This document shows positions 1 to 64,000 of a DNA stretch of 64,000 nucleotides, one piece after another. Positions within the stretch are counted from its first letter, which is position 1. Every line of letters starts with the position of its first letter. Made by a program: the position numbers and the translations under genes. The stretch comes from Asterias amurensis (lineage: Eukaryota; Echinodermata; Asteroidea; Forcipulatida; Asteriidae), in contig NC_092657.1 of NCBI RefSeq assembly GCF_032118995.1, positions 9,115,391-9,179,390 on the forward strand. Direction: 5' to 3'. The notes below the pieces were generated by a model. That model did not search any database. It saw only the letters and a list, made by a program, of their open reading frames with translations, and was not told where the DNA came from.

Positions 1-191
1 ATATGATCATCAACACATACAATTTTCTAACAGAACCTAGAAATAAATTAGTAATCCTAAGACACAAAACAGCTGTGTAAAGTTCAGTTCTGCTGCAATA
101 ACTGTAGTATCCTTAGTAACCATCAAAACAATAACTTAAGTCATAAACTCTCCATATAACAATAACGAAAATTTCTTGTACTGACTGGTAT

Positions 192-538
192 ATGATCATC
201 AACACAAAAACTGTTACAATTTCCTCCCAGAAAATGCATCTCAAATTCCATGTCACATACAAGAGCTCAAAACAAATCATTCAGCTGGAATCTGCCAATG
301 AAAAGGGAAATGTGGATGACATAGCCAATTCCATATGTCAACAATTCAAAATACCAAGAGATGGGGAGACCATGCTACTGCAGTATTTTGACAAAGACTT
401 CTGAGATTGGGTTGACGTGGCCCCAATGTCCTCTCTTGAAAATATGACGAGCTTGCAAGTCCTGACTGCAGATGCCAATGATGATGTGGTGTCTTCTGCA
501 TCCAGTAGCTGCAGTGAAACTCCTGAAGCCATTGAATG
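192..538 (+). pseudogene. First exon of a PB1/ubiquitin-like (SAMD3-like) family gene, decayed
   Basis: An open frame starts at ATG 192 and runs 115 codons to a strong GTAAGT donor at 539. It carries one in-frame TGA at 402-404, after which the same frame continues sensibly (DWVDVAPMSSLENMTSLQVL) into an acidic, serine-rich tail. The pattern of short beta-strand-like segments, then a D-x-D-F/DWVD stretch and a Ser-rich linker, resembles the N-terminal ubiquitin/PB1-like region of a large uncharacterised family with SAMD3-like members in fish and echinoderms. That match is from memory. A candidate last exon lies at 1639-1905, but the several hundred residues expected between them are not visible. 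I infer a relic. The stop could instead be a sequencing error, since only one is seen here. Confidence 0.4.
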
Positions 539-1138
539 GTAAGTTTTGCTTAATAGACACATACAAAGGGTGTGTCCATCTCAAAAATCACCACAGGCAA
601 GGCTTTAAACGTGAAGGCAGGGGCGGATCCAGAATTGTTTGCATGGGGTCAGGTTTTTCTTTTTCTTTGTCTGATAATAACACCCTGTTATGTTTGTTAA
701 TAATTTTTGTTTCAGCGCAGGGGGGTCCCCTCCCCCCCCCCCTTTATTCGCACCAGATGGATTCTGATAACTGTCAAGATGTATCTTGTGCAGTGTATTA
801 ATAAAGATTAATATCTGAATAAAACGCTGTAAAAAATAATCAGTCCCAAAAGTCTGTGTCTTCCTTTTTGTTTTGTTTTTTACTTAGTGGTGAAAGAAAA
901 TTGAAACAAAATAAACTAAAATCCTGTGCAAAAGTGGCGTCCATATTTTAATTGTCCAACTTCGTTTTTTGTCATTTAAGTTTTTCTAGGTTAAGTCCGA
1001 GTCTGAGTCCAAGTCTTTGGCTGACGTGACTCAAGTTGAGTCCAAGTCAGGGAATCTAATCGATTCCGAGTCCCCGAATCGAGTCCTACAACACTGGTAA
1101 TCTGCAACATACTTTATGGTACTCTCAACCTATTTCAG
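539..1138. other. Intron-like stretch with repeat debris
   Basis: No coding signal. A G/C-run segment (about 618-740) and an 'xAGTCCxAGTC' rich segment (about 990-1098, ending in CTACAACACTGG) look like fragments of dispersed repeats. Confidence 0.3.
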
Positions 1139-1215
1139 AAAAAGCATACTGTGCTTCCATTGCTGTGGTGCCAATACTACTGAAGGAGAAGCTGGATCAT
1201 CTGCTGACTCAACAG
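1139..1215 (+). other. Candidate small internal exon of the same gene
   Basis: A 77-bp segment lies between a good acceptor (polypyrimidine then CAG at 1136-1138) and a GTAGGA donor at 1216. One frame reads as a Ser/Thr/Gly-rich linker (GANTTEGEAGSSADSTG), like the linker that follows the N-terminal domain in this family. Joined to the exon ending at 538, the junction codon would be TGA, so the splice is doubtful or the copy is dead. Confidence 0.2.
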
Positions 1216-1638
1216 GTAGGATGATGGAAAGGCTGGAGTTTTCAAATTCATCGCACTGTTTGGGAACTTTTTCAAATGGTGACATGCTCATAATCCCCAT
1301 TCACCCTCCATCATACTTGCAAATGAAGCGAATATGCACATATTATAGCTCCGTATGTAAGTACTTAATCAAGTACAGGTGAAATTGCATCAGGATTTTC
1401 ATTTTGTCAAATAATTTCCAGTCATCATTTCAGTGGTACACTCCAAACTAGACTACATGAAGCATGATTCCTTTGCTCCTTTGGCCGGTATTTAAGAAGC
1501 CTGGTGTTACTTGCAAGCCAATATGGGGGCTCATTGGTTGGTTTATTACAACACGTTCACCGAATACTGGCCTTCATGCATCCATGCATTTACTCACTTT
1601 CTAATATTTATTACTTTTCTTTTTCTCACACTTTTCAG

Positions 1639-1905
1639 AGTGAAGATTCACAAACGCATCCTGTCATACAACAAGATGACACCACATTCAAGGTCAATAT
1701 TGAAGAGGAGACCGTCATGCAGACCAGACACTTGTTTTCTGCATTTGAGGTTCACTTTGCATCGTTGTATATTTTTATTTTGTCCTGTCCCAAAAAGTTG
1801 AAGAAGACACTGCAATTTTTCCAAAGGTCGGTCTTGAACATTCAGGACAAAGAAAAAGTCAGCACTAGTGTGTGTGCCCTGCTTCAAACCTTATCTCAGT
1901 ATTAA
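1639..1905 (+). pseudogene. Candidate last exon of the PB1/SAMD3-like gene
   Basis: The exon follows an acceptor ending TTTTCAG at 1638 and stays open to TAA at 1903-1905. The C-terminal text (CPKKLKKTLQFFQRSVLNIQ, then DKEKVSTSVCALLQTL) matches the pattern that closes many SAMD3-like uncharacterised proteins: a conserved Pro-Lys, an FxQ helix, then a vPxSVxxLL end. An AATAAA poly(A) signal lies 40 bp downstream at 1945-1950, as expected for a terminal exon. Its incoming phase is 0, which does not fit the candidate exon at 1139-1215, so at least one exon is missing or lost. Confidence 0.4.
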
Positions 1906-1950
1906 CTGTGACTACTTTCTGCATGTTCAATTACTGACAGGACCAATAAA

Positions 1951-2833
1951 GCAAGTTTTGAAAGTTGTGTCAACAAATCTGAACTTATCTTGCCAATTGT
2001 AAGCCCCGATGTCTAAACAAAATGTAATTCTTTTTAAGCATACTTAGTTATTGTACCCTTGAAAAAAAATTGTGAAGAGTTTATTTCCAAAACGCCATAT
2101 ATTCAGCAGAAACTTTCACTACAAATTCTCATCTTGAATATTTTATGAACAAAAAGAAAGATAACTTTGATTACTTTACCATAACAATTTGTTATAACAC
2201 TGTTTTTAAATCACATCTTTGTGTTTATTTAAAAAAGTTTTTTTATGACTGAGGGGAAAAATAAGTTGTTTACCAAAAACAAAAAGAGCAATTGGCATAT
2301 ATAGCATTTTGGAAACAAACTCTTCGTTTTTCCCTGTGAAAACATTCCATGTTAAATTTATGATTCTGGTTATTGTCAGCTGTGTGGCCAAAAATCTAAT
2401 CTCTCTCAAACAAAATGGAGATGTTGTGTTTTTACTTGTGGAAGTAGGTCTGGCTCTTTGAAGAGGTGTGGTTCCTATGCGAAGTAAGGAAAAACCAACC
2501 AATGATTGAAAGTTAGTCGTTACATTTTCACCAGTGTTGTTGACTTTAATGGGGGGCCATGGATAGAAGGGTAACTGTTTTAGAAACCTTACGCCAAAAA
2601 TAGTAAGTTTTAGAATATTGAGCCACCTCGAGTTCAAATGTCAAGTAATTTTGTTGTGAAATATATGCGCAAATTCAGTGAACCAATATATAAATCCTGA
2701 CTAAGATCCTTCTTGTGACTTGAAAGAAATGGTCTGTTTGGCTGGCGAAATTATATTGTTGCAATAAGTTGTCTCCACCCTTTACAGTGCTGTTTAACTT
2801 CAAGAGCCATTCTAATGTTGTTAAAATAAACAT
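1951..2833. other. No recognisable gene
   Basis: AT-rich sequence. A 143-codon minus-strand open frame (2206-2637) gives an unrecognised, low-complexity-like protein without splice or family support. I see nothing else. Confidence 0.4.
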
Positions 2834-3265
2834 TGAAAGGGTTTGAGTACTTTTTGCACGACACAAAACACAATGTCCACAGATGTACATTAAACTTACA
2901 GGTTTTGAAGATAATGATGGTAGAAAGCTTTCCTTAAAATATTACTTGCTGAGGTGCTGTAGTTTTTTAGAAATGAGTAAAACAATGTCACGAAAATAAT
3001 TTTCGTCTTTTGAGACGAGAATTATTTTAGCATGTACGACGTATTTACCAGTACTGGTATTAGTATACTAGTACTGGTAAATACGTTGTACATGCTAAAA
3101 TAATTGTAGAAAATTACTTTTGTGACATTATTTTACTTATTTCTAAAAAACCACAGCACCTCATCAAGTAATATTCTAAGGGAAGCTTTCTACCATCATT
3201 ACCTACAAACCCTGTAAGTTTAATGTAAATCTGTTGTGTACTACAAAAAGTACCTCAACCCTTGA
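2834..3265. repeat. Palindromic MITE, about 430 bp
   Basis: Two arms of about 210 bp form an imperfect inverted repeat around a centre near 3050-3060 (ACCAGTACTGG). The outer ends read GGGTTTGAGTACTTTTTG and its complement, and each arm contains the same TGAGGTGCTG(T)AG and GAAAGCTTTCCTT-type stretches. There is no coding capacity. The layout is that of a foldback or MITE copy. A fragment of the same end reappears near 33088-33125. Confidence 0.75.
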
Positions 3266-3419
3266 AGGTAAAGAAATGTCTTGTTTCATGATTTCTATTT
3301 ATTTGTTATCGTACTAGGTTGAAATGTACTTCTATTAAATATTTATATTAATTTCAAAGTGAATCTCATAGCATGACAAGATAACAATAAATTCGTCAGG
3401 ACATAACGACCAGAAAATG

Positions 3420-3975
3420 AAATAATGACCAGATCATGACTAGATCAAAACAAGACACTGACAAGAGAACACAAGACAGCTACGAGATGTAAACAAGATA
3501 GTTACTACATGTACACAAGGTGTGACGACATATAAACAAGACAGTGACAAGGAGTAAACCAGATAGTGACAACCTGTAAACAAAATACTGACAAGATGTA
3601 TACAAGGCAGTGACGAGATGTAAACAATATGGTGACGAGTTGTATACAAGATAGTGGCGAGTTAGAAACAAGGTGGTGATGAGGCGAGAACAAGATAATG
3701 ACGACACAAGGCAGTGACGAGATGTAAACAATATGGTGACGAGTTGTACACAAGATAGTGACGAGTTATAAACAAGGTGGTGATGAGACGAGAACAAGAT
3801 GTTGACGAAATTTAAACAAGATAGTGATGAGACGTAAACAAGTTAGTGACGAGATGTACACAAGATAGTGACGACATAAAAACAAGACAGTGACGAGATG
3901 TTTAACCAGATAGTGACAAGATGTTAACAAGATGTACACAAGATGCTGACGAGATATGAACAAAATGATGACGAG
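3420..3975. repeat. 22-bp minisatellite with 104-bp higher-order unit
   Basis: About 25 degenerate copies of a 22-bp unit, roughly GTGACGAGATGTAAACAAGATA, run head to tail. Internal variants repeat in order: a four-to-five-unit block starting at 3611 recurs at 3715 (offset 104 bp). The minus-strand frames it opens (short Val/Leu/Cys-rich peptides) are artefacts of the repeat. Confidence 0.85.
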
Positions 3976-4079
3976 TTTAAAACTTGTCAAATTGACAAGT
4001 AAAAACCCTTCAGTACAGACATGGTGGCTAAACAAGATTCATTTTGTCAGCATTACCAGTTTTTGTTTTCAGTGTATGC

Positions 4080-4916
4080 TTACTGAAACACGTCGGACAG
4101 GTTGAAAGCATTAATGTGATCAGAAATGCGTGATGAGACTACTCGTTCGATGACTTTTCCAAGATATTTTAAGTTTGCAACTGGTCTGTAGTTTTTGAAT
4201 ACCTCCTTGTCCAGGTTTGGTTTTTTGATGAGCGGTCTGATGTAGGAAACTTTGAGGCTATCGGGGAAACAACCGGAACTGAGTGATTCGTTGACAAGAT
4301 TAGTGATGTAGGGTACAAATATATCGATGTTCTGCTTTATCATGGATGTTGACACTGGATCCAGCTCACAGGATTTTGAAGGAGATTTCACAATAACCCT
4401 TTGAATCTCAGCAACAGTGGCAGGCTCAAACACAGATAGTCTACACTCTGGTTGAAGTTGTGGCAATGTCTGCGGCACGTTGTAAGGGACTGATGAAAAT
4501 GATGAGCGGATGTCTGAAATCTTGGTGACAAAGAATTTCCGGAACTCATTTGCCAAGTCCTGGTCATTGTAAGTGGATGGAAGGACGGGGGTTTTGGGCT
4601 TGAGCAACAACATACCAATTATCTTGAACAGCTTCTTTTGATCTCCTGAGGATTCTTGTACTTGAGATGAATAATGGGTGATCTTTGCCTGGTTGATTAA
4701 ATTCCTGACTACTTTACATTGGTTGCGATATTCTTGTCGTTGTATTTCCAGTTTGCCATTTTTCCGCCATTTCCGCTCCAGTTGATGACAGATCTTTCTT
4801 GCTGTACGAATGTCATCATTAAACCAGGAGACTTCAGTTCGGACCTTGACTGATCTTGTTTTCCAAGACGCGTACTTATCCAAGATGTCACTGACTACTC
4901 TCATATTGGCTGACAT
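4080..4916 (-). CDS. LINE reverse transcriptase, N-terminal part (278 codons)
   Basis: This is the longest intact frame of the minus-strand LINE. Residues 1-150 are the basic, helical linker after the endonuclease (SVKVRTEVSWFNDDIRTARK, KWRKNGKL). Residues about 165-278 are RT motifs 0 and 1 (SGCFPDSLKVSYIRPLIKKP, NYRPVANLKYLGKVIERVV). The frame ends where the family continues with a conserved SAY-x-x-x-x-ST segment: here the serine codon is a stop. It is not expected to make an active enzyme. Confidence 0.7.
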   Translation of the reverse strand: MSANMRVVSDILDKYASWKTRSVKVRTEVSWFNDDIRTARKICHQLERKWRKNGKLEIQRQEYRNQCKVVRNLINQAKITHYSSQVQESSGDQKKLFKIIGMLLLKPKTPVLPSTYNDQDLANEFRKFFVTKISDIRSSFSSVPYNVPQTLPQLQPECRLSVFEPATVAEIQRVIVKSPSKSCELDPVSTSMIKQNIDIFVPYITNLVNESLSSGCFPDSLKVSYIRPLIKKPNLDKEVFKNYRPVANLKYLGKVIERVVSSRISDHINAFNLSDVFQ

Positions 4917-6006
4917 AAGAATCCAAGCAGATGTGATCGACTGTTAGCTTTGCCAAATGAGTTTCTATGTCGCGGAACACTTCAGGAGAATTTACATGAT
5001 TCCACTGTCGGCTCTTTACAGTAATGGTTGGGACTTTGGGCTTGCACAGACTCAAGTTACACATGACTGCATAATGGTCTGATAATCCAGGTAGAATAAC
5101 AAAGTTTGAGACAATAGGTGGGGTGATGTCAGGAGTTATGACAAGGTCCAGGCAATGACCGAGACGATGAGTCGGCTCCTTAATATGCTGGGTGAGACCA
5201 AAAGCCTGAAATAGATGTTTAAACTGATTTGCATTGTTGTTGTGGATGTCATCAACATGAATTTTAAAGTCACCGGTGATGATGATTTCTGATGGATGAA
5301 GAAGATATTCCAGAATCAGATTTTCAAACTCCCTAAAAAACTTGAGAAAGTCACATGTTGGCCGGTTGAATCCCTGTCAGGTCTGTACACAATGACAAGG
5401 CGAACAGATGTAGAGTTTCCGGAAACCTCAGCATGAAGAGATTCAAAAGTTGTGTACTGGACGCCATTACTTTTCACAGAGACAGACAAAGTAGATCTGT
5501 ATAGTATTGCAACTCCTCCACCAGTCTTGTGAGGTCTTGGGATGTGATGAAAGTAGTAGCCAGCAGGGGTACACTAACGACATGTCAAGTTGTCATCTGG
5601 TCTCAGCCATGTTTCTGAAACGGCAACAAGGTCAAGATCTTTTTACAGAGCAAAATCAGCAAAATCGTCATACTTGTTACAGATGGACTGTGTGTTCAGA
5701 ACACAAAGGCTGAGTTGAGATTTGGCTGGCGTCACTGGTGCTGGAACAGATGGGATTGTAACTTCGGGTATAGGGGTTTTATGTACAGATCTACGGCGAC
5801 CAGCTTTTTTACCACGATGTTGTAGGTCGGTAAACAGTGCTGGGATTTACAAAAAGGCCAAGGTTCTGCAATGTCAACATACAGGAAGGCAGCAGAGTTG
5901 TAGCACGTGTGGATGGAGCATAACGGAGACTGAGAAGCTTGTTCCGTGAGTAGGAATTTGCAGAGTTTGGACTAGTTTCTGATGAGTTTGAGTTACTTCC
6001 AGCTAC

Positions 6007-6033
6007 AGGGCCGGGATTTACAGCAATGTCACC
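6007..6033 (-). other. 2A-like (ribosome-skipping type) motif at the LINE N-terminus
   Basis: The minus strand encodes GDIAVNPGP about 20-30 codons from the start of the LINE protein, just after a short hydrophobic leader. The 2A consensus is D(V/I)ExNPGP, with separation between the last G and P. Such motifs are known at the same place in sea urchin and other APE-type LINEs. Here the usual Glu is Ala, so activity may be reduced or lost. The leader upstream lies in a shifted frame, starting at a candidate ATG near 6093. Confidence 0.6.
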
Positions 6034-6111
6034 AAAGATCACAATTTCAAGATGAAAAGTAGCTGGGGAGTTGTCATAGTAAGAAACGGCATTTCAGATA
6101 TCTTCGATGTT

Positions 6112-7452
6112 CTAGCAAGATATTGCGGGATTGACGGAGAGCAGATGTTCTTGCATCACGCACATTAGCTTCAAGAGGTCAGGGTCTTGCTTGGTGGTGT
6201 TCCGAGCTCCATCAAAGCGCCTGTTCAGGTTGTTAAACACTGCATGCATGCACTCGCCGCCCTGTTCCCCCAAGAGCCCTAGTCCATGCCGTGTTCATTG
6301 GATGAATGGCATAACGTGAACTTCAAGGATATTCACTTTAAGAGGGAAGCTTTTATCCGGGAAAGTGGTTCGGTAGAAGTCCATGAAGTGAGTGATGTCG
6401 TCATCTAGTTGAAAAAGTGTGACATTTTGTTGTTATCAATTAATCAAACACACACATGACCAGATATTAATTTTTTTTAAACATCGTTACATTATTATTA
6501 TCCTTCATCACTCACCAAGTTTTGCAATTTCTGTGCCATTAAGGGAATTAGCTGTGTTGTAGACATTGTGGCACTTGGCAAAAAGTGTAAAAAACATTAA
6601 GTATTTTGTGCTGATACTTCTTGCATTTTCCACTTTTGCTGGGACAAGGCGTGATGTTTCTGCCACAAAGCTTTGTGTGACCTTGATGATATTTATCTCC
6701 TGAATACAAGCAAGTAAAACAATGAAAATGTGAAACGTGGCATAATCATGTAATGTTTACAATTTTCGAATTTATATGTCATTTTAAACATCATTATAAA
6801 GAACATTAACACTCACTTCCAAACACTTCTGGACATGATTTCCTAGAAAGGTGTTCGAGTAGTACGAGTAGTACGAGTAGTACGCTTGTCGTCGCACTTT
6901 CATATCCTGGAGATACTTGTCAAGGTTTTGCAGCAGTGGGTTGTGGTGGTTGGGCAGCTTCTTCACAGCATTGCTTTGAATTGTCTCCTGTTTTAAAATT
7001 AAGTTTGAGGAGGAAGATGTTGATTATATTTCTTTTTAACTAAATAAATTTGAAAGATATTTAACACATAACTGATGTATTTTACCATTGAAAGATATAT
7101 TGAACTAACCTGCTGTTCGAGTTCGTTTCCAAGTGCATTCATGTCTGAAGTGACACTGGAAACTACATCCTCAACGTTTATGTTGTCATTGAGAAGTGCC
7201 ACAAGTGCAAGTTGCTAATGTAGTTCTTTCATTTCACTTGTTATTTTTTGGACACGCTCCTCAGCCAAATGCACCTCAGCAAGCATTGCGACATAAATGG
7301 GGAAAGGGACCATTTGCAATACCACGGACATCCTGTGGAGACATTGCATAGGATGCTGCTATTTCCTCACCAAGATGTTTACATTCCTCTTCCATCAAGG
7401 TGTAGAACTTGAACCACAGTCCAAGGCTGATGTAGAGGGGAAGAGGACGAAC
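6112..7452 (-). pseudogene. Four-exon relic of a repeated invertebrate gene family, function unknown
   Basis: Four exons on the minus strand have canonical sites and matching phases: 7452-7110, 6987-6817, 6699-6516 and 6404-6112. In order they encode a VRPLPLYISLGLW start, a coiled-coil-like helix, a KVRRQAY...FLGNHVQKCLE block, a helical block, and a FMDFYRTTFP...LGLLGEQGGE end. I recognise this series, especially RQAYxGxxFxGNHxxKCL and GLGLLGEQGxE, from a large uncharacterised family in cnidarians and echinoderms, probably mobile-element derived. I know no assigned function. One frameshift (about 7290) and two in-frame stops (about 7216 and 6334) mark it as dead. The 5' part is missing. The copy sits exactly between two LINE pieces in opposite orientation. 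Confidence 0.6.
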
Positions 7453-7589
7453 CTAAGAAAACGAAACCACAGAATGGTAAAATATGAAAATATTTTAAAT
7501 CCATTAGGAAATTTTAATCAAGATTAATGTTAAATTTGCTTTAAAATTATTGCAAAGATAAGAGATGACTTACTCAATCAATAAAACTT

Positions 7590-9160
7590 GTCTTGAAATC
7601 AACAGTGTGTTGAAAATGTATTCAATCGTCAATAGCTCGCTTGCCACAGGTTCCTTCCCATCGAGCCTCAAGGAAGCCATAGTATCTCCCATTCTAAAGA
7701 AGCCCGGGCTAGACGTGAACAATCTCAAGAACTATAGACCGGTTTCTAACTTGGCATTTATATCGAAACTGATTGAAAAGGTTGCTTTAACTCGTATCAA
7801 TGATCATCTTTGTACTAATATGTTGTTTCAGAAGTTTCAGTCTGCTTACAGGTCTGGCCACAGCACTGAGACGGCATTGCTGAGAATCAAGAGTGACATA
7901 ATGCGTGCTCTTGATGATCGGCAGGCTGTCTTCGTGGTGTTGCTGGATCTGTCGGCGGCGTTCGATACCATTATGTTTCCCTCTTGGATAGATTATATAA
8001 TGTTTTTGGGTTAACAGGTCATGTTCAACAGTGGTTTCATTCATACCTTGTTGGTCGCACTAATAGAGTTAAGGTTGCTAGTGAGCTATCTGACCCCCAG
8101 GTATTGGAGTTTGGTTTACCACAAGGTTCTGTGGTAGGGCCTCAGCTGTTTTCCCTATTTACTTATCCCCTGGCCACAATTATTGAACGGTTTGAGCACA
8201 TACGCTATCACTTCCATGCTGACGATACCCAGCTGTACATTCAATTTAATCCCAACAACCTTGGTGAAATCAATCAAGCTCTTTCCACATTGTCGCAATG
8301 CATAATGGACATAAAACAATGGATGTTAAGCAACATGCTTCAACTCAACGATTCCAAAACTGATTTCTTTGTCTGTGCCAACAGTAGATGTCTCAGTTTG
8401 CTATCTGATGTTTCCCTCCAAGTAGACTCCGAAATCATCCAGCCTTCCACGAATATCAGATATCTTGGAGTGGAGTTTGACCAAGTCACTTCTATTTGCC
8501 GATCCGTTAATTTCAGTCTACGCAACCTTTCTCGGATAAGAATGTACATTGATAAGCCCACATGCCATGCTGCTGTTAGAGCCCTTGTAACGTCTCATCT
8601 CGATAATGCTAACTCTCTTCTCTATGGAATATCATCTGTTGACTGTCAACGCCTTCAACGGCTCCAAAATCGTGCAGCTAAACTGATCTACCAGGCCAAG
8701 AAATATGACAGAGTCACTCCCATTCTTCACGATCTTCACTGGCTGACAGTCTCCAACCGTATCAACTTTAAAATACTTACCCTGGTCTTCAAATGTCTCA
8801 ATACCGCCTCTGCACCTTCATACCTAACGGATCTCATTCAGTTGTACAAACCTAACAGATACCTCCGGTCATCTACTGACACCAGACTACTTGCCATCCC
8901 CAAAACACGCACCACTACTGGTGAAAAAAGCTTCCACGCTGCTGCCCCCAAACTCTGGAATGATTTACCTCACAGCATCCGCCACTCTAGCTCACTAGCA
9001 GCCTTCAAGAAATCTCTCAAAACCCACCTGTTCACCTGATTTGCTAGCTTTTATTTATTCTTTGCTCTTTGTTTATTTTGTGTGTACAGCGCTGTGGTAC
9101 TTTCCCCTGTTAGTTAGAGCGCTTTATAAATACCTTGTATTATTATTATTATTATTATTA
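7590..9160 (+). mobile_element. L2/CR1-group LINE, 5'-truncated
   Basis: The copy starts inside the RT fingers ([27 protein letters not shown]) and keeps the palm with the catalytic HADDTQLYI, thumb and C-terminal region ([26 protein letters not shown]) to a TGA at 9037-9039. The 3' UTR ends in GCGCTTTATAAATACCTTG followed by an (ATT)n tail at 9135-9160, a standard L2/CR1-type end. There is a single frameshift near 7965-7985, where the conserved FDTIDH becomes FDTIMF. That makes it a recent but inactive copy, about 1.57 kb out of an expected 4-5 kb. Confidence 0.9.
7984..9039 (+). CDS. LINE RT palm to C-terminus (351 codons)
   Basis: This is the uninterrupted 3' frame of the plus-strand LINE. 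The likely RT active site is HADDTQ at about residues 78-83, with [12 protein letters not shown] (motif 4) just before it. The rest is the thumb and the conserved C-terminal tail found in L2/CR1 proteins ([20 protein letters not shown]). The annotated first Met is an artefact of the frameshift: the true frame enters from the RT fingers upstream. Confidence 0.8.
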
Positions 9161-9630
9161 AAATACTAGAAACTAAATGGGGAGTCTCCTTAGACTATAA
9201 TCGATATTATATATATACACAATCAAGGCGCTTTAACAATCTTACTTCTGCAACGGGTCACTTTTTGCGTCTTAATAACACCACTCTACTCTGTAGTCAA
9301 TTAAATGTCTCCAAATCAAGTTAATCAAAAGTTAATCAAATTTATACTTGAAAATGTCCAAAGGCTTAAATGTCCTCCGGTTAACACTGCAGCGTCTCGC
9401 TCCACTCTCAATTTTATGTAGGCACGTATCATGAATGGACTCCCCGGCCTTCCTCTTGGTCCGCCTGAGACATTCAATTAACGCTTCTCACTCTATAGTC
9501 CCTTGAACTTCTAGGAGAGGGTAAGATTCCCACATCAACATCATGGCCCTGATTTTCTCCTTGCTTCCAAACTTAAACTGCCGATCTCTGCCGCCTCAGT
9601 TCTCTGCCAATCAATTGCCTTAAGTCATTT
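9161..9630. other. No recognisable gene
   Basis: Unique-looking AT-rich sequence between the LINE tail and the next MITE. I see nothing in it. Confidence 0.4.
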
Positions 9631-9973
9631 GACCCTTTCGGTTCAGACAACAAAAAAAAGTTCACAGATTTACTAATAACTAACAGGGTTTACAGAAGGC
9701 AATGGTGAAAGACTTCTATTGAAATATTATTCCATGAAATGCTTTACTTTTTGAGAAAACAGCAAAACAATATAAATTCTCGTTAACGAGATTTATTTGA
9801 AACACATGTCATGACACGGCGAAACGCGCGGAAACAGGGTGGATTTTTCTGTTGTTTTATCCCGACTCCGATGATCGATTGAGCGTAAAGTTTCACAGGT
9901 TTGTTATTTGATATAGAAGTTGTGGTACACAAAGCGTGGGTCTTGGACAACACTGTTTATCGAAAGGGTTCAA
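9631..9973. repeat. MITE with CCCTTTCGG termini, copy 1
   Basis: About 340 bp, bounded by GACCCTTTCGGTTCAG on the left and CGAAAGGGTTCAATGG on the right, which are inverted repeats. A second copy at 44021-44360 has the same order of motifs, including TTCACAGATTTACTAATAAC, TCATGACACGGCGAAA and a central TCTCGTTAACGAGA-like palindrome. Non-coding. Confidence 0.75.
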
Positions 9974-9980
9974 TGGCTTT

Positions 9981-10954
9981 GTAGTGACTTATATTGCTAA
10001 ATATATTTGTCAGGCAACAGCCGTTTATTTTGGTACAGAAAACATGTACATTGTATATATTTGCTACATGAAACTGCAGTTGACTTTTTCCATGTGCTTC
10101 AGCTTTTTGCATGGGCAACACCATCTTGTTTTATGAAGTCAACAGATGAACATGCATCATTTTATTGCTCCACTTTTGGTTTTATAACTTCAGTTAAGTT
10201 TCATTCAAAGGGTATTCAGGAAAACCCTATTTGGCCATTGCTAACACTGTATACTACATATCTTCGCTCCAAGTATTTTGAGGACGAATTCCAGCACCTT
10301 TTTCTGTGGAAAAGCGGAACAATTCTAAATTGCAATTCGTGCCGTTTGACTGTTAATCTTCGTACACGTTTTGACCATCGCTGTGATTCACCATTGGAAG
10401 AGCGGATGGTCATCTTATCAGTACTTTTACGTAAGTAAATTGCCAGTGTTTTACATTTACTTCAGCTTTAAATTAACAGCCTGATAATCTGTTTGTGGTT
10501 TAGCATTAATATTGCAGCAAAACAATAAACTCGAAGGTTATAATTGTAGCGCGACACTGTTGAGATATAGGCACTACCAAATACCTGTCCAAATTCTCTC
10601 TATCTTTCTCTCACTCAAAATTTCATGATCCTTCTTCCTATGTGAGACTACTGCCACTCCCTAAAATCTTGCATACCACGACTTCATGCAAAGTAGCTCA
10701 ATCATTCAATGCACAATTCCTAATTATTTACACCAACCTGTGTGGCCAAACAAGTACAAAGGAAAGTGAAGGCACTGACCTCCGCACTTCTATTCATAAA
10801 CCAAGTTACGAGATTGGCATAATAACAACAGTTCACAACTTTTGGGGAGAAAAATGCATATTCATTAGTGGATCTGCCCCTGTAAACTTAAACATACATA
10901 TTCATTAGTATATCTGCTCCTGCAAAATAAACACTAACATTAGAGGGGGGGGGG
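9981..10954. other. No recognisable gene
   Basis: A 143-codon plus-strand frame (10007-10438) ends next to a GTAAGTA donor-like site, but its product is unlike any family I know. Near 10855-10920 a short TGCATATTCATTAGT motif occurs twice. Otherwise nothing. Confidence 0.3.
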
Positions 10955-11740
10955 AATTCTGACAGCTGTATCCACACCATTTAAGTTTAGTATATACAAC
11001 AGTTTTTGGAAAGTCAAGCCGTTTCATCCGCAGCTCATGAAGCAATGGTTGCAGAATGTAATCAAAGGACTCATCAGGCGAATTCTTTACCCCTGTAGAT
11101 GGTGGTAATTTTTGTGCTGAAAGTTGGATGTTTGGCCTGTCAACAAACGAGGAAGATAATCCTGGTATTTTTCATTCTTTGTGATGACTGAAATGTGTTT
11201 CGCATTGTTAAGGATGTTGTAGCAGTCATTGCAAGAACATTGGCAGACGGGAAGATTGCACGCAGTTTGCCTAATTCTCCAAAAGCTGGTCGAAAAGATG
11301 GTCCCCAAGTTGCTATGCAGTGTGAGTCATCAACGACTATGAAGACATTCCTAGTTTGAAGATGCGAATATTGTCACAACTTCTGCAGAAATAAATTGTT
11401 CGGGATGTACTTTGACATACGTCGGATTATCTGACAAGTCATGCTCTTCCTGTAACTCCGGTTGTTTACTTGATTTCTTTTTTAAAACGCTGACAGAACA
11501 TGCTTTGTGGCCCGAAGCACATGATTTCTCATTAATAATTGCACCCAGAGGTGAAATTACTAAAATAAGTGGTTCGTCTGTGGTCTTGACGTTTATGATA
11601 ATCAACGAAGGAATTGCACACGAAAGGAATGAGGTCGAAAATCAGCGATTTACCAGAACCAGTTGGTAGAACAGCTAAAACATCTTACTTCTTTAAAACT
11701 AGAGCGTCGAGCGAATTAATCTGCTTGGGCTTAAAACAGG
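10955..11740 (-). pseudogene. RecQ-like DNA helicase fragment, decayed
   Basis: On the minus strand the helicase motifs appear in order across three frames. They are a Q-motif stretch (FKPKQINSLDALVL), Walker A (DVLAVLPTGSGKSLIFDLIP, near 11648-11680), motif Ia (LVISPLGAII), motif II (VVDDSHCIATWGPSFRPAFG, near 11310-11345), motif III (LAMTATTS), and the start of the second RecA domain (DFPKTVVYTKLKWCGY). RecQ enzymes unwind DNA, and motif II is normally DEAH. Here it reads DDSH, so the catalytic Glu is Asp. At least two stops and two frameshifts are present, and the RQC/HRDC parts are missing. Short RecQ-like genes of this kind are multicopy in some invertebrates. I cannot tell a host paralogue from a transposon passenger. 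Confidence 0.65.
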
Positions 11741-11870
11741 AAATCTGGCGATTGAGACCTTTATTGTGAAGTTGTAACGAGCGTTTCCACAGTAAGCACT
11801 GTAAAATACCCGCCATTACAGCATGACCTGCAAGCTTACAGGAAGTTGTGACCTGTGTCACTGGGGTCAA

Positions 11871-14079
11871 ACAAAATTAACCAATGAGCGTGCTTGACAC
11901 GTTTGCCCATCCCAGCGCTTAAGGCAAGGCGCTGGGGACGAGCGAAAGTGGAGCCTTACATGTTTGTGACAATGACCTATTCGTATACTAATTATCGATA
12001 GAGTTTCTTATACCGCTCTCTTAGATCAGAGTGTCTACACTAGTGGATAGATTGTTCACTACTCCTTGTAATCTTTTGCTTTTATTTGGTACTTTAGCCG
12101 TGGTTTCACAGGTCATTAACCCCTCTTTTCTTGTATTATGTAATATGGGGGTACTAGTAGGGTGTAATAGTGGAGTGTGGAAATGTGTGTTTTGCAAGGG
12201 GACAGACCTTGTGACAGTTGACTGAGAATCCGGTCAGCATTTTGTATTGCTGCGTGATGTGGGTTTGATTTTGCCCAAGTTTTGTGCCGGTTTTGCTTCT
12301 GCGATCGTCTACGGATGAGAAACCACGGCTTTTAAGTGGGGACTGGTAATCTGGTTGCCTGAGACAGAGGACACCCTTGGAGCCACTACCGTTGAGGGCG
12401 CTAGATGCGACCGAGTAGTCGGGCTAACCCCCCCCCCCCCCCCCTGTGAACTGTGGCTGTGTGCTAAATGTGTTGTGTAATAATTTGAGGACAGACAGCG
12501 AACCTCACAAATATCTTTTGGATTAAGATGAACTGAATACCGAAATGAACTATAAGTAAGATACTGTGGTGATGGTATTTCAGTAATGTATAGTTATTAT
12601 TGTGCTTACATTAATTGTTTTGGACCGAGGTTTGGTTAAACCTTGTATCCTTAATATACTTGGTACAAGCAACAATTAACGGGTCTGCCGAGCCAGTACT
12701 TTTATTATTGCGTTTTGGTTATAACAAGAACAGCGACAAGTGCATTTCCTTTTTATTGTGTGACCATTTGTTTTGGTAAAGCTCTGTGTTAGTAGTATAC
12801 TTGGCCGTAACAAATACTACGGGGTCCAACATCAATAACGTAGCCTTGATTTATGGGGGTTGTGAGGGATGAAACAATTGATCATGAATATGTTTATTAT
12901 TTTGCATTGTTTATTTATTAAGTTTATTTAATTGTACTTACAATTCTACCGTGTGAGTTTTTCTGTCGTCACTTTAAGTAGGCAAACAGCCGGTAAAATT
13001 TATTGTTGCTGTGCGTTTAGGACGGCTTGTGACAATGTTTCTAAGTTTTAGTCGAGGGAGAGGAGACTCTGCTTGGCAAGTCAATCCACAAGCATTTTAT
13101 CTAGGGGGACTGATCATCGCGCACAGAGAGGCAAAGTTTTGCCTTGATTTTAGGGACACCTTGAAAACAGTCTGTCCTCTGATATAAAAATTATGATGTT
13201 TAATTATTTTTACTTTTTGCTTTGAGCCACCGAAGATGGGACTCAATTTTGAGGAGGGGGCCACCAGTCTGCATTATAATGGTCTGGTAAAAGCTGAAGT
13301 TAGGGAAAAATTTACATTGTAGGCCCCATCTAAAAATTTGGAAAGCCTAGTGATTGGGGATTGTGGATGTATATCATCATGGTAGACATAATACAAGCCT
13401 GAATTTCAGATGTAAATTTCAGGTTTACAGTAGACTACAGCAGTGGCAGGCCTTACCATGTAATTAATGGCAGTGTAGTCACAAGTGACTGATTACTTTT
13501 ACACTAACTTCAACAGGTAGCATAAGTAGAAGGGCTACCTTTTGTTCAAAGAATTATTGAACAAAATGAAAACACACTTGAATTCTCTTCCAATACAATA
13601 AAACAAAGTGCCTATGCTACTTTATCATTAATAGTCACACAAATCGAGAGTACTACAAAAATCTAAATCATTGTTGTACCATGGGTCCAATAAACTATTT
13701 AGTTAATTTCTTAGGACTTCTTTCTAGAAGCAGTGAACCCCTATATAGCATAATTGTTGGTAGAGTGGTTATGAGTGAGTCAGACCTGTAGATTACTTAA
13801 GCACAAGGGAAACACGCTATACCCTGTGTACCTTTCCTTATCATTAAACATTCCACATTGTTTGTATCATTGCCTATTACATGGGGCAATGGATATGGTG
13901 TGGATATCATCAGCATGGCTATCAGCAAAATAAAACCAATATTGGCATTGTTATTTTCTAGTAGCCAGTGGATGGGTGAGGTCTTTTATTAGGGCCTCAT
14001 GTCATCCAGATAATGGTTTTCAAATATAATAGGCATTCTCTCTTAAATCATCTACAGCTAGTAATACAGTATGTAAATC
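11871..14079. other. 2.2 kb without recognisable genes
   Basis: It contains a poly-C run (12428-12445), scattered AT-rich stretches and a small inverted repeat around 13543-13566 (TTGTTCAAAGAATTATTGAAC). I see no coding or RNA gene signal. Confidence 0.4.
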
Positions 14080-16135
14080 ATGCACAGAAAAGACAGCTGT
14101 CTGGCCCATGGATACAAGTTGCTGCTGCATTATGTGCAGGTGATCACCACAGAGCAAAACAGCATGTCATATCTAGACCTGCCTATTGATGTCTACCACA
14201 CAATTGTGGACAATGGCATTAGCAGTGTCAAACCTACAAAGAGAGGAGTTCGTGCTTTCTGCAAATGTCAAAATCCCATCTCTGTTGTACAATTACACAG
14301 GAACAAGTACATGAACATTGCCTGTCTTGAACCTGCACGTCCACGGTGTCTTCGAAAGAGTCCATTGACTGGTTTACATCCCACAACTAAGAATGCAGTC
14401 TGTACGCAATAAGACAGAACTTCTTGAGACTTGCATTCTTCACAACTGCCTGGACATATTCATCATAACAGAAACATGGGTGCCAAAAAGCGACCACGTG
14501 ACACTCTACGAACTAACACCACCCGGCTACGTAAGCCACTCTATGCCAAGAAATGGCAGAGTTGGTGGAACAGCCATTGTCGGCAAGCTTTTGCTCGGTG
14601 CATCTTAACAACCCATACGGAAATTTCGCAGTTTTGAATGTGCTGAACTGGATTTGAAGTTCAATGAACAGAACCTGGGAATTGTCGTCATTAATCAACC
14701 ACCTCCATCAAGGAAACATGAACTGACACAAGGTATGTTCCTGAATGATTTTCCAATTGTCCTGGATGAACTAGCACAATCAACCGCCAATTTCCTACTT
14801 GCTGGCGACTTCAACATTAACGTCGACAGTCTAAATCCCGAGTCAATCAAATTTGCCAACCTTCTAGAGACTGCTGATCTGGTTCAGCATGTACGTGGAG
14901 AAACTGACATGTCAGGACATACACTTGATCTCGTCATTACAAGAGTGGGATCGCAACTTGTCAAGGAAATTCAAGTGGACACATTTCTGTCGGATCATGC
15001 AGCAATTTCTTTTACCTGTTGCCTCAACACGTTCTTATCAAGGAGGTGACTTACAGAAAACTCTGGGACATCAATGTAGACACTTTCTCAGTTCTTGGTC
15101 CTGTTCTCTTTATAACACTCTACCAATAGGCGACATCGTTAGACACCACAACGTCAAGTTTTATCTATATGCCGATGATACCCAGCTCTACATACCCTTC
15201 ATTCCTGGTGTAACCGCAGATGAGTCCTTCAAGCAGATGCACAACTGTGTCAGCCATATTCAAACGTGGATGAGTCATAATTTCCTGCGACTGAATGCGG
15301 AGAAGACACAGGTTTTTGTTTTGGGATCGCGACATGACCATGCAAAGTTTACTTCGCAACAGTTCTCAATCAACAACCATGATCTGTCCGCCTCCAAAAG
15401 TGCAAATACTCTGGGAGTTGTGTTCGACAAGCTGTTCAACATGGAATCACACATCTCAACCGTGTGCAAATGCGCTAACTTCCATTTCGTAACATAGCCA
15501 GAATTTGCATATACTTGTCTCTGGATACAGCTGAAAAGTCATCCGTGCTCTGGTCTCCTCCCGCTTGGATTGTTGCAACTCGCTCTTGGTTAGGCTTCCA
15601 GCTACATCTACTTCTCGTCTCCAACGTGTTCACACTAATGCCCCTCTAATCGTTGTCCAAGCCAGAAAATACGATCACATTTCGCCAGTCCTAAGACGCC
15701 TACATTGGCTCCCCATCGCAAAGAGGATCACCTTCAAAATCTGCCTCCTTGCGTTAAAAGTTCTGCATGGACAAGCCCCACAGTATCTTTGTGAACTCAT
15801 CTTCACTAAGCACAGCAGTCGTGCTCTACGAACCACTGGATCTCACTTGCTGGTAGAGCCAAGGTCTAGAACAATTCGTTACGGAGACGGGCTTTTGCCA
15901 AAGCTGCTCCTGCCCTTTGGAATAAGCTCCCAGTCTCACTTCGCCAAACAACATCTCTCAATAACTTTAAGAGGGAACTGAAAACACACTTGTTTACTTT
16001 GACTTTCATTGGGTTTCATTATGTTTTGTTTATTCTTCAATTTCTATTGTATAATGTTTTCATTTTGTGTAGGCGCCTTGATAGATTTTCTCGAAAAGTG
16101 CGCATTATAAATCCATATTATTATTAATGTTAATA
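14080..16135 (+). mobile_element. L2/CR1-group LINE with internal deletion
   Basis: The order is: an N-terminal region (YLDLPIDVYHTIVDNGI, KPTKRGVRAF), an APE-type endonuclease (QSVRNK, IITETWVP, GDFNINVDS, HTLDLVIT, LSDHAAIS; about 14390-15050), then a jump directly to the late RT (GPVLF, then [11 protein letters not shown] at about 15160-15195), thumb and C-terminal domain (RLHWLPIAKRITFKI) to about 15980. The 3' UTR ends in GTGCGCATTATAAATCC and an ATTATTATT tail near 16135. About 250 residues between the linker and RT motif 4 are absent at about 15060-15110, and several frameshifts are present. The LINE family is as for 7590-9160 but the sequence is different. Confidence 0.85.
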
Positions 16136-16140
16136 TTATT

Positions 16141-17040
16141 AGAAGGAAGCCAAAGAGGACATCACAGGCAGTTTTATTCAATCTGTTGTTGAAGAAGCTG
16201 ATAACCTTTGTGATCCACATAACCACTCTCTTTTCCGTGAATCCACCATTGAATACCTCAACAAGTTCAACTTGTCCCAACAAGACCTCGAACTGCAACT
16301 GAAAGCACCATTGCTGTTATCAACTCTTCATGCTGTTGCAGAAAACACTCGCATAAAACGAAATGTTAAGAAAACCAAAACGCTCATCCCAGGTGTGACA
16401 ACACTGCTGCTGGCATTCTCCTTAACTGCAGGTCACAAAATATTAATGAACATCAAGTGTTGATATCGCTTGTTTAAAAAAAAAAGTGCAAAGTTGTCTG
16501 CCTTCCAGCATCCTCAAAACATCTGCACATATAATAAAACAGTTATGCGACGGCATGTAGATTTTGGAGATGATTTGACAAGGATGTTAAACAGTGGGCT
16601 AAGGAAACTTCCGAGGCTGTATGTCATGAACGACAACTACAAGACAGTTGCAGTAAAGAACTAGTTGAAGAATTTAATAAAAGCCGGTCTGACATGGGTT
16701 ATCAATTTGCATGGACATTGTAGATGTTATTGTCCATCCCCGCTACACATCAATAAAAAAAGCATAGTACAGATCATCACATGGTCCAGATGATTGGCAT
16801 AAAAAACAGTCAAATCACATCACTTGCCAAATGATGTACAAATAACTGTGGATAAAATCGATGTTTCAGAGTTTCTCCCAACTGTGTCAGACAACATTAA
16901 ATTGAAGCAAAATTGTATCGCACATGTCGGTAATATCATTTGCGAGAACATTCCAACACTGAACTGGATTAAAGCACATATCACCAGCTAAACAACTCGT
17001 CTATGGAACCCCGCCAACGAGCACGGTTTGGTATGTTTCA
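16141..17040 (+). pseudogene. DUF6589-like gene relic
   Basis: Directly after the LINE tail an open stretch reads KEAKEDITGSFIQSVVEEAD and continues with LIPGVTTLLLAF to a TGA at about 16463. It resumes as CTYNKTVMRRHVDFGDDL and later as VQITVDKIDVSEFLPTVSDN and ENIPTLNWIKAHI. In DUF6589-type proteins of invertebrates the same order occurs: an IPG-x-x-x-L helix, a DFGxD region, a 'DNVDxxVHxRxxS' block and a long helical tail. The assignment is from memory of that family. At least three frame breaks are seen, and the C-terminal half is missing. Function unknown, possibly transposon-derived. Confidence 0.4.
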
Positions 17041-17330
17041 CTGCAACACCAAAAGATTCCAAAACAGCCCCTTGCCCTACCTCACCAAGCTCTTGAACTC
17101 CTTACATGTAATTGCTTAATTTTCTGGTCTTAAATGTATACAAATGTAGTGAACCTGTGTTCATATCTGGCAGGTCATTGTTTTTGTGTTTTTTTTATCA
17201 AATGTTCATTATGTATTTTCTATTGTAAAGCTGTTTATGTAATATTTTTTAATTATTGTAAATTATGCCGCAATTCAGCGGTATGCTGCGATGGCATTTT
17301 TTTAATAAATAAACCAACTTAAATACACCA
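17041..17330 (+). other. Possible 3' tail of a retroposon
   Basis: T-rich sequence with TTATGCCGCAATTCAGCG-type text followed by AATAAATAAACC. It resembles the untranslated end of a non-LTR element or gene. No coding signal. Confidence 0.25.
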
Positions 17331-17640
17331 AGTGAGAAGACTGGTCTTTGACAGTTACCAATAGTGTCCACTGTCTTTAAAAGCCATGGGACAATGTACA
17401 CAGTATTTAAAGGAACACATTGCCTTCGGGCTGCGCTTTGTTGGGCGTTTTTGGGCTATGACAAGCGTTTGATGTAAAATGATTACGGTTGGAAAGATGT
17501 TAAAAAAGTAGAATATAATGATCTACACAAACATGCCTTAGAAATGCTTCGCTTTTGCTAACTTTCTCGAAACAAAACGCTCCGCCATTTATGGGGGTCA
17601 AGATTTTGACTCCCATAAATGGCCGCCAAATTCACTAGTC
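17325..17640. repeat. Fragments of two palindromic MITE families
   Basis: 17325-17390 carries ACCAAGTGAGAAGACTGG and ACCAATAGTGTCCACTG, one end of the 'GTGGACACTATTGG' family seen at 24.5, 26.4, 33.1 and 47.1 kb. From 17410 the 'AAAGGAACACxTTGCC' family begins (compare 32765 and 46753) and includes the inner palindrome around GACTCCCATAAATGGCC. Confidence 0.6.
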
Positions 17641-18639
17641 TTATTTCCAGTCGCAGCCATTGAACTATACGACTGAGCAATTATTAACAATTTTACGAAC
17701 CCCATTTGTATCTATCTCTTCCTCTATGGTTACTCCAATCACAAAAACAGTTCATGAACAAAAATAAAAGGGCCTACGTTGAATTAACTTTTTATTAAAC
17801 TATCTAAGCAGCAATTTCAGCCCACGTCCCGGGGCCGAGCGGCTGCCGTCCAGCGGGCCATAATCCCCCGCGGCCAGACCTCCCCCCAGACGCAGTGAAC
17901 TCCCCGTTCTTGCTCGTACGATGTAGGATTTTAGCGGGGCCAGTCTAGTAATGCAAACACTTTGTACATGAAAGAATGTCTGGTACCCGTATTACTAATA
18001 AGTGCATGTGATTCTGTAGTCGTGTGTCTCTTTTTGCCTCGGGCCTTTGCAGCAAAAAGACGAGATTATTTAATACTAACTAGCGAGTGGAGTTGAAAAT
18101 GGACGTGCCATGACCTCCCACACCAAAACTACAGCTAGAGAATTCATCCTCTCAATAAAACATCTGCTCAGACATGTCAGAGGCCTTACCGTGTTTACCG
18201 TAAGTATGCAATTGCGAGTCACATATACCCCACAGTTCGATTTTAGATACAAAATTACAGGGACTTTACTTCTCTGTCCTTTCTCTATGCTGTTTGCATG
18301 TACATGTAGAGTCACAGGGCAACAGGACAGTGGTGTCTATTACTAATACTAATGTCCATTGCCATAGGATAGATGTCACTTGTCTTATTTGCCAACATGA
18401 TCCTTTCGGGGTTATATATTCATTATTTTATAAAATAATGTTTATGTCTGTTATGGGGATGTAATTCCTTGACCTTGGTCTTGGACGGTACTATTTGAGG
18501 TAGCTCCTGTTTACATTGCTCAGAATCATTTGACAGCAAAAACTTACTGTGCGATGCATTTGAACAGGGAGCACATACTTATACTGAAAATGGTAGTTGG
18601 CAAGGAAAGCTAAAATAAAGTAATAATGAAGTTTCCATA
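17641..18639. other. No recognisable gene
   Basis: A GC-rich patch (17825-17945) stands out from AT-rich surroundings, with CCCCGCGGCCAG-type text, but no frame or motif is supported. Short opposing frames at 18076-18346 have no family match. Confidence 0.35.
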
Positions 18640-18800
18640 GGCCCTTTTCGAAACCACGGCTTCGGCTTTGGATTCGGCTTCAGACTCTGTCCTCTTATCT
18701 GAATCACTACGCAAAGCACGCTCAGTATTGTCCAAACATCTGCGGGGCCAAGCTAGCCCGAGCTGAATCCAAAGCCAAAGCGGTGGTTTCGAAAAGGGCC
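18640..18800. repeat. 161-bp MITE, TIRs GGCCCTTTTCGAAACC
   Basis: Inverted ends of about 40 bp (GGCCCTTTTCGAAACCACGG ... and its complement ending at 18800) enclose about 80 bp. ATA flanks both sides (18637-18639 and 18801-18803), a possible 3-bp target duplication. Confidence 0.75.
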
Positions 18801-19034
18801 ATAGTCTGGAAGAACTCTTTTCAAAATTAAAAACAGAATCAGAAACAGGGAACAATTTCATTATTTTGTAACATTTTTGTATCACTTGATTCCCAGGTGA
18901 CAGTGAAAGTTGGGTGATGATGTGATTATTGAAGCCAGTATGGACAAGAAAGAGTACACATACATCAAAGAAGTTTTCTAAGCACGGTTAGATGACAACC
19001 AGCTTCTTCGCAGGACAGGAAAACTCTGCTAAAT

Positions 19035-19427
19035 TAGGCCTGGGCGACCAGTGAAAGTTACTAATCGAGTCGCACCTCCATCCAATAGTTTCGACTACGA
19101 CACTAGTCGCGACAAATTTTAGTCGCGACAAATTTTTAATTATCAAGATGCACTGTGGCAATGTGTGCCGCAAGCACAATATAGTCTAATTCAAGCGGAA
19201 AAGATTGAAGATTTGTGTCACTGATGTCTGACTGTGTTCTGTAAGTAACTTATGTTGTCATGAATAGTCATGAGCGACTAAATTGGTTCACCAAACAGGT
19301 AGACGCAACTATTTTTGAAGTAGTCGTGACTATTTTTGTAGCACGTTTAACCGAATAGTTGAAAACAATAGTCACGACTCGACTAATGATTCAATAGTTG
19401 GAGTCTGACACTAGTCGCCCAGGCTTA
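19035..19427. repeat. hAT-type non-autonomous element, about 393 bp
   Basis: The ends TAGGCCTGGGCGACCAGTG and the complement of TAAGCCTGGGCGACTAGTG are inverted repeats, and longer subterminal ACTAGTCG motifs recur inside. The flanks CTGCTAAA and CCGCTAAT agree in six of eight positions, consistent with an aged 8-bp hAT target duplication. Non-coding. Confidence 0.65.
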
Positions 19428-19464
19428 CCGCTAATGGTGCAAGGATGGCTTCTACCCGCAGCCC

Positions 19465-19512
19465 GCCACCCCCCCCCCCCCCCCCCCCCAATACCACCAC
19501 CACTACTACCAA
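19465..19512. repeat. Poly-C run and ACC-rich low complexity
   Basis: Over 20 cytosines followed by (ACC/ACT)n. Apparent open frames across it are artefacts. Confidence 0.8.
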
Positions 19513-19679
19513 CAGAAGAACTTGTAGCAAAAACACAAATTCAAATTTTCCACTTCTTAAATTTAATTTCCATGTAACTTTCCACATTTTGGCTACAAAA
19601 TTGTCTGTACAGGTGTGCATAAGACATAAGGTCAGTGCATTATGAGCATTATTGGCAAGTTCTAGAGCTTCTATGTAAT

Positions 19680-20055
19680 CAAAGAGAATCTTTGTCACAA
19701 ATTTATAGGAACTTTATAAAACAATATGGACAATTCACAGCAGTACACAATGTAATTGCAAACATTAATTAAATTTGTCTTTTGTCAAAGAACACTAGAG
19801 TCCCATGCAGTATCCTTAGTAATAGTTGGTGTATCTCCTCAATATTTATGCATAAAATAATAAACCTGTGACAATTTGGGCTAAATTTGGCAATAAAAGC
19901 TGCAAGAAACAGTGAAAGAAAACACCATTGCTGCAGTATAGAAACAAGTCCTTTGACATGCCTCTCATCATGTAGACTTTATCAAGTGAGTTTTATGATC
20001 ACAAATTAGTAATTACCAATATAAGTCCCTTTAGAGAGACCAATGCCTTAGATCG
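19680..20055 (+). repeat. Dispersed repeat, about 380 bp, copy 1
   Basis: It matches the reverse complement of 42907-43312 along its whole length. Shared blocks include AGAGAATCTTTGTCACAAAT at the start, TTGGTGTATCTCCTCAATAT in the middle, and AGAGAGACCAATGCCTTAG at the end. A fragment of the 'AAAGGAACAC' MITE family follows at 20056-20158. Non-coding. Confidence 0.75.
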
Positions 20056-20576
20056 AGTGATTTGGTTGTAAAATGCATATGGCTAGAAAGGATGTTTTAA
20101 AAGTAGAATACAATGATCAACACAAGTATGACTTGAAATTGGGTGGTGTTCCTTTAAAACTTTTACTTATTCGAACTAACATGGTCTGCTAGTCAACAAC
20201 ATGACTAGTTCTAAAACATCATTCTGACCATGCATTTCATAACAGGCATATGGTTTGAAATCAAAATATACTTGCAAGGGTTAAGGTTAAAAAATTGAAA
20301 TGGCACCGTGTTTATCAAACTTATGAATCTATGATCTATGTCTCTTTATGAATACAGAATAAAGATATTTCAGATAAATTTATTTGAATACAGATTGTTT
20401 ACGTTTTTGCATTTTGTTGTTCTAGTGTGTTTTTTGTTACAAAATATCGAAATCTCAAATAAATAATACAATAAACATGATGTTTGTAGAAACAATTGGC
20501 CATGTACTTCAAATTAAACTAAATCATATGTCGTTGTGATGAAAACAATCTCTGCTCACATCACATTCAATGATTT

Positions 20577-20842
20577 ATTAATTTTGGTTTTTACCCATAC
20601 ACCGATTTGTGTAATAGCACTGTATACTCAGTACTTCCCGAGTCCTGTGAAAAAATATCACAGGCATGTTACTCGGGTGGGATTCGAACCCACGACCCTT
20701 GCAATTCTAGAGCAGTGTCTTACCAACTAGACTACCGAGGTTGCCCGGCAGCTAGAGGCAGTTCGAATCCTATGTTTTTGCAGCGTATACAGTGCTATTA
20801 CACACATCGGTGTATGGGTAAAAAACCAAAGTTAATATTCTT
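20577..20842. repeat. tRNA-like sequence inside long inverted repeats
   Basis: Arms of about 55 bp (TTTTTACCCATACACCGAT ... CACTGTATAC and the complement) bound a 266-bp unit. On the minus strand, 20742-20669, the centre reads as a tRNA: CTCGG and CCGAG acceptor halves, a GTCT/AGAC D-stem with TAGTTGG, and a GTGGG-TTCGAAT-CCCAC T-arm (B box GGTTCGAATCCC). The anticodon stem is weak. It resembles a tRNA-derived SINE head caught in a foldback. A working tRNA gene is unlikely. Confidence 0.6.
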
Positions 20843-21401
20843 TATCCCCGATGCAAATTTAACATCTATTATATTCACCGATTTGTTGACATAAGTAATG
20901 TGCAAAAAAAAAATAATAATAATAATAATAAGTTAAAATATTGACATTATGTGTTAATTTAGGAATAAGAATCTACCTGTTTACAACAGGAAATATTGCC
21001 ATTTGTTAAACCTGTTTTGCATAAATCATGTGTACATGAATGTTGAAACAATCTGGAAATATATCCCTGATTTTACAAACACAGTAACCAGGTAGTGTTA
21101 CTCTATTTCCAGTACCATTCTGACACAACACATTGTTGTCTATGAAGGCTGGCTGGGTGGCAAAGTCATTTGTTGTGTACATCATACTCCCCTGGTGTAC
21201 ATGTCATTCCGGTGATGTCGTGCCAACTCTAATGGTGGTCCACAACAAGGTGCCTCAAGATCTTTTCAAATATAAACACAACAATTTTTGAAACAATTAA
21301 CAAAATACAAATTGGTTATTTGTACATGTATATGGAATATAAAACCTGTGCACTTGATTTTTATTCATTAAAGTGACATTTTTGCAAACATTACCTCCTT
21401 G
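20843..21401. other. No recognisable gene
   Basis: Includes an (AAT)n run at 20907-20930. Otherwise AT-rich and featureless. Confidence 0.4.
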
Positions 21402-21538
21402 CAGCCGATTTCACGAAACTTTACGCAACTGCGTGAGTACACTTGCGCAATGTTAATGGCGCAAGTTGCTCCATAAACGTTGCACAAGTGGACTTACGCA
21501 GTTGCGTAAAGTTTTGTGAAATCGGCTGCTGGTCAAAG
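21402..21538. repeat. 137-bp palindromic MITE, TIR CAGCCGATTTCACGAAAC
   Basis: Left arm CAGCCGATTTCACGAAACTT and right arm ending GTTTTGTGAAATCGGCTG pair over about 45 bp (TTACGCAACTGCGT within). A related element with the same GATTTCACGAAAC end lies at 24877-25053. Confidence 0.8.
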
Positions 21539-23408
21539 ACATGATGTTATTAAAATTTGGGATGTGGCTGTTCAGTGTGAAGTTTTTTGGTAATGCAACA
21601 TTGGCGAAGGAGGCTGTTTACAAGTAACTACAATGAATGAAAGCTTAAATTTGTGTTTCCTTATTAAATGTTTGTTTACACATTTACTTTGTTTCCTTTT
21701 TTTTTGCGGGGGGGACAGATCAAAATATCATGTAACAAAACTGGACAGCTTTAACAGTACATGTGTATATTGTTATACATGCACGTGTAGGTACTGAACA
21801 AGTATGCCATTGACAGTATGAAATAATCAGTCTCTTACTGCCAAGTTTGAGAAGCATTAATCCGGCCTTTGTTTGCAGCATGACCTCTCCTGTTGTGTTG
21901 GCATCTCCCTACAGTTGGTACAAACACACCAGCTTGGCAAGAGCTTTGCGGAGGTGGATGATGTGGACTTGGAGGTGCCAGGTTTGATGAGGTCCCCAAG
22001 ATGTTTACGCCAAGTCCTGGCATCTGCTCACTTAGTACCTTCAACAAAAAATTGATTGATAACCATTGATATAACTTATTAGTTCTCGACAATTTTATTT
22101 TTTATTGTTTGAAAGGTCACACTTCTTTGAAAGAATTCGGGTTGCCTTGGGTACGAGTTGACTTGGGTACAATATTTTGGGTAAACTGTTAAAAACATAC
22201 TAAAAACATTTAATAAATCTGTACTATTTTTAAAATGTACTTCTACAATTTTTACAAAAGCCCTCCCCTTCCTAGCCAGATAAACGACTCTTATAATTGT
22301 AGCATCAAAGTAAATTCGGGTAAATTATGCCAAGTCATTAGGACGCTGGACACTCGATTCAAATCCCCACCCCCATCTATGCACCGAGTGAATAGATCTA
22401 CAAAATTACATGTAAACTAGTCATAGTACATGTACATGTACATGTATGTACTCTCTCACAACTCAGTGCTGCGGCTGTCATGGCTGTGAATTTACGTGTC
22501 ATGTCCACAATTAATAATAACTAACATTGCATTGGGTATAAACAATCACGGTCCGTTCTCTCTCTCTCGTCGGCTAGTCCATGTCCCACTACATTATTCT
22601 TACCCTGATTGGCGAGGTGTCCGTTCCTTCTTTTTGGACGTGTCTCCAATCATCTCTTTGCGTAGGCTAGTAGAGCAATGAGCTGTATCTGTGTTTTTCG
22701 GCGATCCATTTTGACAGCAAAATGGTGTGTTTACATTTCACACAACGTCGCGAGGTAGAGAACGGTATGTTACCTCGTGTTCTTCTGGTAGGTTTACCAT
22801 GGTTTACCAGGCCATTGGCTACGGCGCCAGCCTAACTGCTGTTCATCGCGCATAAACGGACGATCGTTTTGACGGCTTGAAAAACGTATATATTTCGCGG
22901 GACGTTTCGGGGTCAGAGGTCAGTGTTTGTTTTTTTTAATTACCATTCACTAATTATAGCACATTAAATGTGTTTTATTGCAAGAACAACTCTTAATAAG
23001 TATAAGGAACACCCTCAAATGTTAAATTTCGCGAAATCTGAAGGCAACATGTTTCTTTAATTGAAAGGCAAAATTTGCCATCGCGACTATTTGTCAACTT
23101 CTCTTGTCATTGGTATGATGTACTAGGATTTGTTTCAGTATCTTGTTAAAATGAACCTTAAATGAATAAACAAATAAATAAACAAATAAATAAGTCTGCC
23201 TAATCAATTTGCCAAGCTATCTAGTATGGTTCTTATGAATTTATCCAAGCCGTCACTCTGGAATCTGAAGAAGCCACAGGGTAAGGATTGAACATAATAT
23301 TGGGGTATTGTCCTTAAACTCTACTGACGAGGCTCATTGAAATATTTCAACTGTTTCAAACAGAGGGTTGACCATAACCGCAAGGAACTACACAGTGTGT
23401 ATTTTATT
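21539..23408. other. 1.9 kb without recognisable genes
   Basis: It contains a GGGTACGAGTTGACTTGGG-like short repeat (22150-22190), an alternating TGTACA stretch (22425-22450), and an (AAAT)n-like run (23160-23190). Frames at 21835-22092 and 22235-22681 are short and unsupported. Confidence 0.35.
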
Positions 23409-23719
23409 CATAGAAATAGAACCCGGAGAACGTCTTATTGTGCGTGCGGTTTCGTTGTGAGACCATTTTTATGGACGCACATACGCCATTATCGTAACGC
23501 GTGTATGGTAAAATATTTGCCATACAATTCTGCCATACAATGACATCATTGACCAATGAAAACATTAGAAATGGTCTATGTGCGCTGACATCTTGCCATT
23601 GTGCCATACGCGCGTGTCACACGATGATAATTTTGCGTATTGCGCGGTATTGATGCGCCGCGTCCACAGACGACACAGAGGGTGGTCGAGCTCAGCGCTC
23701 TCCGGGTTCTATTTCTATG
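23409..23719. repeat. 311-bp hAT-type MITE with perfect 8-bp target duplication
   Basis: Ends CATAGAAATAGAACCCGGAGA and TCTCCGGGTTCTATTTCTATG are perfect inverted repeats. ATTTTATT lies on each side (23401-23408 and 23720-23727). An 8-bp duplication and CA...TG ends fit hAT. Non-coding and, given the intact duplication, fairly recent. Confidence 0.85.
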
Positions 23720-23727
23720 ATTTTATT

Positions 23728-24254
23728 CAATCATGTTCAATTCAATCACAAAATGTACGTAGCGCCCTCTCTTGATTTAAACGGTATTAACTTAAGGTAT
23801 TCTGCAATCAATCAGTCCGCTGGTTCATTCACATGCAGCAGTACGTGTAAGCGTGGCTGCTCGTGTTGTAGTAATTATCTAATGAGATTCACCAATAAAG
23901 TGAGTAGCATCGTTTGCGGTGTGTGTGTGTTTCTTGAATGGTCTTGAGGTCTTGAATGGTCATGAGTTCTTGAGGTGGCGATCTGGAGTCTGGAAGCGAC
24001 TGAGTCCGAGCTCTGTTTTTCGTCCCCTTTTATGGCCTAGCGGACGTACACGCTGCACGCATCTTGCCTAAGCCAGAAAACTGATTGGTTAATTTATAAG
24101 CGTTAAGAAAATAAACGTGTGAACACTTAATTTAGCTGAAGTTAAACTTAAAACAAGCAAGACATTATAAATAAAGAGATAACATTTAAGTTGTCTCAAC
24201 AACTCTATAATTAGTTCTAAAAGGCAAGGCAGCTTTCGCCACACTAGCTTTGGA
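23728..24254. other. No recognisable gene
   Basis: A few TTGAGGTCTTGAATGGTC direct repeats (23935-23975). Nothing else. Confidence 0.35.
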
Positions 24255-24872
24255 TTTGATGGTTTAAAGGGAAAGTACACGTTTGGTAACTACTCAAAAC
24301 CAATATAACTTGTGGTAACGAGCATTGTAGAGCTGTTGATAGTATAAAAACGTAGTTTTTGAGAAAGGGGTAATTTATCACTAAAATAATAACAGACTTC
24401 TAGCTATTTTATTCCTGTCAATTGAGCCCAAATTTTCACAGCCTTGTATTTTATGGTTGTGATGGGATGCACCAAGTGAGAAGACTGGTTTGACTATTAG
24501 GTTTGACAATTGCCAAACGTGTAGCTTTCCTTTAATGCACTGGACACATTGGCATAACTCAATCAAAATAATTGTAACATTCAAACTTACTTTGTAACGA
24601 ACAATTAAGAGCTATTGGTGATTTAAAACATTGTGAGAAATGGCTTTCTGTAAAGTAACATTGTTTTTAAGAAAGAAATAATTTCTCATTCAAAGAATTG
24701 AGTTTGATAAGAGACCTTAGCTCTGAGGTCTCGAATTAAAGGCATCTGAAAGCACAAAACTTGTGAGACAGTTGTTTTCATCTTCCATGTTTTTCTCACA
24801 ACTTAATAGACGAACAATTTAGTTCGATGTTGAACATCAAGTGATATTCACTGGTCGTTGACAATTTCAAAA
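24255..24872. repeat. Two adjacent MITE copies
   Basis: 24255-24540 has inverted ends AAAGGGAAAGTACACGTTTGG and CCAAACGTGTAGCTTTCCTTT. 24535-24872 is a copy of the 'GTGGACAC' family (ACTGGACACATTGG ... GAGGTCTCGAATTAAAG ... TGGTCGTTGACAATTTC). Both are non-coding, and the second contains the GAGACCTCAG/CTGAGGTCTC inner palindrome seen in that family. Confidence 0.65.
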
Positions 24873-24876
24873 GGTG

Positions 24877-25053
24877 TTCAGCCGTCGATTTGCCCAAACT
24901 CTTCCTAACTTGGAATTAATCTTAGGACTCAGGACGGGTTCAGTTCCGTATCCAAATACGAAGAGGACGCACTGAACCCATCCTAAGTTAGGACGGATTT
25001 CTCGTCCTAACTATAGATAGGATTGATCCTATCGTTTCGTGAAATCGGATGCA
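24877..25053. repeat. MITE related to 21402-21538
   Basis: Ends CAGCCGTCGATTTGCCCAAAC and the complement of GTTTCGTGAAATCGGATGCAG, with an inner TCCTAACT-rich inverted repeat. About 175 bp. Confidence 0.6.
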
Positions 25054-25315
25054 GTGCATTCAGAGGCTATAGTGAGAGGGACTGGAGACCTGTTGCCACT
25101 CCCATATTTTGGGGGCTTTGCCGAACCACCCTTCATTCCCACCCCACTAGAAAAGGACATTTGCATTACACCATTAAACTAGCTCTATGATACCACTAAC
25201 TTGTTTCAGACAAAACCCTAATGGCATGTACTGTCCAATCGTCATCCGGTGTCTGTTTATAAGGCACAGCCTTCTCTAGACGAACTAGGGATCGAAATGG
25301 AGGCCAGTAGCACTG

Positions 25316-26037
25316 TGTATCAATCAGCTTTCAACTTGTACAAATAATAGCTGGAATATTGGTTATTGTCCCAAGCAATGTTCGAGGATCTTTTGGCAGC
25401 TGCGGGCGGTGTTTTGCTCTAAGAATGCTCGGAAGTCCTGATAGTGCAGATTGTGTAATATTGTGTTTGGCAGCCCAGTCAGCCAGATTATCTTGAAACT
25501 CATCTTCGCTTCCTAGTGGGGTTTTTAGACTGCACTCATCAGTTGAAGAGTCAAGTTGATCATCGAAGGAGCCGGATGGTGAATCTTGCAGTGGTCTCGA
25601 TGAGCTATCGGTGTCATTGCTTCTTGGCTCTTGCTCAAATTGATCACTAACATCTGATGAAGAATCTTGAAGTTGTGAATGGCTATCTGCTTCAACTTGC
25701 TCATGCTCAAAACAAACTTTGGGGCATTCGGGCTGGAAGGTTACTCGCTATTGGACGGAGACCGTATAGCTTGACCAACTGTATTGGCTAGCCGATCAAA
25801 GTGGTTATCATGATCATCACCATTGCATCCATTTCCATCTTCATCTATAATGACAGCTGCTGCAGACTCTGCGTTGATTCTTCTCCTTTCTGTTCTTCGC
25901 GTAACATTTGCCAATGATACTGTACGAGGCTGATTTTTCTGAATTTGGAGCCTTCTTCTTTTCGATCTTTGAGTTACGTCTGCCATTGTGACTGTATACA
26001 ATAATGGAAACACATAAGAATCGAACAGATATCTCAT
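25316..26037 (-). pseudogene. N-terminal part of a multicopy transposon-like protein
   Basis: The minus strand reads MADVTQRSKRRRLQ (Met at 25984), a basic head with two RRx2-3RRR clusters. After a frame change near 25735 comes an acidic Ser/Asp/Glu-rich stretch (DSSSDVSDQFEQEPRSNDT), then NLADWAAKHNITQSALSGL and RPQLPKDPRTLLGT. The block 'xLxxWAxxHNIxxxALxxLLxIL...LPKDxRTLLxT' opens a family of long proteins common in cnidarians and echinoderms that look transposon-derived (perhaps CACTA/EnSpm-type). The link to that superfamily is my inference. The remainder of the protein is absent, and at least one frameshift is present. Confidence 0.45.
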
Positions 26038-26404
26038 CTAAAGTCAAATCTATCGGTATGTGGTTTAGTCGCACAGAAAAACTAGCATTTTCATTAATGT
26101 TTCCCATATTCGCACTAGAAGTTGTGTTCGTGTTAAACTTAGTTATTCCATAAAACGGCCCAAAGTCTAGCTAGTCATATGGGGATAAAAATAAAAAAGG
26201 AGGCGGCCTGTAAAAACGAAGCGGGCGGGGACTCTTAACATGTTTGTCTTTTACTTGGCGAGACAAAACAAAAACAAGATACAAGCAAATCAATGGGATC
26301 GCCCCGAAGGAACACAACAATAGAAAAACAAGCACATAATTTGGGTGTAAACCATAGCAATTAGAGTAATAAAATAAATTGAGCCGGTAGTTTTGACACT
26401 TTCT

Positions 26405-26785
26405 GTAAAGGCAGTGGACACTTGGTAATTGTCGAAGACAAGTGTTCTGACTTGGTGTATTTCAACAATACATAAAAGAACAAACCTGTGAAAATTTGAG
26501 CTCAATCAGACATCGAACTTGCGAGATAATAATGAACGAAAAATGACATTCTTGCATGCTTCACGAAGTTGTGTGCTTTCAGATAGGAGTAAAAGACTTG
26601 TACCTAGAAGTCTTTTATTATTTTAGTAAAAATAAAACCTTTATTTCAAAATCTATGCTACTTCAGAGGGAGCCGTTTCTGACACTAATGTTTCATACTA
26701 TCAGCAGCTCTCCAATGTTCGTTACCAAGTCAGTTTTTAAGTTAATATGTGTTTTGAGTAACTACCAAACGTGTACCAAACTCTC
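26405..26785. repeat. Palindromic MITE of the 'GTGGACAC' family
   Basis: It starts AAGGCAGTGGACACTTGGTA and ends GAGTAACTACCAAACGTGTACC, with the inner AGAGGGAGCCGTTTCT and CACGAAGTTGTGTGCTTTC blocks. The 115-codon frame across it is repeat-derived. Confidence 0.65.
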
Positions 26786-27262
26786 TTCAAGTTATAATGT
26801 TATTTTAATAGTTGAACATGCAATGAACAATGTTGTAGACACCAGCATGCCTTGCGCCTGCATAAGGCTACAGCCACTTATTTTTGGTTACTTTGACTGC
26901 TGAACCATAACGTTGAACCATAACCGTAATGTTGAGTTCGTCCCTTGGATACTACGCCGTTAACTTAATTTCAGATACATTTTTTTTTTAATTTCAGATA
27001 CATTTGTTTCATGTCAACATTAATCAACACAATGTGATACCATTGTTCAGAAAACATATAATAACTTGTACTAATGAACTTAATCCAGTTAACGAATGAT
27101 AGGCCCATAGGAAATAGTTTGACGTTAACATGATAGGAAAAACAAGAAGCAAAAGCTTTTTTCCCCTTTTCTCTAAATACAAGGACAATTTACACAAAAA
27201 TGTACACACTCAAACAGAAGGAACATGGAAAATGGGCATTAGTGAGACGCTGCAATAGATAA
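26786..27262. other. No recognisable gene
   Basis: Flanking sequence of the LTR element. A short TTTAATTTCAGATACATT direct repeat lies at 26967-27004. Confidence 0.35.
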
Positions 27263-27266
27263 ATAT

Positions 27267-27859
27267 TGTGGCGCCTCACCCTCCGACGTAGAGGGCGGTG
27301 CGCGGACGGCAACGACGAGAACGTCTCCGAGCGGCTGGAGACGAGTCCGTTGGGATGGATGTATACCGTCCCGAGAAAAGGTACATGCAGGGGTTGAAGG
27401 TGGCTTCTCAATTACAGGAGACAGACAGCAGAGGGCGCCCTTTCAGCACAAATGACCTGCAGACAGCAGTACCAGCAACAACAAGAAGGGGCACAGCGCT
27501 CTATAACTCAGCAGTTAGAAGCCCAGCAGCACGCCAGCAATGACTCAATAAACCCACAAGCTCTATGATTGGACAATGTAATCTCGTTATTGGACCATAG
27601 AGGATATCACCACGAATGGCAATAATCCCCTCAGAGGACTCCTGAAGGAACCCTTTTCGCCGCACTACCCAGTATGCCCCTCAAGTGAGGAACCTATTCG
27701 CCGCACAACCCAGTATGGCCCCTCAACTACACTACAAGGTCCCCTCAATTTAGCTCATATACAAGAACCGTTACAGCCGACTATAGTCAGCCGATTCCCT
27801 TACACGCAGCAGCCCCTCAGTCCACTTACCTAGTAGACGGGACACAGTGCAGTCAGAGT
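27267..27859 (-). repeat. 3' LTR of the Gypsy-type element
   Basis: 593 bp recognisable, almost identical to the matching part of the 5' LTR. It begins TGTGGCGCCTCACC directly after the ATAT duplication. An AATAAA lies within it on the plus strand. Confidence 0.8.
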
Positions 27860-28153
27860 ACACAAAAATAATACAAACCTCTTTGTCTTTAATACAGGTA
27901 CGAAAATAATACTTACTTTTAACGCTTATAGAAAAGTTAAACAGCCTCCTCTTTTATCAAAACTTTACTTTAAAGAACTTTTATCAAAACTATACTTTAA
28001 AGAACCTTTATCAAAACTATAAATTTCAGGAAGAATTTCTTTGGCAATTAAATATTCACACACTGATTAGTAAACTGATTAGACCTGATTCGTTTTTAAG
28101 AAAGATAAACTGGCAAGGAGTTACGTGAACGCGAAGACGGTGGGGAACATCCT

Positions 28154-29245
28154 TCAAAGGTTCCTAGATGGCGACTGCGGCTTGCGTGGTCCCACGTTGT
28201 TCTGCTGTTGCATCTTTATGGTTTCCAGAGCTCTCATGCAGTCTACCAGCACGTCCTGATAGTACGTACGCTGCCTGGTCTCTCCATGAATCATCACTCC
28301 TCTTACATACGTACGAGTCTTGATGTGTTCCACGATGGTGGCCACCTCTGGGCACTGGGGGCGAAGACGCCGGATACGGATGGGCTGTTGGTCGGGGTCA
28401 GGGCTACTCTTCCCTGATGAGCCGGTTGGCGGGGTGTTCTTCGGGGCGATGGGGCGCCCTGCCGTTACTGGGGCTCTCACTGGAGAAAGGCGGGGCTTCG
28501 AAGTCACTGATGCCTTTGGGGACACAGGGCGTGGCCGTGACGCTTCCGGGGCCTTGACGGACGAAGAAGGAGGTCGTGGCTCCTCTTCCATGGCTTCTAC
28601 TTGAACATCCATCTGCTCTTCGTCTTCCTTAACTACTATATCCAGGCCAGGCAGTGATGAAACGATGCTGAGGGCATCGTCATCCCATTCCTCCTCATCT
28701 GAAGGAGACGGGTGGAGGGGCGACATGGCCAGTGGCATCTTCCAACGCAAGGGGAAAGGCTTCTTAACCAGCTCGGCCTCCTGACTCGCTTCACCAGTCG
28801 GTGGATCTTCGTTGCTCTTGACAACTCTCCGCACCTCGTGGGGCTTGGCGATGTCCTGTCCGGGCTCCTCCCTCACCAGGGGTTTTGCTTTAATTCCCGT
28901 GACCTCGTACACATTCTCAGGGTGGTCCGTCTTATAATGGCGCCTCAGATTATCTCTTCTTTTATCCTCGTACTCGCAGATCCGGCAATGGAGGAAAACT
29001 GGCGGCCCGTGGGTATACTTCCGGTGACGGTTTAACCCCTTCGGTTGGGTGAATGCCTTGTCGCACTTCAAACACTTGTAGGGCTTTGGCTTCCAAACTG
29101 CCCTCTGACCCGCTGGTATTACTGTTGTTTCTGCTACTACTACTCGTCCAGCAAAATGGTTGCCAGCACTCCCAGTGCATCTAATTCTCTCCCCATTCAC
29201 GCATAATTCTAATCTGCCGAAATTAAGATTACCGCCGGTTTGCAA
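28154..29245 (-). CDS. C2H2 zinc-finger ORF of the LTR element (363 aa)
   Basis: The first about 50 residues (LNFGRLELCVNGERIRC, VVVAETTVIPAGQ) look like the tail of the protease region. Two C2H2 fingers follow, at about 58-79 (C-x2-C-x12-H-x4-H) and 87-108 (same spacing). Then comes an acidic, proline-rich stretch (about 180-300, with VKAPEASRPRPVSPKAS-type repeats) and a helical C-terminus with a Gln-rich end. The fingers suggest nucleic-acid binding. In ordinary Gypsy elements this place holds reverse transcriptase and integrase. Finger capture is my inference, since I know of no named family with this layout. Confidence 0.7.
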   Translation of the reverse strand: MQTGGNLNFGRLELCVNGERIRCTGSAGNHFAGRVVVAETTVIPAGQRAVWKPKPYKCLKCDKAFTQPKGLNRHRKYTHGPPVFLHCRICEYEDKRRDNLRRHYKTDHPENVYEVTGIKAKPLVREEPGQDIAKPHEVRRVVKSNEDPPTGEASQEAELVKKPFPLRWKMPLAMSPLHPSPSDEEEWDDDALSIVSSLPGLDIVVKEDEEQMDVQVEAMEEEPRPPSSSVKAPEASRPRPVSPKASVTSKPRLSPVRAPVTAGRPIAPKNTPPTGSSGKSSPDPDQQPIRIRRLRPQCPEVATIVEHIKTRTYVRGVMIHGETRQRTYYQDVLVDCMRALETIKMQQQNNVGPRKPQSPSRNL

Positions 29246-31066
29246 CTACCAATCCATTCCCAGCATTGCAGGGGTTCCGATATCGGCAACAACAGCTTTA
29301 ATTGGGTGTACTGTCTTCCCAATTCGTAATTCCAACCAGGCTGAACCATACACTTTCAATAGACTCCCGTCAACCTGTCTGACCTTCGACTCACATTCCT
29401 GCAGATGAGGTCGGTGTTCATTCAGTATTTTATGATACACCGCCATACTCAAGAACGTATCGGTTGAACCAGTATCAACAAGCAACCGAAATTTAATAGA
29501 TCGAATTGAACCTTCCACAAACAACCCACACAACGGCCCAATTGTGGGCGTCGCCGGACCACAAACCAGATAACTGTTTACGTCTGTTGAGGGCCCTGCT
29601 CTTCTCTCAGTCTTCCCGGGGACCCACTGGTACGTCGACTGATCCTCGTTTTCCGACACACGAGGGCGCTTTCTTCTTGGTAACTGGCATTCCCTTGCAA
29701 AATGCCCTTGAACCCCACAATTGTGACACTTCATAGGCGCCTTATACCTCTTTGCCGGCGGTAAGCCATCGAATTGTCCGGATACCGGTTGTGCCCGTTG
29801 CCGTGGCACTAGTACACCTAATATCCTATCCAACTGTTGAGCCATATTGCTCACACACTCAGACTGTTGGCTTAACGTTCTTTCAACTGACCGGAATCTA
29901 GTCTCTACCTCATCGTTATCGTTCGCCCCTCGAGCAAACTTATAAGATGGTCTTTCCCCAACTCGTTGGGCTTCAACCTTATGAAAATTCTCTGTTTCTA
30001 AGGCGGCTTGTAATGCCTCTGATAAATCTCTGGGCCTTGCCAGAAATATCCCCTCACGAACAAACTGGTCGGATACAGCATCAACAAAATGATTTTTCTC
30101 CAGCCGGTCCCTTGCCTCTTCAGGTATTTCAGGGTATGCTTTCACGGCTAACTCATGTATCCCTTGACAAAGTTCTTGTAGTGTTTCTTTTGGCTTCTGC
30201 CGACGATGACGTAATTCTACCAGAAAATTCTCTGCCTGATGACCAGGCCCGAATCTCCGCTTTAACAACATAACCATCTCATCATATGTCCTCTTGTGCC
30301 CCTCGTGTGAGCCCAAGATGCGGACTGCATCTCCTTGTAGACTGGCAGCCAAAAATGCAGCAGACTGCTGTTTATCCCAATGGTTCACCATACGACAACT
30401 CTCAAAATGCCCGTAATATTCGTTCCACGGGACTTTACCATTATACCTATCAGGCATAATACAAGGACGTCGAGGACCCTCTGATTTCTCAAACCTTGCC
30501 TCCCTTTTCAACGGCCAAGGCCCAGCCTTGTCTGCCTCAGAGTCATCAGCCATCACCCTTTCAGCCATAGCCACAGGCGGGCGCGTAGCAGAACTCATTA
30601 ACTCATTACGGAACCTTTTTGGATCGGGCGTGCTCACAGCATCCACAAATGGGTTTCGATTCGGACTTGGAACGACGGGCGGACCAGACAACTTATCCCT
30701 CGCTAACGCCGACCAATCATAAATACCAGACTCACCACCCCCCTCAATGGGATGGGATTTCGAAGAAGGTTTATCACCAGATTCTGAATCTTCCAAAGAA
30801 CAATACCCAGACGCCTCCTTCCTAATCTCAGCCAGCCCCTGGCATGGCAGTCTAAACTCAACATCCAGATCTATCCTGACGTGTTTATGAACAGTACTTG
30901 GGGCCTCACTAATTGGGCTTACCCCAGACGGCTTTACTTCTTCCAACGCAGCCTTCAGTTTCTTGATTTGTTCCAAATGCAGACAATTTTCCCACTGTAA
31001 CAACTGAAACTCCAATCGGGACCTATGTAGGTCCTCCCCAGATGGGACTCCAGACATTTTGCCCAA
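29246..31066 (-). CDS. Gag-protease ORF of the LTR element (606 aa)
   Basis: Residues about 1-45 form a helical head and 60-200 an acidic linker. About 205-360 is a retrotransposon Gag (capsid-like) domain: YNGKVPWNEYYGHF, AFLAASLQGDA, LLKRRFGPG, ELCQGIHELAVKAYPE. Residues 447-460 are a CCHC zinc knuckle (CHNCGVQGHFAREC), followed by a basic patch. From about 500 to the end is an aspartic protease with the catalytic DTGS (531-534) and a closing LGMDW. In this family Gag packages the RNA and the protease cuts the polyprotein. The zinc-finger ORF follows directly. Confidence 0.85.
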   Translation of the reverse strand: MGKMSGVPSGEDLHRSRLEFQLLQWENCLHLEQIKKLKAALEEVKPSGVSPISEAPSTVHKHVRIDLDVEFRLPCQGLAEIRKEASGYCSLEDSESGDKPSSKSHPIEGGGESGIYDWSALARDKLSGPPVVPSPNRNPFVDAVSTPDPKRFRNELMSSATRPPVAMAERVMADDSEADKAGPWPLKREARFEKSEGPRRPCIMPDRYNGKVPWNEYYGHFESCRMVNHWDKQQSAAFLAASLQGDAVRILGSHEGHKRTYDEMVMLLKRRFGPGHQAENFLVELRHRRQKPKETLQELCQGIHELAVKAYPEIPEEARDRLEKNHFVDAVSDQFVREGIFLARPRDLSEALQAALETENFHKVEAQRVGERPSYKFARGANDNDEVETRFRSVERTLSQQSECVSNMAQQLDRILGVLVPRQRAQPVSGQFDGLPPAKRYKAPMKCHNCGVQGHFARECQLPRRKRPRVSENEDQSTYQWVPGKTERRAGPSTDVNSYLVCGPATPTIGPLCGLFVEGSIRSIKFRLLVDTGSTDTFLSMAVYHKILNEHRPHLQECESKVRQVDGSLLKVYGSAWLELRIGKTVHPIKAVVADIGTPAMLGMDW

Positions 31067-31399
31067 TTGCTAAACGGGTGTATCTTCGTAATCGTTCCGT
31101 TCTACAGATACTGGCCTTGATAACCAACGAATACCCCTTCTCTGTCTCCTTGTCTCACGGCAAATACACCAAATGAACCAAATCAATTCAACCGCAAGGG
31201 CTATCAACAACCCAAGTAAAACACAAAGAATCCAACTAGCCCACATCAATACAACAACTGTCTTAACTCTTTGTAAGGTCTGAAACTAAGGTAGACGATC
31301 AGTGCAGCAAAGAATGACAAAAGCACAAAAAACCAAACCTTCATTCCATAACACACCATAACATGTACACAATTCAAAATCCCACTTCTGACACCAATT

Positions 31400-32181
31400 T
31401 GTGGCGCCTCACCCTCCGACGTAGAGGGCGGTGCGCGGACGGCAACGACGAGAACGTCTCCGAGCGGCTGGAGACGAGTCCGTTGGGATGGATGTATACC
31501 ATCCCGAGAAAAGGTACATGCAGGGGTTGAAGGTGGCTTCTCAATTACAGGAGACAGACAGCAGAGGGCGCCCTTTCAGCACAAATGACCTGCAGACAGC
31601 AGTACCAGCAACAACAAGAAGGGGCACAGCGCTCTATAACTCAGCAGTTAGAAGCCCAGCAGCACGCCAGCAATGACTCAATAAACCCACAAGCTCTATG
31701 ATTGGACAATGTAATCTCGTTATTGGACCATAGAGGATATCACCACGAATGGCAATAATCCCCTCAGAGGACTCCTGAAGGAACCCTTTTCGCCGCACTA
31801 CCCAGTATGCCCCTCAAGTGAGGAACCTATTCGCCGCACAACCCAGTATGGCCCCTCAACTACACTACAAGGTCCCCTCAATTTAGCTCATATACAAGAA
31901 CCGTTACAGCCGACTATAGTCAGCCGATTCCCTTACACGCAGCAGCCCCTCAGTCCACTTACCTAGTAGACGGGACACAGTGCAGTCAGAGTGTGGCAAG
32001 AACAATCAGTATTACTTGATTATCAGTCCAGCCCCTCATCACTCTGCACGTCGCTGCTTTTATAGCATTCGGCCACGTGCACACGTGATCGCGCTAACCA
32101 ATAGCACGCGCTATGCGGGGTCACTGCTGTTGGGATGGTTCCATTCCTCGCGCAGGGGCGTTCTACCTCTGTTGCGCCACA
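31400..32181 (-). repeat. 5' LTR of the Gypsy-type element
   Basis: 782 bp. A TATA-like motif (TATAAAAG on the minus strand) lies near 32055-32065, as in a U3 promoter. The outer end is GCGCCACA followed by the ATAT duplication. Confidence 0.8.
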
Positions 32182-32185
32182 ATAT

Positions 32186-32764
32186 ATTTGTTTTAAAATG
32201 TGGTGTATTAAAAACAAACAGACACATAATTAAGAAGTGGTGTATGAGTTAATATAACTCTGATCGTTACCGACCGGTGGGTTCTGGGGAACCATACGCA
32301 AGATCAAGGCAGTCCACACTAATGACTGGGTAAAGCTAAAAAGAAAAAAAACAACAATGTGAAGACTGAAGAAGTCGTCATCTTCAGAAAGTGAAGTTGG
32401 AGGCGGCAGGTCGCGATCATGACCCATCTGTCACACTTAAGACCTTGTCTCAAGAACTGTAACAAATTGGAACCATAGTAAGGGAACTGTCTTTTGCCCA
32501 AAAAAAATACAGAACTTGATATAGTCGTCAAGTGCAAGGTTTGCTTCGATAAATGTACACCGCCAATTCTGGCTACTCAGTGTTGTCTTAACATTGTTTG
32601 GGTGCTCCACATGTGTGGAGCAATGCAGTAATCCATCTTGTATTTTATGCCGAGCCTCTATTGAAGACTATCCTGAGGGCCTGTTTGTCGAATTGCCCCA
32701 AGTTAGTCTTCTAGCACTTGTGGGCATAGAAACAATATAGCCATGGCAGATCCGCACTTACAAG
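32186..32764. other. No recognisable gene
   Basis: Right flank of the LTR element. Nothing supported. Confidence 0.35.
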
Positions 32765-33085
32765 TTAAAGGAACACGTTGCCTTGGATCGGTAGAATTGG
32801 TGTTTGAAAAGCGGTTGTAGCCGTTTGCATATGATTAAAAGATATTTTTAAAGAAAATATAATGATCCACACAAATTTTCCTCCAAATTGCGTGGTTTTC
32901 CTTTTACTTGGCGAACTAACACGGTCGGCCATGTAAGTCGTCGAGGTAAAAGGAAAACCACGCAATTTCGAGTAATACTTGTGTGGATCATTTTAATTGT
33001 AATTTTTACATCTATCTATATGCATTTTATAACAAACGCTTTTCAAAGACCAACTCGACCAATCCAAAACAACGTGTTCCTTTAA
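32765..33085. repeat. Palindromic MITE, TTAAAGGAACACGTTGCC ends
   Basis: A nearly complete foldback. The left end TTAAAGGAACACGTTGCC pairs with the right end AACGTGTTCCTTTAA, and the inner arms share CCACACAAxTTT and GTGGTTTTCCTTTTAC. Two opposing 65-66-codon frames with the same first residues (MRGFPFT) arise from the palindrome. Copies or fragments lie at 17410, 20056 and 46753. Confidence 0.8.
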
Positions 33086-34569
33086 AGGATTTGGGTACTT
33101 TTTCAAAATGTCCACGGATTTACATTAGGCAGTGGACACTATTAATTATTACTCAAAATAGTTGTTATCATAAAACCTATGCATGTTGTTATACCAATAT
33201 ATTGTGTGATTACGGCGGATAAGTCTTGCAGTTCGGGAAGACGTTTTTTAAAGACATGCGGAATAACAATCGGATGGAATTTGTCGTACGATTGACGGGT
33301 TTTATGGCACTTGCTGGAAGTACTTATTGGTCACAGGTCAACCTGGTCTACCATGAAGAGCGGCCACTGGTGGGAGCAAGTTGCTTTTAGAAAAAGCGAA
33401 AGGGAGCTTTCCATCTGTGACAGCTTTTTTTCTTTTGAGAATTATATTTGAATTGACTTTTGTGTCCGTGTTTTACCCAGAGGTTTTGTGTTGGCATTCA
33501 TCTTAATTTTTACCTGTTCACACTATAGTTATTCCCCGGGAAATTCCCGGGAACTTTTGGCTTATCCGTTCACGCTACAAAAATACTCCCGGGAATTTTC
33601 CGGGAATCAACGTTTTCCCAGGAAATAATTAACCCTGCTCAGGGGCAGGGTTAAGGGAATCAACCCTGGGGTAAGGCCTAGAAATTTTCTGGCATTTTCG
33701 AAGGTTGCATAATAATGTCCATGATGTTGGGACCAAGATACTTAAAGGTTTTATAGAAAGAAGTACCAGCTGGTCGATTGTGTACAATCTGACAATATCA
33801 GTAGAAAGAAAAAAAGTTCCATTCTTCCGTTCCAACATCAACAGTGCTGTTTTCCCATCGTGCAAAGAAAGAACACGGAATAGGCTGTAGCCCTATATTG
33901 GCTAGCATATTTTCATGGCTTCATAACGACTTTTAAATGTATGTTTCTTTAAAAAAAATGTTTTTGCAGGAAAACACTTATGAACTAGAAAATATTTAGG
34001 CCTTGAAAAACAAAACTATTATCATACCGCCCTATAGTCTTTTTCCCAAAGTTTTCAGTTGTTACCTGCAATGGGCAGGGGGTCCGTTAATATCCAGCTT
34101 CATGCAGGCAGAAATCTTTCCCGTTTCTTGTAGACCTATGGTCAATTTTTTTAATTCATGTATTTGTTTGTAAATTACAGATGTAATTCACTTTAATTTT
34201 CGTAGCTAAACGTAAACACTTTCAGAAGGAGAAAACAAAAAAAGGCTATTGTTACGACGCGAATTATTTGGCGCGCTATTTTTGACGTCTGTGACCTTTT
34301 CGAGATTCATGACGTCTCAACACAGTAGAAGCAAAATGTGGGGTAAGTTAAACCCGCTTTCGTTCTCACTCGCTGCTTTTCCCGGGAAAAACGTTTTTCC
34401 CCCGGGGTTAACTCCTTTTACCCTACCCCTTTTTTGTGGAACATGTTTAGGTTTGATAATCTCTTGACATCTACTTTGACCTTGGATTTGACCTTACAGG
34501 CAGATTTGGGAAAGCTTATGCAATGGTTACCGATTCATGGTCGTTTGAATGTCAGAGGTCACACTAACT
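33086..34569. other. Repeat debris rich in CCCGGGAA motifs
   Basis: A MITE fragment (33088-33165) is followed by two CCCGGGAA-rich patches (33525-33680 and 34370-34440) in roughly opposite orientation, with TTCACACTA and AACGTTTT motifs. They could be the ends of one decayed inverted-repeat element about 900 bp long. No gene is supported. Confidence 0.3.
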
Positions 34570-35020
34570 TTGGTACTTTTAAGTGCATTTCTAGTGCTGT
34601 TTTGGTGCAGTTTTTTAAATGGTGTACAAAAACTGCACCATACTTTGTTTTTGGTGTTCTTTTGGTGGAGCTTATGGAAAAGTTTGTACATGTTGGTGCA
34701 GTACTAGTGCTTTCCAATAATGTAAATTAGCACAAATTTAGCACCAGTGGTGTCAAATTGGTGTAGAGGAAATTGGTTCCATTTTGTTGTTTACAATTTT
34801 GGTGCAGTTTTGGTGCGTTCCAGTTATTTAGACTAGCACCAATTTAGCACCAGTGGTGTCAAATTGGTGTAGAGGAAATTGGTGCAGTTTAGGTGCGGTC
34901 TAAAGTTAAAACTAGCACTAATGTTGCACCAGTGGTGTCTTTGAAATAGAATTTACATACAATAGTGTTATATATATATATATATGTTGCAGTAAATTGG
35001 TGGCATTTTGGTGAAGGTTG
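34570..35020. repeat. Degenerate tandem repeat, 'TTGGTGCAG' units
   Basis: A block with ATTTAGCACCAGTGGTGTC then AAATTGGTGTAGAGGAAATT recurs at offsets of 106 and about 80 bp, and GGTGCAGTTTTGGTGC motifs recur throughout. A (TA)n run interrupts it at 34971-34985. Confidence 0.7.
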
Positions 35021-36039
35021 CTATGGGCTTGGAGAATTGTTTATTTTGAGAGATATAATATGCATTTTTTTTTCTAATATTATTTAACCCTAGAAAATGT
35101 TCTCATTAAATAGAACAAACAATAAGAGTATCGTTCGCAGAACTTCACCTCTGCTTACGCGGATAAAGGTTTGGCCCAGTGCGTGAGTGGATATGTAGAG
35201 GCTATAATATTCAAATTCAATATTTGCAGGAACAAATTCCAAGAGGTTTATTTCCACTCAAAGTATTCAAATAAAGAATGTTAAACCAGAAAGTAGTTAA
35301 AGTGACTCTAATTTAACTTCATCCCTTCAGTACAACAAGTCCATTTAAGCAACAATTGTATCTTACACAAAACTGCTGTGTGCTACGATGTCGTACCTCT
35401 CCGTCCGTTGACATGTGTATACATCAAGGCTCTTTTAAGCAAGTTATGACAGGTCAACTTGCATTTCGCAAAGATGTTAACTTCAAAGATAAACAACAGA
35501 TTATGGCACCGACACAATGTTGTAAAAGGACGTAGAGTAAACATACGCCACACTTTTAATAACAGCAGTCATAATTACTATTGACACTTCAAAAATCTTA
35601 TAAAGCTCATATCTCCACCGCCCCCCACACTTACCGCTGTTTGCTGTATGGTTTTCTTTAGTTGTTTCTGGGCCATGTGGCTAGTGTAAAAAAGGCTGTG
35701 TTCATGTTGATGTTAAAGTTAACCTATCCACTGTTTTTCCCCCACCCATTTGGTCAACTTCTTCGAAATTTATTGTAGTTTAAACAATTAACCCTCGTAC
35801 ATTGGAAGGAGTATCAAATTTGTTTGCGTTCTCTAATTGCATATTTCTTAAATAACCTGTATTTTCAGATTTTTTTTCTGCAACTAATTGGTTTCTAATT
35901 GGCAAATCACAGTACTGTCATTTAAAAGAATCATCTACATATAAATCAAACATACATTTTTGAAAAATCACAACAATCAGCCTTAGCCAGCCAAAGTTAA
36001 AACGACGAAAGTTCGTGTTACCGGCTCCTGTCTCTTTCC
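35021..36039. other. No recognisable gene
   Basis: AT-rich sequence. I see nothing in it. Confidence 0.4.
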
Positions 36040-38790
36040 TTCCTAGGGGATGTTAACTACCTCCCGATACGATCGTGAAAACTGCCAACATTGGAGCTCC
36101 ACTCCTTCGTGTAGGAAGACTCTAATGGTTTGCTCGGGCACCACTGCGAGGACTCTGCGGCCTGATGGTTCAGTCTGCGCCGCCTGGCTGTTTTTCTGGA
36201 CTGGGGGTGGTCGCACTAACTGCAGGTATGGCATCGACGAGCTGTCAGAACTGGTCACTACTGGCGCCGAGTCCGTCAGAGAAAGCGTCCCCCGCAGCTT
36301 TCCCCGTCAATAGCTGCCGAGAGGTCTGGGGGCGGCAAGGGTGTCCAGAGAGACTGGTCGCTGCAATGGAGATATAGGGGTTGGCGACAACAAAATGACG
36401 ACTTCTTCGTTCTCCCGACCCTCCGCTTCCACCGGAGGCGTAGACACGGTTTCTGGGAACAAGCCTGCCACTACCAGCCTTGCCATTTGATTTTGGATTA
36501 TAGGCGGTTGTTCGGGTTTTCCTGATTCCAAGGAGTCAACCCATTTCCCTTAACACCTCGAACTCAAAATTGCAGCCCTGATCAGAAGTGGAGCGCTTGG
36601 GGAACTCCAAACCTACAAACGAACTTGTTCACCAGTTTCAGAGCAACAGTGCTTGCAATGGAGTCACGAAGCATATATGCCTCCATCCACTTGGTGCAAT
36701 AGTCCCCCACCACCACAATCCAAAGGTTGCCACTGTCCGTCCTGGGCAGTGGCCCAAGCAAGTCTATTGCTACACGTTCCATCGGAACGCCAACCAGATA
36801 CTGCTGTAAAGGGGCAACCCTTTTCTTGGCAGCAGACTTCCTCCTAGCACATAGGTCACAAACCCTCAAACATGACCGAACACCTGGCCAAAAATACCTG
36901 TACTTCACCTTGGCAGGAGTCTTGTTAACACCTAGGTGTCCACTCAATTTTTAACATGCAACTCGTTGAGGATACCCTTTCTGAACTTCTGTGGCAAAAC
37001 CAGGAGCCATCTTGCCAACTTCCCATCATCCGACTCCCAACGCTTGTAGAGAACCCCCTCCTTGACTTCTAGCTGATCTCACTGGGACCAACACGTCTTG
37101 GAGCCCACAGAGGAGTGGGACCGTGCCTTCCACTCTGGACGACCACCACCATCCTCTTTGGACTTAAGGACCCAACTTAAGGAACAATAGTGTCATCTAC
37201 CAGCTGTGCCTCTCACAAAGCATCCGTCATGACCCCTTACCATCAACTCTTCACCCTGAGGTTTCACCTCGGGTTCCTCACCACTTTGCTGCTCAACATC
37301 GTTTCTTTCTTGTCGGCCACATTGTTTACACTGTCTCCTTATTTTTACTGGGTCGATGCTCCACTGTCAAATCATACTGTTAGATAACTTCAATCCATCG
37401 AGCCAGCTGACCCTCCAGGTTCTTAAAATTAAGGACCAACCGCAATGCAGCATGGTCAGTGCTCACTTTGACCTTCTGACTATACAAATACTGCTTGAAA
37501 TACTTCAAGTACATAACCACCGCCAACAACTCCTGTCTCATTACGCAATATTTGCGCTCAGGTTTACTGAGCTTGCGACTTGCGTAAGCTAGAACTCTTT
37601 CCTCACTATCTTGGATCTGTGAGAGTACCGCCCCAATGCCTTCTCCGCTGACATCAGTGTCCAAGATAAAGTCACCTTCAGGATTCGGGTATGACAAGAT
37701 TGGGGCAGACTGAAGCCTGTCCTTCAACTTATCAAATGCCCCATGACGAGACTCCGTCCATGCAAACTCCCTTGATTTCTTGGTCAGGGCATGCAATGGG
37801 CTGGCGATTTCTGCAAATCTGCAGATGAACTTTCGATAATAAGAGGCGAGGCCTAGAAAGCTCCTCACATCTCTAACACACCTCGGAGTTGGCCACTCAG
37901 CCACCGCCTTTACCTTTTCTGGATCCGTCGCAACCCTCCTGAGGACACATTGTGCCCCAGATAAGCCACCGACCTTTGAAACAAGTGACATTTGCTTGGC
38001 TTCAATTTGAGTCCTGCATGTCACAATCTATCCAAAAACAACCCTCAAACGATGTGTAGTCTCTGTTTCTGTTCGACCAAAGACAATAACATCGTCCAAG
38101 TAAACCAACAAGATGTCCCACTGCAAACCAGCCATGACCATTTCCATGAGACGTTCAAACGTTGCCGGGGCATTGCATAACCGAAAAGGCATGCATTTCC
38201 ATTTGTATAACCAATTCCTGACAACAAAAGTGGATTTTTGGCTGGCGCCCTCATCCAGAGCAACTTGCCAATACCCTGACGCCATGTCGACTGTCGTTAA
38301 CCACTTAGCCGCATTCAGAGCGTAAAACGTTCCATCGATACGTGGCACGGAGTACGCATCTTTGATGGTGACCGCGTTCAACTTCCTGTAATTAACACAG
38401 AAACACTTGGTTCCGTCCTTCCGAGGGCTCAATAACGCCTCTCTCCTCTAGATCTGCCACCTGTCTCTGAGGTTCTTGCTGATTGCAATAGGGGTGCCTC
38501 CTTGCCCGTTCTTTAACTGGCCTAGCACTTCCTGTCTTAATTTGGTGTTCAACAATATTGGTTGTACCAATGTCTTTTCTCCCTTGGAAAACACATCCTC
38601 ATAGTCGTACTAACACTTCCCAACCTTACTGTGGTACCTGGCCTCAAGGTTAGCCGTACCCCTTTCATAGACGTCAAGCAAATGTACCGGGAGGGAATTC
38701 ACTGCACTCAGTGGTGACGCTAATTCTCCAAACCCACAGTCAGCATCAACCTAAGAGAGTGTTCCCACAGTGGTCCCCTCACGAGCCACC
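36040..38790 (-). mobile_element. Ty3/Gypsy pol fossil, broken
   Basis: On the minus strand, from right to left, lie a reverse transcriptase segment (38432-38028: YRKLNAVTIKDAYSVP, catalytic VYLDDVIVF), the RT thumb and RNase H (38024-37380: FLGLASYYRKFI, DTDVSGEGIGAVLSQ, HAALR) and an integrase segment (36947-36582: GHLGVNKT, zinc-binding CDLCARRK, IDLLGPLPRT). Pro-rich frames follow at 36531-36043. I find no LTRs and no gag. The copy is dead, with several breaks (about half a dozen or more), and is clearly older than the element at 27-32 kb. Its right edge abuts the long-TIR element at 38807, which probably inserted into it. Confidence 0.85.
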
Positions 38791-38806
38791 TTCTCCCCCT
38801 CCCAGG

Positions 38807-39489
38807 TAGCCTTGCTCAAGGCAGTCGAATTATTCACTCCAAAAAAAGACCGCCGTTGTGTAAAACCCACCCGTATTCACTCTGCGTAACATCGCACGAC
38901 ACAGTGCCCCCGTACACTATCTGCATGCGGAGGCCGTCAGGTCAACAGTCTTGTAGGGTCTGTGTTGAAGCCACTAACCTCATTACTATATGAGCGAAGA
39001 GTTCCCACAGTCAGCTCATTACCATAATGCCGGCGAAAGACGAGATATGTCTACATCATCACACACCACCACCACTGACGCTCAGCGAGCATGATAGGCG
39101 GTGCGTGATTGGACGTCAAAATGAATAATTCATCTGCCTCGCATCCTTTGTTTCTGTGTTATCTGATAGGTCTGACCAAAGATATACATATTCATGGACT
39201 GCATACTAGCATAACCGAGAGCACCCCAAGTTTTTTCCACTTGTGGAATTTTTTAATCACATTAAACCCGGAAGTTACAGACCCGACAAGGCTGTCGGCC
39301 TGACGGCCTCCGCATGCGGTTAGTGGTACGAGTGCGGATGACTTGTGTGCACAGTATTCGTACGATGTGACAGTGTGTATACGGGTGGGTCACGCAGTGT
39401 GATCGCACGCACTACACACAGGGTATAAGGGTGGGTTTACAGCGGAGTCTTTTTTGGAGCGAATAATGCGACTGCCTTGAGCAAGGCTA
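38807..39489. repeat. Long-TIR (MULE-like) non-autonomous element, copy 1
   Basis: 683 bp beginning TAGCCTTGCTCAAGGCAGTCG and ending with its complement. The inverted ends reach about 200 bp with small indels, including paired CCGCATGCGG / GGCCGTCAGG blocks. It is about 85-90% alike to 52172-52891 by eye. No target duplication is seen on this copy. Confidence 0.8.
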
Positions 39490-40394
39490 AGTACACTTTA
39501 AAAATAGTACAGATTTATTGAAGGAACAGTTTCCTTATTAAATGTTTTTTGTATGTTTTAAAGTCACCAGGAAATATAGTATTTTTTCTTTCCATAAACA
39601 TAACAGTATATGTTTACGAACAACAAAACAATTCTTTTAGTAGTTGTTTGTCACGATTTTTAAGTTTAAAAAGTAAATAAAGTTAAGTCATATTTTGTGT
39701 TGATCATTCTATTCTACTTTTAAAACATAACCCGATGTAAGCAGGCCTGTGAAATCTCTGCTTTAAAGCGGAAATTCGCTCTTTCTTTTTTTCCGCTTTT
39801 TACTTCCTCCATGATTAAATAAAAATGATCACACAAATTTGTGCCCGCTTTTTAGTTATTCCAGAGTAAGGACAGCAATGGTTATTCATTGCAGTGCAGA
39901 AGTGCCGGCAAAAGAAAGAAAAAAAAACAAGAAAAGACCCGAATAATTCTTACCACACAGGACGCATCTGGAAAAGTCTGTAAAACCTGTGTACAACTTA
40001 AATAAACACGTATGTTATGTACATGTAGTGTACATGATTGTACATGTATATGTACGCTAATTGGGATTCACACAAAACACATGGATGCATGAGGACGTTG
40101 TGGTCTTTCAGCCGTTCGTTAAGTCGGTAACTACATGGAGAAAAAAATAACGCTGCATATACTTTACAATCGTGCATGTGCAGTACTTGACGAGGGTAAT
40201 CAAAACGAAATCAAACCCTCCACGTCAATAGAGGCCGTCGTCGGATCGTTGGTTGGTACATTAACTGTTAACATATATACATGTACATGTAAACCGTACG
40301 GTACACATGCGCATTTTGTTCAGTCGTGTTTTGCGGATAACAACTCAAGATGTCAGTATTGCATAATTGCGTGACTATTCAAAGAGGGTCAGAG
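39490..40394. other. No recognisable gene
   Basis: Contains a fragment of the 'AAAGGAACAC' MITE family near 39680-39740 and TGTACATG-rich text near 40015-40060. The frame at 40135-40374 is unsupported. Confidence 0.35.
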
Positions 40395-40857
40395 TTAGAC
40401 ACGGGCAGCGATAGATCCAATCCCGACGTCACAAATCCGTGGAAATGGAGTTGGATGGCGTACACTGTCGATGAGGTAAAATTGGGGGACACAATTTGGA
40501 AGATCCAGAAAGCTGGGTTTGCAATGTGCATTATTTGCAATAAGGAATTGAAGTACGGGAAACGTGGGCGAGTTCAAAAAAGACTCACATGTATCGATAA
40601 TGGAGATGAGGAAAAACAACACCCTACTTCCAGGTACGTCTTCTTTCTATAAATTGTACTTTGTTATTATTTATAGGCCAGCTTTTGCAAATCGGTGTTG
40701 TTAATTTGTACAAAACTTAGTATAATACTTTTTAATTTATCTTAACATGATAAAATACATGAAATGTACTTCATAAATAAAACATTTAAATTGGATTTCA
40801 ATAATTTGTCTACTCTATGGATTGTATGTCTAGATCATGGTACATTATCAAGTTATT

Positions 40858-40935
40858 AAAGCCACAAGCATAACAAGGGAGGGAAACTGACCGGGTAAAA
40901 AAACAAAAACAAAAAATTGGGGTTGAATATTGAAC
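40858..40935 (-). repeat. 3'-tail fragment of a tRNA-derived SINE
   Basis: It shares GGGAAACTGACxGGGTAAA and TTGGGGTTGAA with the tail of the SINE at 61948-62081, in the same orientation. The tRNA head is missing here. Confidence 0.55.
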
Positions 40936-41930
40936 AACGAAAAACTTATTAGTCTAGAGTGTAGCTCACATTGACTTATTTAATTATTTTTTAAGGTTCT
41001 TTTATTTAAGAAAGTATTATTTAAGCACTTGTCATCATTTGCACTCACTAAAGTAGATACCCAGAGCATTTATGTCCAACTTGTGCGGCTGTTTGAGGAG
41101 CTGCAACTGCCTTCGGAGAACCTGTTTACATGGTAATGGATAGCTGCAATGTGATGCGAGGCTCAAAAGCAGGCCTAGAAACATTGATAAGAAGAAACAA
41201 AGCCCCGCACCTCCTTGATGTGGATGGTCCCCCACACAATGCTGCCAAAGCTTTCTGCGAACCATTCGAAAAGTACGTTGAATATTTATTGACAAGCTTG
41301 TTCAACGACTTCAAGTGGTCTGCTGATAAGAAAGAAGTGCTGTTGTTAATGTGATACACTGGGCATGAAAGGTACCTCACTTGAACTTTATGTGAGCCAT
41401 AGATGGCTATCAGTGTATGATGTAAGTGTTGATACAGAACGTTTGTGGGATGCGTACCTGGTGTTTGTTTTGCATTCCTGTCCGACACTGATCGAATCAC
41501 CTACCTTGCATGTATTATTGATGTATACCAGAAGCACAATGTTGATAAGAAGACACAAGAAGGACTAAAACAGCTGCAAAACAAAATGAAACTGAAAATA
41601 AAAACAATGACCAGAGGGTGCTGAACGATCAAAGAGAATTGTACAGAAGCTGTTTTACACTGGTTCAAAAACCAAAGTCTTGCTCCATATTTTTTTGTCA
41701 GTTCTTCCACTTCTTAAGAAATATGTGATGTTGTTTCAAACAGAGATGTCTATGATTCATCTTCTCAATGACAAGCAAGTAGAACTGCTGAAAACATTCA
41801 TGTGTTGTTTCATCAAACCAGAGAAGCTGAATGAAATCACACAAAGAAGACTAGCTCAGCTTCAGGTAGACGACAAGACGAATCATCTCCCAGATCATGC
41901 ACTATTTCTCGTAAAGCATATTCAGAGAAT

Positions 41931-42596
41931 TTGCCAAAGACAATGGCACAGGAAGTCACTGAAACATTAATTAAAGCTTATGTCAAATGTGCAGCATGTC
42001 TACAGAGGAAAATGCCAGTAAACAATGAACTTTTAAGAAGTATATCAGCAATTGATCCACGCTGCAGAGGTCATACTATCACACTGAGATGCTTCTTGAA
42101 GCTACCCCAGTTGATCTCTAATGTTTTCACAGACGATGAAAGCAAGGAACAGTATGACATAGAAGCAAGGCAATTTCAATTAGAGGGTGCTACACAAACA
42201 GTAGACACTGACATTGTTATATTTTGGAGTAGATATGCTGACACATACCCACACTTGACCAAAATGGTGTTTGCTATACTAAGCTGTTTCCATGGTCCAG
42301 CTGTTGAGTCATCCTTCAGCTCTATGCAAGAGGTTATGAAGAAGAGGAAATCTAGCTTACAAGTAGGCAGCTTTTCTACCATTCAGACCATCAAGTATGA
42401 GCTCATGGCTACCAACAAGACAGCATTACAGTATTTTGACAGAGCCGACTCATCATACACCCCAGTAAACAACACCTTACGCCGAAATATGAGGGCTGCT
42501 CATCGCACATATTCCAATCAGAAAGATACTGCAAGTAAGGAAACACAAAAATTAGGCTTGAATAAACCAGCAAAGTGTCGTCTAAAGTCACAATGA
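41931..42596 (+). CDS. hAT-like C-terminal frame (221 codons)
   Basis: This is the longest intact frame of the hAT-like relic. It covers the end of the RNase-H-like core and the dimerisation-like region. The glutamate-serine-x-FS pattern (VESSFSSM) and following helix fit hAT C-termini. The true frame enters by a single-base shift near 41930 from the upstream frame (41680-41970). Confidence 0.5.
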   Translation: MPKTMAQEVTETLIKAYVKCAACLQRKMPVNNELLRSISAIDPRCRGHTITLRCFLKLPQLISNVFTDDESKEQYDIEARQFQLEGATQTVDTDIVIFWSRYADTYPHLTKMVFAILSCFHGPAVESSFSSMQEVMKKRKSSLQVGSFSTIQTIKYELMATNKTALQYFDRADSSYTPVNNTLRRNMRAAHRTYSNQKDTASKETQKLGLNKPAKCRLKSQ

Positions 42597-42906
42597 AACT
42601 ACAGTAGTATCTATCGTATGGCAAATGAGAATCTTGTTTTTCAGATTGTGTGATACTCTTTTTCTTTTTAAAGTGAGTTCATTAAAACAGTGGTGAAACT
42701 AGCAGTTTGATTTTTAGAATTATTTTGTTGCCTTTTTGTCTTATAAGCTTGGCAACAATAATGTGATATAAGCCTAGTTACTTGATTAATGGAGTGCCCC
42801 ACTTCAACCAGGGTAAGTCTGTGATGCGCGCTAACTTGACGTTCTACAATCAATCTTACATCATGTAGTGTTACAGCTCCTTTTTTAAGGGTCCACTCAC
42901 AGGCCT

Positions 42907-43312
42907 GTCTAAGGCATTGGTCTCTCTAAATGGACTTTATACCTTAGATATTGGTAACTGTTAATGTTCGTAATATTGGTGATCATAAAACGCACTTGGT
43001 AAGTCCACATGATGAGAGGCATGTCAAAGGCCTGTTACTATACTGCAATGGTGTTTTTCTTTCACTGTTTCTTGCAGCTTATATTGCAAAAATTTGCCCA
43101 AAATGTCACAGGTTTCTTATTGTATGCATTAATATTGAGGAGATACACCAACTAAGGATACTGCATGGGACTATAGCGGTCTTTGACAAAAGACAAATTC
43201 AATTAACGTTTGCAAATACATTGTGTACTGCTGTGAAATATAAAAACTTTTCTCAATAAATTGTCCACTTTGTTTGATAAAGTTCTTATAAATTTGTGAC
43301 AAAGATTCTCTT
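42907..43312 (-). repeat. Dispersed repeat, copy 2 (inverse of 19680-20055)
   Basis: It reads as the reverse complement of copy 1 from CTAAGGCATTGGTCTCTCT to ATTTGTGACAAAGATTCTCT. Copy 2 is slightly longer through small insertions. Confidence 0.75.
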
Positions 43313-44020
43313 TATAGAAAAGGTTTGCGGTAACACCATGTAATGACTGTCTCTATCACTAGTACATTGGGTTTGGGAAAACTTGAGTTAACATTGAATA
43401 ATTACTGCGATAACCTAATTCCTTTCAGACTAATGAAAAATGATGTCATGGCTCAGATGAACCTGAAGGGCAAAGGGAACAAAAGGGCTTTTCTTCAACT
43501 AAAGTTGCATAGAATTGTATTTGGTAAGTGAATATTTAGTACACGTCGTGGTTAAATTTGTGTATACAGATTTGTTTGATTTGGACTGTTTTGGTAAAAT
43601 TTATCGAGGAGATACTACATTGTCAAGTAAACATAGCTGAAAAGTCCTTTGCGGATGGTTTCTGCAATGTACAGTGACTGGAGTTTCACACGTTCCGCTG
43701 TGTCGTTTCAGCTGTTAGTTATGTTGAGAGGTTTTGTAGAGGGTTGAGCACGGACAAACTGTATATCGCATCATCTCTGATGCGAAGCGCGCTAAGAGAG
43801 CTAAACTATACAGCTATGACGTTTTAGTAAGTTCACGCTGTGCATCATTAAAAAATATTTGTTACCTACCATTTTATGAAAATACACTCATTGAGCCCCC
43901 CCCCCCCCCCGCCGCCAAAAAAAAAAAACAACGTGTCATTAATTTTTATATTATAGTTAAACCTTTATCACAGTTTTTAACAATTCCTTTTTTCTTCACA
44001 AATGCAATGTGTTTATGTGA
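43313..44020. other. No recognisable gene
   Basis: It has a poly-C/poly-A low-complexity run at 43896-43930. The short frame 43343-43531 is unsupported. Confidence 0.35.
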
Positions 44021-44360
44021 GACCCTTTTGGTACAGAAAAAAGGTTCACAGATTTACTAATAACTTACAGAGTTTACAGAAGGTGAAAAATTCTCTTGAA
44101 ATATTGTTCCATGAAATGCTTCACTTTTTTAGAAAACAGTAAAATAATATCAGTTCTCGTTAGCGAGAATTACAGATTTAATTTAAACACGTGTCATGAC
44201 ACGGCGAAATGAGCGGATACACGGGTGGGTTTTCATGTGTCCAGACTCCGATGACTGATTGAGCCTAAATTTTCACAGGTTTGTTATTTGATATAAAAGT
44301 TGTGATACACGAATTGTGGGCCTTTGACAATAGTGTGTACCGAAAGGGTCCAATGGCTTT
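44021..44360. repeat. MITE with CCCTTTTGG termini, copy 2
   Basis: Same family and order of motifs as 9631-9973. The left end GACCCTTTTGGTACAG pairs with the right end GTACCGAAAGGGTCC, and the core has TTCTCGTTAGCGAGAA. Confidence 0.75.
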
Positions 44361-44519
44361 AATTTGCAATTTAGGGAAATGCTTTAAAAATTGAGCTACC
44401 CCTGCACGGGATGCTGTACACAGATTTAATAATCAACACTGCTCTCTTTTGTTGGACAAAAGAGAGTGCTGCTGGTAATTGCCCCAAAAATGATCGAACT
44501 ATTATAGTTTTTACACATT

Positions 44520-45530
44520 TTAGACGTTGCTTCATTGTTATTTAATACCCGATGACGTCATTATGACGTGATTAGGCCTGTGGTGTCTTGATATTAAGTT
44601 TCAACTATTTGTAGAGCTTCAAAGGTTCACATCGAGATCAATCTTATAAGTTATGCCGTACATAAGCTCAAAAGTTGTTTTTAATTAAAAAATATGAAGA
44701 TGAACTTTGACCCAGGGTAACGACCCGGAAGTTAAGGTCAATTGATTTTGGTGTACTTTTCAAATGTTGTCATCAATGACGTCATGATTCCAAAAGCGGC
44801 AGTTTCATCTACTCACTATTGCGTATAATGTGCATAGTAAGTTTTAAGTTTGTACAATACTTTTGTTAATAAACCCAAAAGTTGTCCTTTGATGTGAAAT
44901 ACACGAAGGCGAACTTTGACCCAGGGTAACGATCCGGAAGTTAAGGTCGTAAGATTTTGGTGTTAACTTTTCACATGTTGTCCAAGTCTTTATCTATCCG
45001 ATGCTTAAAATATGAACATCATAGCTTCAATGCTCGTTGAGATACAGCAACAAATTGTAATTCTTGAACATAAAAAACCTTGCCATGCGCCATCAATGAC
45101 GTCATCAATCCCAAAAATGGCGGTTTCATCTACGCACTATAGTGCATATGTACAAAGTAAGTTTTAAGTTTGTACAAGCTTTACTTTAGTTTTAAAGCTG
45201 AAAAGTTGTTTTTTGATGAAAAAATGCGGAGGCGAACAAGACCGGAAGATAAGGTCATACGACTTTGCCGTTAACTTTTCGGATGATGTCCGTGTCTTTA
45301 TCTCTCTGATGCCCAACTATGAACATCATTACATTTATATTCGTTGAGACACAGCGAGAGTCGTGTTTAATTTTTAAAAACCTTGCCATGACGTCATCAA
45401 CGGCGTCATCATTCCCAAAAATGTCCGTTACATCTACTCACTATTGCCTTTGTGAATAATAAGTTTTAAGTTTGTACAAGCTTTACTTTTGTTTAAAAAT
45501 TGCTGAAGAAGGTTCACAGGGAAAGAACAC
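44520..45530. repeat. Tandem array, about 300-320 bp unit, CRE-bearing
   Basis: GTTTTAAGTTTGTACAA recurs at 44841, 45161 and 45463. Each unit also carries ACCCAGGGTAACGA(C/T)CCGGAAG or a decayed form, TTCATCTACxCACTAT, and a TGACGTCA palindrome (44553, 44778, 45098, 45389). About 3.3 degenerate units. TGACGTCA is the CREB/ATF site. Whether it is used here is unknown. Confidence 0.75.
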
Positions 45531-46752
45531 CACGAAAAAACCCCAAATAAAAACCATAACAATAGTTGTTCTGTTGGCCGAACACCTAAAAAAAGAAGAA
45601 AAAAACATAACAATAACGATAGTTGTTCGGCTGTTACCCGAACATTAAAATATTGTGATTTAAATGCTAGAGCTCAAAGCATTGTTGTTGACAGTACTCC
45701 TTTTAATTGACCAGTGTATGTAACTATGGTAATTGTTCTAAGCGACTTGAGGAACAAGTCCTGGATAACTCATGTTAGGAAGATTAGCTCTTAAGATATT
45801 TCCTATTTTTGTTCCTACAACTGTACCCAGAAAGCGTGTTGAAATCGAGGGATGTATATACAGCACTTTGACACGTCCTAAAATACAAACCAGACAGAAG
45901 AGGAGGTGGAGAGTATAGTCTTTAAAAGTGTGTTCTTGAGCCAAGATATTATAGGTTTTCCCAGCCAATTTCATCAAAAAATAATTCAGTTTCATTAACA
46001 TGCATCACGCATTTTCCCCTAATCCTCTCAAACTAGGGTTTCTTTTTAGCTCTTAATGCATTTCATTTCATTTTGGGCACACATGGATGCATTTTTCTCG
46101 TTCAGATTCGCTTCAGTCATTCTATTGCATTCAAATTAAACATGAGTTTATATAAGTGAACTGGAAATTTAAGCTGCTTTACGAACTCACAAGTTGTCCT
46201 TTGTAAGAGGAGTTTCCATGTACTTTACATTATATTTACATCATCTGTTTTTCTTAATTGAAGTTACTGTTCCTTTTGCTTTGTTACCCTTAAAATTAAA
46301 GACTGTATCTGATAACTTTGAAATGAAAACTTTAAAATCTTTGCTTTAGCCTTGAGATTTTGTTGCAGTGGTATTTAGGTTGTTGTCTTTGTTTTTGCTA
46401 GTGTCGGAACACGTCAAATTAGAAGTTAAAAAGTTTTTATAAGGAAACAAAAAGCTTTAAATTATAAGGGGTGGTTATTAAATTTGAAAACAAATCAGTC
46501 TCAATGTAATCTTGCTCTGTACTGACCACGGGCAGCCGTTTTTTGTTTTAAACCGTTGGGCTTAAATGTCAAACCAGTGTAGAAATGAGTTTTCCCTGCC
46601 TTTAAAATAGGCAGCAACAAAAAAGCACATTACATAAAATTTGCAAACATTTTGAAAAACATGTTTGCCCATTAGTGGAATTTAATGGTTGACCAGCTCT
46701 TGCTGCTGGCTTTAACGAAATTAAAAGATTTTATTTGACCAATGCATGCTTG
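45531..46752. other. No recognisable gene
   Basis: A short direct repeat with ATAGTTGTTC and CGAACA(C/T)(C/T)(A/T)AA motifs occurs at 45560-45650. The 87-codon minus frame 45738-46001 has no family match. Confidence 0.35.
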
Positions 46753-47195
46753 AAGGAACACATTGCCTTGGATCGGACGAGTTGGCCTAACAAAAGCGTT
46801 TGAAACCGTTTGTTATAAAATGCATATGGTTGGAAAGATGTTTTAAAAGTAGAATACAATAAATCCACACAAATTTGCCTCGAAATTGCGTGGTTTTCCA
46901 AAAGCAAAACATTGCGAACTAACACGGTCGGCCATTAATGTGAGTCAAAAATTTGACTCCCATAAATGACCGACCATATGCCATTTATGGGAGTCAAAAA
47001 TTTGACTCCCATAAAAGGCCGACCGTGTTAGTCGACGAGGTAAAAGGACCGTAAAAGGCATGTTTGTGTTGGTCATTGTTTTCTACTTTTTAACCATCTT
47101 TCCAACTATATTTATGTAAAAGACAGTGACCACTATTGGTAATTGTCAAAGACCAGCCTTCGAAGTTGGTTTATCTCAACATGTGCATACACTGT
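46753..47195. repeat. Composite of two MITE families
   Basis: 46753-47118 is the 'AAAGGAACACATTGCC' family with a strong inner palindrome (GGGAGTCAAAAATTTGACTC, twice). 47113-47195 is one end of the 'GTGACCACTATTGGTAATTG' family fused to it. Confidence 0.65.
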
Positions 47196-47199
47196 AAAA

Positions 47200-47935
47200 C
47201 AATACTGTAAAAAATACGGCATTTTACTTTGTTTTGCTACAGTAAATCCGTGTAAACAAAAATTTCAGTAATTCACTGTTTACTATTTACAGTACTTTTA
47301 CTGTAATGTACATTCACAGTAAATAACTGTTCGAAAGCCTCTAATACAGTAAGCAACTGTTATAAAATACAGCAATCTTGTTAACGAATGGTAACAATAA
47401 CATACTGTAAAAAATACGGCACTTTAGTGCGTTTTGCTACAGTAAATCCATGTACAAAAAATATTACAGTAATTCACTGTTTAGTATGTACACTCACTTC
47501 AAATGTAATGTACACTCACGGTAAAGAACTGTTCGAATGCCTCTAATAACATTAACCAACTGTTATGAAATACAGCAATCTTTTGAACCAATGGAACAAA
47601 ACATACTGTAAAAAAATACGGCACTTTAGTGCGTTTTGCTACAGTAGATCCATGTAAAAAAATATGACAGTAATTCAATGTTTAGTATTTACACTCACTT
47701 TAAATGTAATTTACACTCACGGTAAAGAACTGTTTGTCGGCTTCTGCTACATAATACAGCTAACAGGCAGTAACCAACAACCTAGAGTAAATCCATGTAA
47801 AAAAATATGACAGTAATTCACTGTTTAGTATTTACACTCACTTTAAATGTAATTTACACTCACGGTAAAGAACTGTTCGAAGGCCTCTGTTACACAATAC
47901 AGCTAACAGGCAGTAACCAACTGTTATTAAAAATA
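47200..47935. repeat. Tandem array, about 200-bp unit
   Basis: TACTGTAAAAAATACGGCA recurs at about 47204, 47404 and 47604, each followed by TTTTGCTACAGTA(A/G)ATCC and ACAGTAATTCA(C/A)TGTTTA. A shortened fourth unit covers 47783-47935. ACAGTA/TACTGT inverted motifs fill the unit. Confidence 0.75.
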
Positions 47936-48873
47936 TTAGATAATTATAAGCTATCAATGGCGGCAATTATCGGAACGAATGGAACAATAACATATGTATT
48001 TTCTACGGTAAACAGTTTGTATAGCAAATGGTCAAATACTGTCGTTTTGGTTGGATGAAATTGAGATTCTACAATTTGAAAGTGACTTGATTTCCTTATA
48101 ATTTGTAGCATCCTTTTTTATTACTAGAAAAATGTTTGTAATGGGCTTTCAAATGCTGCAAAATACATGCAGCGCTGCTTGGAAAATAACTAATTGGCCC
48201 TAAACTATACATAAAACAACGTCACACACCAGACAACGGTACATTCTTGCTGCACTCTCAACAATTGGCAGACAACCAAAATCGACATTGGCCCGCGAAA
48301 ACACTGCATGGTGCACAGCTCTTGTGAACGTTGGGCGCGCTATTAAACATCGCGCAGGCTGAATACGGGTTGTGTACCACTTGAAACTTTTCAGCAGCTG
48401 CGAGAGCGCGCCATTTATTACTAAGCTTTGCATACTATGTAACTGACATAGGCGCTACACACAGTGTGTTCAAGTGGTGTTTTTCTCAGGTAAATTTCAA
48501 GGTAATTACTCCGTAAACATTTCATAAATGTAGATCAGCCAATTATAGTACACTTTTTTTAACTTGCAGCCTCATTATTTCCTATCACTCGGTCTTTACA
48601 TCATTAATTTCTTTCATGCCTGGCTCGGGATGAGCATGATGAGCCTGCAGGGCCCCTGCCATCACATGCCTGCCAGCTATGTAATTGTAAACGGCGTCTA
48701 GAGCTATTGTCTACGGTCTGCGGCTGCAGCTACGTCTACACAGGCCAAAAAGCAAATAAATTCGGCACGCTACGGCTTAGCTTTGGGCCCTCAAGTGTTG
48801 ATTGAAATGTTATGTGTTCCGATCGCCTGCTCGTCGACGTCGTACGTTGTTTTTATTTTCAACAGACTGCGAG
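47936..48873. other. No gene recognised upstream of the HARBI1-like first exon
   Basis: GC content rises around 48620-48850. This is the only stretch where a promoter for the downstream gene could lie, but I see no clear TATA box. Confidence 0.3.
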
Positions 48874-51800
48874 ATGCTCGATTTATATGACACGATTATT
48901 GCTCTGGTGGCTGTAATTAAATTAATAATTATTCTCAATAATCAGCAATTGGTCAAAGTACAGAAACAAAGGGCTTTTATTCTGCAAGTTTGGAGTATTC
49001 ACAGCAGACAGGAAAACGTAAGTATTGTGGCGAAAAGTGCCTTTTCCCCTGGGATCTTTGCTAAAAATAGAGCTGTCAAATAAAATGGTGTCCGAGAGTT
49101 CGAATTATTATTGTGCTTGAAACTTGCACATTTTTAGCAGTATTCACGATACAGTCTTTGACAATATTTACCTGTAATGCCAATGAATGTTTATTACTTT
49201 ACCTCAAATGTTTACAGGAACAGTTGTTAATAATCCATGAGAGAATGTTCTAGAATTATCCAGCTGAGATCTCTTTGAGTTAATTAAGTATTCACAAGTT
49301 TCTGATGTATGTTGTTTAACGTTAAATTGTCTTTACACGTATATAAATTGCGTACGTAAAACAGCCTTTGTAAATGTACATGTAATTAGTACACACACAG
49401 AGTTCGTGAAATGTATAACATTTGTATGTGCACTTTGACCTTGCCATAGGAACACTACATGTAAACTTTATTACCCATGGTTTAGCATTGAGTATAAGCC
49501 ACGCCTGCAAAGCATGTTTAGCCAATCGCGTAAGGTCGCTGGTCGCAAGCGTTTATTAGCATATCTGGTCGCAACCAGTTACTTTTGGTCGCAAGCGCTA
49601 ATTTGCATTACAGTATCCAATAACTTTAGGTCGCGAGCTCATGCTGACTTACTAATTGCGACCTACCTAAATCTATAAAAGGCGAGCGTTTTACGGCTGC
49701 CGTTTGTTCTTTGTTCTTAGTTGTTAGTTCGTGACTTGGACACACCCGGTGAAGAAATAGGACGGTCGCCGCATATGTGACCACCGCTAGCCAGACATTT
49801 TACATGTACATGTAATTCTTCATCGTCATCCCCTAGATATTCCAACAGTTAATTAATTGTGTTTGACTGAATAAAGACCCTTCAATAGATAAAACCCTGT
49901 AGAAATGGAAGAATAATTTAAGAGAAGAGAGAATAAATGAGCAGATATTCCGGTTGAATTGAAAGTAAACCCTTACGCTTCGGAGTGAACAGTCTCTTAA
50001 GAGTTCTAGGGCCAATAACACTTTAGCCTGTAGTCAGCCTTTAGTCAGCCTTTAGTCGGCCTTCATATTTCGATCCGCCCTTTTTGGTCGGGTTTCTTTC
50101 GTGTTGTACTAAGCATGGTTCTCCGGATTGGTTCATTCGTTGCCGCGCATGGTCGAAGAGGCTGGGTGCCAGGACAAAACCGAAACAAATCTCACGAATC
50201 TGCATTGAATGAATGAATTAACTCACAGATTGATGTTTCGCAGGCGACCATGTGTCAACCACTGTTGTTACCAGACTTCATAGAAATCCATTTGACAGGT
50301 GACTCATTTGTTGAAAAAAATTAAATTTAAATGGAGAATATTTATAAAAAAGCAGTCACTTCCAAACGGCATGAGAATTATGGACAAGGCGGATGGGATC
50401 AAACGGAAGCTTTATAATTTGGAAACATTGGGTAGGGCTATAGGTTGGAAGGAGCCTGAAAGGTGTTTACTAATAACATTTTGGGGTTGGGGGCGGGGGC
50501 TTACACAAATAAAGTAAGCATGTGAAATCGATCCCAACCTCCCTACATTCTGGTCAGTGTATTGTGAGTGGTGTGTTGTCTGGTTTTGAGACAGGCCACC
50601 TGTTGGTTGGTGAAGTAGGTCGCTGTGGGACCACTTTAGGTTGAAAGTGGGTGGCGACCTCGGACTTACAATAAATCTCAGAATGGGGTATTTTTAGGAG
50701 TTTGTCTATTACAAAATTGACCCAAACTGGACGTAACAAACCCTAAAAATAACTTGACATGCTTCTGAAAGTGAAATAAGTTGAGAAAATAAATTAAGGA
50801 GTGAGGACGAATTTACCGTTTTTATTTAGTTTGTACGATATAGGGTTTCAGAGATATGGGATGTATGGAGGTTTGTTCCTAGTGCAGCGTGAACATGAAC
50901 GGTCAGAAATTGTTGTTAAAATTTCGCAAAATGCAATAAGCCCAAAGTGACAATAAACAATACACTTATTGACGTTCACAATCACGTTTAGTGCTCCCGT
51001 AACACGCAGCCTATTGACCAGAAAGTTTACAGGACAAATTCAGACGAGACTAAACCAAAAAGAGGCCTACGCTGTTACCGCACCCCCCCCCCCCCGAAAA
51101 AAAACCTCAAACAGCGGTGGTAAAAAAAAAAAAACAGTAGATAGAGTAGATTTTTGGCACACAGCATGTTCCGAAAACTCGCTTTATTTAGTGTTGTAAC
51201 AACGCTATGTATCGTGGGACGTGACGCTCCATAAATTGCGATGAATAAGTAATAGGCCCAAGATAGACTGGGTAAACTTTAAAAAAAAAAATCAACCCTG
51301 AAGACAAATTGTGTTAATTTATGGCATACAAGTATTTTAGGGGATATTGAGGGGTGCTGAGCTCGAATTTGCTGTATGCCAAGCCTAAAAATGTCCCATA
51401 ATGCCTCAAAATACCAAATCAAATATGGCCGCCACAGTGCGTGCAAGCTTTGTGCGTGAACGGCGGGTATTGTAAACGGACAGCACCCACGCACTGCTGC
51501 ACTGCCTTGTAACACCGCTTTCACAGTTCGACTCGGCCGCGGCTCGGCAGTTCGTCGATCTACATGTAGTAGGCTGGTGCGATGCGGCAGAAAAACAACA
51601 GTGAGTGCCGAACAGAAAATTTCATTTTTTGACGATGTTTTTTGAACTCACTTAACAAAAAAGAAATGCAAGCATTATGAATGTATATTGAGTGTGTGTG
51701 GAAAGTTTTGGTAGTATAGTACAAAAGAAACTTTAGTTATTGCTGGCTAACGGTCGTAAAACTTTCACCTATCAACGCTGATTTGAAAAATGTATAGCGT

Positions 51801-54800
51801 TAAGGAGGCCACAATATTAGACCCCTATAAGGCTCACGGGGGAGCCTTATAGTTTCTAGAAGTATGCATAAGGTACGTCGTCTTACCCAAAACGAGGTGG
51901 GCGCAGCCACTGCAAGTAGTGGCGGACGTGCGCAATAGTTTCATTTTGGGTTATGACGCCATGCATAAATATTAAGAGAGGCGTATAACACTGACACTCA
52001 CCCACATTACATTTTGAAATATTTGTGTAAAGGACTTTCATCATCTAGCGGGGTGCCGCGCGAAGCGCTGCATCCCGCTAGTATTCCTTGAAGACAAAGA
52101 GAAGTTTGATGACCGGCAGCCCGCCCTCTGACGTTGTGGAGCGCAGTAGCCTGAAACATCACTGCTCAACGTAGCCTTGCTCAAGGCAGTCGAATTATTC
52201 ACTCCGAAAAAAGACCGCCGCTGTATAAAAACCCACCCGTATTCACTGTGCGTAAAACCCACCCGTATTCACTGTGCGTAACATCGCACGACACGATGCC
52301 CCCGTACACTATCCGCATGCGGAGGCCGTCAGGCCGACAGCCTTGTAGGATCTGTGTTGAAGCCACTGACCTCATTACTATAATAAGCGAAGAGTTCCCA
52401 CGGTCAGCTCATTACCATAATGCCCGCGAAAGACGAGACATGTTTACCTCACACACCACCACCACGGACGCATGATAGGGTCCAAAGGTCGTGATAAGGT
52501 AAGTGCGTGATTGGACGTCAAAATGAATAATTCATTTGCCTCACATCCTGTGTTGTCTGATAGGTCTGACGAACGATATACATATTCATGAGCTGCATAC
52601 TAGCATATCCTCGAGCCCCCCCAATTTCGTCCACTATTGGAATTTTTTCAATACAACACATTAAAACGGGAAGATACCGATCCGACAAGGCTGTCGGCCT
52701 GACGGCCTCCGCATGCGGTTAGTGGTGTCCGAGTGCGATGACTTGTGTGAACAGTATTCGTGCGATGTGACAGTGTGTATACGGGTGGGTCATTCGGTGT
52801 GATCGCACACACCATGCACAGGGTATACGGCGGGTGGGTTTACAGCTGCGTCTTTTCGGAGCGAATAATGCGACTGCCTTGAGCAAGGCTATGCTCAACG
52901 GTGCGGACGCGCCCGTTACAGTATGGAGCCGCAAAAACAAATTAATCATGATAAAAATGGATGTTTATGTTTTCAAGACTATTATGCATGTAGTTAGTTG
53001 CTACAGTTAACTTGTTTAGATTCTTAGTGCTTAGTTGTATGGAAATTGTTAGGGAAAGGTGGGAGGGCAAATATTATTTAATTAAAGGAACATTAAAGAT
53101 TAAAAATATTCATTGTCATGATTAAAAACGTTGAATTGTTCTTCCCTGTGTTTAAAGGGGAGTAAAAAGAGGCATAGAAACGAAAGACAACATGAATAAA
53201 AATTACAATTATTTGATTGTTTCTTTTGCTAACAAAAAGTTTCTGGCAGATATTTAATCCACCATAAACTCGACAAACCTGTAGAAGTCTTTTGGGATCT
53301 ATTGGCCATCCCGGTCAAGAAAATAGTTTAAAAAACGATTACGCATTTTGCATGACAATGTCATTAATGCAAACAAATCAAAATGAAAATATATTTAATG
53401 CTCTAAACCGTAAATCAGTTTTATCTATTTCTCATCAAAAAATTTATTTCAGACAAATATTTCAAGTGGAATTTTTCTACTATCATCATCATTAGACTAT
53501 TATGCAAGTTGTATGTAAATCTTTGATATTAACAGTTTTGTTCCTTAAAATACAAATTATGTCATGTACCTTTAAAATGTTTCAAACAATCGGTTTGTGC
53601 ATTACTATTTTGGTATAGCATTGGAGGGGGAGGAAGGGCTCTTGTTGTAGAAACTGGGTGGGGGGGGAGTTTTCTGGCCCCTTTATGCCAGCGGCCACTA
53701 TGTGCTTATTTAATTTGTTACAACCATCCAAACAAATGCGTAATTTACAATTTTGAAAACTTTTTTTTTTTTATATTTCACAAAAGGCCAATGTATGTAT
53801 TATTATGAATAATCTATTTACGCTTTCCACATTTCAGAATCTTCCAAGAGAGCCCTACTGCAAACTGAAAGTCCATTTGTTGTTGGATTTGCTCAGAGAC
53901 CAACAGCAATTGAAAAAACACTGTCGAGTGAAACAGGCCACCTTCATCAACCTGCTGACAGTGATCTCAACAGAAAGTCACCATGGCTGGGATGACCAAA
54001 TCCAACTGTGCTTCTTGTTTTGGCTTGCGTGTGGATCAGCACACAGGGTAGTCTCTGCAGCAACAGGTATTCCAAGGTCAAGCACATGTGATAAAGTTCA
54101 CAATGTATTGAAGAGAGTGTTGAATGGCATCAGAACCATCATTAAATTGCCGCAGCAGGAGGACATCCCTGTAATTTCCCCAGGGGTTTTGTCGATTGGC
54201 AAACACAGATTGTATCAACATGGCTGTGGGTAGCATAGATGGAACCCACATCAAGATGATTCCTCCCAACGCAAGACGCAAGGACTATATAAATCATAAA
54301 CTGTTTTACTCCATAAATATGCAAGCAGTTTGTGACCATAGAGGAGTCTTCATGGATATATTTGCTGGGTATCCCGGCTCTGTTCATGACGCTCGTGTTC
54401 TCAAATGCAGCCCGCTATACAGCCAGAGGGACTATCCACCAGAAGGGTATTATATTGTTGGAAATTCAGCATACCCATGTCAGTCAAGACATTAGCTATT
54501 TTGACTCCATACAAGGCAGCCAACACACCAGTACAGGCCAGATATAACTATCATCTCAGCAGGGCTAGAACTATCATTGAAAGGACCTTCGGTCAGATGA
54601 AGACGAGATGGAGGAGTATCTTTACGAAGACACTGGAAGTAAGAAAAAAGACTTTTAAAACATATATATTGTTTAAGTAGGATGTGAAATTTTACAAGTG
54701 GAAAAACGATATATGGAAAGGTTTCTAATGAGTTGGTGTGCTTCTGAAAAGAACCATTGGTTACATAGGCCCTACAAATCGCGGTTTCGATCAATATACT

Positions 54801-55531
54801 CTGATCGTCTTCTGGAAAAAGCTTTCTGGAGGGTGCTAAATCTACTTTTACACTTATTTTTACAAGATCTTTCCATGATCTTTCCAAGGTCTGTACATGA
54901 TCAATGGATGCACACTGAAAAAAGTGCAAAATGTGAGATAGATCAAGTAAAATCAGAGACAGACCTTATGATAAGGACTCACAGAAAACCAATCCATTAA
55001 ATAATTAATGTACAGGTTTCCATGGGAGTGGGTCGAGAAGGGTGTGTGGCTACGCGTACGCACCTGATAAAAAAAAAAACACAATAACAAATCATAATAG
55101 GGCTGTCATCAAAGAACGAAATTCTATTCTCTAACATCTCAGTACAAAGTCTCCTAAGTAAATCCCACTATTCATTGGTTTCATTAATCACAGTTTTCCC
55201 AGGAATTTTATTTTTAAAATTCAAAAATGTAGGTAGTAATACACAATTGTTTGTATCCATTTAGATTTCTCCTGTTCTGGCACCGAAAGTAGCTGTTGCA
55301 TGTGCGATTATGCATAACGTGTGTATAATATCTGGTGATGAGTGGGGAGAGGAGGTAGAAGATGATGAAGATTATCCTCCGAATGAACAACCTGACATTC
55401 AGCCGATTAATCAAGAGAGAGATCATGTATCTGCAGAACCACTCAGCAAATTGCTGCTCAAATATCTGCACCAGTGGATATGGTTCAGCAGCTGCATGAG
55501 CACGACTATATTTGAGCGTTGGAAAAGGTAG
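48874..55531 (+). CDS. HARBI1-like PIF/Harbinger transposase gene, three exons, mildly decayed
   Basis: Exons are 48874-49017, 53838-54638 and 55265-55531. Every junction is phase 0 with GT-AG ends (GTAAGT; TTTCCACATTTCAG; GTAAGA; CCATTTAG). Exon 1 is a helical N-terminus (MLDLYDTIIALVAVIKL). Exon 2 holds a helix-turn-helix-like part (FWLACGSAHRVVSAATGIP) and the DDE_Tnp_4 nuclease: D1 in VGSIDGTHIKMIPP, D2 in GYPGSVHDARVL, E in TIIERTFGQMKTRWR. Exon 3 is the VACAIMHNVC helix with an acidic tail. The total of about 400 residues is near the family norm. There are two single-base frameshifts in exon 2 (near 54183, in a G run, and near 54480). Harbinger nucleases cut at 3-bp targets. It could be a transposon or a domesticated copy. 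Confidence 0.75.
49388..49803 (+). promoter_or_regulatory. Promoter-like module (octamer, CCAAT, TATA) between 14-bp direct repeats
   Basis: ATTTGCAT (49601-49608), CCAAT (49617-49621) and TATAAAA (49674-49680) lie in the order and spacing of an octamer-driven promoter. Five GGTCGC(A/G)A-type motifs (49534-49635) surround them. The segment is flanked by ATGTACATGTAATT at 49374-49387 and 49804-49817, a possible target duplication. No open frame follows, so the product is unknown. A solo LTR or a retroposed small-gene promoter are alternatives. It lies inside the first intron of the HARBI1-like gene. Confidence 0.4.
49818..52171. other. Intron sequence without further genes
   Basis: It has poly-C/poly-A at 51084-51135, a short CTATAAGGCTC/GAGCCTTATAG hairpin at 51820-51852, and no supported coding segment. 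Confidence 0.4.
52172..52891. repeat. Long-TIR (MULE-like) non-autonomous element, copy 2, with 9-bp target duplication
   Basis: 720 bp with the same ends as 38807-39489. TGCTCAACG lies directly on each side (52163-52171 and 52892-52900). A 9-bp duplication and about 200-bp inverted ends fit Mutator-like elements best. Merlin-type elements (8-9 bp) are an alternative. It sits in intron 1 of the HARBI1-like gene. Confidence 0.85.
52901..53837. other. Remaining intron 1 sequence
   Basis: AT-rich, with G-run patches at 53625-53670 and an oligo-T tract before the acceptor at 53837. Nothing else. Confidence 0.4.
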
Positions 55532-55634
55532 TACTCATCTCGCCATTAACATGTAAACAAAGATGGGCACGACTATATTTGAGCGTTGGAAAAGGTAGTA
55601 CTCATCTCGCCATTAACATGTAAACAAAGATTGG
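55501..55634 (+). repeat. 67-bp tandem duplication over the HARBI1-like stop codon
   Basis: 55501-55567 and 55568-55634 are near-identical (CACGACTATATTTGAGCGTT ... TAAACAAAGAT). The first copy contains the TAG that ends exon 3, so the duplication adds a second, unused copy downstream. Few differences, so it is recent. Confidence 0.85.
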
Positions 55635-56350
55635 CACCATGTTTAAGAAGTTGCTGCTAGAGTTTTAAAATCCATCTGCCAAATGTTTTCCCCACTTTTT
55701 GTCAAGTTCATAAATCTCAGAGTTTCTTTTAAACCTTTGCTCAAAGCAGTCAAGAGCTGTGGCCATCAGGATTCACCACAGGGTGCATTATCATAATCAC
55801 AGTGAGCACAAGATAGGGTGTTTTTATTGCCACTTCTATCAAATTTCCCATCAGTATGTAATATTCTTATAATGTGGAATGGTTTTCAACTGGGGTCCAT
55901 TTACAATCGCTAATATATTGTTAACGATCAAACTTGGTGTATCTTAACATGTGGATTTACATGTAAAAGATAATACAATGACACAATACAATGGGTTTTT
56001 ATGTAGCGCCATTTCATAAACAAACGTCTGAAAATGTTGGGTGAAATAAGGGTGAAAATGACCTTTCTCTAAAACTACATTATGACGCAAGAGAACATGA
56101 CAACATCCACAAGTTCAAGCAATGTCATTTCTTTAAAGTCTATCATAAATAACATCTAAACCAAATATTTAGCAACTTGTTTGAAATATCATTTTACAAA
56201 CTGGAAATACCGTTCTTTTATACTATTATAAGTTATCACACAAGCGCAAGTGGAATACATATGATTGGTGGATTTTATAGCGCGTACTGGAAGATAATAT
56301 AAATCATACCCTTCTTTTACTATAACTACTATTACTAATATTATTTCCTT
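55635..56350. other. No recognisable gene
   Basis: Near 55920-55975 a fragment resembles the MITE text ACTTGGTGTATCTTAACATGTG. Otherwise nothing. Confidence 0.35.
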
Positions 56351-56575
56351 CAAGTAGGCTTAAATCTCTGATTCTGATTGGTCGATCCAAAGCAACAAGA
56401 GTGTGATATAAACCAGATGCGCTGTACTTTGTCACAAGCGCGCATGTAATAGCATATTTATCTTCAAGCAGACTTGGCGCACAGTTGGAGCATATGGGAC
56501 GTGCATTATGGGTTTATATCACACTCATGATGATATGGATCGACCAATCAGAATCAAGGATTCAAGCCTACTTAA
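56351..56575. repeat. 225-bp palindromic MITE
   Basis: The left arm AAGTAGGCTTAAATCTCTG then ATTCTGATTGGTCGATCCA pairs with its complement at the right end. The inner part also pairs (GTGTGATATAAACC with GGTTTATATCACAC). Confidence 0.8.
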
Positions 56576-56823
56576 AGAGAATTATGATTATGATTGTTTT
56601 TAATTTAAAATGAGTAGGGTAGATTGCCTTAGGTATTAAACCAAACTGGAGCTTCCTCAGATTTTAATTTCTAATTTAATTATTTATAACTATTTATAAT
56701 TGTTATTTATAACTTATTTAATTATAACCAATTATGTACATATATTTCAGGTGTCACTCTGCTATTTAAATATAAGTTATGCCCCGTTTGTGCTTGTTTT
56801 GCCTGTAATTTGTAATTTTTAAC

Positions 56824-58322
56824 TTATTGAACAATGCACATCAGAAACGAATCTTGTATTAACTTTTCATTACTTTTTATCTCGACTGCCGCGACCAGTC
56901 GCCCCATGAGAGCCTGGTTTTGGCTAAGAATTCGCCCCTCTTGGGCCCTTAACATAACGCTTTGCTCCTTGATAAGTTGAGCAATTGCATCGTTTGCATT
57001 TTTTTTTTTCTTTTTTGATGGGGGACTTAGACCGATTGGAGTTGTAGATGGGTCAGATTGGCACGGTGTATCTTCTTCAAATGACTCCAATGAAGAAACC
57101 AAACAGGGTGGAGCAATTATCGGTCTACCTCCCATAACTCTGTCCGATTCCTTGAAATAGGTCCAAGAAATCGGTGTCTCCTCTCCGCCCTCTGTTCCCT
57201 TCCCAGTCGGTGGGTGCTTCAAGTCCTTTTCACAGAGTGGAAAGTTTATTTTTATGACCAAAACCTATTCTTACTACATTTCTTTTTGTATATATCTTGA
57301 AACATCCTTCTTGTTTAAAGTCAAATCGAGTCTTCAATATTCGTCCTTTTTGTTATTTCTTTTGGTCACTATTCATCCTTTTCTTCCCAATTTACACATG
57401 CTTTTAGGGCCAATTGACCCATTTCACCTGACGTCATTATCAAAGAACACTTGAGTGTGCCATACTGGTGGGCAATTTCACTGTGCATTTTCATATAACT
57501 CTATGCTGTGCGTTATACAGTGAAATGCACATTTTAGGCGATGTGGCGTAAACCTAACTGCCCACCAACATGGTGAGTGTGTGAGGCTAGTGCACGGGGT
57601 CAATATACCGACCGTTGCAATCACACATTCAAATATAATGCTGATTAAAACTATAAAAACATCCCCTAAAAGACATGCTCTTTGCATGATATAACTGCAA
57701 TGTGCGGTATAAACAAAGATAGTGTAAGCTGGTGATTTGGCTTTTACCCCACGCACTTCCCCCAATCTCACAAGCACCCATCCTAAATAAATTTATGCCC
57801 CACCCAGACACCAGTAGACTGGTTGTCTGGACCATGTCTGGGACTTGACAACTTTATAACCTTTATGACCAAGTCTGTCCCCACAACTTAAGTATAAAAT
57901 GCCCCTATGTTCCATCTTTTCCTTTCTCTATGGTTTATTCTTCTCTGTTCTGTGCTTATAGACAGACCCTCCTGGTTGGCCCAGTGCAAAATCTCGCACT
58001 GTGGCCCGATCCAGTGTTTCTTCCTTTCCTGCTACCTCTCGACTGGTAGGCCTACTCATCTTTGTAAAGCAACACAGTGATAATATACCACTCTGTATCT
58101 ACAGTGTAGGAGAATCTACACTTGAGTTTTATTTATTTATTTGTTCTACTGGCCAGTATACCGGTATACAAGTGACACCCATTTTAAGTGTTACAATAGT
58201 AACGATACATCAGAAATGAAAATGGGAAATTTACCTTTTACTTCTGGGATAAGTTGGTCCATTTTTTGCGTGCTTGCTCCGCAGTCACCTTGCCAAGAAG
58301 GTCCATCTCCTTTAGTATTATT
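56824..58322 (-). pseudogene. Myb/SANT-like (trihelix) protein of a Harbinger transposon, two exons
   Basis: Minus-strand exons are 58322-58235 and 57225-56824, joined in phase 0 by a GTAAAT donor and an AAAAG acceptor. The first encodes the end of a Myb/SANT-like domain (LLGKVTAEQARKKWTNLSQK, normally continuing KYK; here the Tyr codon is TAA). The second encodes DLKHPPTGKG, SWTYFKESDRVMGGRP, a poly-Lys stretch and a C-terminal helix (AQEGRILSQNQALMGRLV), then a stop. This KYKDLKxPPTG...SWxYFxxxDxxxGxRP layout is typical of the DNA-binding protein that Harbinger transposons carry beside their transposase. Its position tail-to-tail with the HARBI1-like gene supports one former element. The first half of the domain was not found. 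Confidence 0.6.
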
Positions 58323-58379
58323 CTGCGTAACATAATCAATGCAAATACAAAATTAAATGTCTGTAAACATTGAATTAAT

Positions 58380-58470
58380 GTTAGCCTTCGAGAAAGACTC
58401 TGCTAAGGTCGAAACGTCAGGCCATTAACTATTTTTTGCATTTATACCCTCGGTCCATTTGGTTGGTAGG
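58380..58470 (+). repeat. Possible Penelope-like element end
   Basis: GAGAAAGACTCTGCTAAGG then TCGAAACGTCAGGCC and TTTGCATTTATACCCTCGG resemble text I associate with ends of Penelope-like or related retroposons (the 'GGTCGAAACGT' element near their terminal repeats). From memory only. Confidence 0.25.
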
Positions 58471-58699
58471 TTGTTTGCAATAGCTTATTTTATTTTCTCA
58501 ATAGTTATAAAGATGTAAAACAGTTTATAGGACTAATGTACAAGTAAAAGTAAAAGTAAATCAGATGTACATTTGAAACGTATCTAAAGCCAGTATTAAA
58601 CAAATTGGCCCAGGTTTAAACATGTTCACGGCAATTGGAAACTGTTACGGGTGTCTGCGAACACTTTTTAAAACATCTTTCAAATATTCAGAACATCTT

Positions 58700-58770
58700 T
58701 TTAGCGCTTTGCATCCTTTGGAAAAGGCGCTTTATAAATTAGGTTATTATTATTATTATTATCATTATTA
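58700..58770 (+). repeat. L2/CR1-type LINE or SINE 3' tail
   Basis: AGGCGCTTTATAAATTAGG followed by an (ATT)n run is the same kind of end as at 9105-9160. No coding part precedes it. Confidence 0.55.
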
Positions 58771-59082
58771 ACAACAAAACCTTAAAAACCTACATGAAAG
58801 CATCGCGGGAAGCCCCTCGTTGCCAGTTTTAAACGGAGGTTCTCATTTCAGTTCAAAAAGAAATAAAGTAACTCAAAACACCAAAAAAAAAAACATGTTA
58901 AGAATTGTTAGATCTATAACCCTACATACAAATGTATCTCTAAAATAATGCCATCGTTGAATAATAATTCATTATTCAACAGCAAGTACATGCACATATC
59001 GATTGCAGTCCCAGCTCTGGGGGTTTGGGATTTTAAAGTAGTAAAAATCAGGACACGCACAGGGATGTACAAAAACTGTGGC

Positions 59083-59136
59083 TGTACCATGGAGGTAGAC
59101 ATTTCTAAGGTCAATTTCTACCTCCATGGTTGTACA
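59083..59136. repeat. Perfect-stem hairpin (TACCATGGAGGTAGA arms)
   Basis: Arms of about 20 bp (TGTACCATGGAGGTAGA and complement, one bulge) around a 16-bp loop. Probably the core of a small foldback element. Confidence 0.6.
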
Positions 59137-59639
59137 GTGTTGTCCGTGCCTAACATACCCGTATTTGGCCGGCCAGGAATATGATGAAAAGCCCCATATG
59201 CTGGGCCGGGAGATGATTTTCTTTGGAAGGCCCAACAAAAATAGTTCACCCCTTCTCCTCGTCCTACCTACAATTATGAGGTTCATTTCGCTATAGGATG
59301 TATACATGTAGCTACCTACTATGAGTAACCACCCACCCCTATCTAACGTTGACTGAAACATCTCAACCATGATTCATGAACCAATAAATTATATGTTCCA
59401 TGTCTCAACAGACAACCAATCCATACACCATTTACTACTAACTAACGACCAGATGACACATATTTATTTTTAGGTTCACTACTGTACTACTTACAAACTT
59501 ATACTGTACCTGTAGCCCTCTCGGAAAAATATATGTATCCGGCCACCACTTTTTTCGTTCATCATTCATGATGAAATATTTTTGTTAAAAAAATACTTTT
59601 TCTGCACAGAATTCAAACCGATTGTTATGCTTTAATGCT

Positions 59640-59905
59640 TTTGTTAGGGGGTCCATACTCGACAAGCTTTGCTTTTTATGGGCCCCCTCCAATCCAACTC
59701 CATCACCTTGTGCTCTGTAGTGTAAGTTATTTTGCTTGTTTTCCGTAATTTTATATTTTGCCTTTGCTTGTAAATGTAGTAGTGTTACTCCATGTATTAT
59801 CATTATTCCATTTGCTTGTAAAACATAGTTCTTTATTCACTGCTAATTGTTTTGTTTATTTGTTTGGATTGGGAAATAAAGCCAGTGAATTGAATTGAAC
59901 TGTGG
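59640..59905 (+). repeat. 3' UTR of a non-LTR retrotransposon
   Basis: It begins with a GC-rich stem-like segment (GGGGGTCCATACTCGACAAG and GCTTTTTATGGGCCCCCT) and ends with AATAAAGCCAGTGAATTGAATTG, a GAATT-repeat tail typical of some LINE families. No coding part is attached. Confidence 0.45.
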
Positions 59906-61424
59906 TGTTAGGTGTAGCACTGTCTGTTTATTACTGACGGACATGACACCTGACGGACTCAAGCCCCCAACTCGAACATTTTTGTTTGTCGAACTGAGTG
60001 AAAAAAGTGGTGAGGGGATAGGCCTACGGAAACTTGTTCAAAACACGCTCTTTAATTTCAAAAGATTTGTTGACAAACCTTACATTTATGAGTTTCTACT
60101 TGAATTCCTGCAGCTGTCACTGAATTTTCGGTTGCCATTTTGTATGAATTTCGCGGTGTGGTGTTGAGAGCCGAAAGAAGGCGAGCGAGCTAGACAACAA
60201 CTTTCACGGCTAGGTTTTGATGACGTTGAAGCCATAGCCGTAGCGCTAGACGTCATTTCGGACAGCTCTTCAAATAGGCCGATGCTGACAATAGACGCCC
60301 GTTTCGGACACAGCCTTAGTTGTATGTACAATAAAACTGAATGTCAGTGTTAATTTAGTTCCTTTTTACACCACTGAACAATCCTGAAGTTGTAATTTGT
60401 TTTCTCAGCGCGTTCTAAGTCATGTACTGTCTTGTTCTTTACTGTAATTGTCCAGTTGTTGACGTGTGATTGTCAATGGTTGTGGCAATTAACACTTTGT
60501 ATAATTTCCTTGGCGTGTACACTACGGTGACAGGGCATAAACTCAATGCTTCGTTTCTTGAGCTAGGCTCCTCTTTTCTTTTGAAAGAGTAAAGGAAATT
60601 GTATAAAATCTGTAACTAATAACATCTTTTAGCTCACCAGTACCTTCATCTGAAAAATCCTCCACGAACTGGATAAAGTAGGCATATACATCAACCTCCA
60701 GTTTGTGTCGATTGCCACCTTCAAAAGGTTCATCCATGTCATCAATGAAATCATTTGCATGAACACGTTTCCACTGCACATCAAAGATCTCCCAGCTTCA
60801 TAGTTAGACTTGAAGAAGTCTAACATACCACATAGTTTAAGACTGTCCATAAACTGATGTAGCTCGGCATTGACCTTTAAAACAAGGTCATGTACAGCCA
60901 ACGCTACCACAATATCATGGCGGTCTCTCAATGAGTATCTGACCTTGGGAGTCACCCCACATGTGACTAGCATATCCATGATCTCCTCGCTCTTTATAGT
61001 AGGGAGTCTACGGTAGGATCATCTACTGATCTCATGAGCTGTGGGTGTGTTAACAACAAATAATTTAAGTCTAAACATTTTTAGTCAGCGTTTAAAAAGG
61101 ATAACTATGATCAAGCAAGCACATTTTGCTAGAAGGGTTGCAGAAATACAATGTATTTATGTTTTCATGCTGCCCCTTATCATTTTTACACAATAATTCA
61201 GTTGGAAAAAAGGTTGTTCATTCCTTATTTTAAAATGATTCTGCTTTCTTTAACAATAAGTCTTCAGAAAAGCCAACATAGACCACTTGTTGACATGGCT
61301 GGATTTTCAACAGTTTTGTAATTGTAGTGTGTAACAACTAGTTTGTGTGACACCACATTCCAACACATTCCTTATTATGACAATTATGACGAATAAGAAA
61401 TGTAGAATTATTACATGACCATCT

Positions 61425-61570
61425 TACAACGTCCATACGACGTTATTAATTTACGTTTGATTCTTGTCGCCAATCTGACATTGTATTTTAGTCACTTTTT
61501 GGTAATCTGACGTCGCGACTCAAAATCAACCATGATATGACGTCAGAAATACGTCGTGTGCCTGCTGGGA
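61425..61570. repeat. 'GACGT'-rich dispersed repeat end
   Basis: ACGTCCATACGACGTTATT, TCTGACGTCGCGAC and GACGTCAGAAATACGTCGTG followed by GTGCCTGCTGGGA look like the repetitive GACGT family seen in several deuterostomes. It lies in an intron of the HECT-like relic. Confidence 0.35.
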
Positions 61571-61947
61571 TGTGATCATACTGGACATGGGAAATGCAAC
61601 TCGGGCTCCCTGCTGCCATGAACTAGAGACATTGCAAGCACTTGGCCAGCAATTATAAACTCTTCCTTCATAAGGACACCGGTGTTATGTGTGATGGCCT
61701 TGCACTGATCTCATGTAAACATGGAACTCCCTGATCGACGGCTGGCTCCCCCCGGAAGGTCACTTTGAGCGCCTTACATGGATTCAAAGCTCCCCTTCTT
61801 GAAGACTCGGAGAGTGTCCTGCCATATGGCATTGCGGCGAATCCTGAGTTGTGTGCATGGTGTTTCAGCCTCTACATTTATGTGATCCATCTTCAATATT
61901 TGCAGGTGTGTTTTAATTTCTTACATGTTTTGATTCAGATATCAATA

Positions 61948-62081
61948 TAAACCACAAGGGAAACTGACTGGGTAAATTTGTAAATGATTTTGGGGTTGAA
62001 CAAAGAATTGACTAGAGTGGGATTCGAACCAACGACCTCCGGATTAACGTGCCGGCGCTCTACCAACTGAGCTATCTAGCC
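61948..62081 (-). mobile_element. tRNA-derived SINE
   Basis: On the minus strand 62081-62010 folds as a full tRNA: acceptor GGCTAGA/TCTAGTC, D-arm GCTCAGTTGGTAGAGC, anticodon arm CCGGCACGTTAATCCGG, T-arm with GGTTCGAATCCC. No CCA is encoded. A tail with TTGGGGTTGAA-type text (plus strand) follows at 61948-62009 and is shared with 40858-40935. The A and B boxes are intact, so Pol III promotion is possible, but the shared tail marks it as a SINE and not a tRNA gene. It may extend to about 62250. Confidence 0.7.
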
Positions 62082-62306
62082 CTATATTGGCGGTGTCCCT
62101 ATTTTGTCAATATCTTTGTTCGGGGGTGCCAGTCAGAAGCCATACAACCGTTAACTGCCGTGTAGCCAGGGATCACACCGAAATTACGATACAACCTGGG
62201 AAGCGGCAGCTAGGGGATCACCCTAAGGGGATGGGGATTTCACTTTGTTGTTGAGTCGGTTACACACCTATGTTTTGACACCCCTATCACTAATCATGTA
62301 TTTTCC

Positions 62307-62357
62307 TAATCCTAATGTTAATCCTTACCCTAATCCTAATCCTAATCCCTAACCCCC
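62307..62357 (+). repeat. Degenerate (CCTAAT)n run
   Basis: About eight hexamers, mainly CCTAAT with CCCTAA at the end. Similar to, but not the same as, the animal telomere unit CCCTAA. Too short and impure to be a telomere. Confidence 0.6.
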
Positions 62358-63682
62358 ACGTTTATTTAAAAATAAAGTTAGTGGTTTTTTATTGCTTTAT
62401 AATCTGTGTTTACCCTGTGGTGCGTTTCCTCTTAGAAGACCTAGACGTCTCTGCTTCCACTGTTCGTTCTTCAGGAACATCATCATCACTGCCATCTATG
62501 ACAATTAGTTCTGAGTAGATGCTTCAAAGAAATGGTACACTTAGTAGCATACAAGGTATGTCACCTTCAAAAAGATAAAGAAACAATAGGTCTGGTTGGC
62601 ATATCAAAAACGATTATACCCTACTAAACTGTGCGAAAATCCATTTATGCTATCTTTTTAGTATATGCACATTGACAGTGCATGAAATGATTATTTCTGT
62701 AGAAATGATAAAGAAAGATCCAAATGAAACAAATAGATTCCACCTATTAAAAACCAACACTGAATTGCAATCATTAACATTTTCATTGTGAGGGAACAGC
62801 AAGTAAAATTTTGCAGCAATACCACAAAGAAACACTCTTTTGGGTTGTAAAATAACCATTCCAATCATTAGGCTCAAGTTGTCCTCAAGAGGATTGTATA
62901 CATGTATTATTGAATAATATGAAACTGCGTCACATCTCATCACTTACTCTTTTGGATCTCTGGCTGTAGTCGATGACGCAACTGGGACAGAAAGTGTGTC
63001 ATCACCCTCAATTTCTGGTGTGGGACCTTTTGAAGAGTGTGACTTGATTGACACGATGCCGGAGTCGTGAAGACGTCGCCTTCTTGTCACGTCCTAATTG
63101 ATTTTAATCCAAAAACATTTATTACTTTTGTTACACATGCCAGTTGGTTAAGTTTCATTTCAACAAAAAAAGAGCTGATTATTATTATAGGAAAAGACAG
63201 TGGCAACACAAATTTATCTGCAGGATAGTGTTAATTTCAACAACCACACTCCAAAAATGCATTTACAATTTTTAAAACCTTTTGGGTTACACTCTTATCA
63301 CAATTGTGGTGACTGGCAAAACTTGTTTTCAGACACCTATATGTAGATTGTGTGTGCCCTGTTCAAATCATAGTGCTTATTAGGAGACGATTCCTTTTTC
63401 TTTAAAATTGCTTTGGGTTTGAGCAAATTTGTTGTGCATCAAAGCAGATCGGCAGTAGGGAACATGCAATGTGCATATTTTGTGAAACAAATCACGACAT
63501 TGCATACGAACCCCACCCCACCCCCTTTTTAGCGTTAATGGAAGTCCATAGGTTTTATGGTATGCTTTATTTTCTCCCCATCAGGACTCTACCGTGCTAC
63601 ACCCAAGTCATTGGTCATTACCTGTTGTTCTCGAAATGCCTTGATGCATGCTTGTAATCCCATGTCTTGAGATGTCTCTTGT

Positions 63683-64000
63683 CTAAAGAAGGGGAACAAA
63701 AATAAAAAAAATAAACAGTCAGACAGTTGTTTCCCAACATCAATTCAGTGTCCTACTCATCAATCATGGTATTGTTAATGTTAGTTGTTAATGTCGTTGC
63801 TGGGTACTTTCTGTCACAGTGCAATCGCTCGATTGATTTGCAATTATTACCAACCCCAATATGGTTGCGCGATCGACTGATGGAAGCTCGATCAATGGAT
63901 CAACTCAACCTAAGGTAGTGTAAATGATAGATCACAACACCCCAAATTCAGTTACTTTCCTACATTCCTACAGTTCAGTGTTACACGACAGCCATAGCAA
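63683..64000. other. No recognisable gene
   Basis: Presumed intron or upstream sequence of the minus-strand relic. Nothing supported. Confidence 0.35.

What the first reader, a model, noticed from the sequence alone, without database searches (positions are those of the whole stretch)
27267..32181. Young Gypsy-type LTR element carrying a C2H2 zinc-finger ORF where pol is expected
Seen: gag with a CCHC knuckle, a DTGS protease, then two C2H2 fingers and a long acidic, proline-rich tail, all between LTRs that differ at about one position in about 590 and flanked by ATAT on both sides. No RT, RNase H or integrase is seen. Both ORFs are long and open. Known: Gypsy elements normally continue from protease into RT. 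Inference: a non-autonomous family that captured, or was captured around, a DNA/RNA-binding protein and spreads with borrowed enzymes. The fingers might steer integration or silence rivals. This is the best candidate here for an undescribed system.
Basis: partly seen in the sequence, partly recalled or inferred. Interest (0 to 1): 0.82.

Follow-up and report, generated by a model that had tools for sequence, protein, structure and literature searches.

The report
Enzyme-less retrotransposon keeping its zinc-finger protein
This is a young sea-star retrotransposon that lost its copying enzymes but kept its shell protein, its protease and a zinc-finger protein, and relatives in the same genome show that the zinc-finger protein is an extra gene they normally carry rather than something captured here.

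Summary
The element is real. It lies on the minus strand: LTRs, ATAT duplication, gag (CCHC), protease, two C2H2 fingers, no pol. The genome matches the Asterias amurensis assembly. Four separate insertions share the pol-less structure, each with its own 4-bp duplication and near-identical LTRs. A copy with 98.6% identical LTRs has RT, RNase H and integrase between protease and fingers; there the fingers are a separate third ORF in the env position behind a splice-acceptor-like site. So nothing was captured here: pol was deleted and gag-pro fused to the parent's ORF3. New points: (i) such an ORF3 lies downstream in 21 of 24 integrase matches of this clade, read in six families; (ii) a 920-codon gene resembles ORF3 in fingers and C-terminus; (iii) pol-less single-frame gag-pro elements arose in about four lineages, each keeping a zinc-binding module. 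Most likely short elements borrow relatives' enzymes and ORF3 is a nuclear regulator (inferred). Six literature searches in one library showed no described Gypsy C2H2 ORF3.

The parts
27263..27266 (.). target-site duplication ATAT (left)
27267..27857 (-). 3' LTR, truncated (lacks the first ~189 bp of the 782-bp LTR)
28154..28156 (-). stop codon of the ORF3-derived region
28238..28348 (-). C-terminal ORF3 motif (predicted beta hairpin plus helix)
28349..28918 (-). Pro-rich / acidic linker, predicted disordered
28919..28990 (-). C2H2 finger 2
29009..29080 (-). C2H2 finger 1
29104..29107 (-). deletion join: protease linker fused to ORF3 with pol missing
29246..29248 (-). in-frame TAG stop, absent from the three other short copies (L010, L011, L012)
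29249..29518 (-). aspartyl protease (DTGS)
29684..29731 (-). CCHC zinc knuckle of gag
29249..31066 (-). gag-pro open frame (first ATG at 31057)
31378..31396 (-). primer-binding site: 19 nt complementary to a tRNA 3' end plus CCA (tRNA-Leu by recall)
31400..32181 (-). 5' LTR, 782 bp
31957..31965 (-). splice-donor-like TAG|GTAAGT in the LTR
32182..32185 (.). target-site duplication ATAT (right)

Best explanation
A pol-less derivative of a full-length Gypsy retrotransposon. Shown: the pol-bearing relative is LTR-gag / pro-RT-RNaseH-integrase / ORF3-LTR, with ORF3 (two C2H2 fingers, disordered Pro/acidic linker, C-terminal hairpin) as a separate gene after integrase. The short form lacks everything from the start of RT to the start of ORF3, with the protease linker joined in frame to ORF3; gag and protease also lie in one frame, so the short element can encode one Gag-Pro-zinc-finger polyprotein. 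Four insertions of this form were found. Inferred: (a) the short RNA is packaged and copied by enzymes of relatives that share its LTRs, primer site and polypurine tract; (b) in the parents ORF3 comes from a spliced mRNA and acts in the nucleus as a regulator of the element's own DNA or RNA (LTR transcription, or export of unspliced RNA as for Cer1 CERV); (c) in the short form the fingers can only be made as part of the Gag-Pro polyprotein, because ORF3's own start and acceptor-like site are missing. Confidence about 0.9 for origin, 0.85 for (a), 0.35 for the exact role in (b).
For: Nearly the same LTRs, and 3627 bp more between protease and fingers, in L009 (98.6% LTR identity); that stretch encodes RT, RNase H, H2C2, rve and integrase C-terminal domains, then ORF3. 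Four short copies (window, L010, L011, L012) on four chromosomes share the pol-less structure, each with a perfect 4-bp TSD (ATAT, ATAT, CAGG, CTGC) and LTR pairs differing at 1/591, 2/791, 2/789, 0/805. Identical PBS in 5 of 5 copies, identical polypurine region in 4 of 5. ORF3 within 3 kb of 21 of 24 integrase matches at 51% identity or more. In 6 of 7 ORF3s the best acceptor-like YAG lies 0-22 nt before the ATG, in the seventh two tie at 32 and 81 nt; 6 of 7 have at least 14/20 pyrimidines. Mosaicism: in one 400-column block of the ORF3 region the short copy L012 equals the pol-bearing copy (0/400) while window, L010 and L011 differ from it at 20/394, 10/400 and 19/394; between mid gag and the join L012 differs from it at 26/695. 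dN/dS 0.19-0.37 for gag-pro and 0.20-0.35 for ORF3 in three pairs each of short copies. Finger-2 contact residues R-D-N-R are the same in A and B and in two of three finger pairs of the 920-codon gene.
Against: No RNA or protein data, so splicing, expression and packaging are unproven. Part of the low dN/dS may have accumulated in full-length ancestors. In family B dN/dS of ORF3 is 0.44-0.78 and not different from 1 in the two of three pairs tested, though the integrase of the same copies gives a similar 0.45-0.70. The mosaic could also come from DNA gene conversion. LTRs are not clearly enriched for the 6-mer predicted from the fingers (31-117 of 500 shuffles reach the observed 3-4 sites); contact residues differ in families E and G. 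The acceptor background came from coding DNA, which may understate chance in T-rich spacers. The window copy has a stop and no polypurine tract, so it is probably not mobile.
Confidence: 0.8

Rival explanations
1. A non-autonomous element captured a host zinc-finger gene in place of pol.
For: No pol in the element; fingers have C2H2 relatives in the genome.
Against: Fingers sit after a complete pol in a copy with 98.6% identical LTRs and after integrase in the six families read; the join lies between RT's start and ORF3's start.
Confidence: 0.03
2. ORF3 is a particle or integration factor (nucleic-acid chaperone or chromatin tether) rather than a regulator of transcription or export; in the short form it is delivered inside the particle as part of Gag-Pro.
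For: Fusion to Gag-Pro keeps the fingers; three further pol-less groups keep the integrase HHCC zinc-binding module after protease (the third group by search only).
Against: In full-length elements ORF3 is a separate ORF behind an acceptor-like site, apart from gag and pol; finger-2 contact residues are shared by A, B and two pairs of the 920-codon gene, which suggests specific binding.
Confidence: 0.3
3. The short elements persist as interfering or self-limiting forms: their Gag-Pro polyprotein disturbs particles of the full-length parent, so host and element tolerate them.
For: Gag-pro kept in one frame in about four lineages; a single frame removes the gag/pol frame difference seen in L009.
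Against: No functional data; cis signals plus enzymes supplied in trans explain the copies without interference.
Confidence: 0.12
4. ORF3 is an envelope-like protein in the env position.
For: Position after integrase and apparent spliced expression, as for env.
Against: No transmembrane-like segment in 6 of 6 ORF3s (highest 19-residue Kyte-Doolittle mean 1.29); C2H2 fingers instead.
Confidence: 0.02
5. The short copies are dead duplicates spread by segmental duplication.
For: The window copy is damaged.
Against: Four chromosomes, own TSDs, near-identical LTR pairs.
Confidence: 0.02

Closest known systems
Full-length Ty3/Gypsy (Metaviridae) retrotransposons
   Same: gag, pro-RT-RNaseH-integrase order in L009, tRNA primer site, TG..CA LTRs, 4-bp TSD
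   Different: pol absent from the window element; a C2H2 ORF3 in the env position of the parents
TR-GAG and other gag-retaining non-autonomous LTR elements of plants (PMC9784723, PMC6022998: start of abstract in a search listing only; definition recalled)
   Same: keeps gag between LTRs, no pol, needs a helper
   Different: keeps protease and a zinc-finger protein fused in one frame; animal host; about four lineages in one genome
Cer1 of C. elegans with CERV (PMC10309623, abstract and outline seen)
   Same: LTR element with a regulator encoded by a spliced mRNA, separate from gag and pol
   Different: CERV is called a novel protein needed for RNA export; the abstract does not mention C2H2 fingers and I did not compare sequences
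Bdelloid rotifer LTR elements with non-env ORF3 (PMC5408684, passages seen)
   Same: additional ORF3 after pol that is not env
   Different: ORF3 types there are env, GDSL, DEDDy, coiled-coil or TM; the word zinc has 0 occurrences in that main text
Retroviral transactivators such as foamy virus Tas or HTLV Tax (recalled, not compared)
   Same: proposed logic: self-encoded nuclear regulator
   Different: no sequence relation tested; ORF3 uses C2H2 fingers
Spliced env of Drosophila gypsy (errantiviruses; recalled)
   Same: third ORF after pol expressed from spliced RNA
   Different: zinc fingers instead of a membrane glycoprotein

Membership tests
Ty3/Gypsy LTR retrotransposon | pol order protease-RT-RNaseH-integrase | tested here: met
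   Met in the pol-bearing copy L009; the window copy itself has only protease
Ty3/Gypsy LTR retrotransposon | LTRs TG..CA, tRNA primer site, 4-6 bp TSD | tested here: met
   5 of 5 copies have TG..CA, the same PBS and perfect 4-bp TSDs; the PBS complements a tRNA-like 3' end found at 28 places, 0 in the reversed control
Ty3/Gypsy LTR retrotransposon | placement in the RT tree of named Gypsy clades | not tested
   No named reference RTs were used; only similarity ranking inside this genome
Errantivirus (env-bearing Gypsy) | membrane envelope glycoprotein as ORF3 | tested here: not met
   ORF3 has C2H2 fingers and no TM-like segment
Chromovirus | chromodomain at the integrase C-terminus | tested here: not met
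   No chromodomain among Pfam hits of L009 pol at E 0.01
Gag-only non-autonomous LTR elements (TR-GAG type; definition recalled) | gag kept, pol absent, several copies | tested here: met
   4 copies share the structure
Gag-only non-autonomous LTR elements (TR-GAG type; definition recalled) | only gag encoded | tested here: not met
   protease and two C2H2 fingers are encoded in the same frame
LTR element with spliced regulatory ORF3 (Cer1/CERV-like) | ORF3 made from a spliced mRNA | tested here: inconclusive
   acceptor-like sites before ORF3 in 7 of 7 ORF3s, donor-like site in the LTR; no RNA data
LTR element with spliced regulatory ORF3 (Cer1/CERV-like) | ORF3 protein is nuclear and regulates the element's RNA | not testable with these tools
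   needs experiment

The most novel reading that the evidence does not exclude
This sea-star Gypsy clade encodes its own two-finger transcription factor from a spliced env-position gene, derived long ago from a host gene or later domesticated as the 920-codon gene on C5, which carries three copies of the finger pair and the same C-terminal motif. Element and host then share a DNA target, so the host gene could act as a competitor that restrains the elements. The repeated rise of pol-less single-frame Gag-Pro-zinc elements would be a recurring evolutionary strategy, a retrotransposon counterpart of defective interfering genomes.
Probability: 0.15. Interest if true: 0.85.

Novelty: new variant of a known kind. 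Interest (0 to 1): 0.6.

Why it matters
A conserved C2H2 DNA-binding protein as the third gene of a Gypsy clade would add a new kind of accessory gene to LTR retrotransposons, with a testable self-regulation hypothesis. About four lineages in one genome seem to have dropped RT and kept gag, protease and a zinc-binding module in a single frame, which makes it possible to ask what a non-autonomous LTR element really needs. The related 920-codon gene offers a natural test of capture versus domestication.

Tried and rejected
Capture of fingers by the short element: rejected after the pol-bearing copy was found. Retro-processing by splicing as the cause of the deletion: rejected for the known join, because the ends of the missing stretch do not fit GT..AG; the join has about 2 bp of identity inside a longer imperfect match, fitting template switching. 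Env-like ORF3: no TM-like segment. LTR enrichment of the predicted 6-mer: in five LTRs, four of them from one family, 31-117 of 500 shuffles reached the observed count. ORF3 in the sister group (46-47% integrase identity, six copies): one sampled copy has a 364-codon frame with one C2H2-like motif; the other five copies gave no match, a decayed relative was matched at C10:10325026, Pfam finds nothing at E 0.05, and its acceptor-like site is weak, so I do not count it. The bacterial promoter scan of the LTR has no meaning for an animal and was not used. Rfam at gathering threshold: no match in window 26800-32700. AlphaFold model: fingers and hairpin moderately confident, the rest disordered, pTM 0.22, so no fold search was run. 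Literature: six searches for a Gypsy C2H2 third ORF (40, 18, 53, 3, 4 and 0 papers, of which 20, 18, 20, 3, 4 and 0 were listed) showed none in titles and abstract starts; only the open-licence library was searched and Repbase was not available.
Full report
Source. The window lies at C10:9115391-9179390 of a 491,506,623-base genome in 23 contigs. Contig sizes (C1 38.01 Mb, C9 23.75 Mb, C22 13.43 Mb, C23 16,427 bases) fit the Asterias amurensis assembly of PMC10625585, whose passages give 491.53 Mb, 22 chromosomes of 13.43-38.00 Mb and N50 23.75 Mb. I take the organism to be that sea star.

Anatomy. The element runs on the minus strand: 5' LTR 31400-32181 (782 bp), primer-binding site 31378-31396, gag with CCHC knuckle, DTGS protease, two C2H2 fingers, a Pro/acidic tail, then a truncated 3' LTR 27267-27857, with ATAT at both ends. 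Compared LTR bases differ at 1 of 591. Compared with other copies the window copy also lacks the polypurine tract and the first ~189 bp of the 3' LTR. The PBS complements 19 nt of a tRNA 3' end (16 encoded bases plus CCA); a 22-mer holding it occurs at 28 places, many in evenly spaced arrays, and 0 in the reversed control. No tRNA was folded; its identity as tRNA-Leu is from memory.

Copies. A search with the LTR gave 22 matches, a lower bound; I fetched twelve regions. The window and four of these (L009-L012) hold LTR pairs with clear ends. All five have perfect 4-bp TSDs: window ATAT, L009 CTGT, L010 ATAT, L011 CAGG, L012 CTGC; LTR differences 1/591, 0/780, 2/791, 2/789 (plus 2 gap columns), 0/805. 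Four (window, L010, L011, L012) are pol-less with the same structure; L010 and L012 have one uninterrupted 974-codon frame, L011 is broken in gag. L009 has 3627 bp more between protease and fingers, encoding RT, RNase H, integrase zinc-binding, core and C-terminal domains. After its pol stop comes a separate ORF of 322 codons, the zinc-finger protein. The other eight regions hold solo, partial, older or distant LTR matches.

How the short form arose. Around the join the short copies read GGGTCAGAGGGCAGTTTGG (three of four exactly; L011 has changes there); L009 has GGGTCACGAGGCAGTT at the start of its extra stretch and ATCCAGAGGGCAGTTTGG at its end. This is a join at about 2 bp of identity inside an imperfect longer match, as template switching would give, and does not fit GT..AG splicing. 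It also removes ORF3's ATG and the acceptor-like site, so fingers in the short form can only come from the fused frame. Gag and protease are in different frames in L009 but in one frame in the four short copies, with a 4-nt length difference between them there. Recombination between the two forms: in one 400-column block of the ORF3 region L012 differs from L009 at 0/400, while window, L010 and L011 differ at 20/394, 10/400 and 19/394. Over the internal region L012 differs from L009 at 16/1599 (first part), 26/695 (mid gag to join) and 6/1322 (after the join; Fisher p about 6e-8 for the last two). Since the short copies share the join, L012 has most likely exchanged its ORF3 part with the pol-bearing lineage, by co-packaged RNA or by gene conversion (inference).

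Selection. Among window, L010 and L012, dN/dS is 0.19-0.37 for gag-pro and 0.20-0.35 for the ORF3 part (three pairs each). Fisher tests on five of these six pairs give p 1e-6 to 0.013. Some of this may predate the deletion. Family B ORF3 gives 0.44-0.78 on few changes; two of its three pairs were tested and are not distinguishable from 1; integrase of the same copies gives 0.45-0.70.

ORF3 is a third gene of this clade. One search lists 91 integrase matches (91 of 431 candidates scored); I tabulated all 33 with 40% identity or more and did not examine the other 58. Of the 33, 24 have 51% identity or more, and 21 of these 24 have an ORF3 within 3 kb downstream on the same strand; the three misses cover only 202-282 residues of the query. 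None of the 9 weaker ones has one. Two of the 21 share one ORF3, and one ORF3 (C12:6.5 Mb) was entered from reading L053; later matched it weakly (E 9e-4). I read ORF3 in six families: A (L009), B (L032-L035, L037; L035 and L037 are frame-shifted), C (L039), D (L040), E (L055), G (L053). They share the Cys and His of two fingers, a KPR patch and a C-terminal motif, with 21-35% identity between family A and the others. Single-finger Pfam models pass their cut-off in A, D and E; in B, C and G they stay below it, and the fingers are read from Cys/His spacing and the alignment. Finger-2 contact positions are R,D,N,R in A and B, R,E,T,R in C, R,E,A,R in D, R,D,N,V in E and Q,F,A,R in G; finger 1 varies more (the positions are assigned by the usual C2H2 rule, recalled). 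The AlphaFold model shows two C2H2 fingers (pLDDT about 78-89), a disordered middle and a C-terminal hairpin plus helix (about 70), pTM 0.22. The ORF3 profile matches C2H2 arrays of solved proteins, as any C2H2 pair would.

Expression of ORF3. I looked for acceptor-like YAG sites before the ORF3 ATG in A, B, C, D, E, G and the decayed L038. In 6 of 7 the best site lies 0-22 nt before the ATG; in C two tie, 32 and 81 nt away; pyrimidines number 12-17 of 20, at least 14 in 6 of 7. In 12,214 coding bases sites with 14 or more occur 8 times, a chance of 0.023 per 35 nt. A TAG|GTAAGT donor-like site lies near position 218-230 of the LTR in window, L009, L010, L011 and L012 (also in L015, not in L017), and was the only strong one in the first 2.2-2.6 kb of the three copies scanned. 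Splicing is thus likely but unproven.

Recurrent pol-less elements. Searching with gag-pro and with a later tail gave three more groups whose gag-pro lies in one long frame without an RT match nearby, which scored 123 of 589 candidates and may miss distant RTs. B-type: C11:7.78 Mb, 1092 codons, gag-pro, integrase HHCC, then the ORF3 C-terminus, fingers missing. D-like: C2:8.72 Mb and C5:13.05 Mb, 1048 and 1053 codons, gag-pro, HHCC and integrase C-terminal domain, core missing; I read the C2 tail only. A fourth: five copies with 733-codon frames (C1, C2, C10, C12, C21) matching gag-pro at 35-36% and the HHCC part at 55% in the same frame; I did not read their sequence. Loss of RT with gag, protease and a zinc-binding module kept in one frame therefore seems to have happened about four times; the count rests on divergence between groups, not on a tree.

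A relative outside the elements. C5:3471222-3473981 is a 920-codon open frame with three ORF3-like finger pairs (39-46% identity to family A). Its end matches a profile of seven ORF3 C-termini at 19.5 bits against 5.8 for the best of 2000 shuffles. No other stop-to-stop frame of 170 codons or more lies in the 20 kb fetched around it, and a self-comparison shows no LTR pair, only a tandem repeat inside the frame's end region and one 106-bp repeat. I did not search the genome with this gene itself, so its copy number is not established. It may be the source of ORF3 or a domesticated ORF3.

Literature. Searches in the open-licence library showed no described Gypsy element with a C2H2 ORF3 in the listed titles and abstract starts. 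Passages seen on accessory ORFs (PMC5408684, PMC2774666, PMC7264820, PMC6338049) and on Troyka (PMC12440569) describe other features. Most subscription papers and Repbase are outside this search.

Verdict. A real, young, non-autonomous Gypsy family, explained by loss of pol from a parent with a zinc-finger third gene. The family form is ordinary in principle; the conserved C2H2 ORF3 and the repeated Gag-Pro-zinc derivatives are the new parts.

Noticed in passing
window 36046-38447 (-): Decayed pol and ORF3-tail pieces of a family-D-like Gypsy element (ORF3 tail 81% to family D), about 4 kb from the element studied.
   Followed up: partly
window 32855-32998: Inverted repeat with 70-nt arms, 81% complementary, 4-nt spacer, just beyond the element.
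   Followed up: no
L041:8222 to L042:981 (C5:3471222-3473981): 920-codon frame with three ORF3-like C2H2 pairs and the ORF3 C-terminal motif: possible source of ORF3 or domesticated ORF3.
   Followed up: partly
L056 (C11:7786200-7787500): Second pol-less single frame (1092 codons): gag-pro, integrase HHCC and ORF3 C-terminus, fingers missing.
   Followed up: yes
L057 (C2:8717400-8718760): Third pol-less single frame (1048 codons; 1053 at C5:13044701): gag-pro, HHCC, integrase C-terminal domain, core missing.
   Followed up: partly
C1:36383194, C2:6146287, C10:21878158, C12:8391524, C21:7015576: Five copies of a 733-codon frame with gag-pro and integrase HHCC in one frame; no RT match listed nearby; sequence not read.
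   Followed up: no
L038 (C10:10263756-10266962): Decayed element with gag pieces followed about 1 kb later by an ORF3 with fingers, an acceptor-like site at its ATG and the C-terminal motif; no pol match listed between.
   Followed up: partly
L054:1295-1801: Part of a 364-codon frame with a single C2H2-like motif about 1 kb after integrase in one of six copies of the sister group; no match at the other five.
   Followed up: partly
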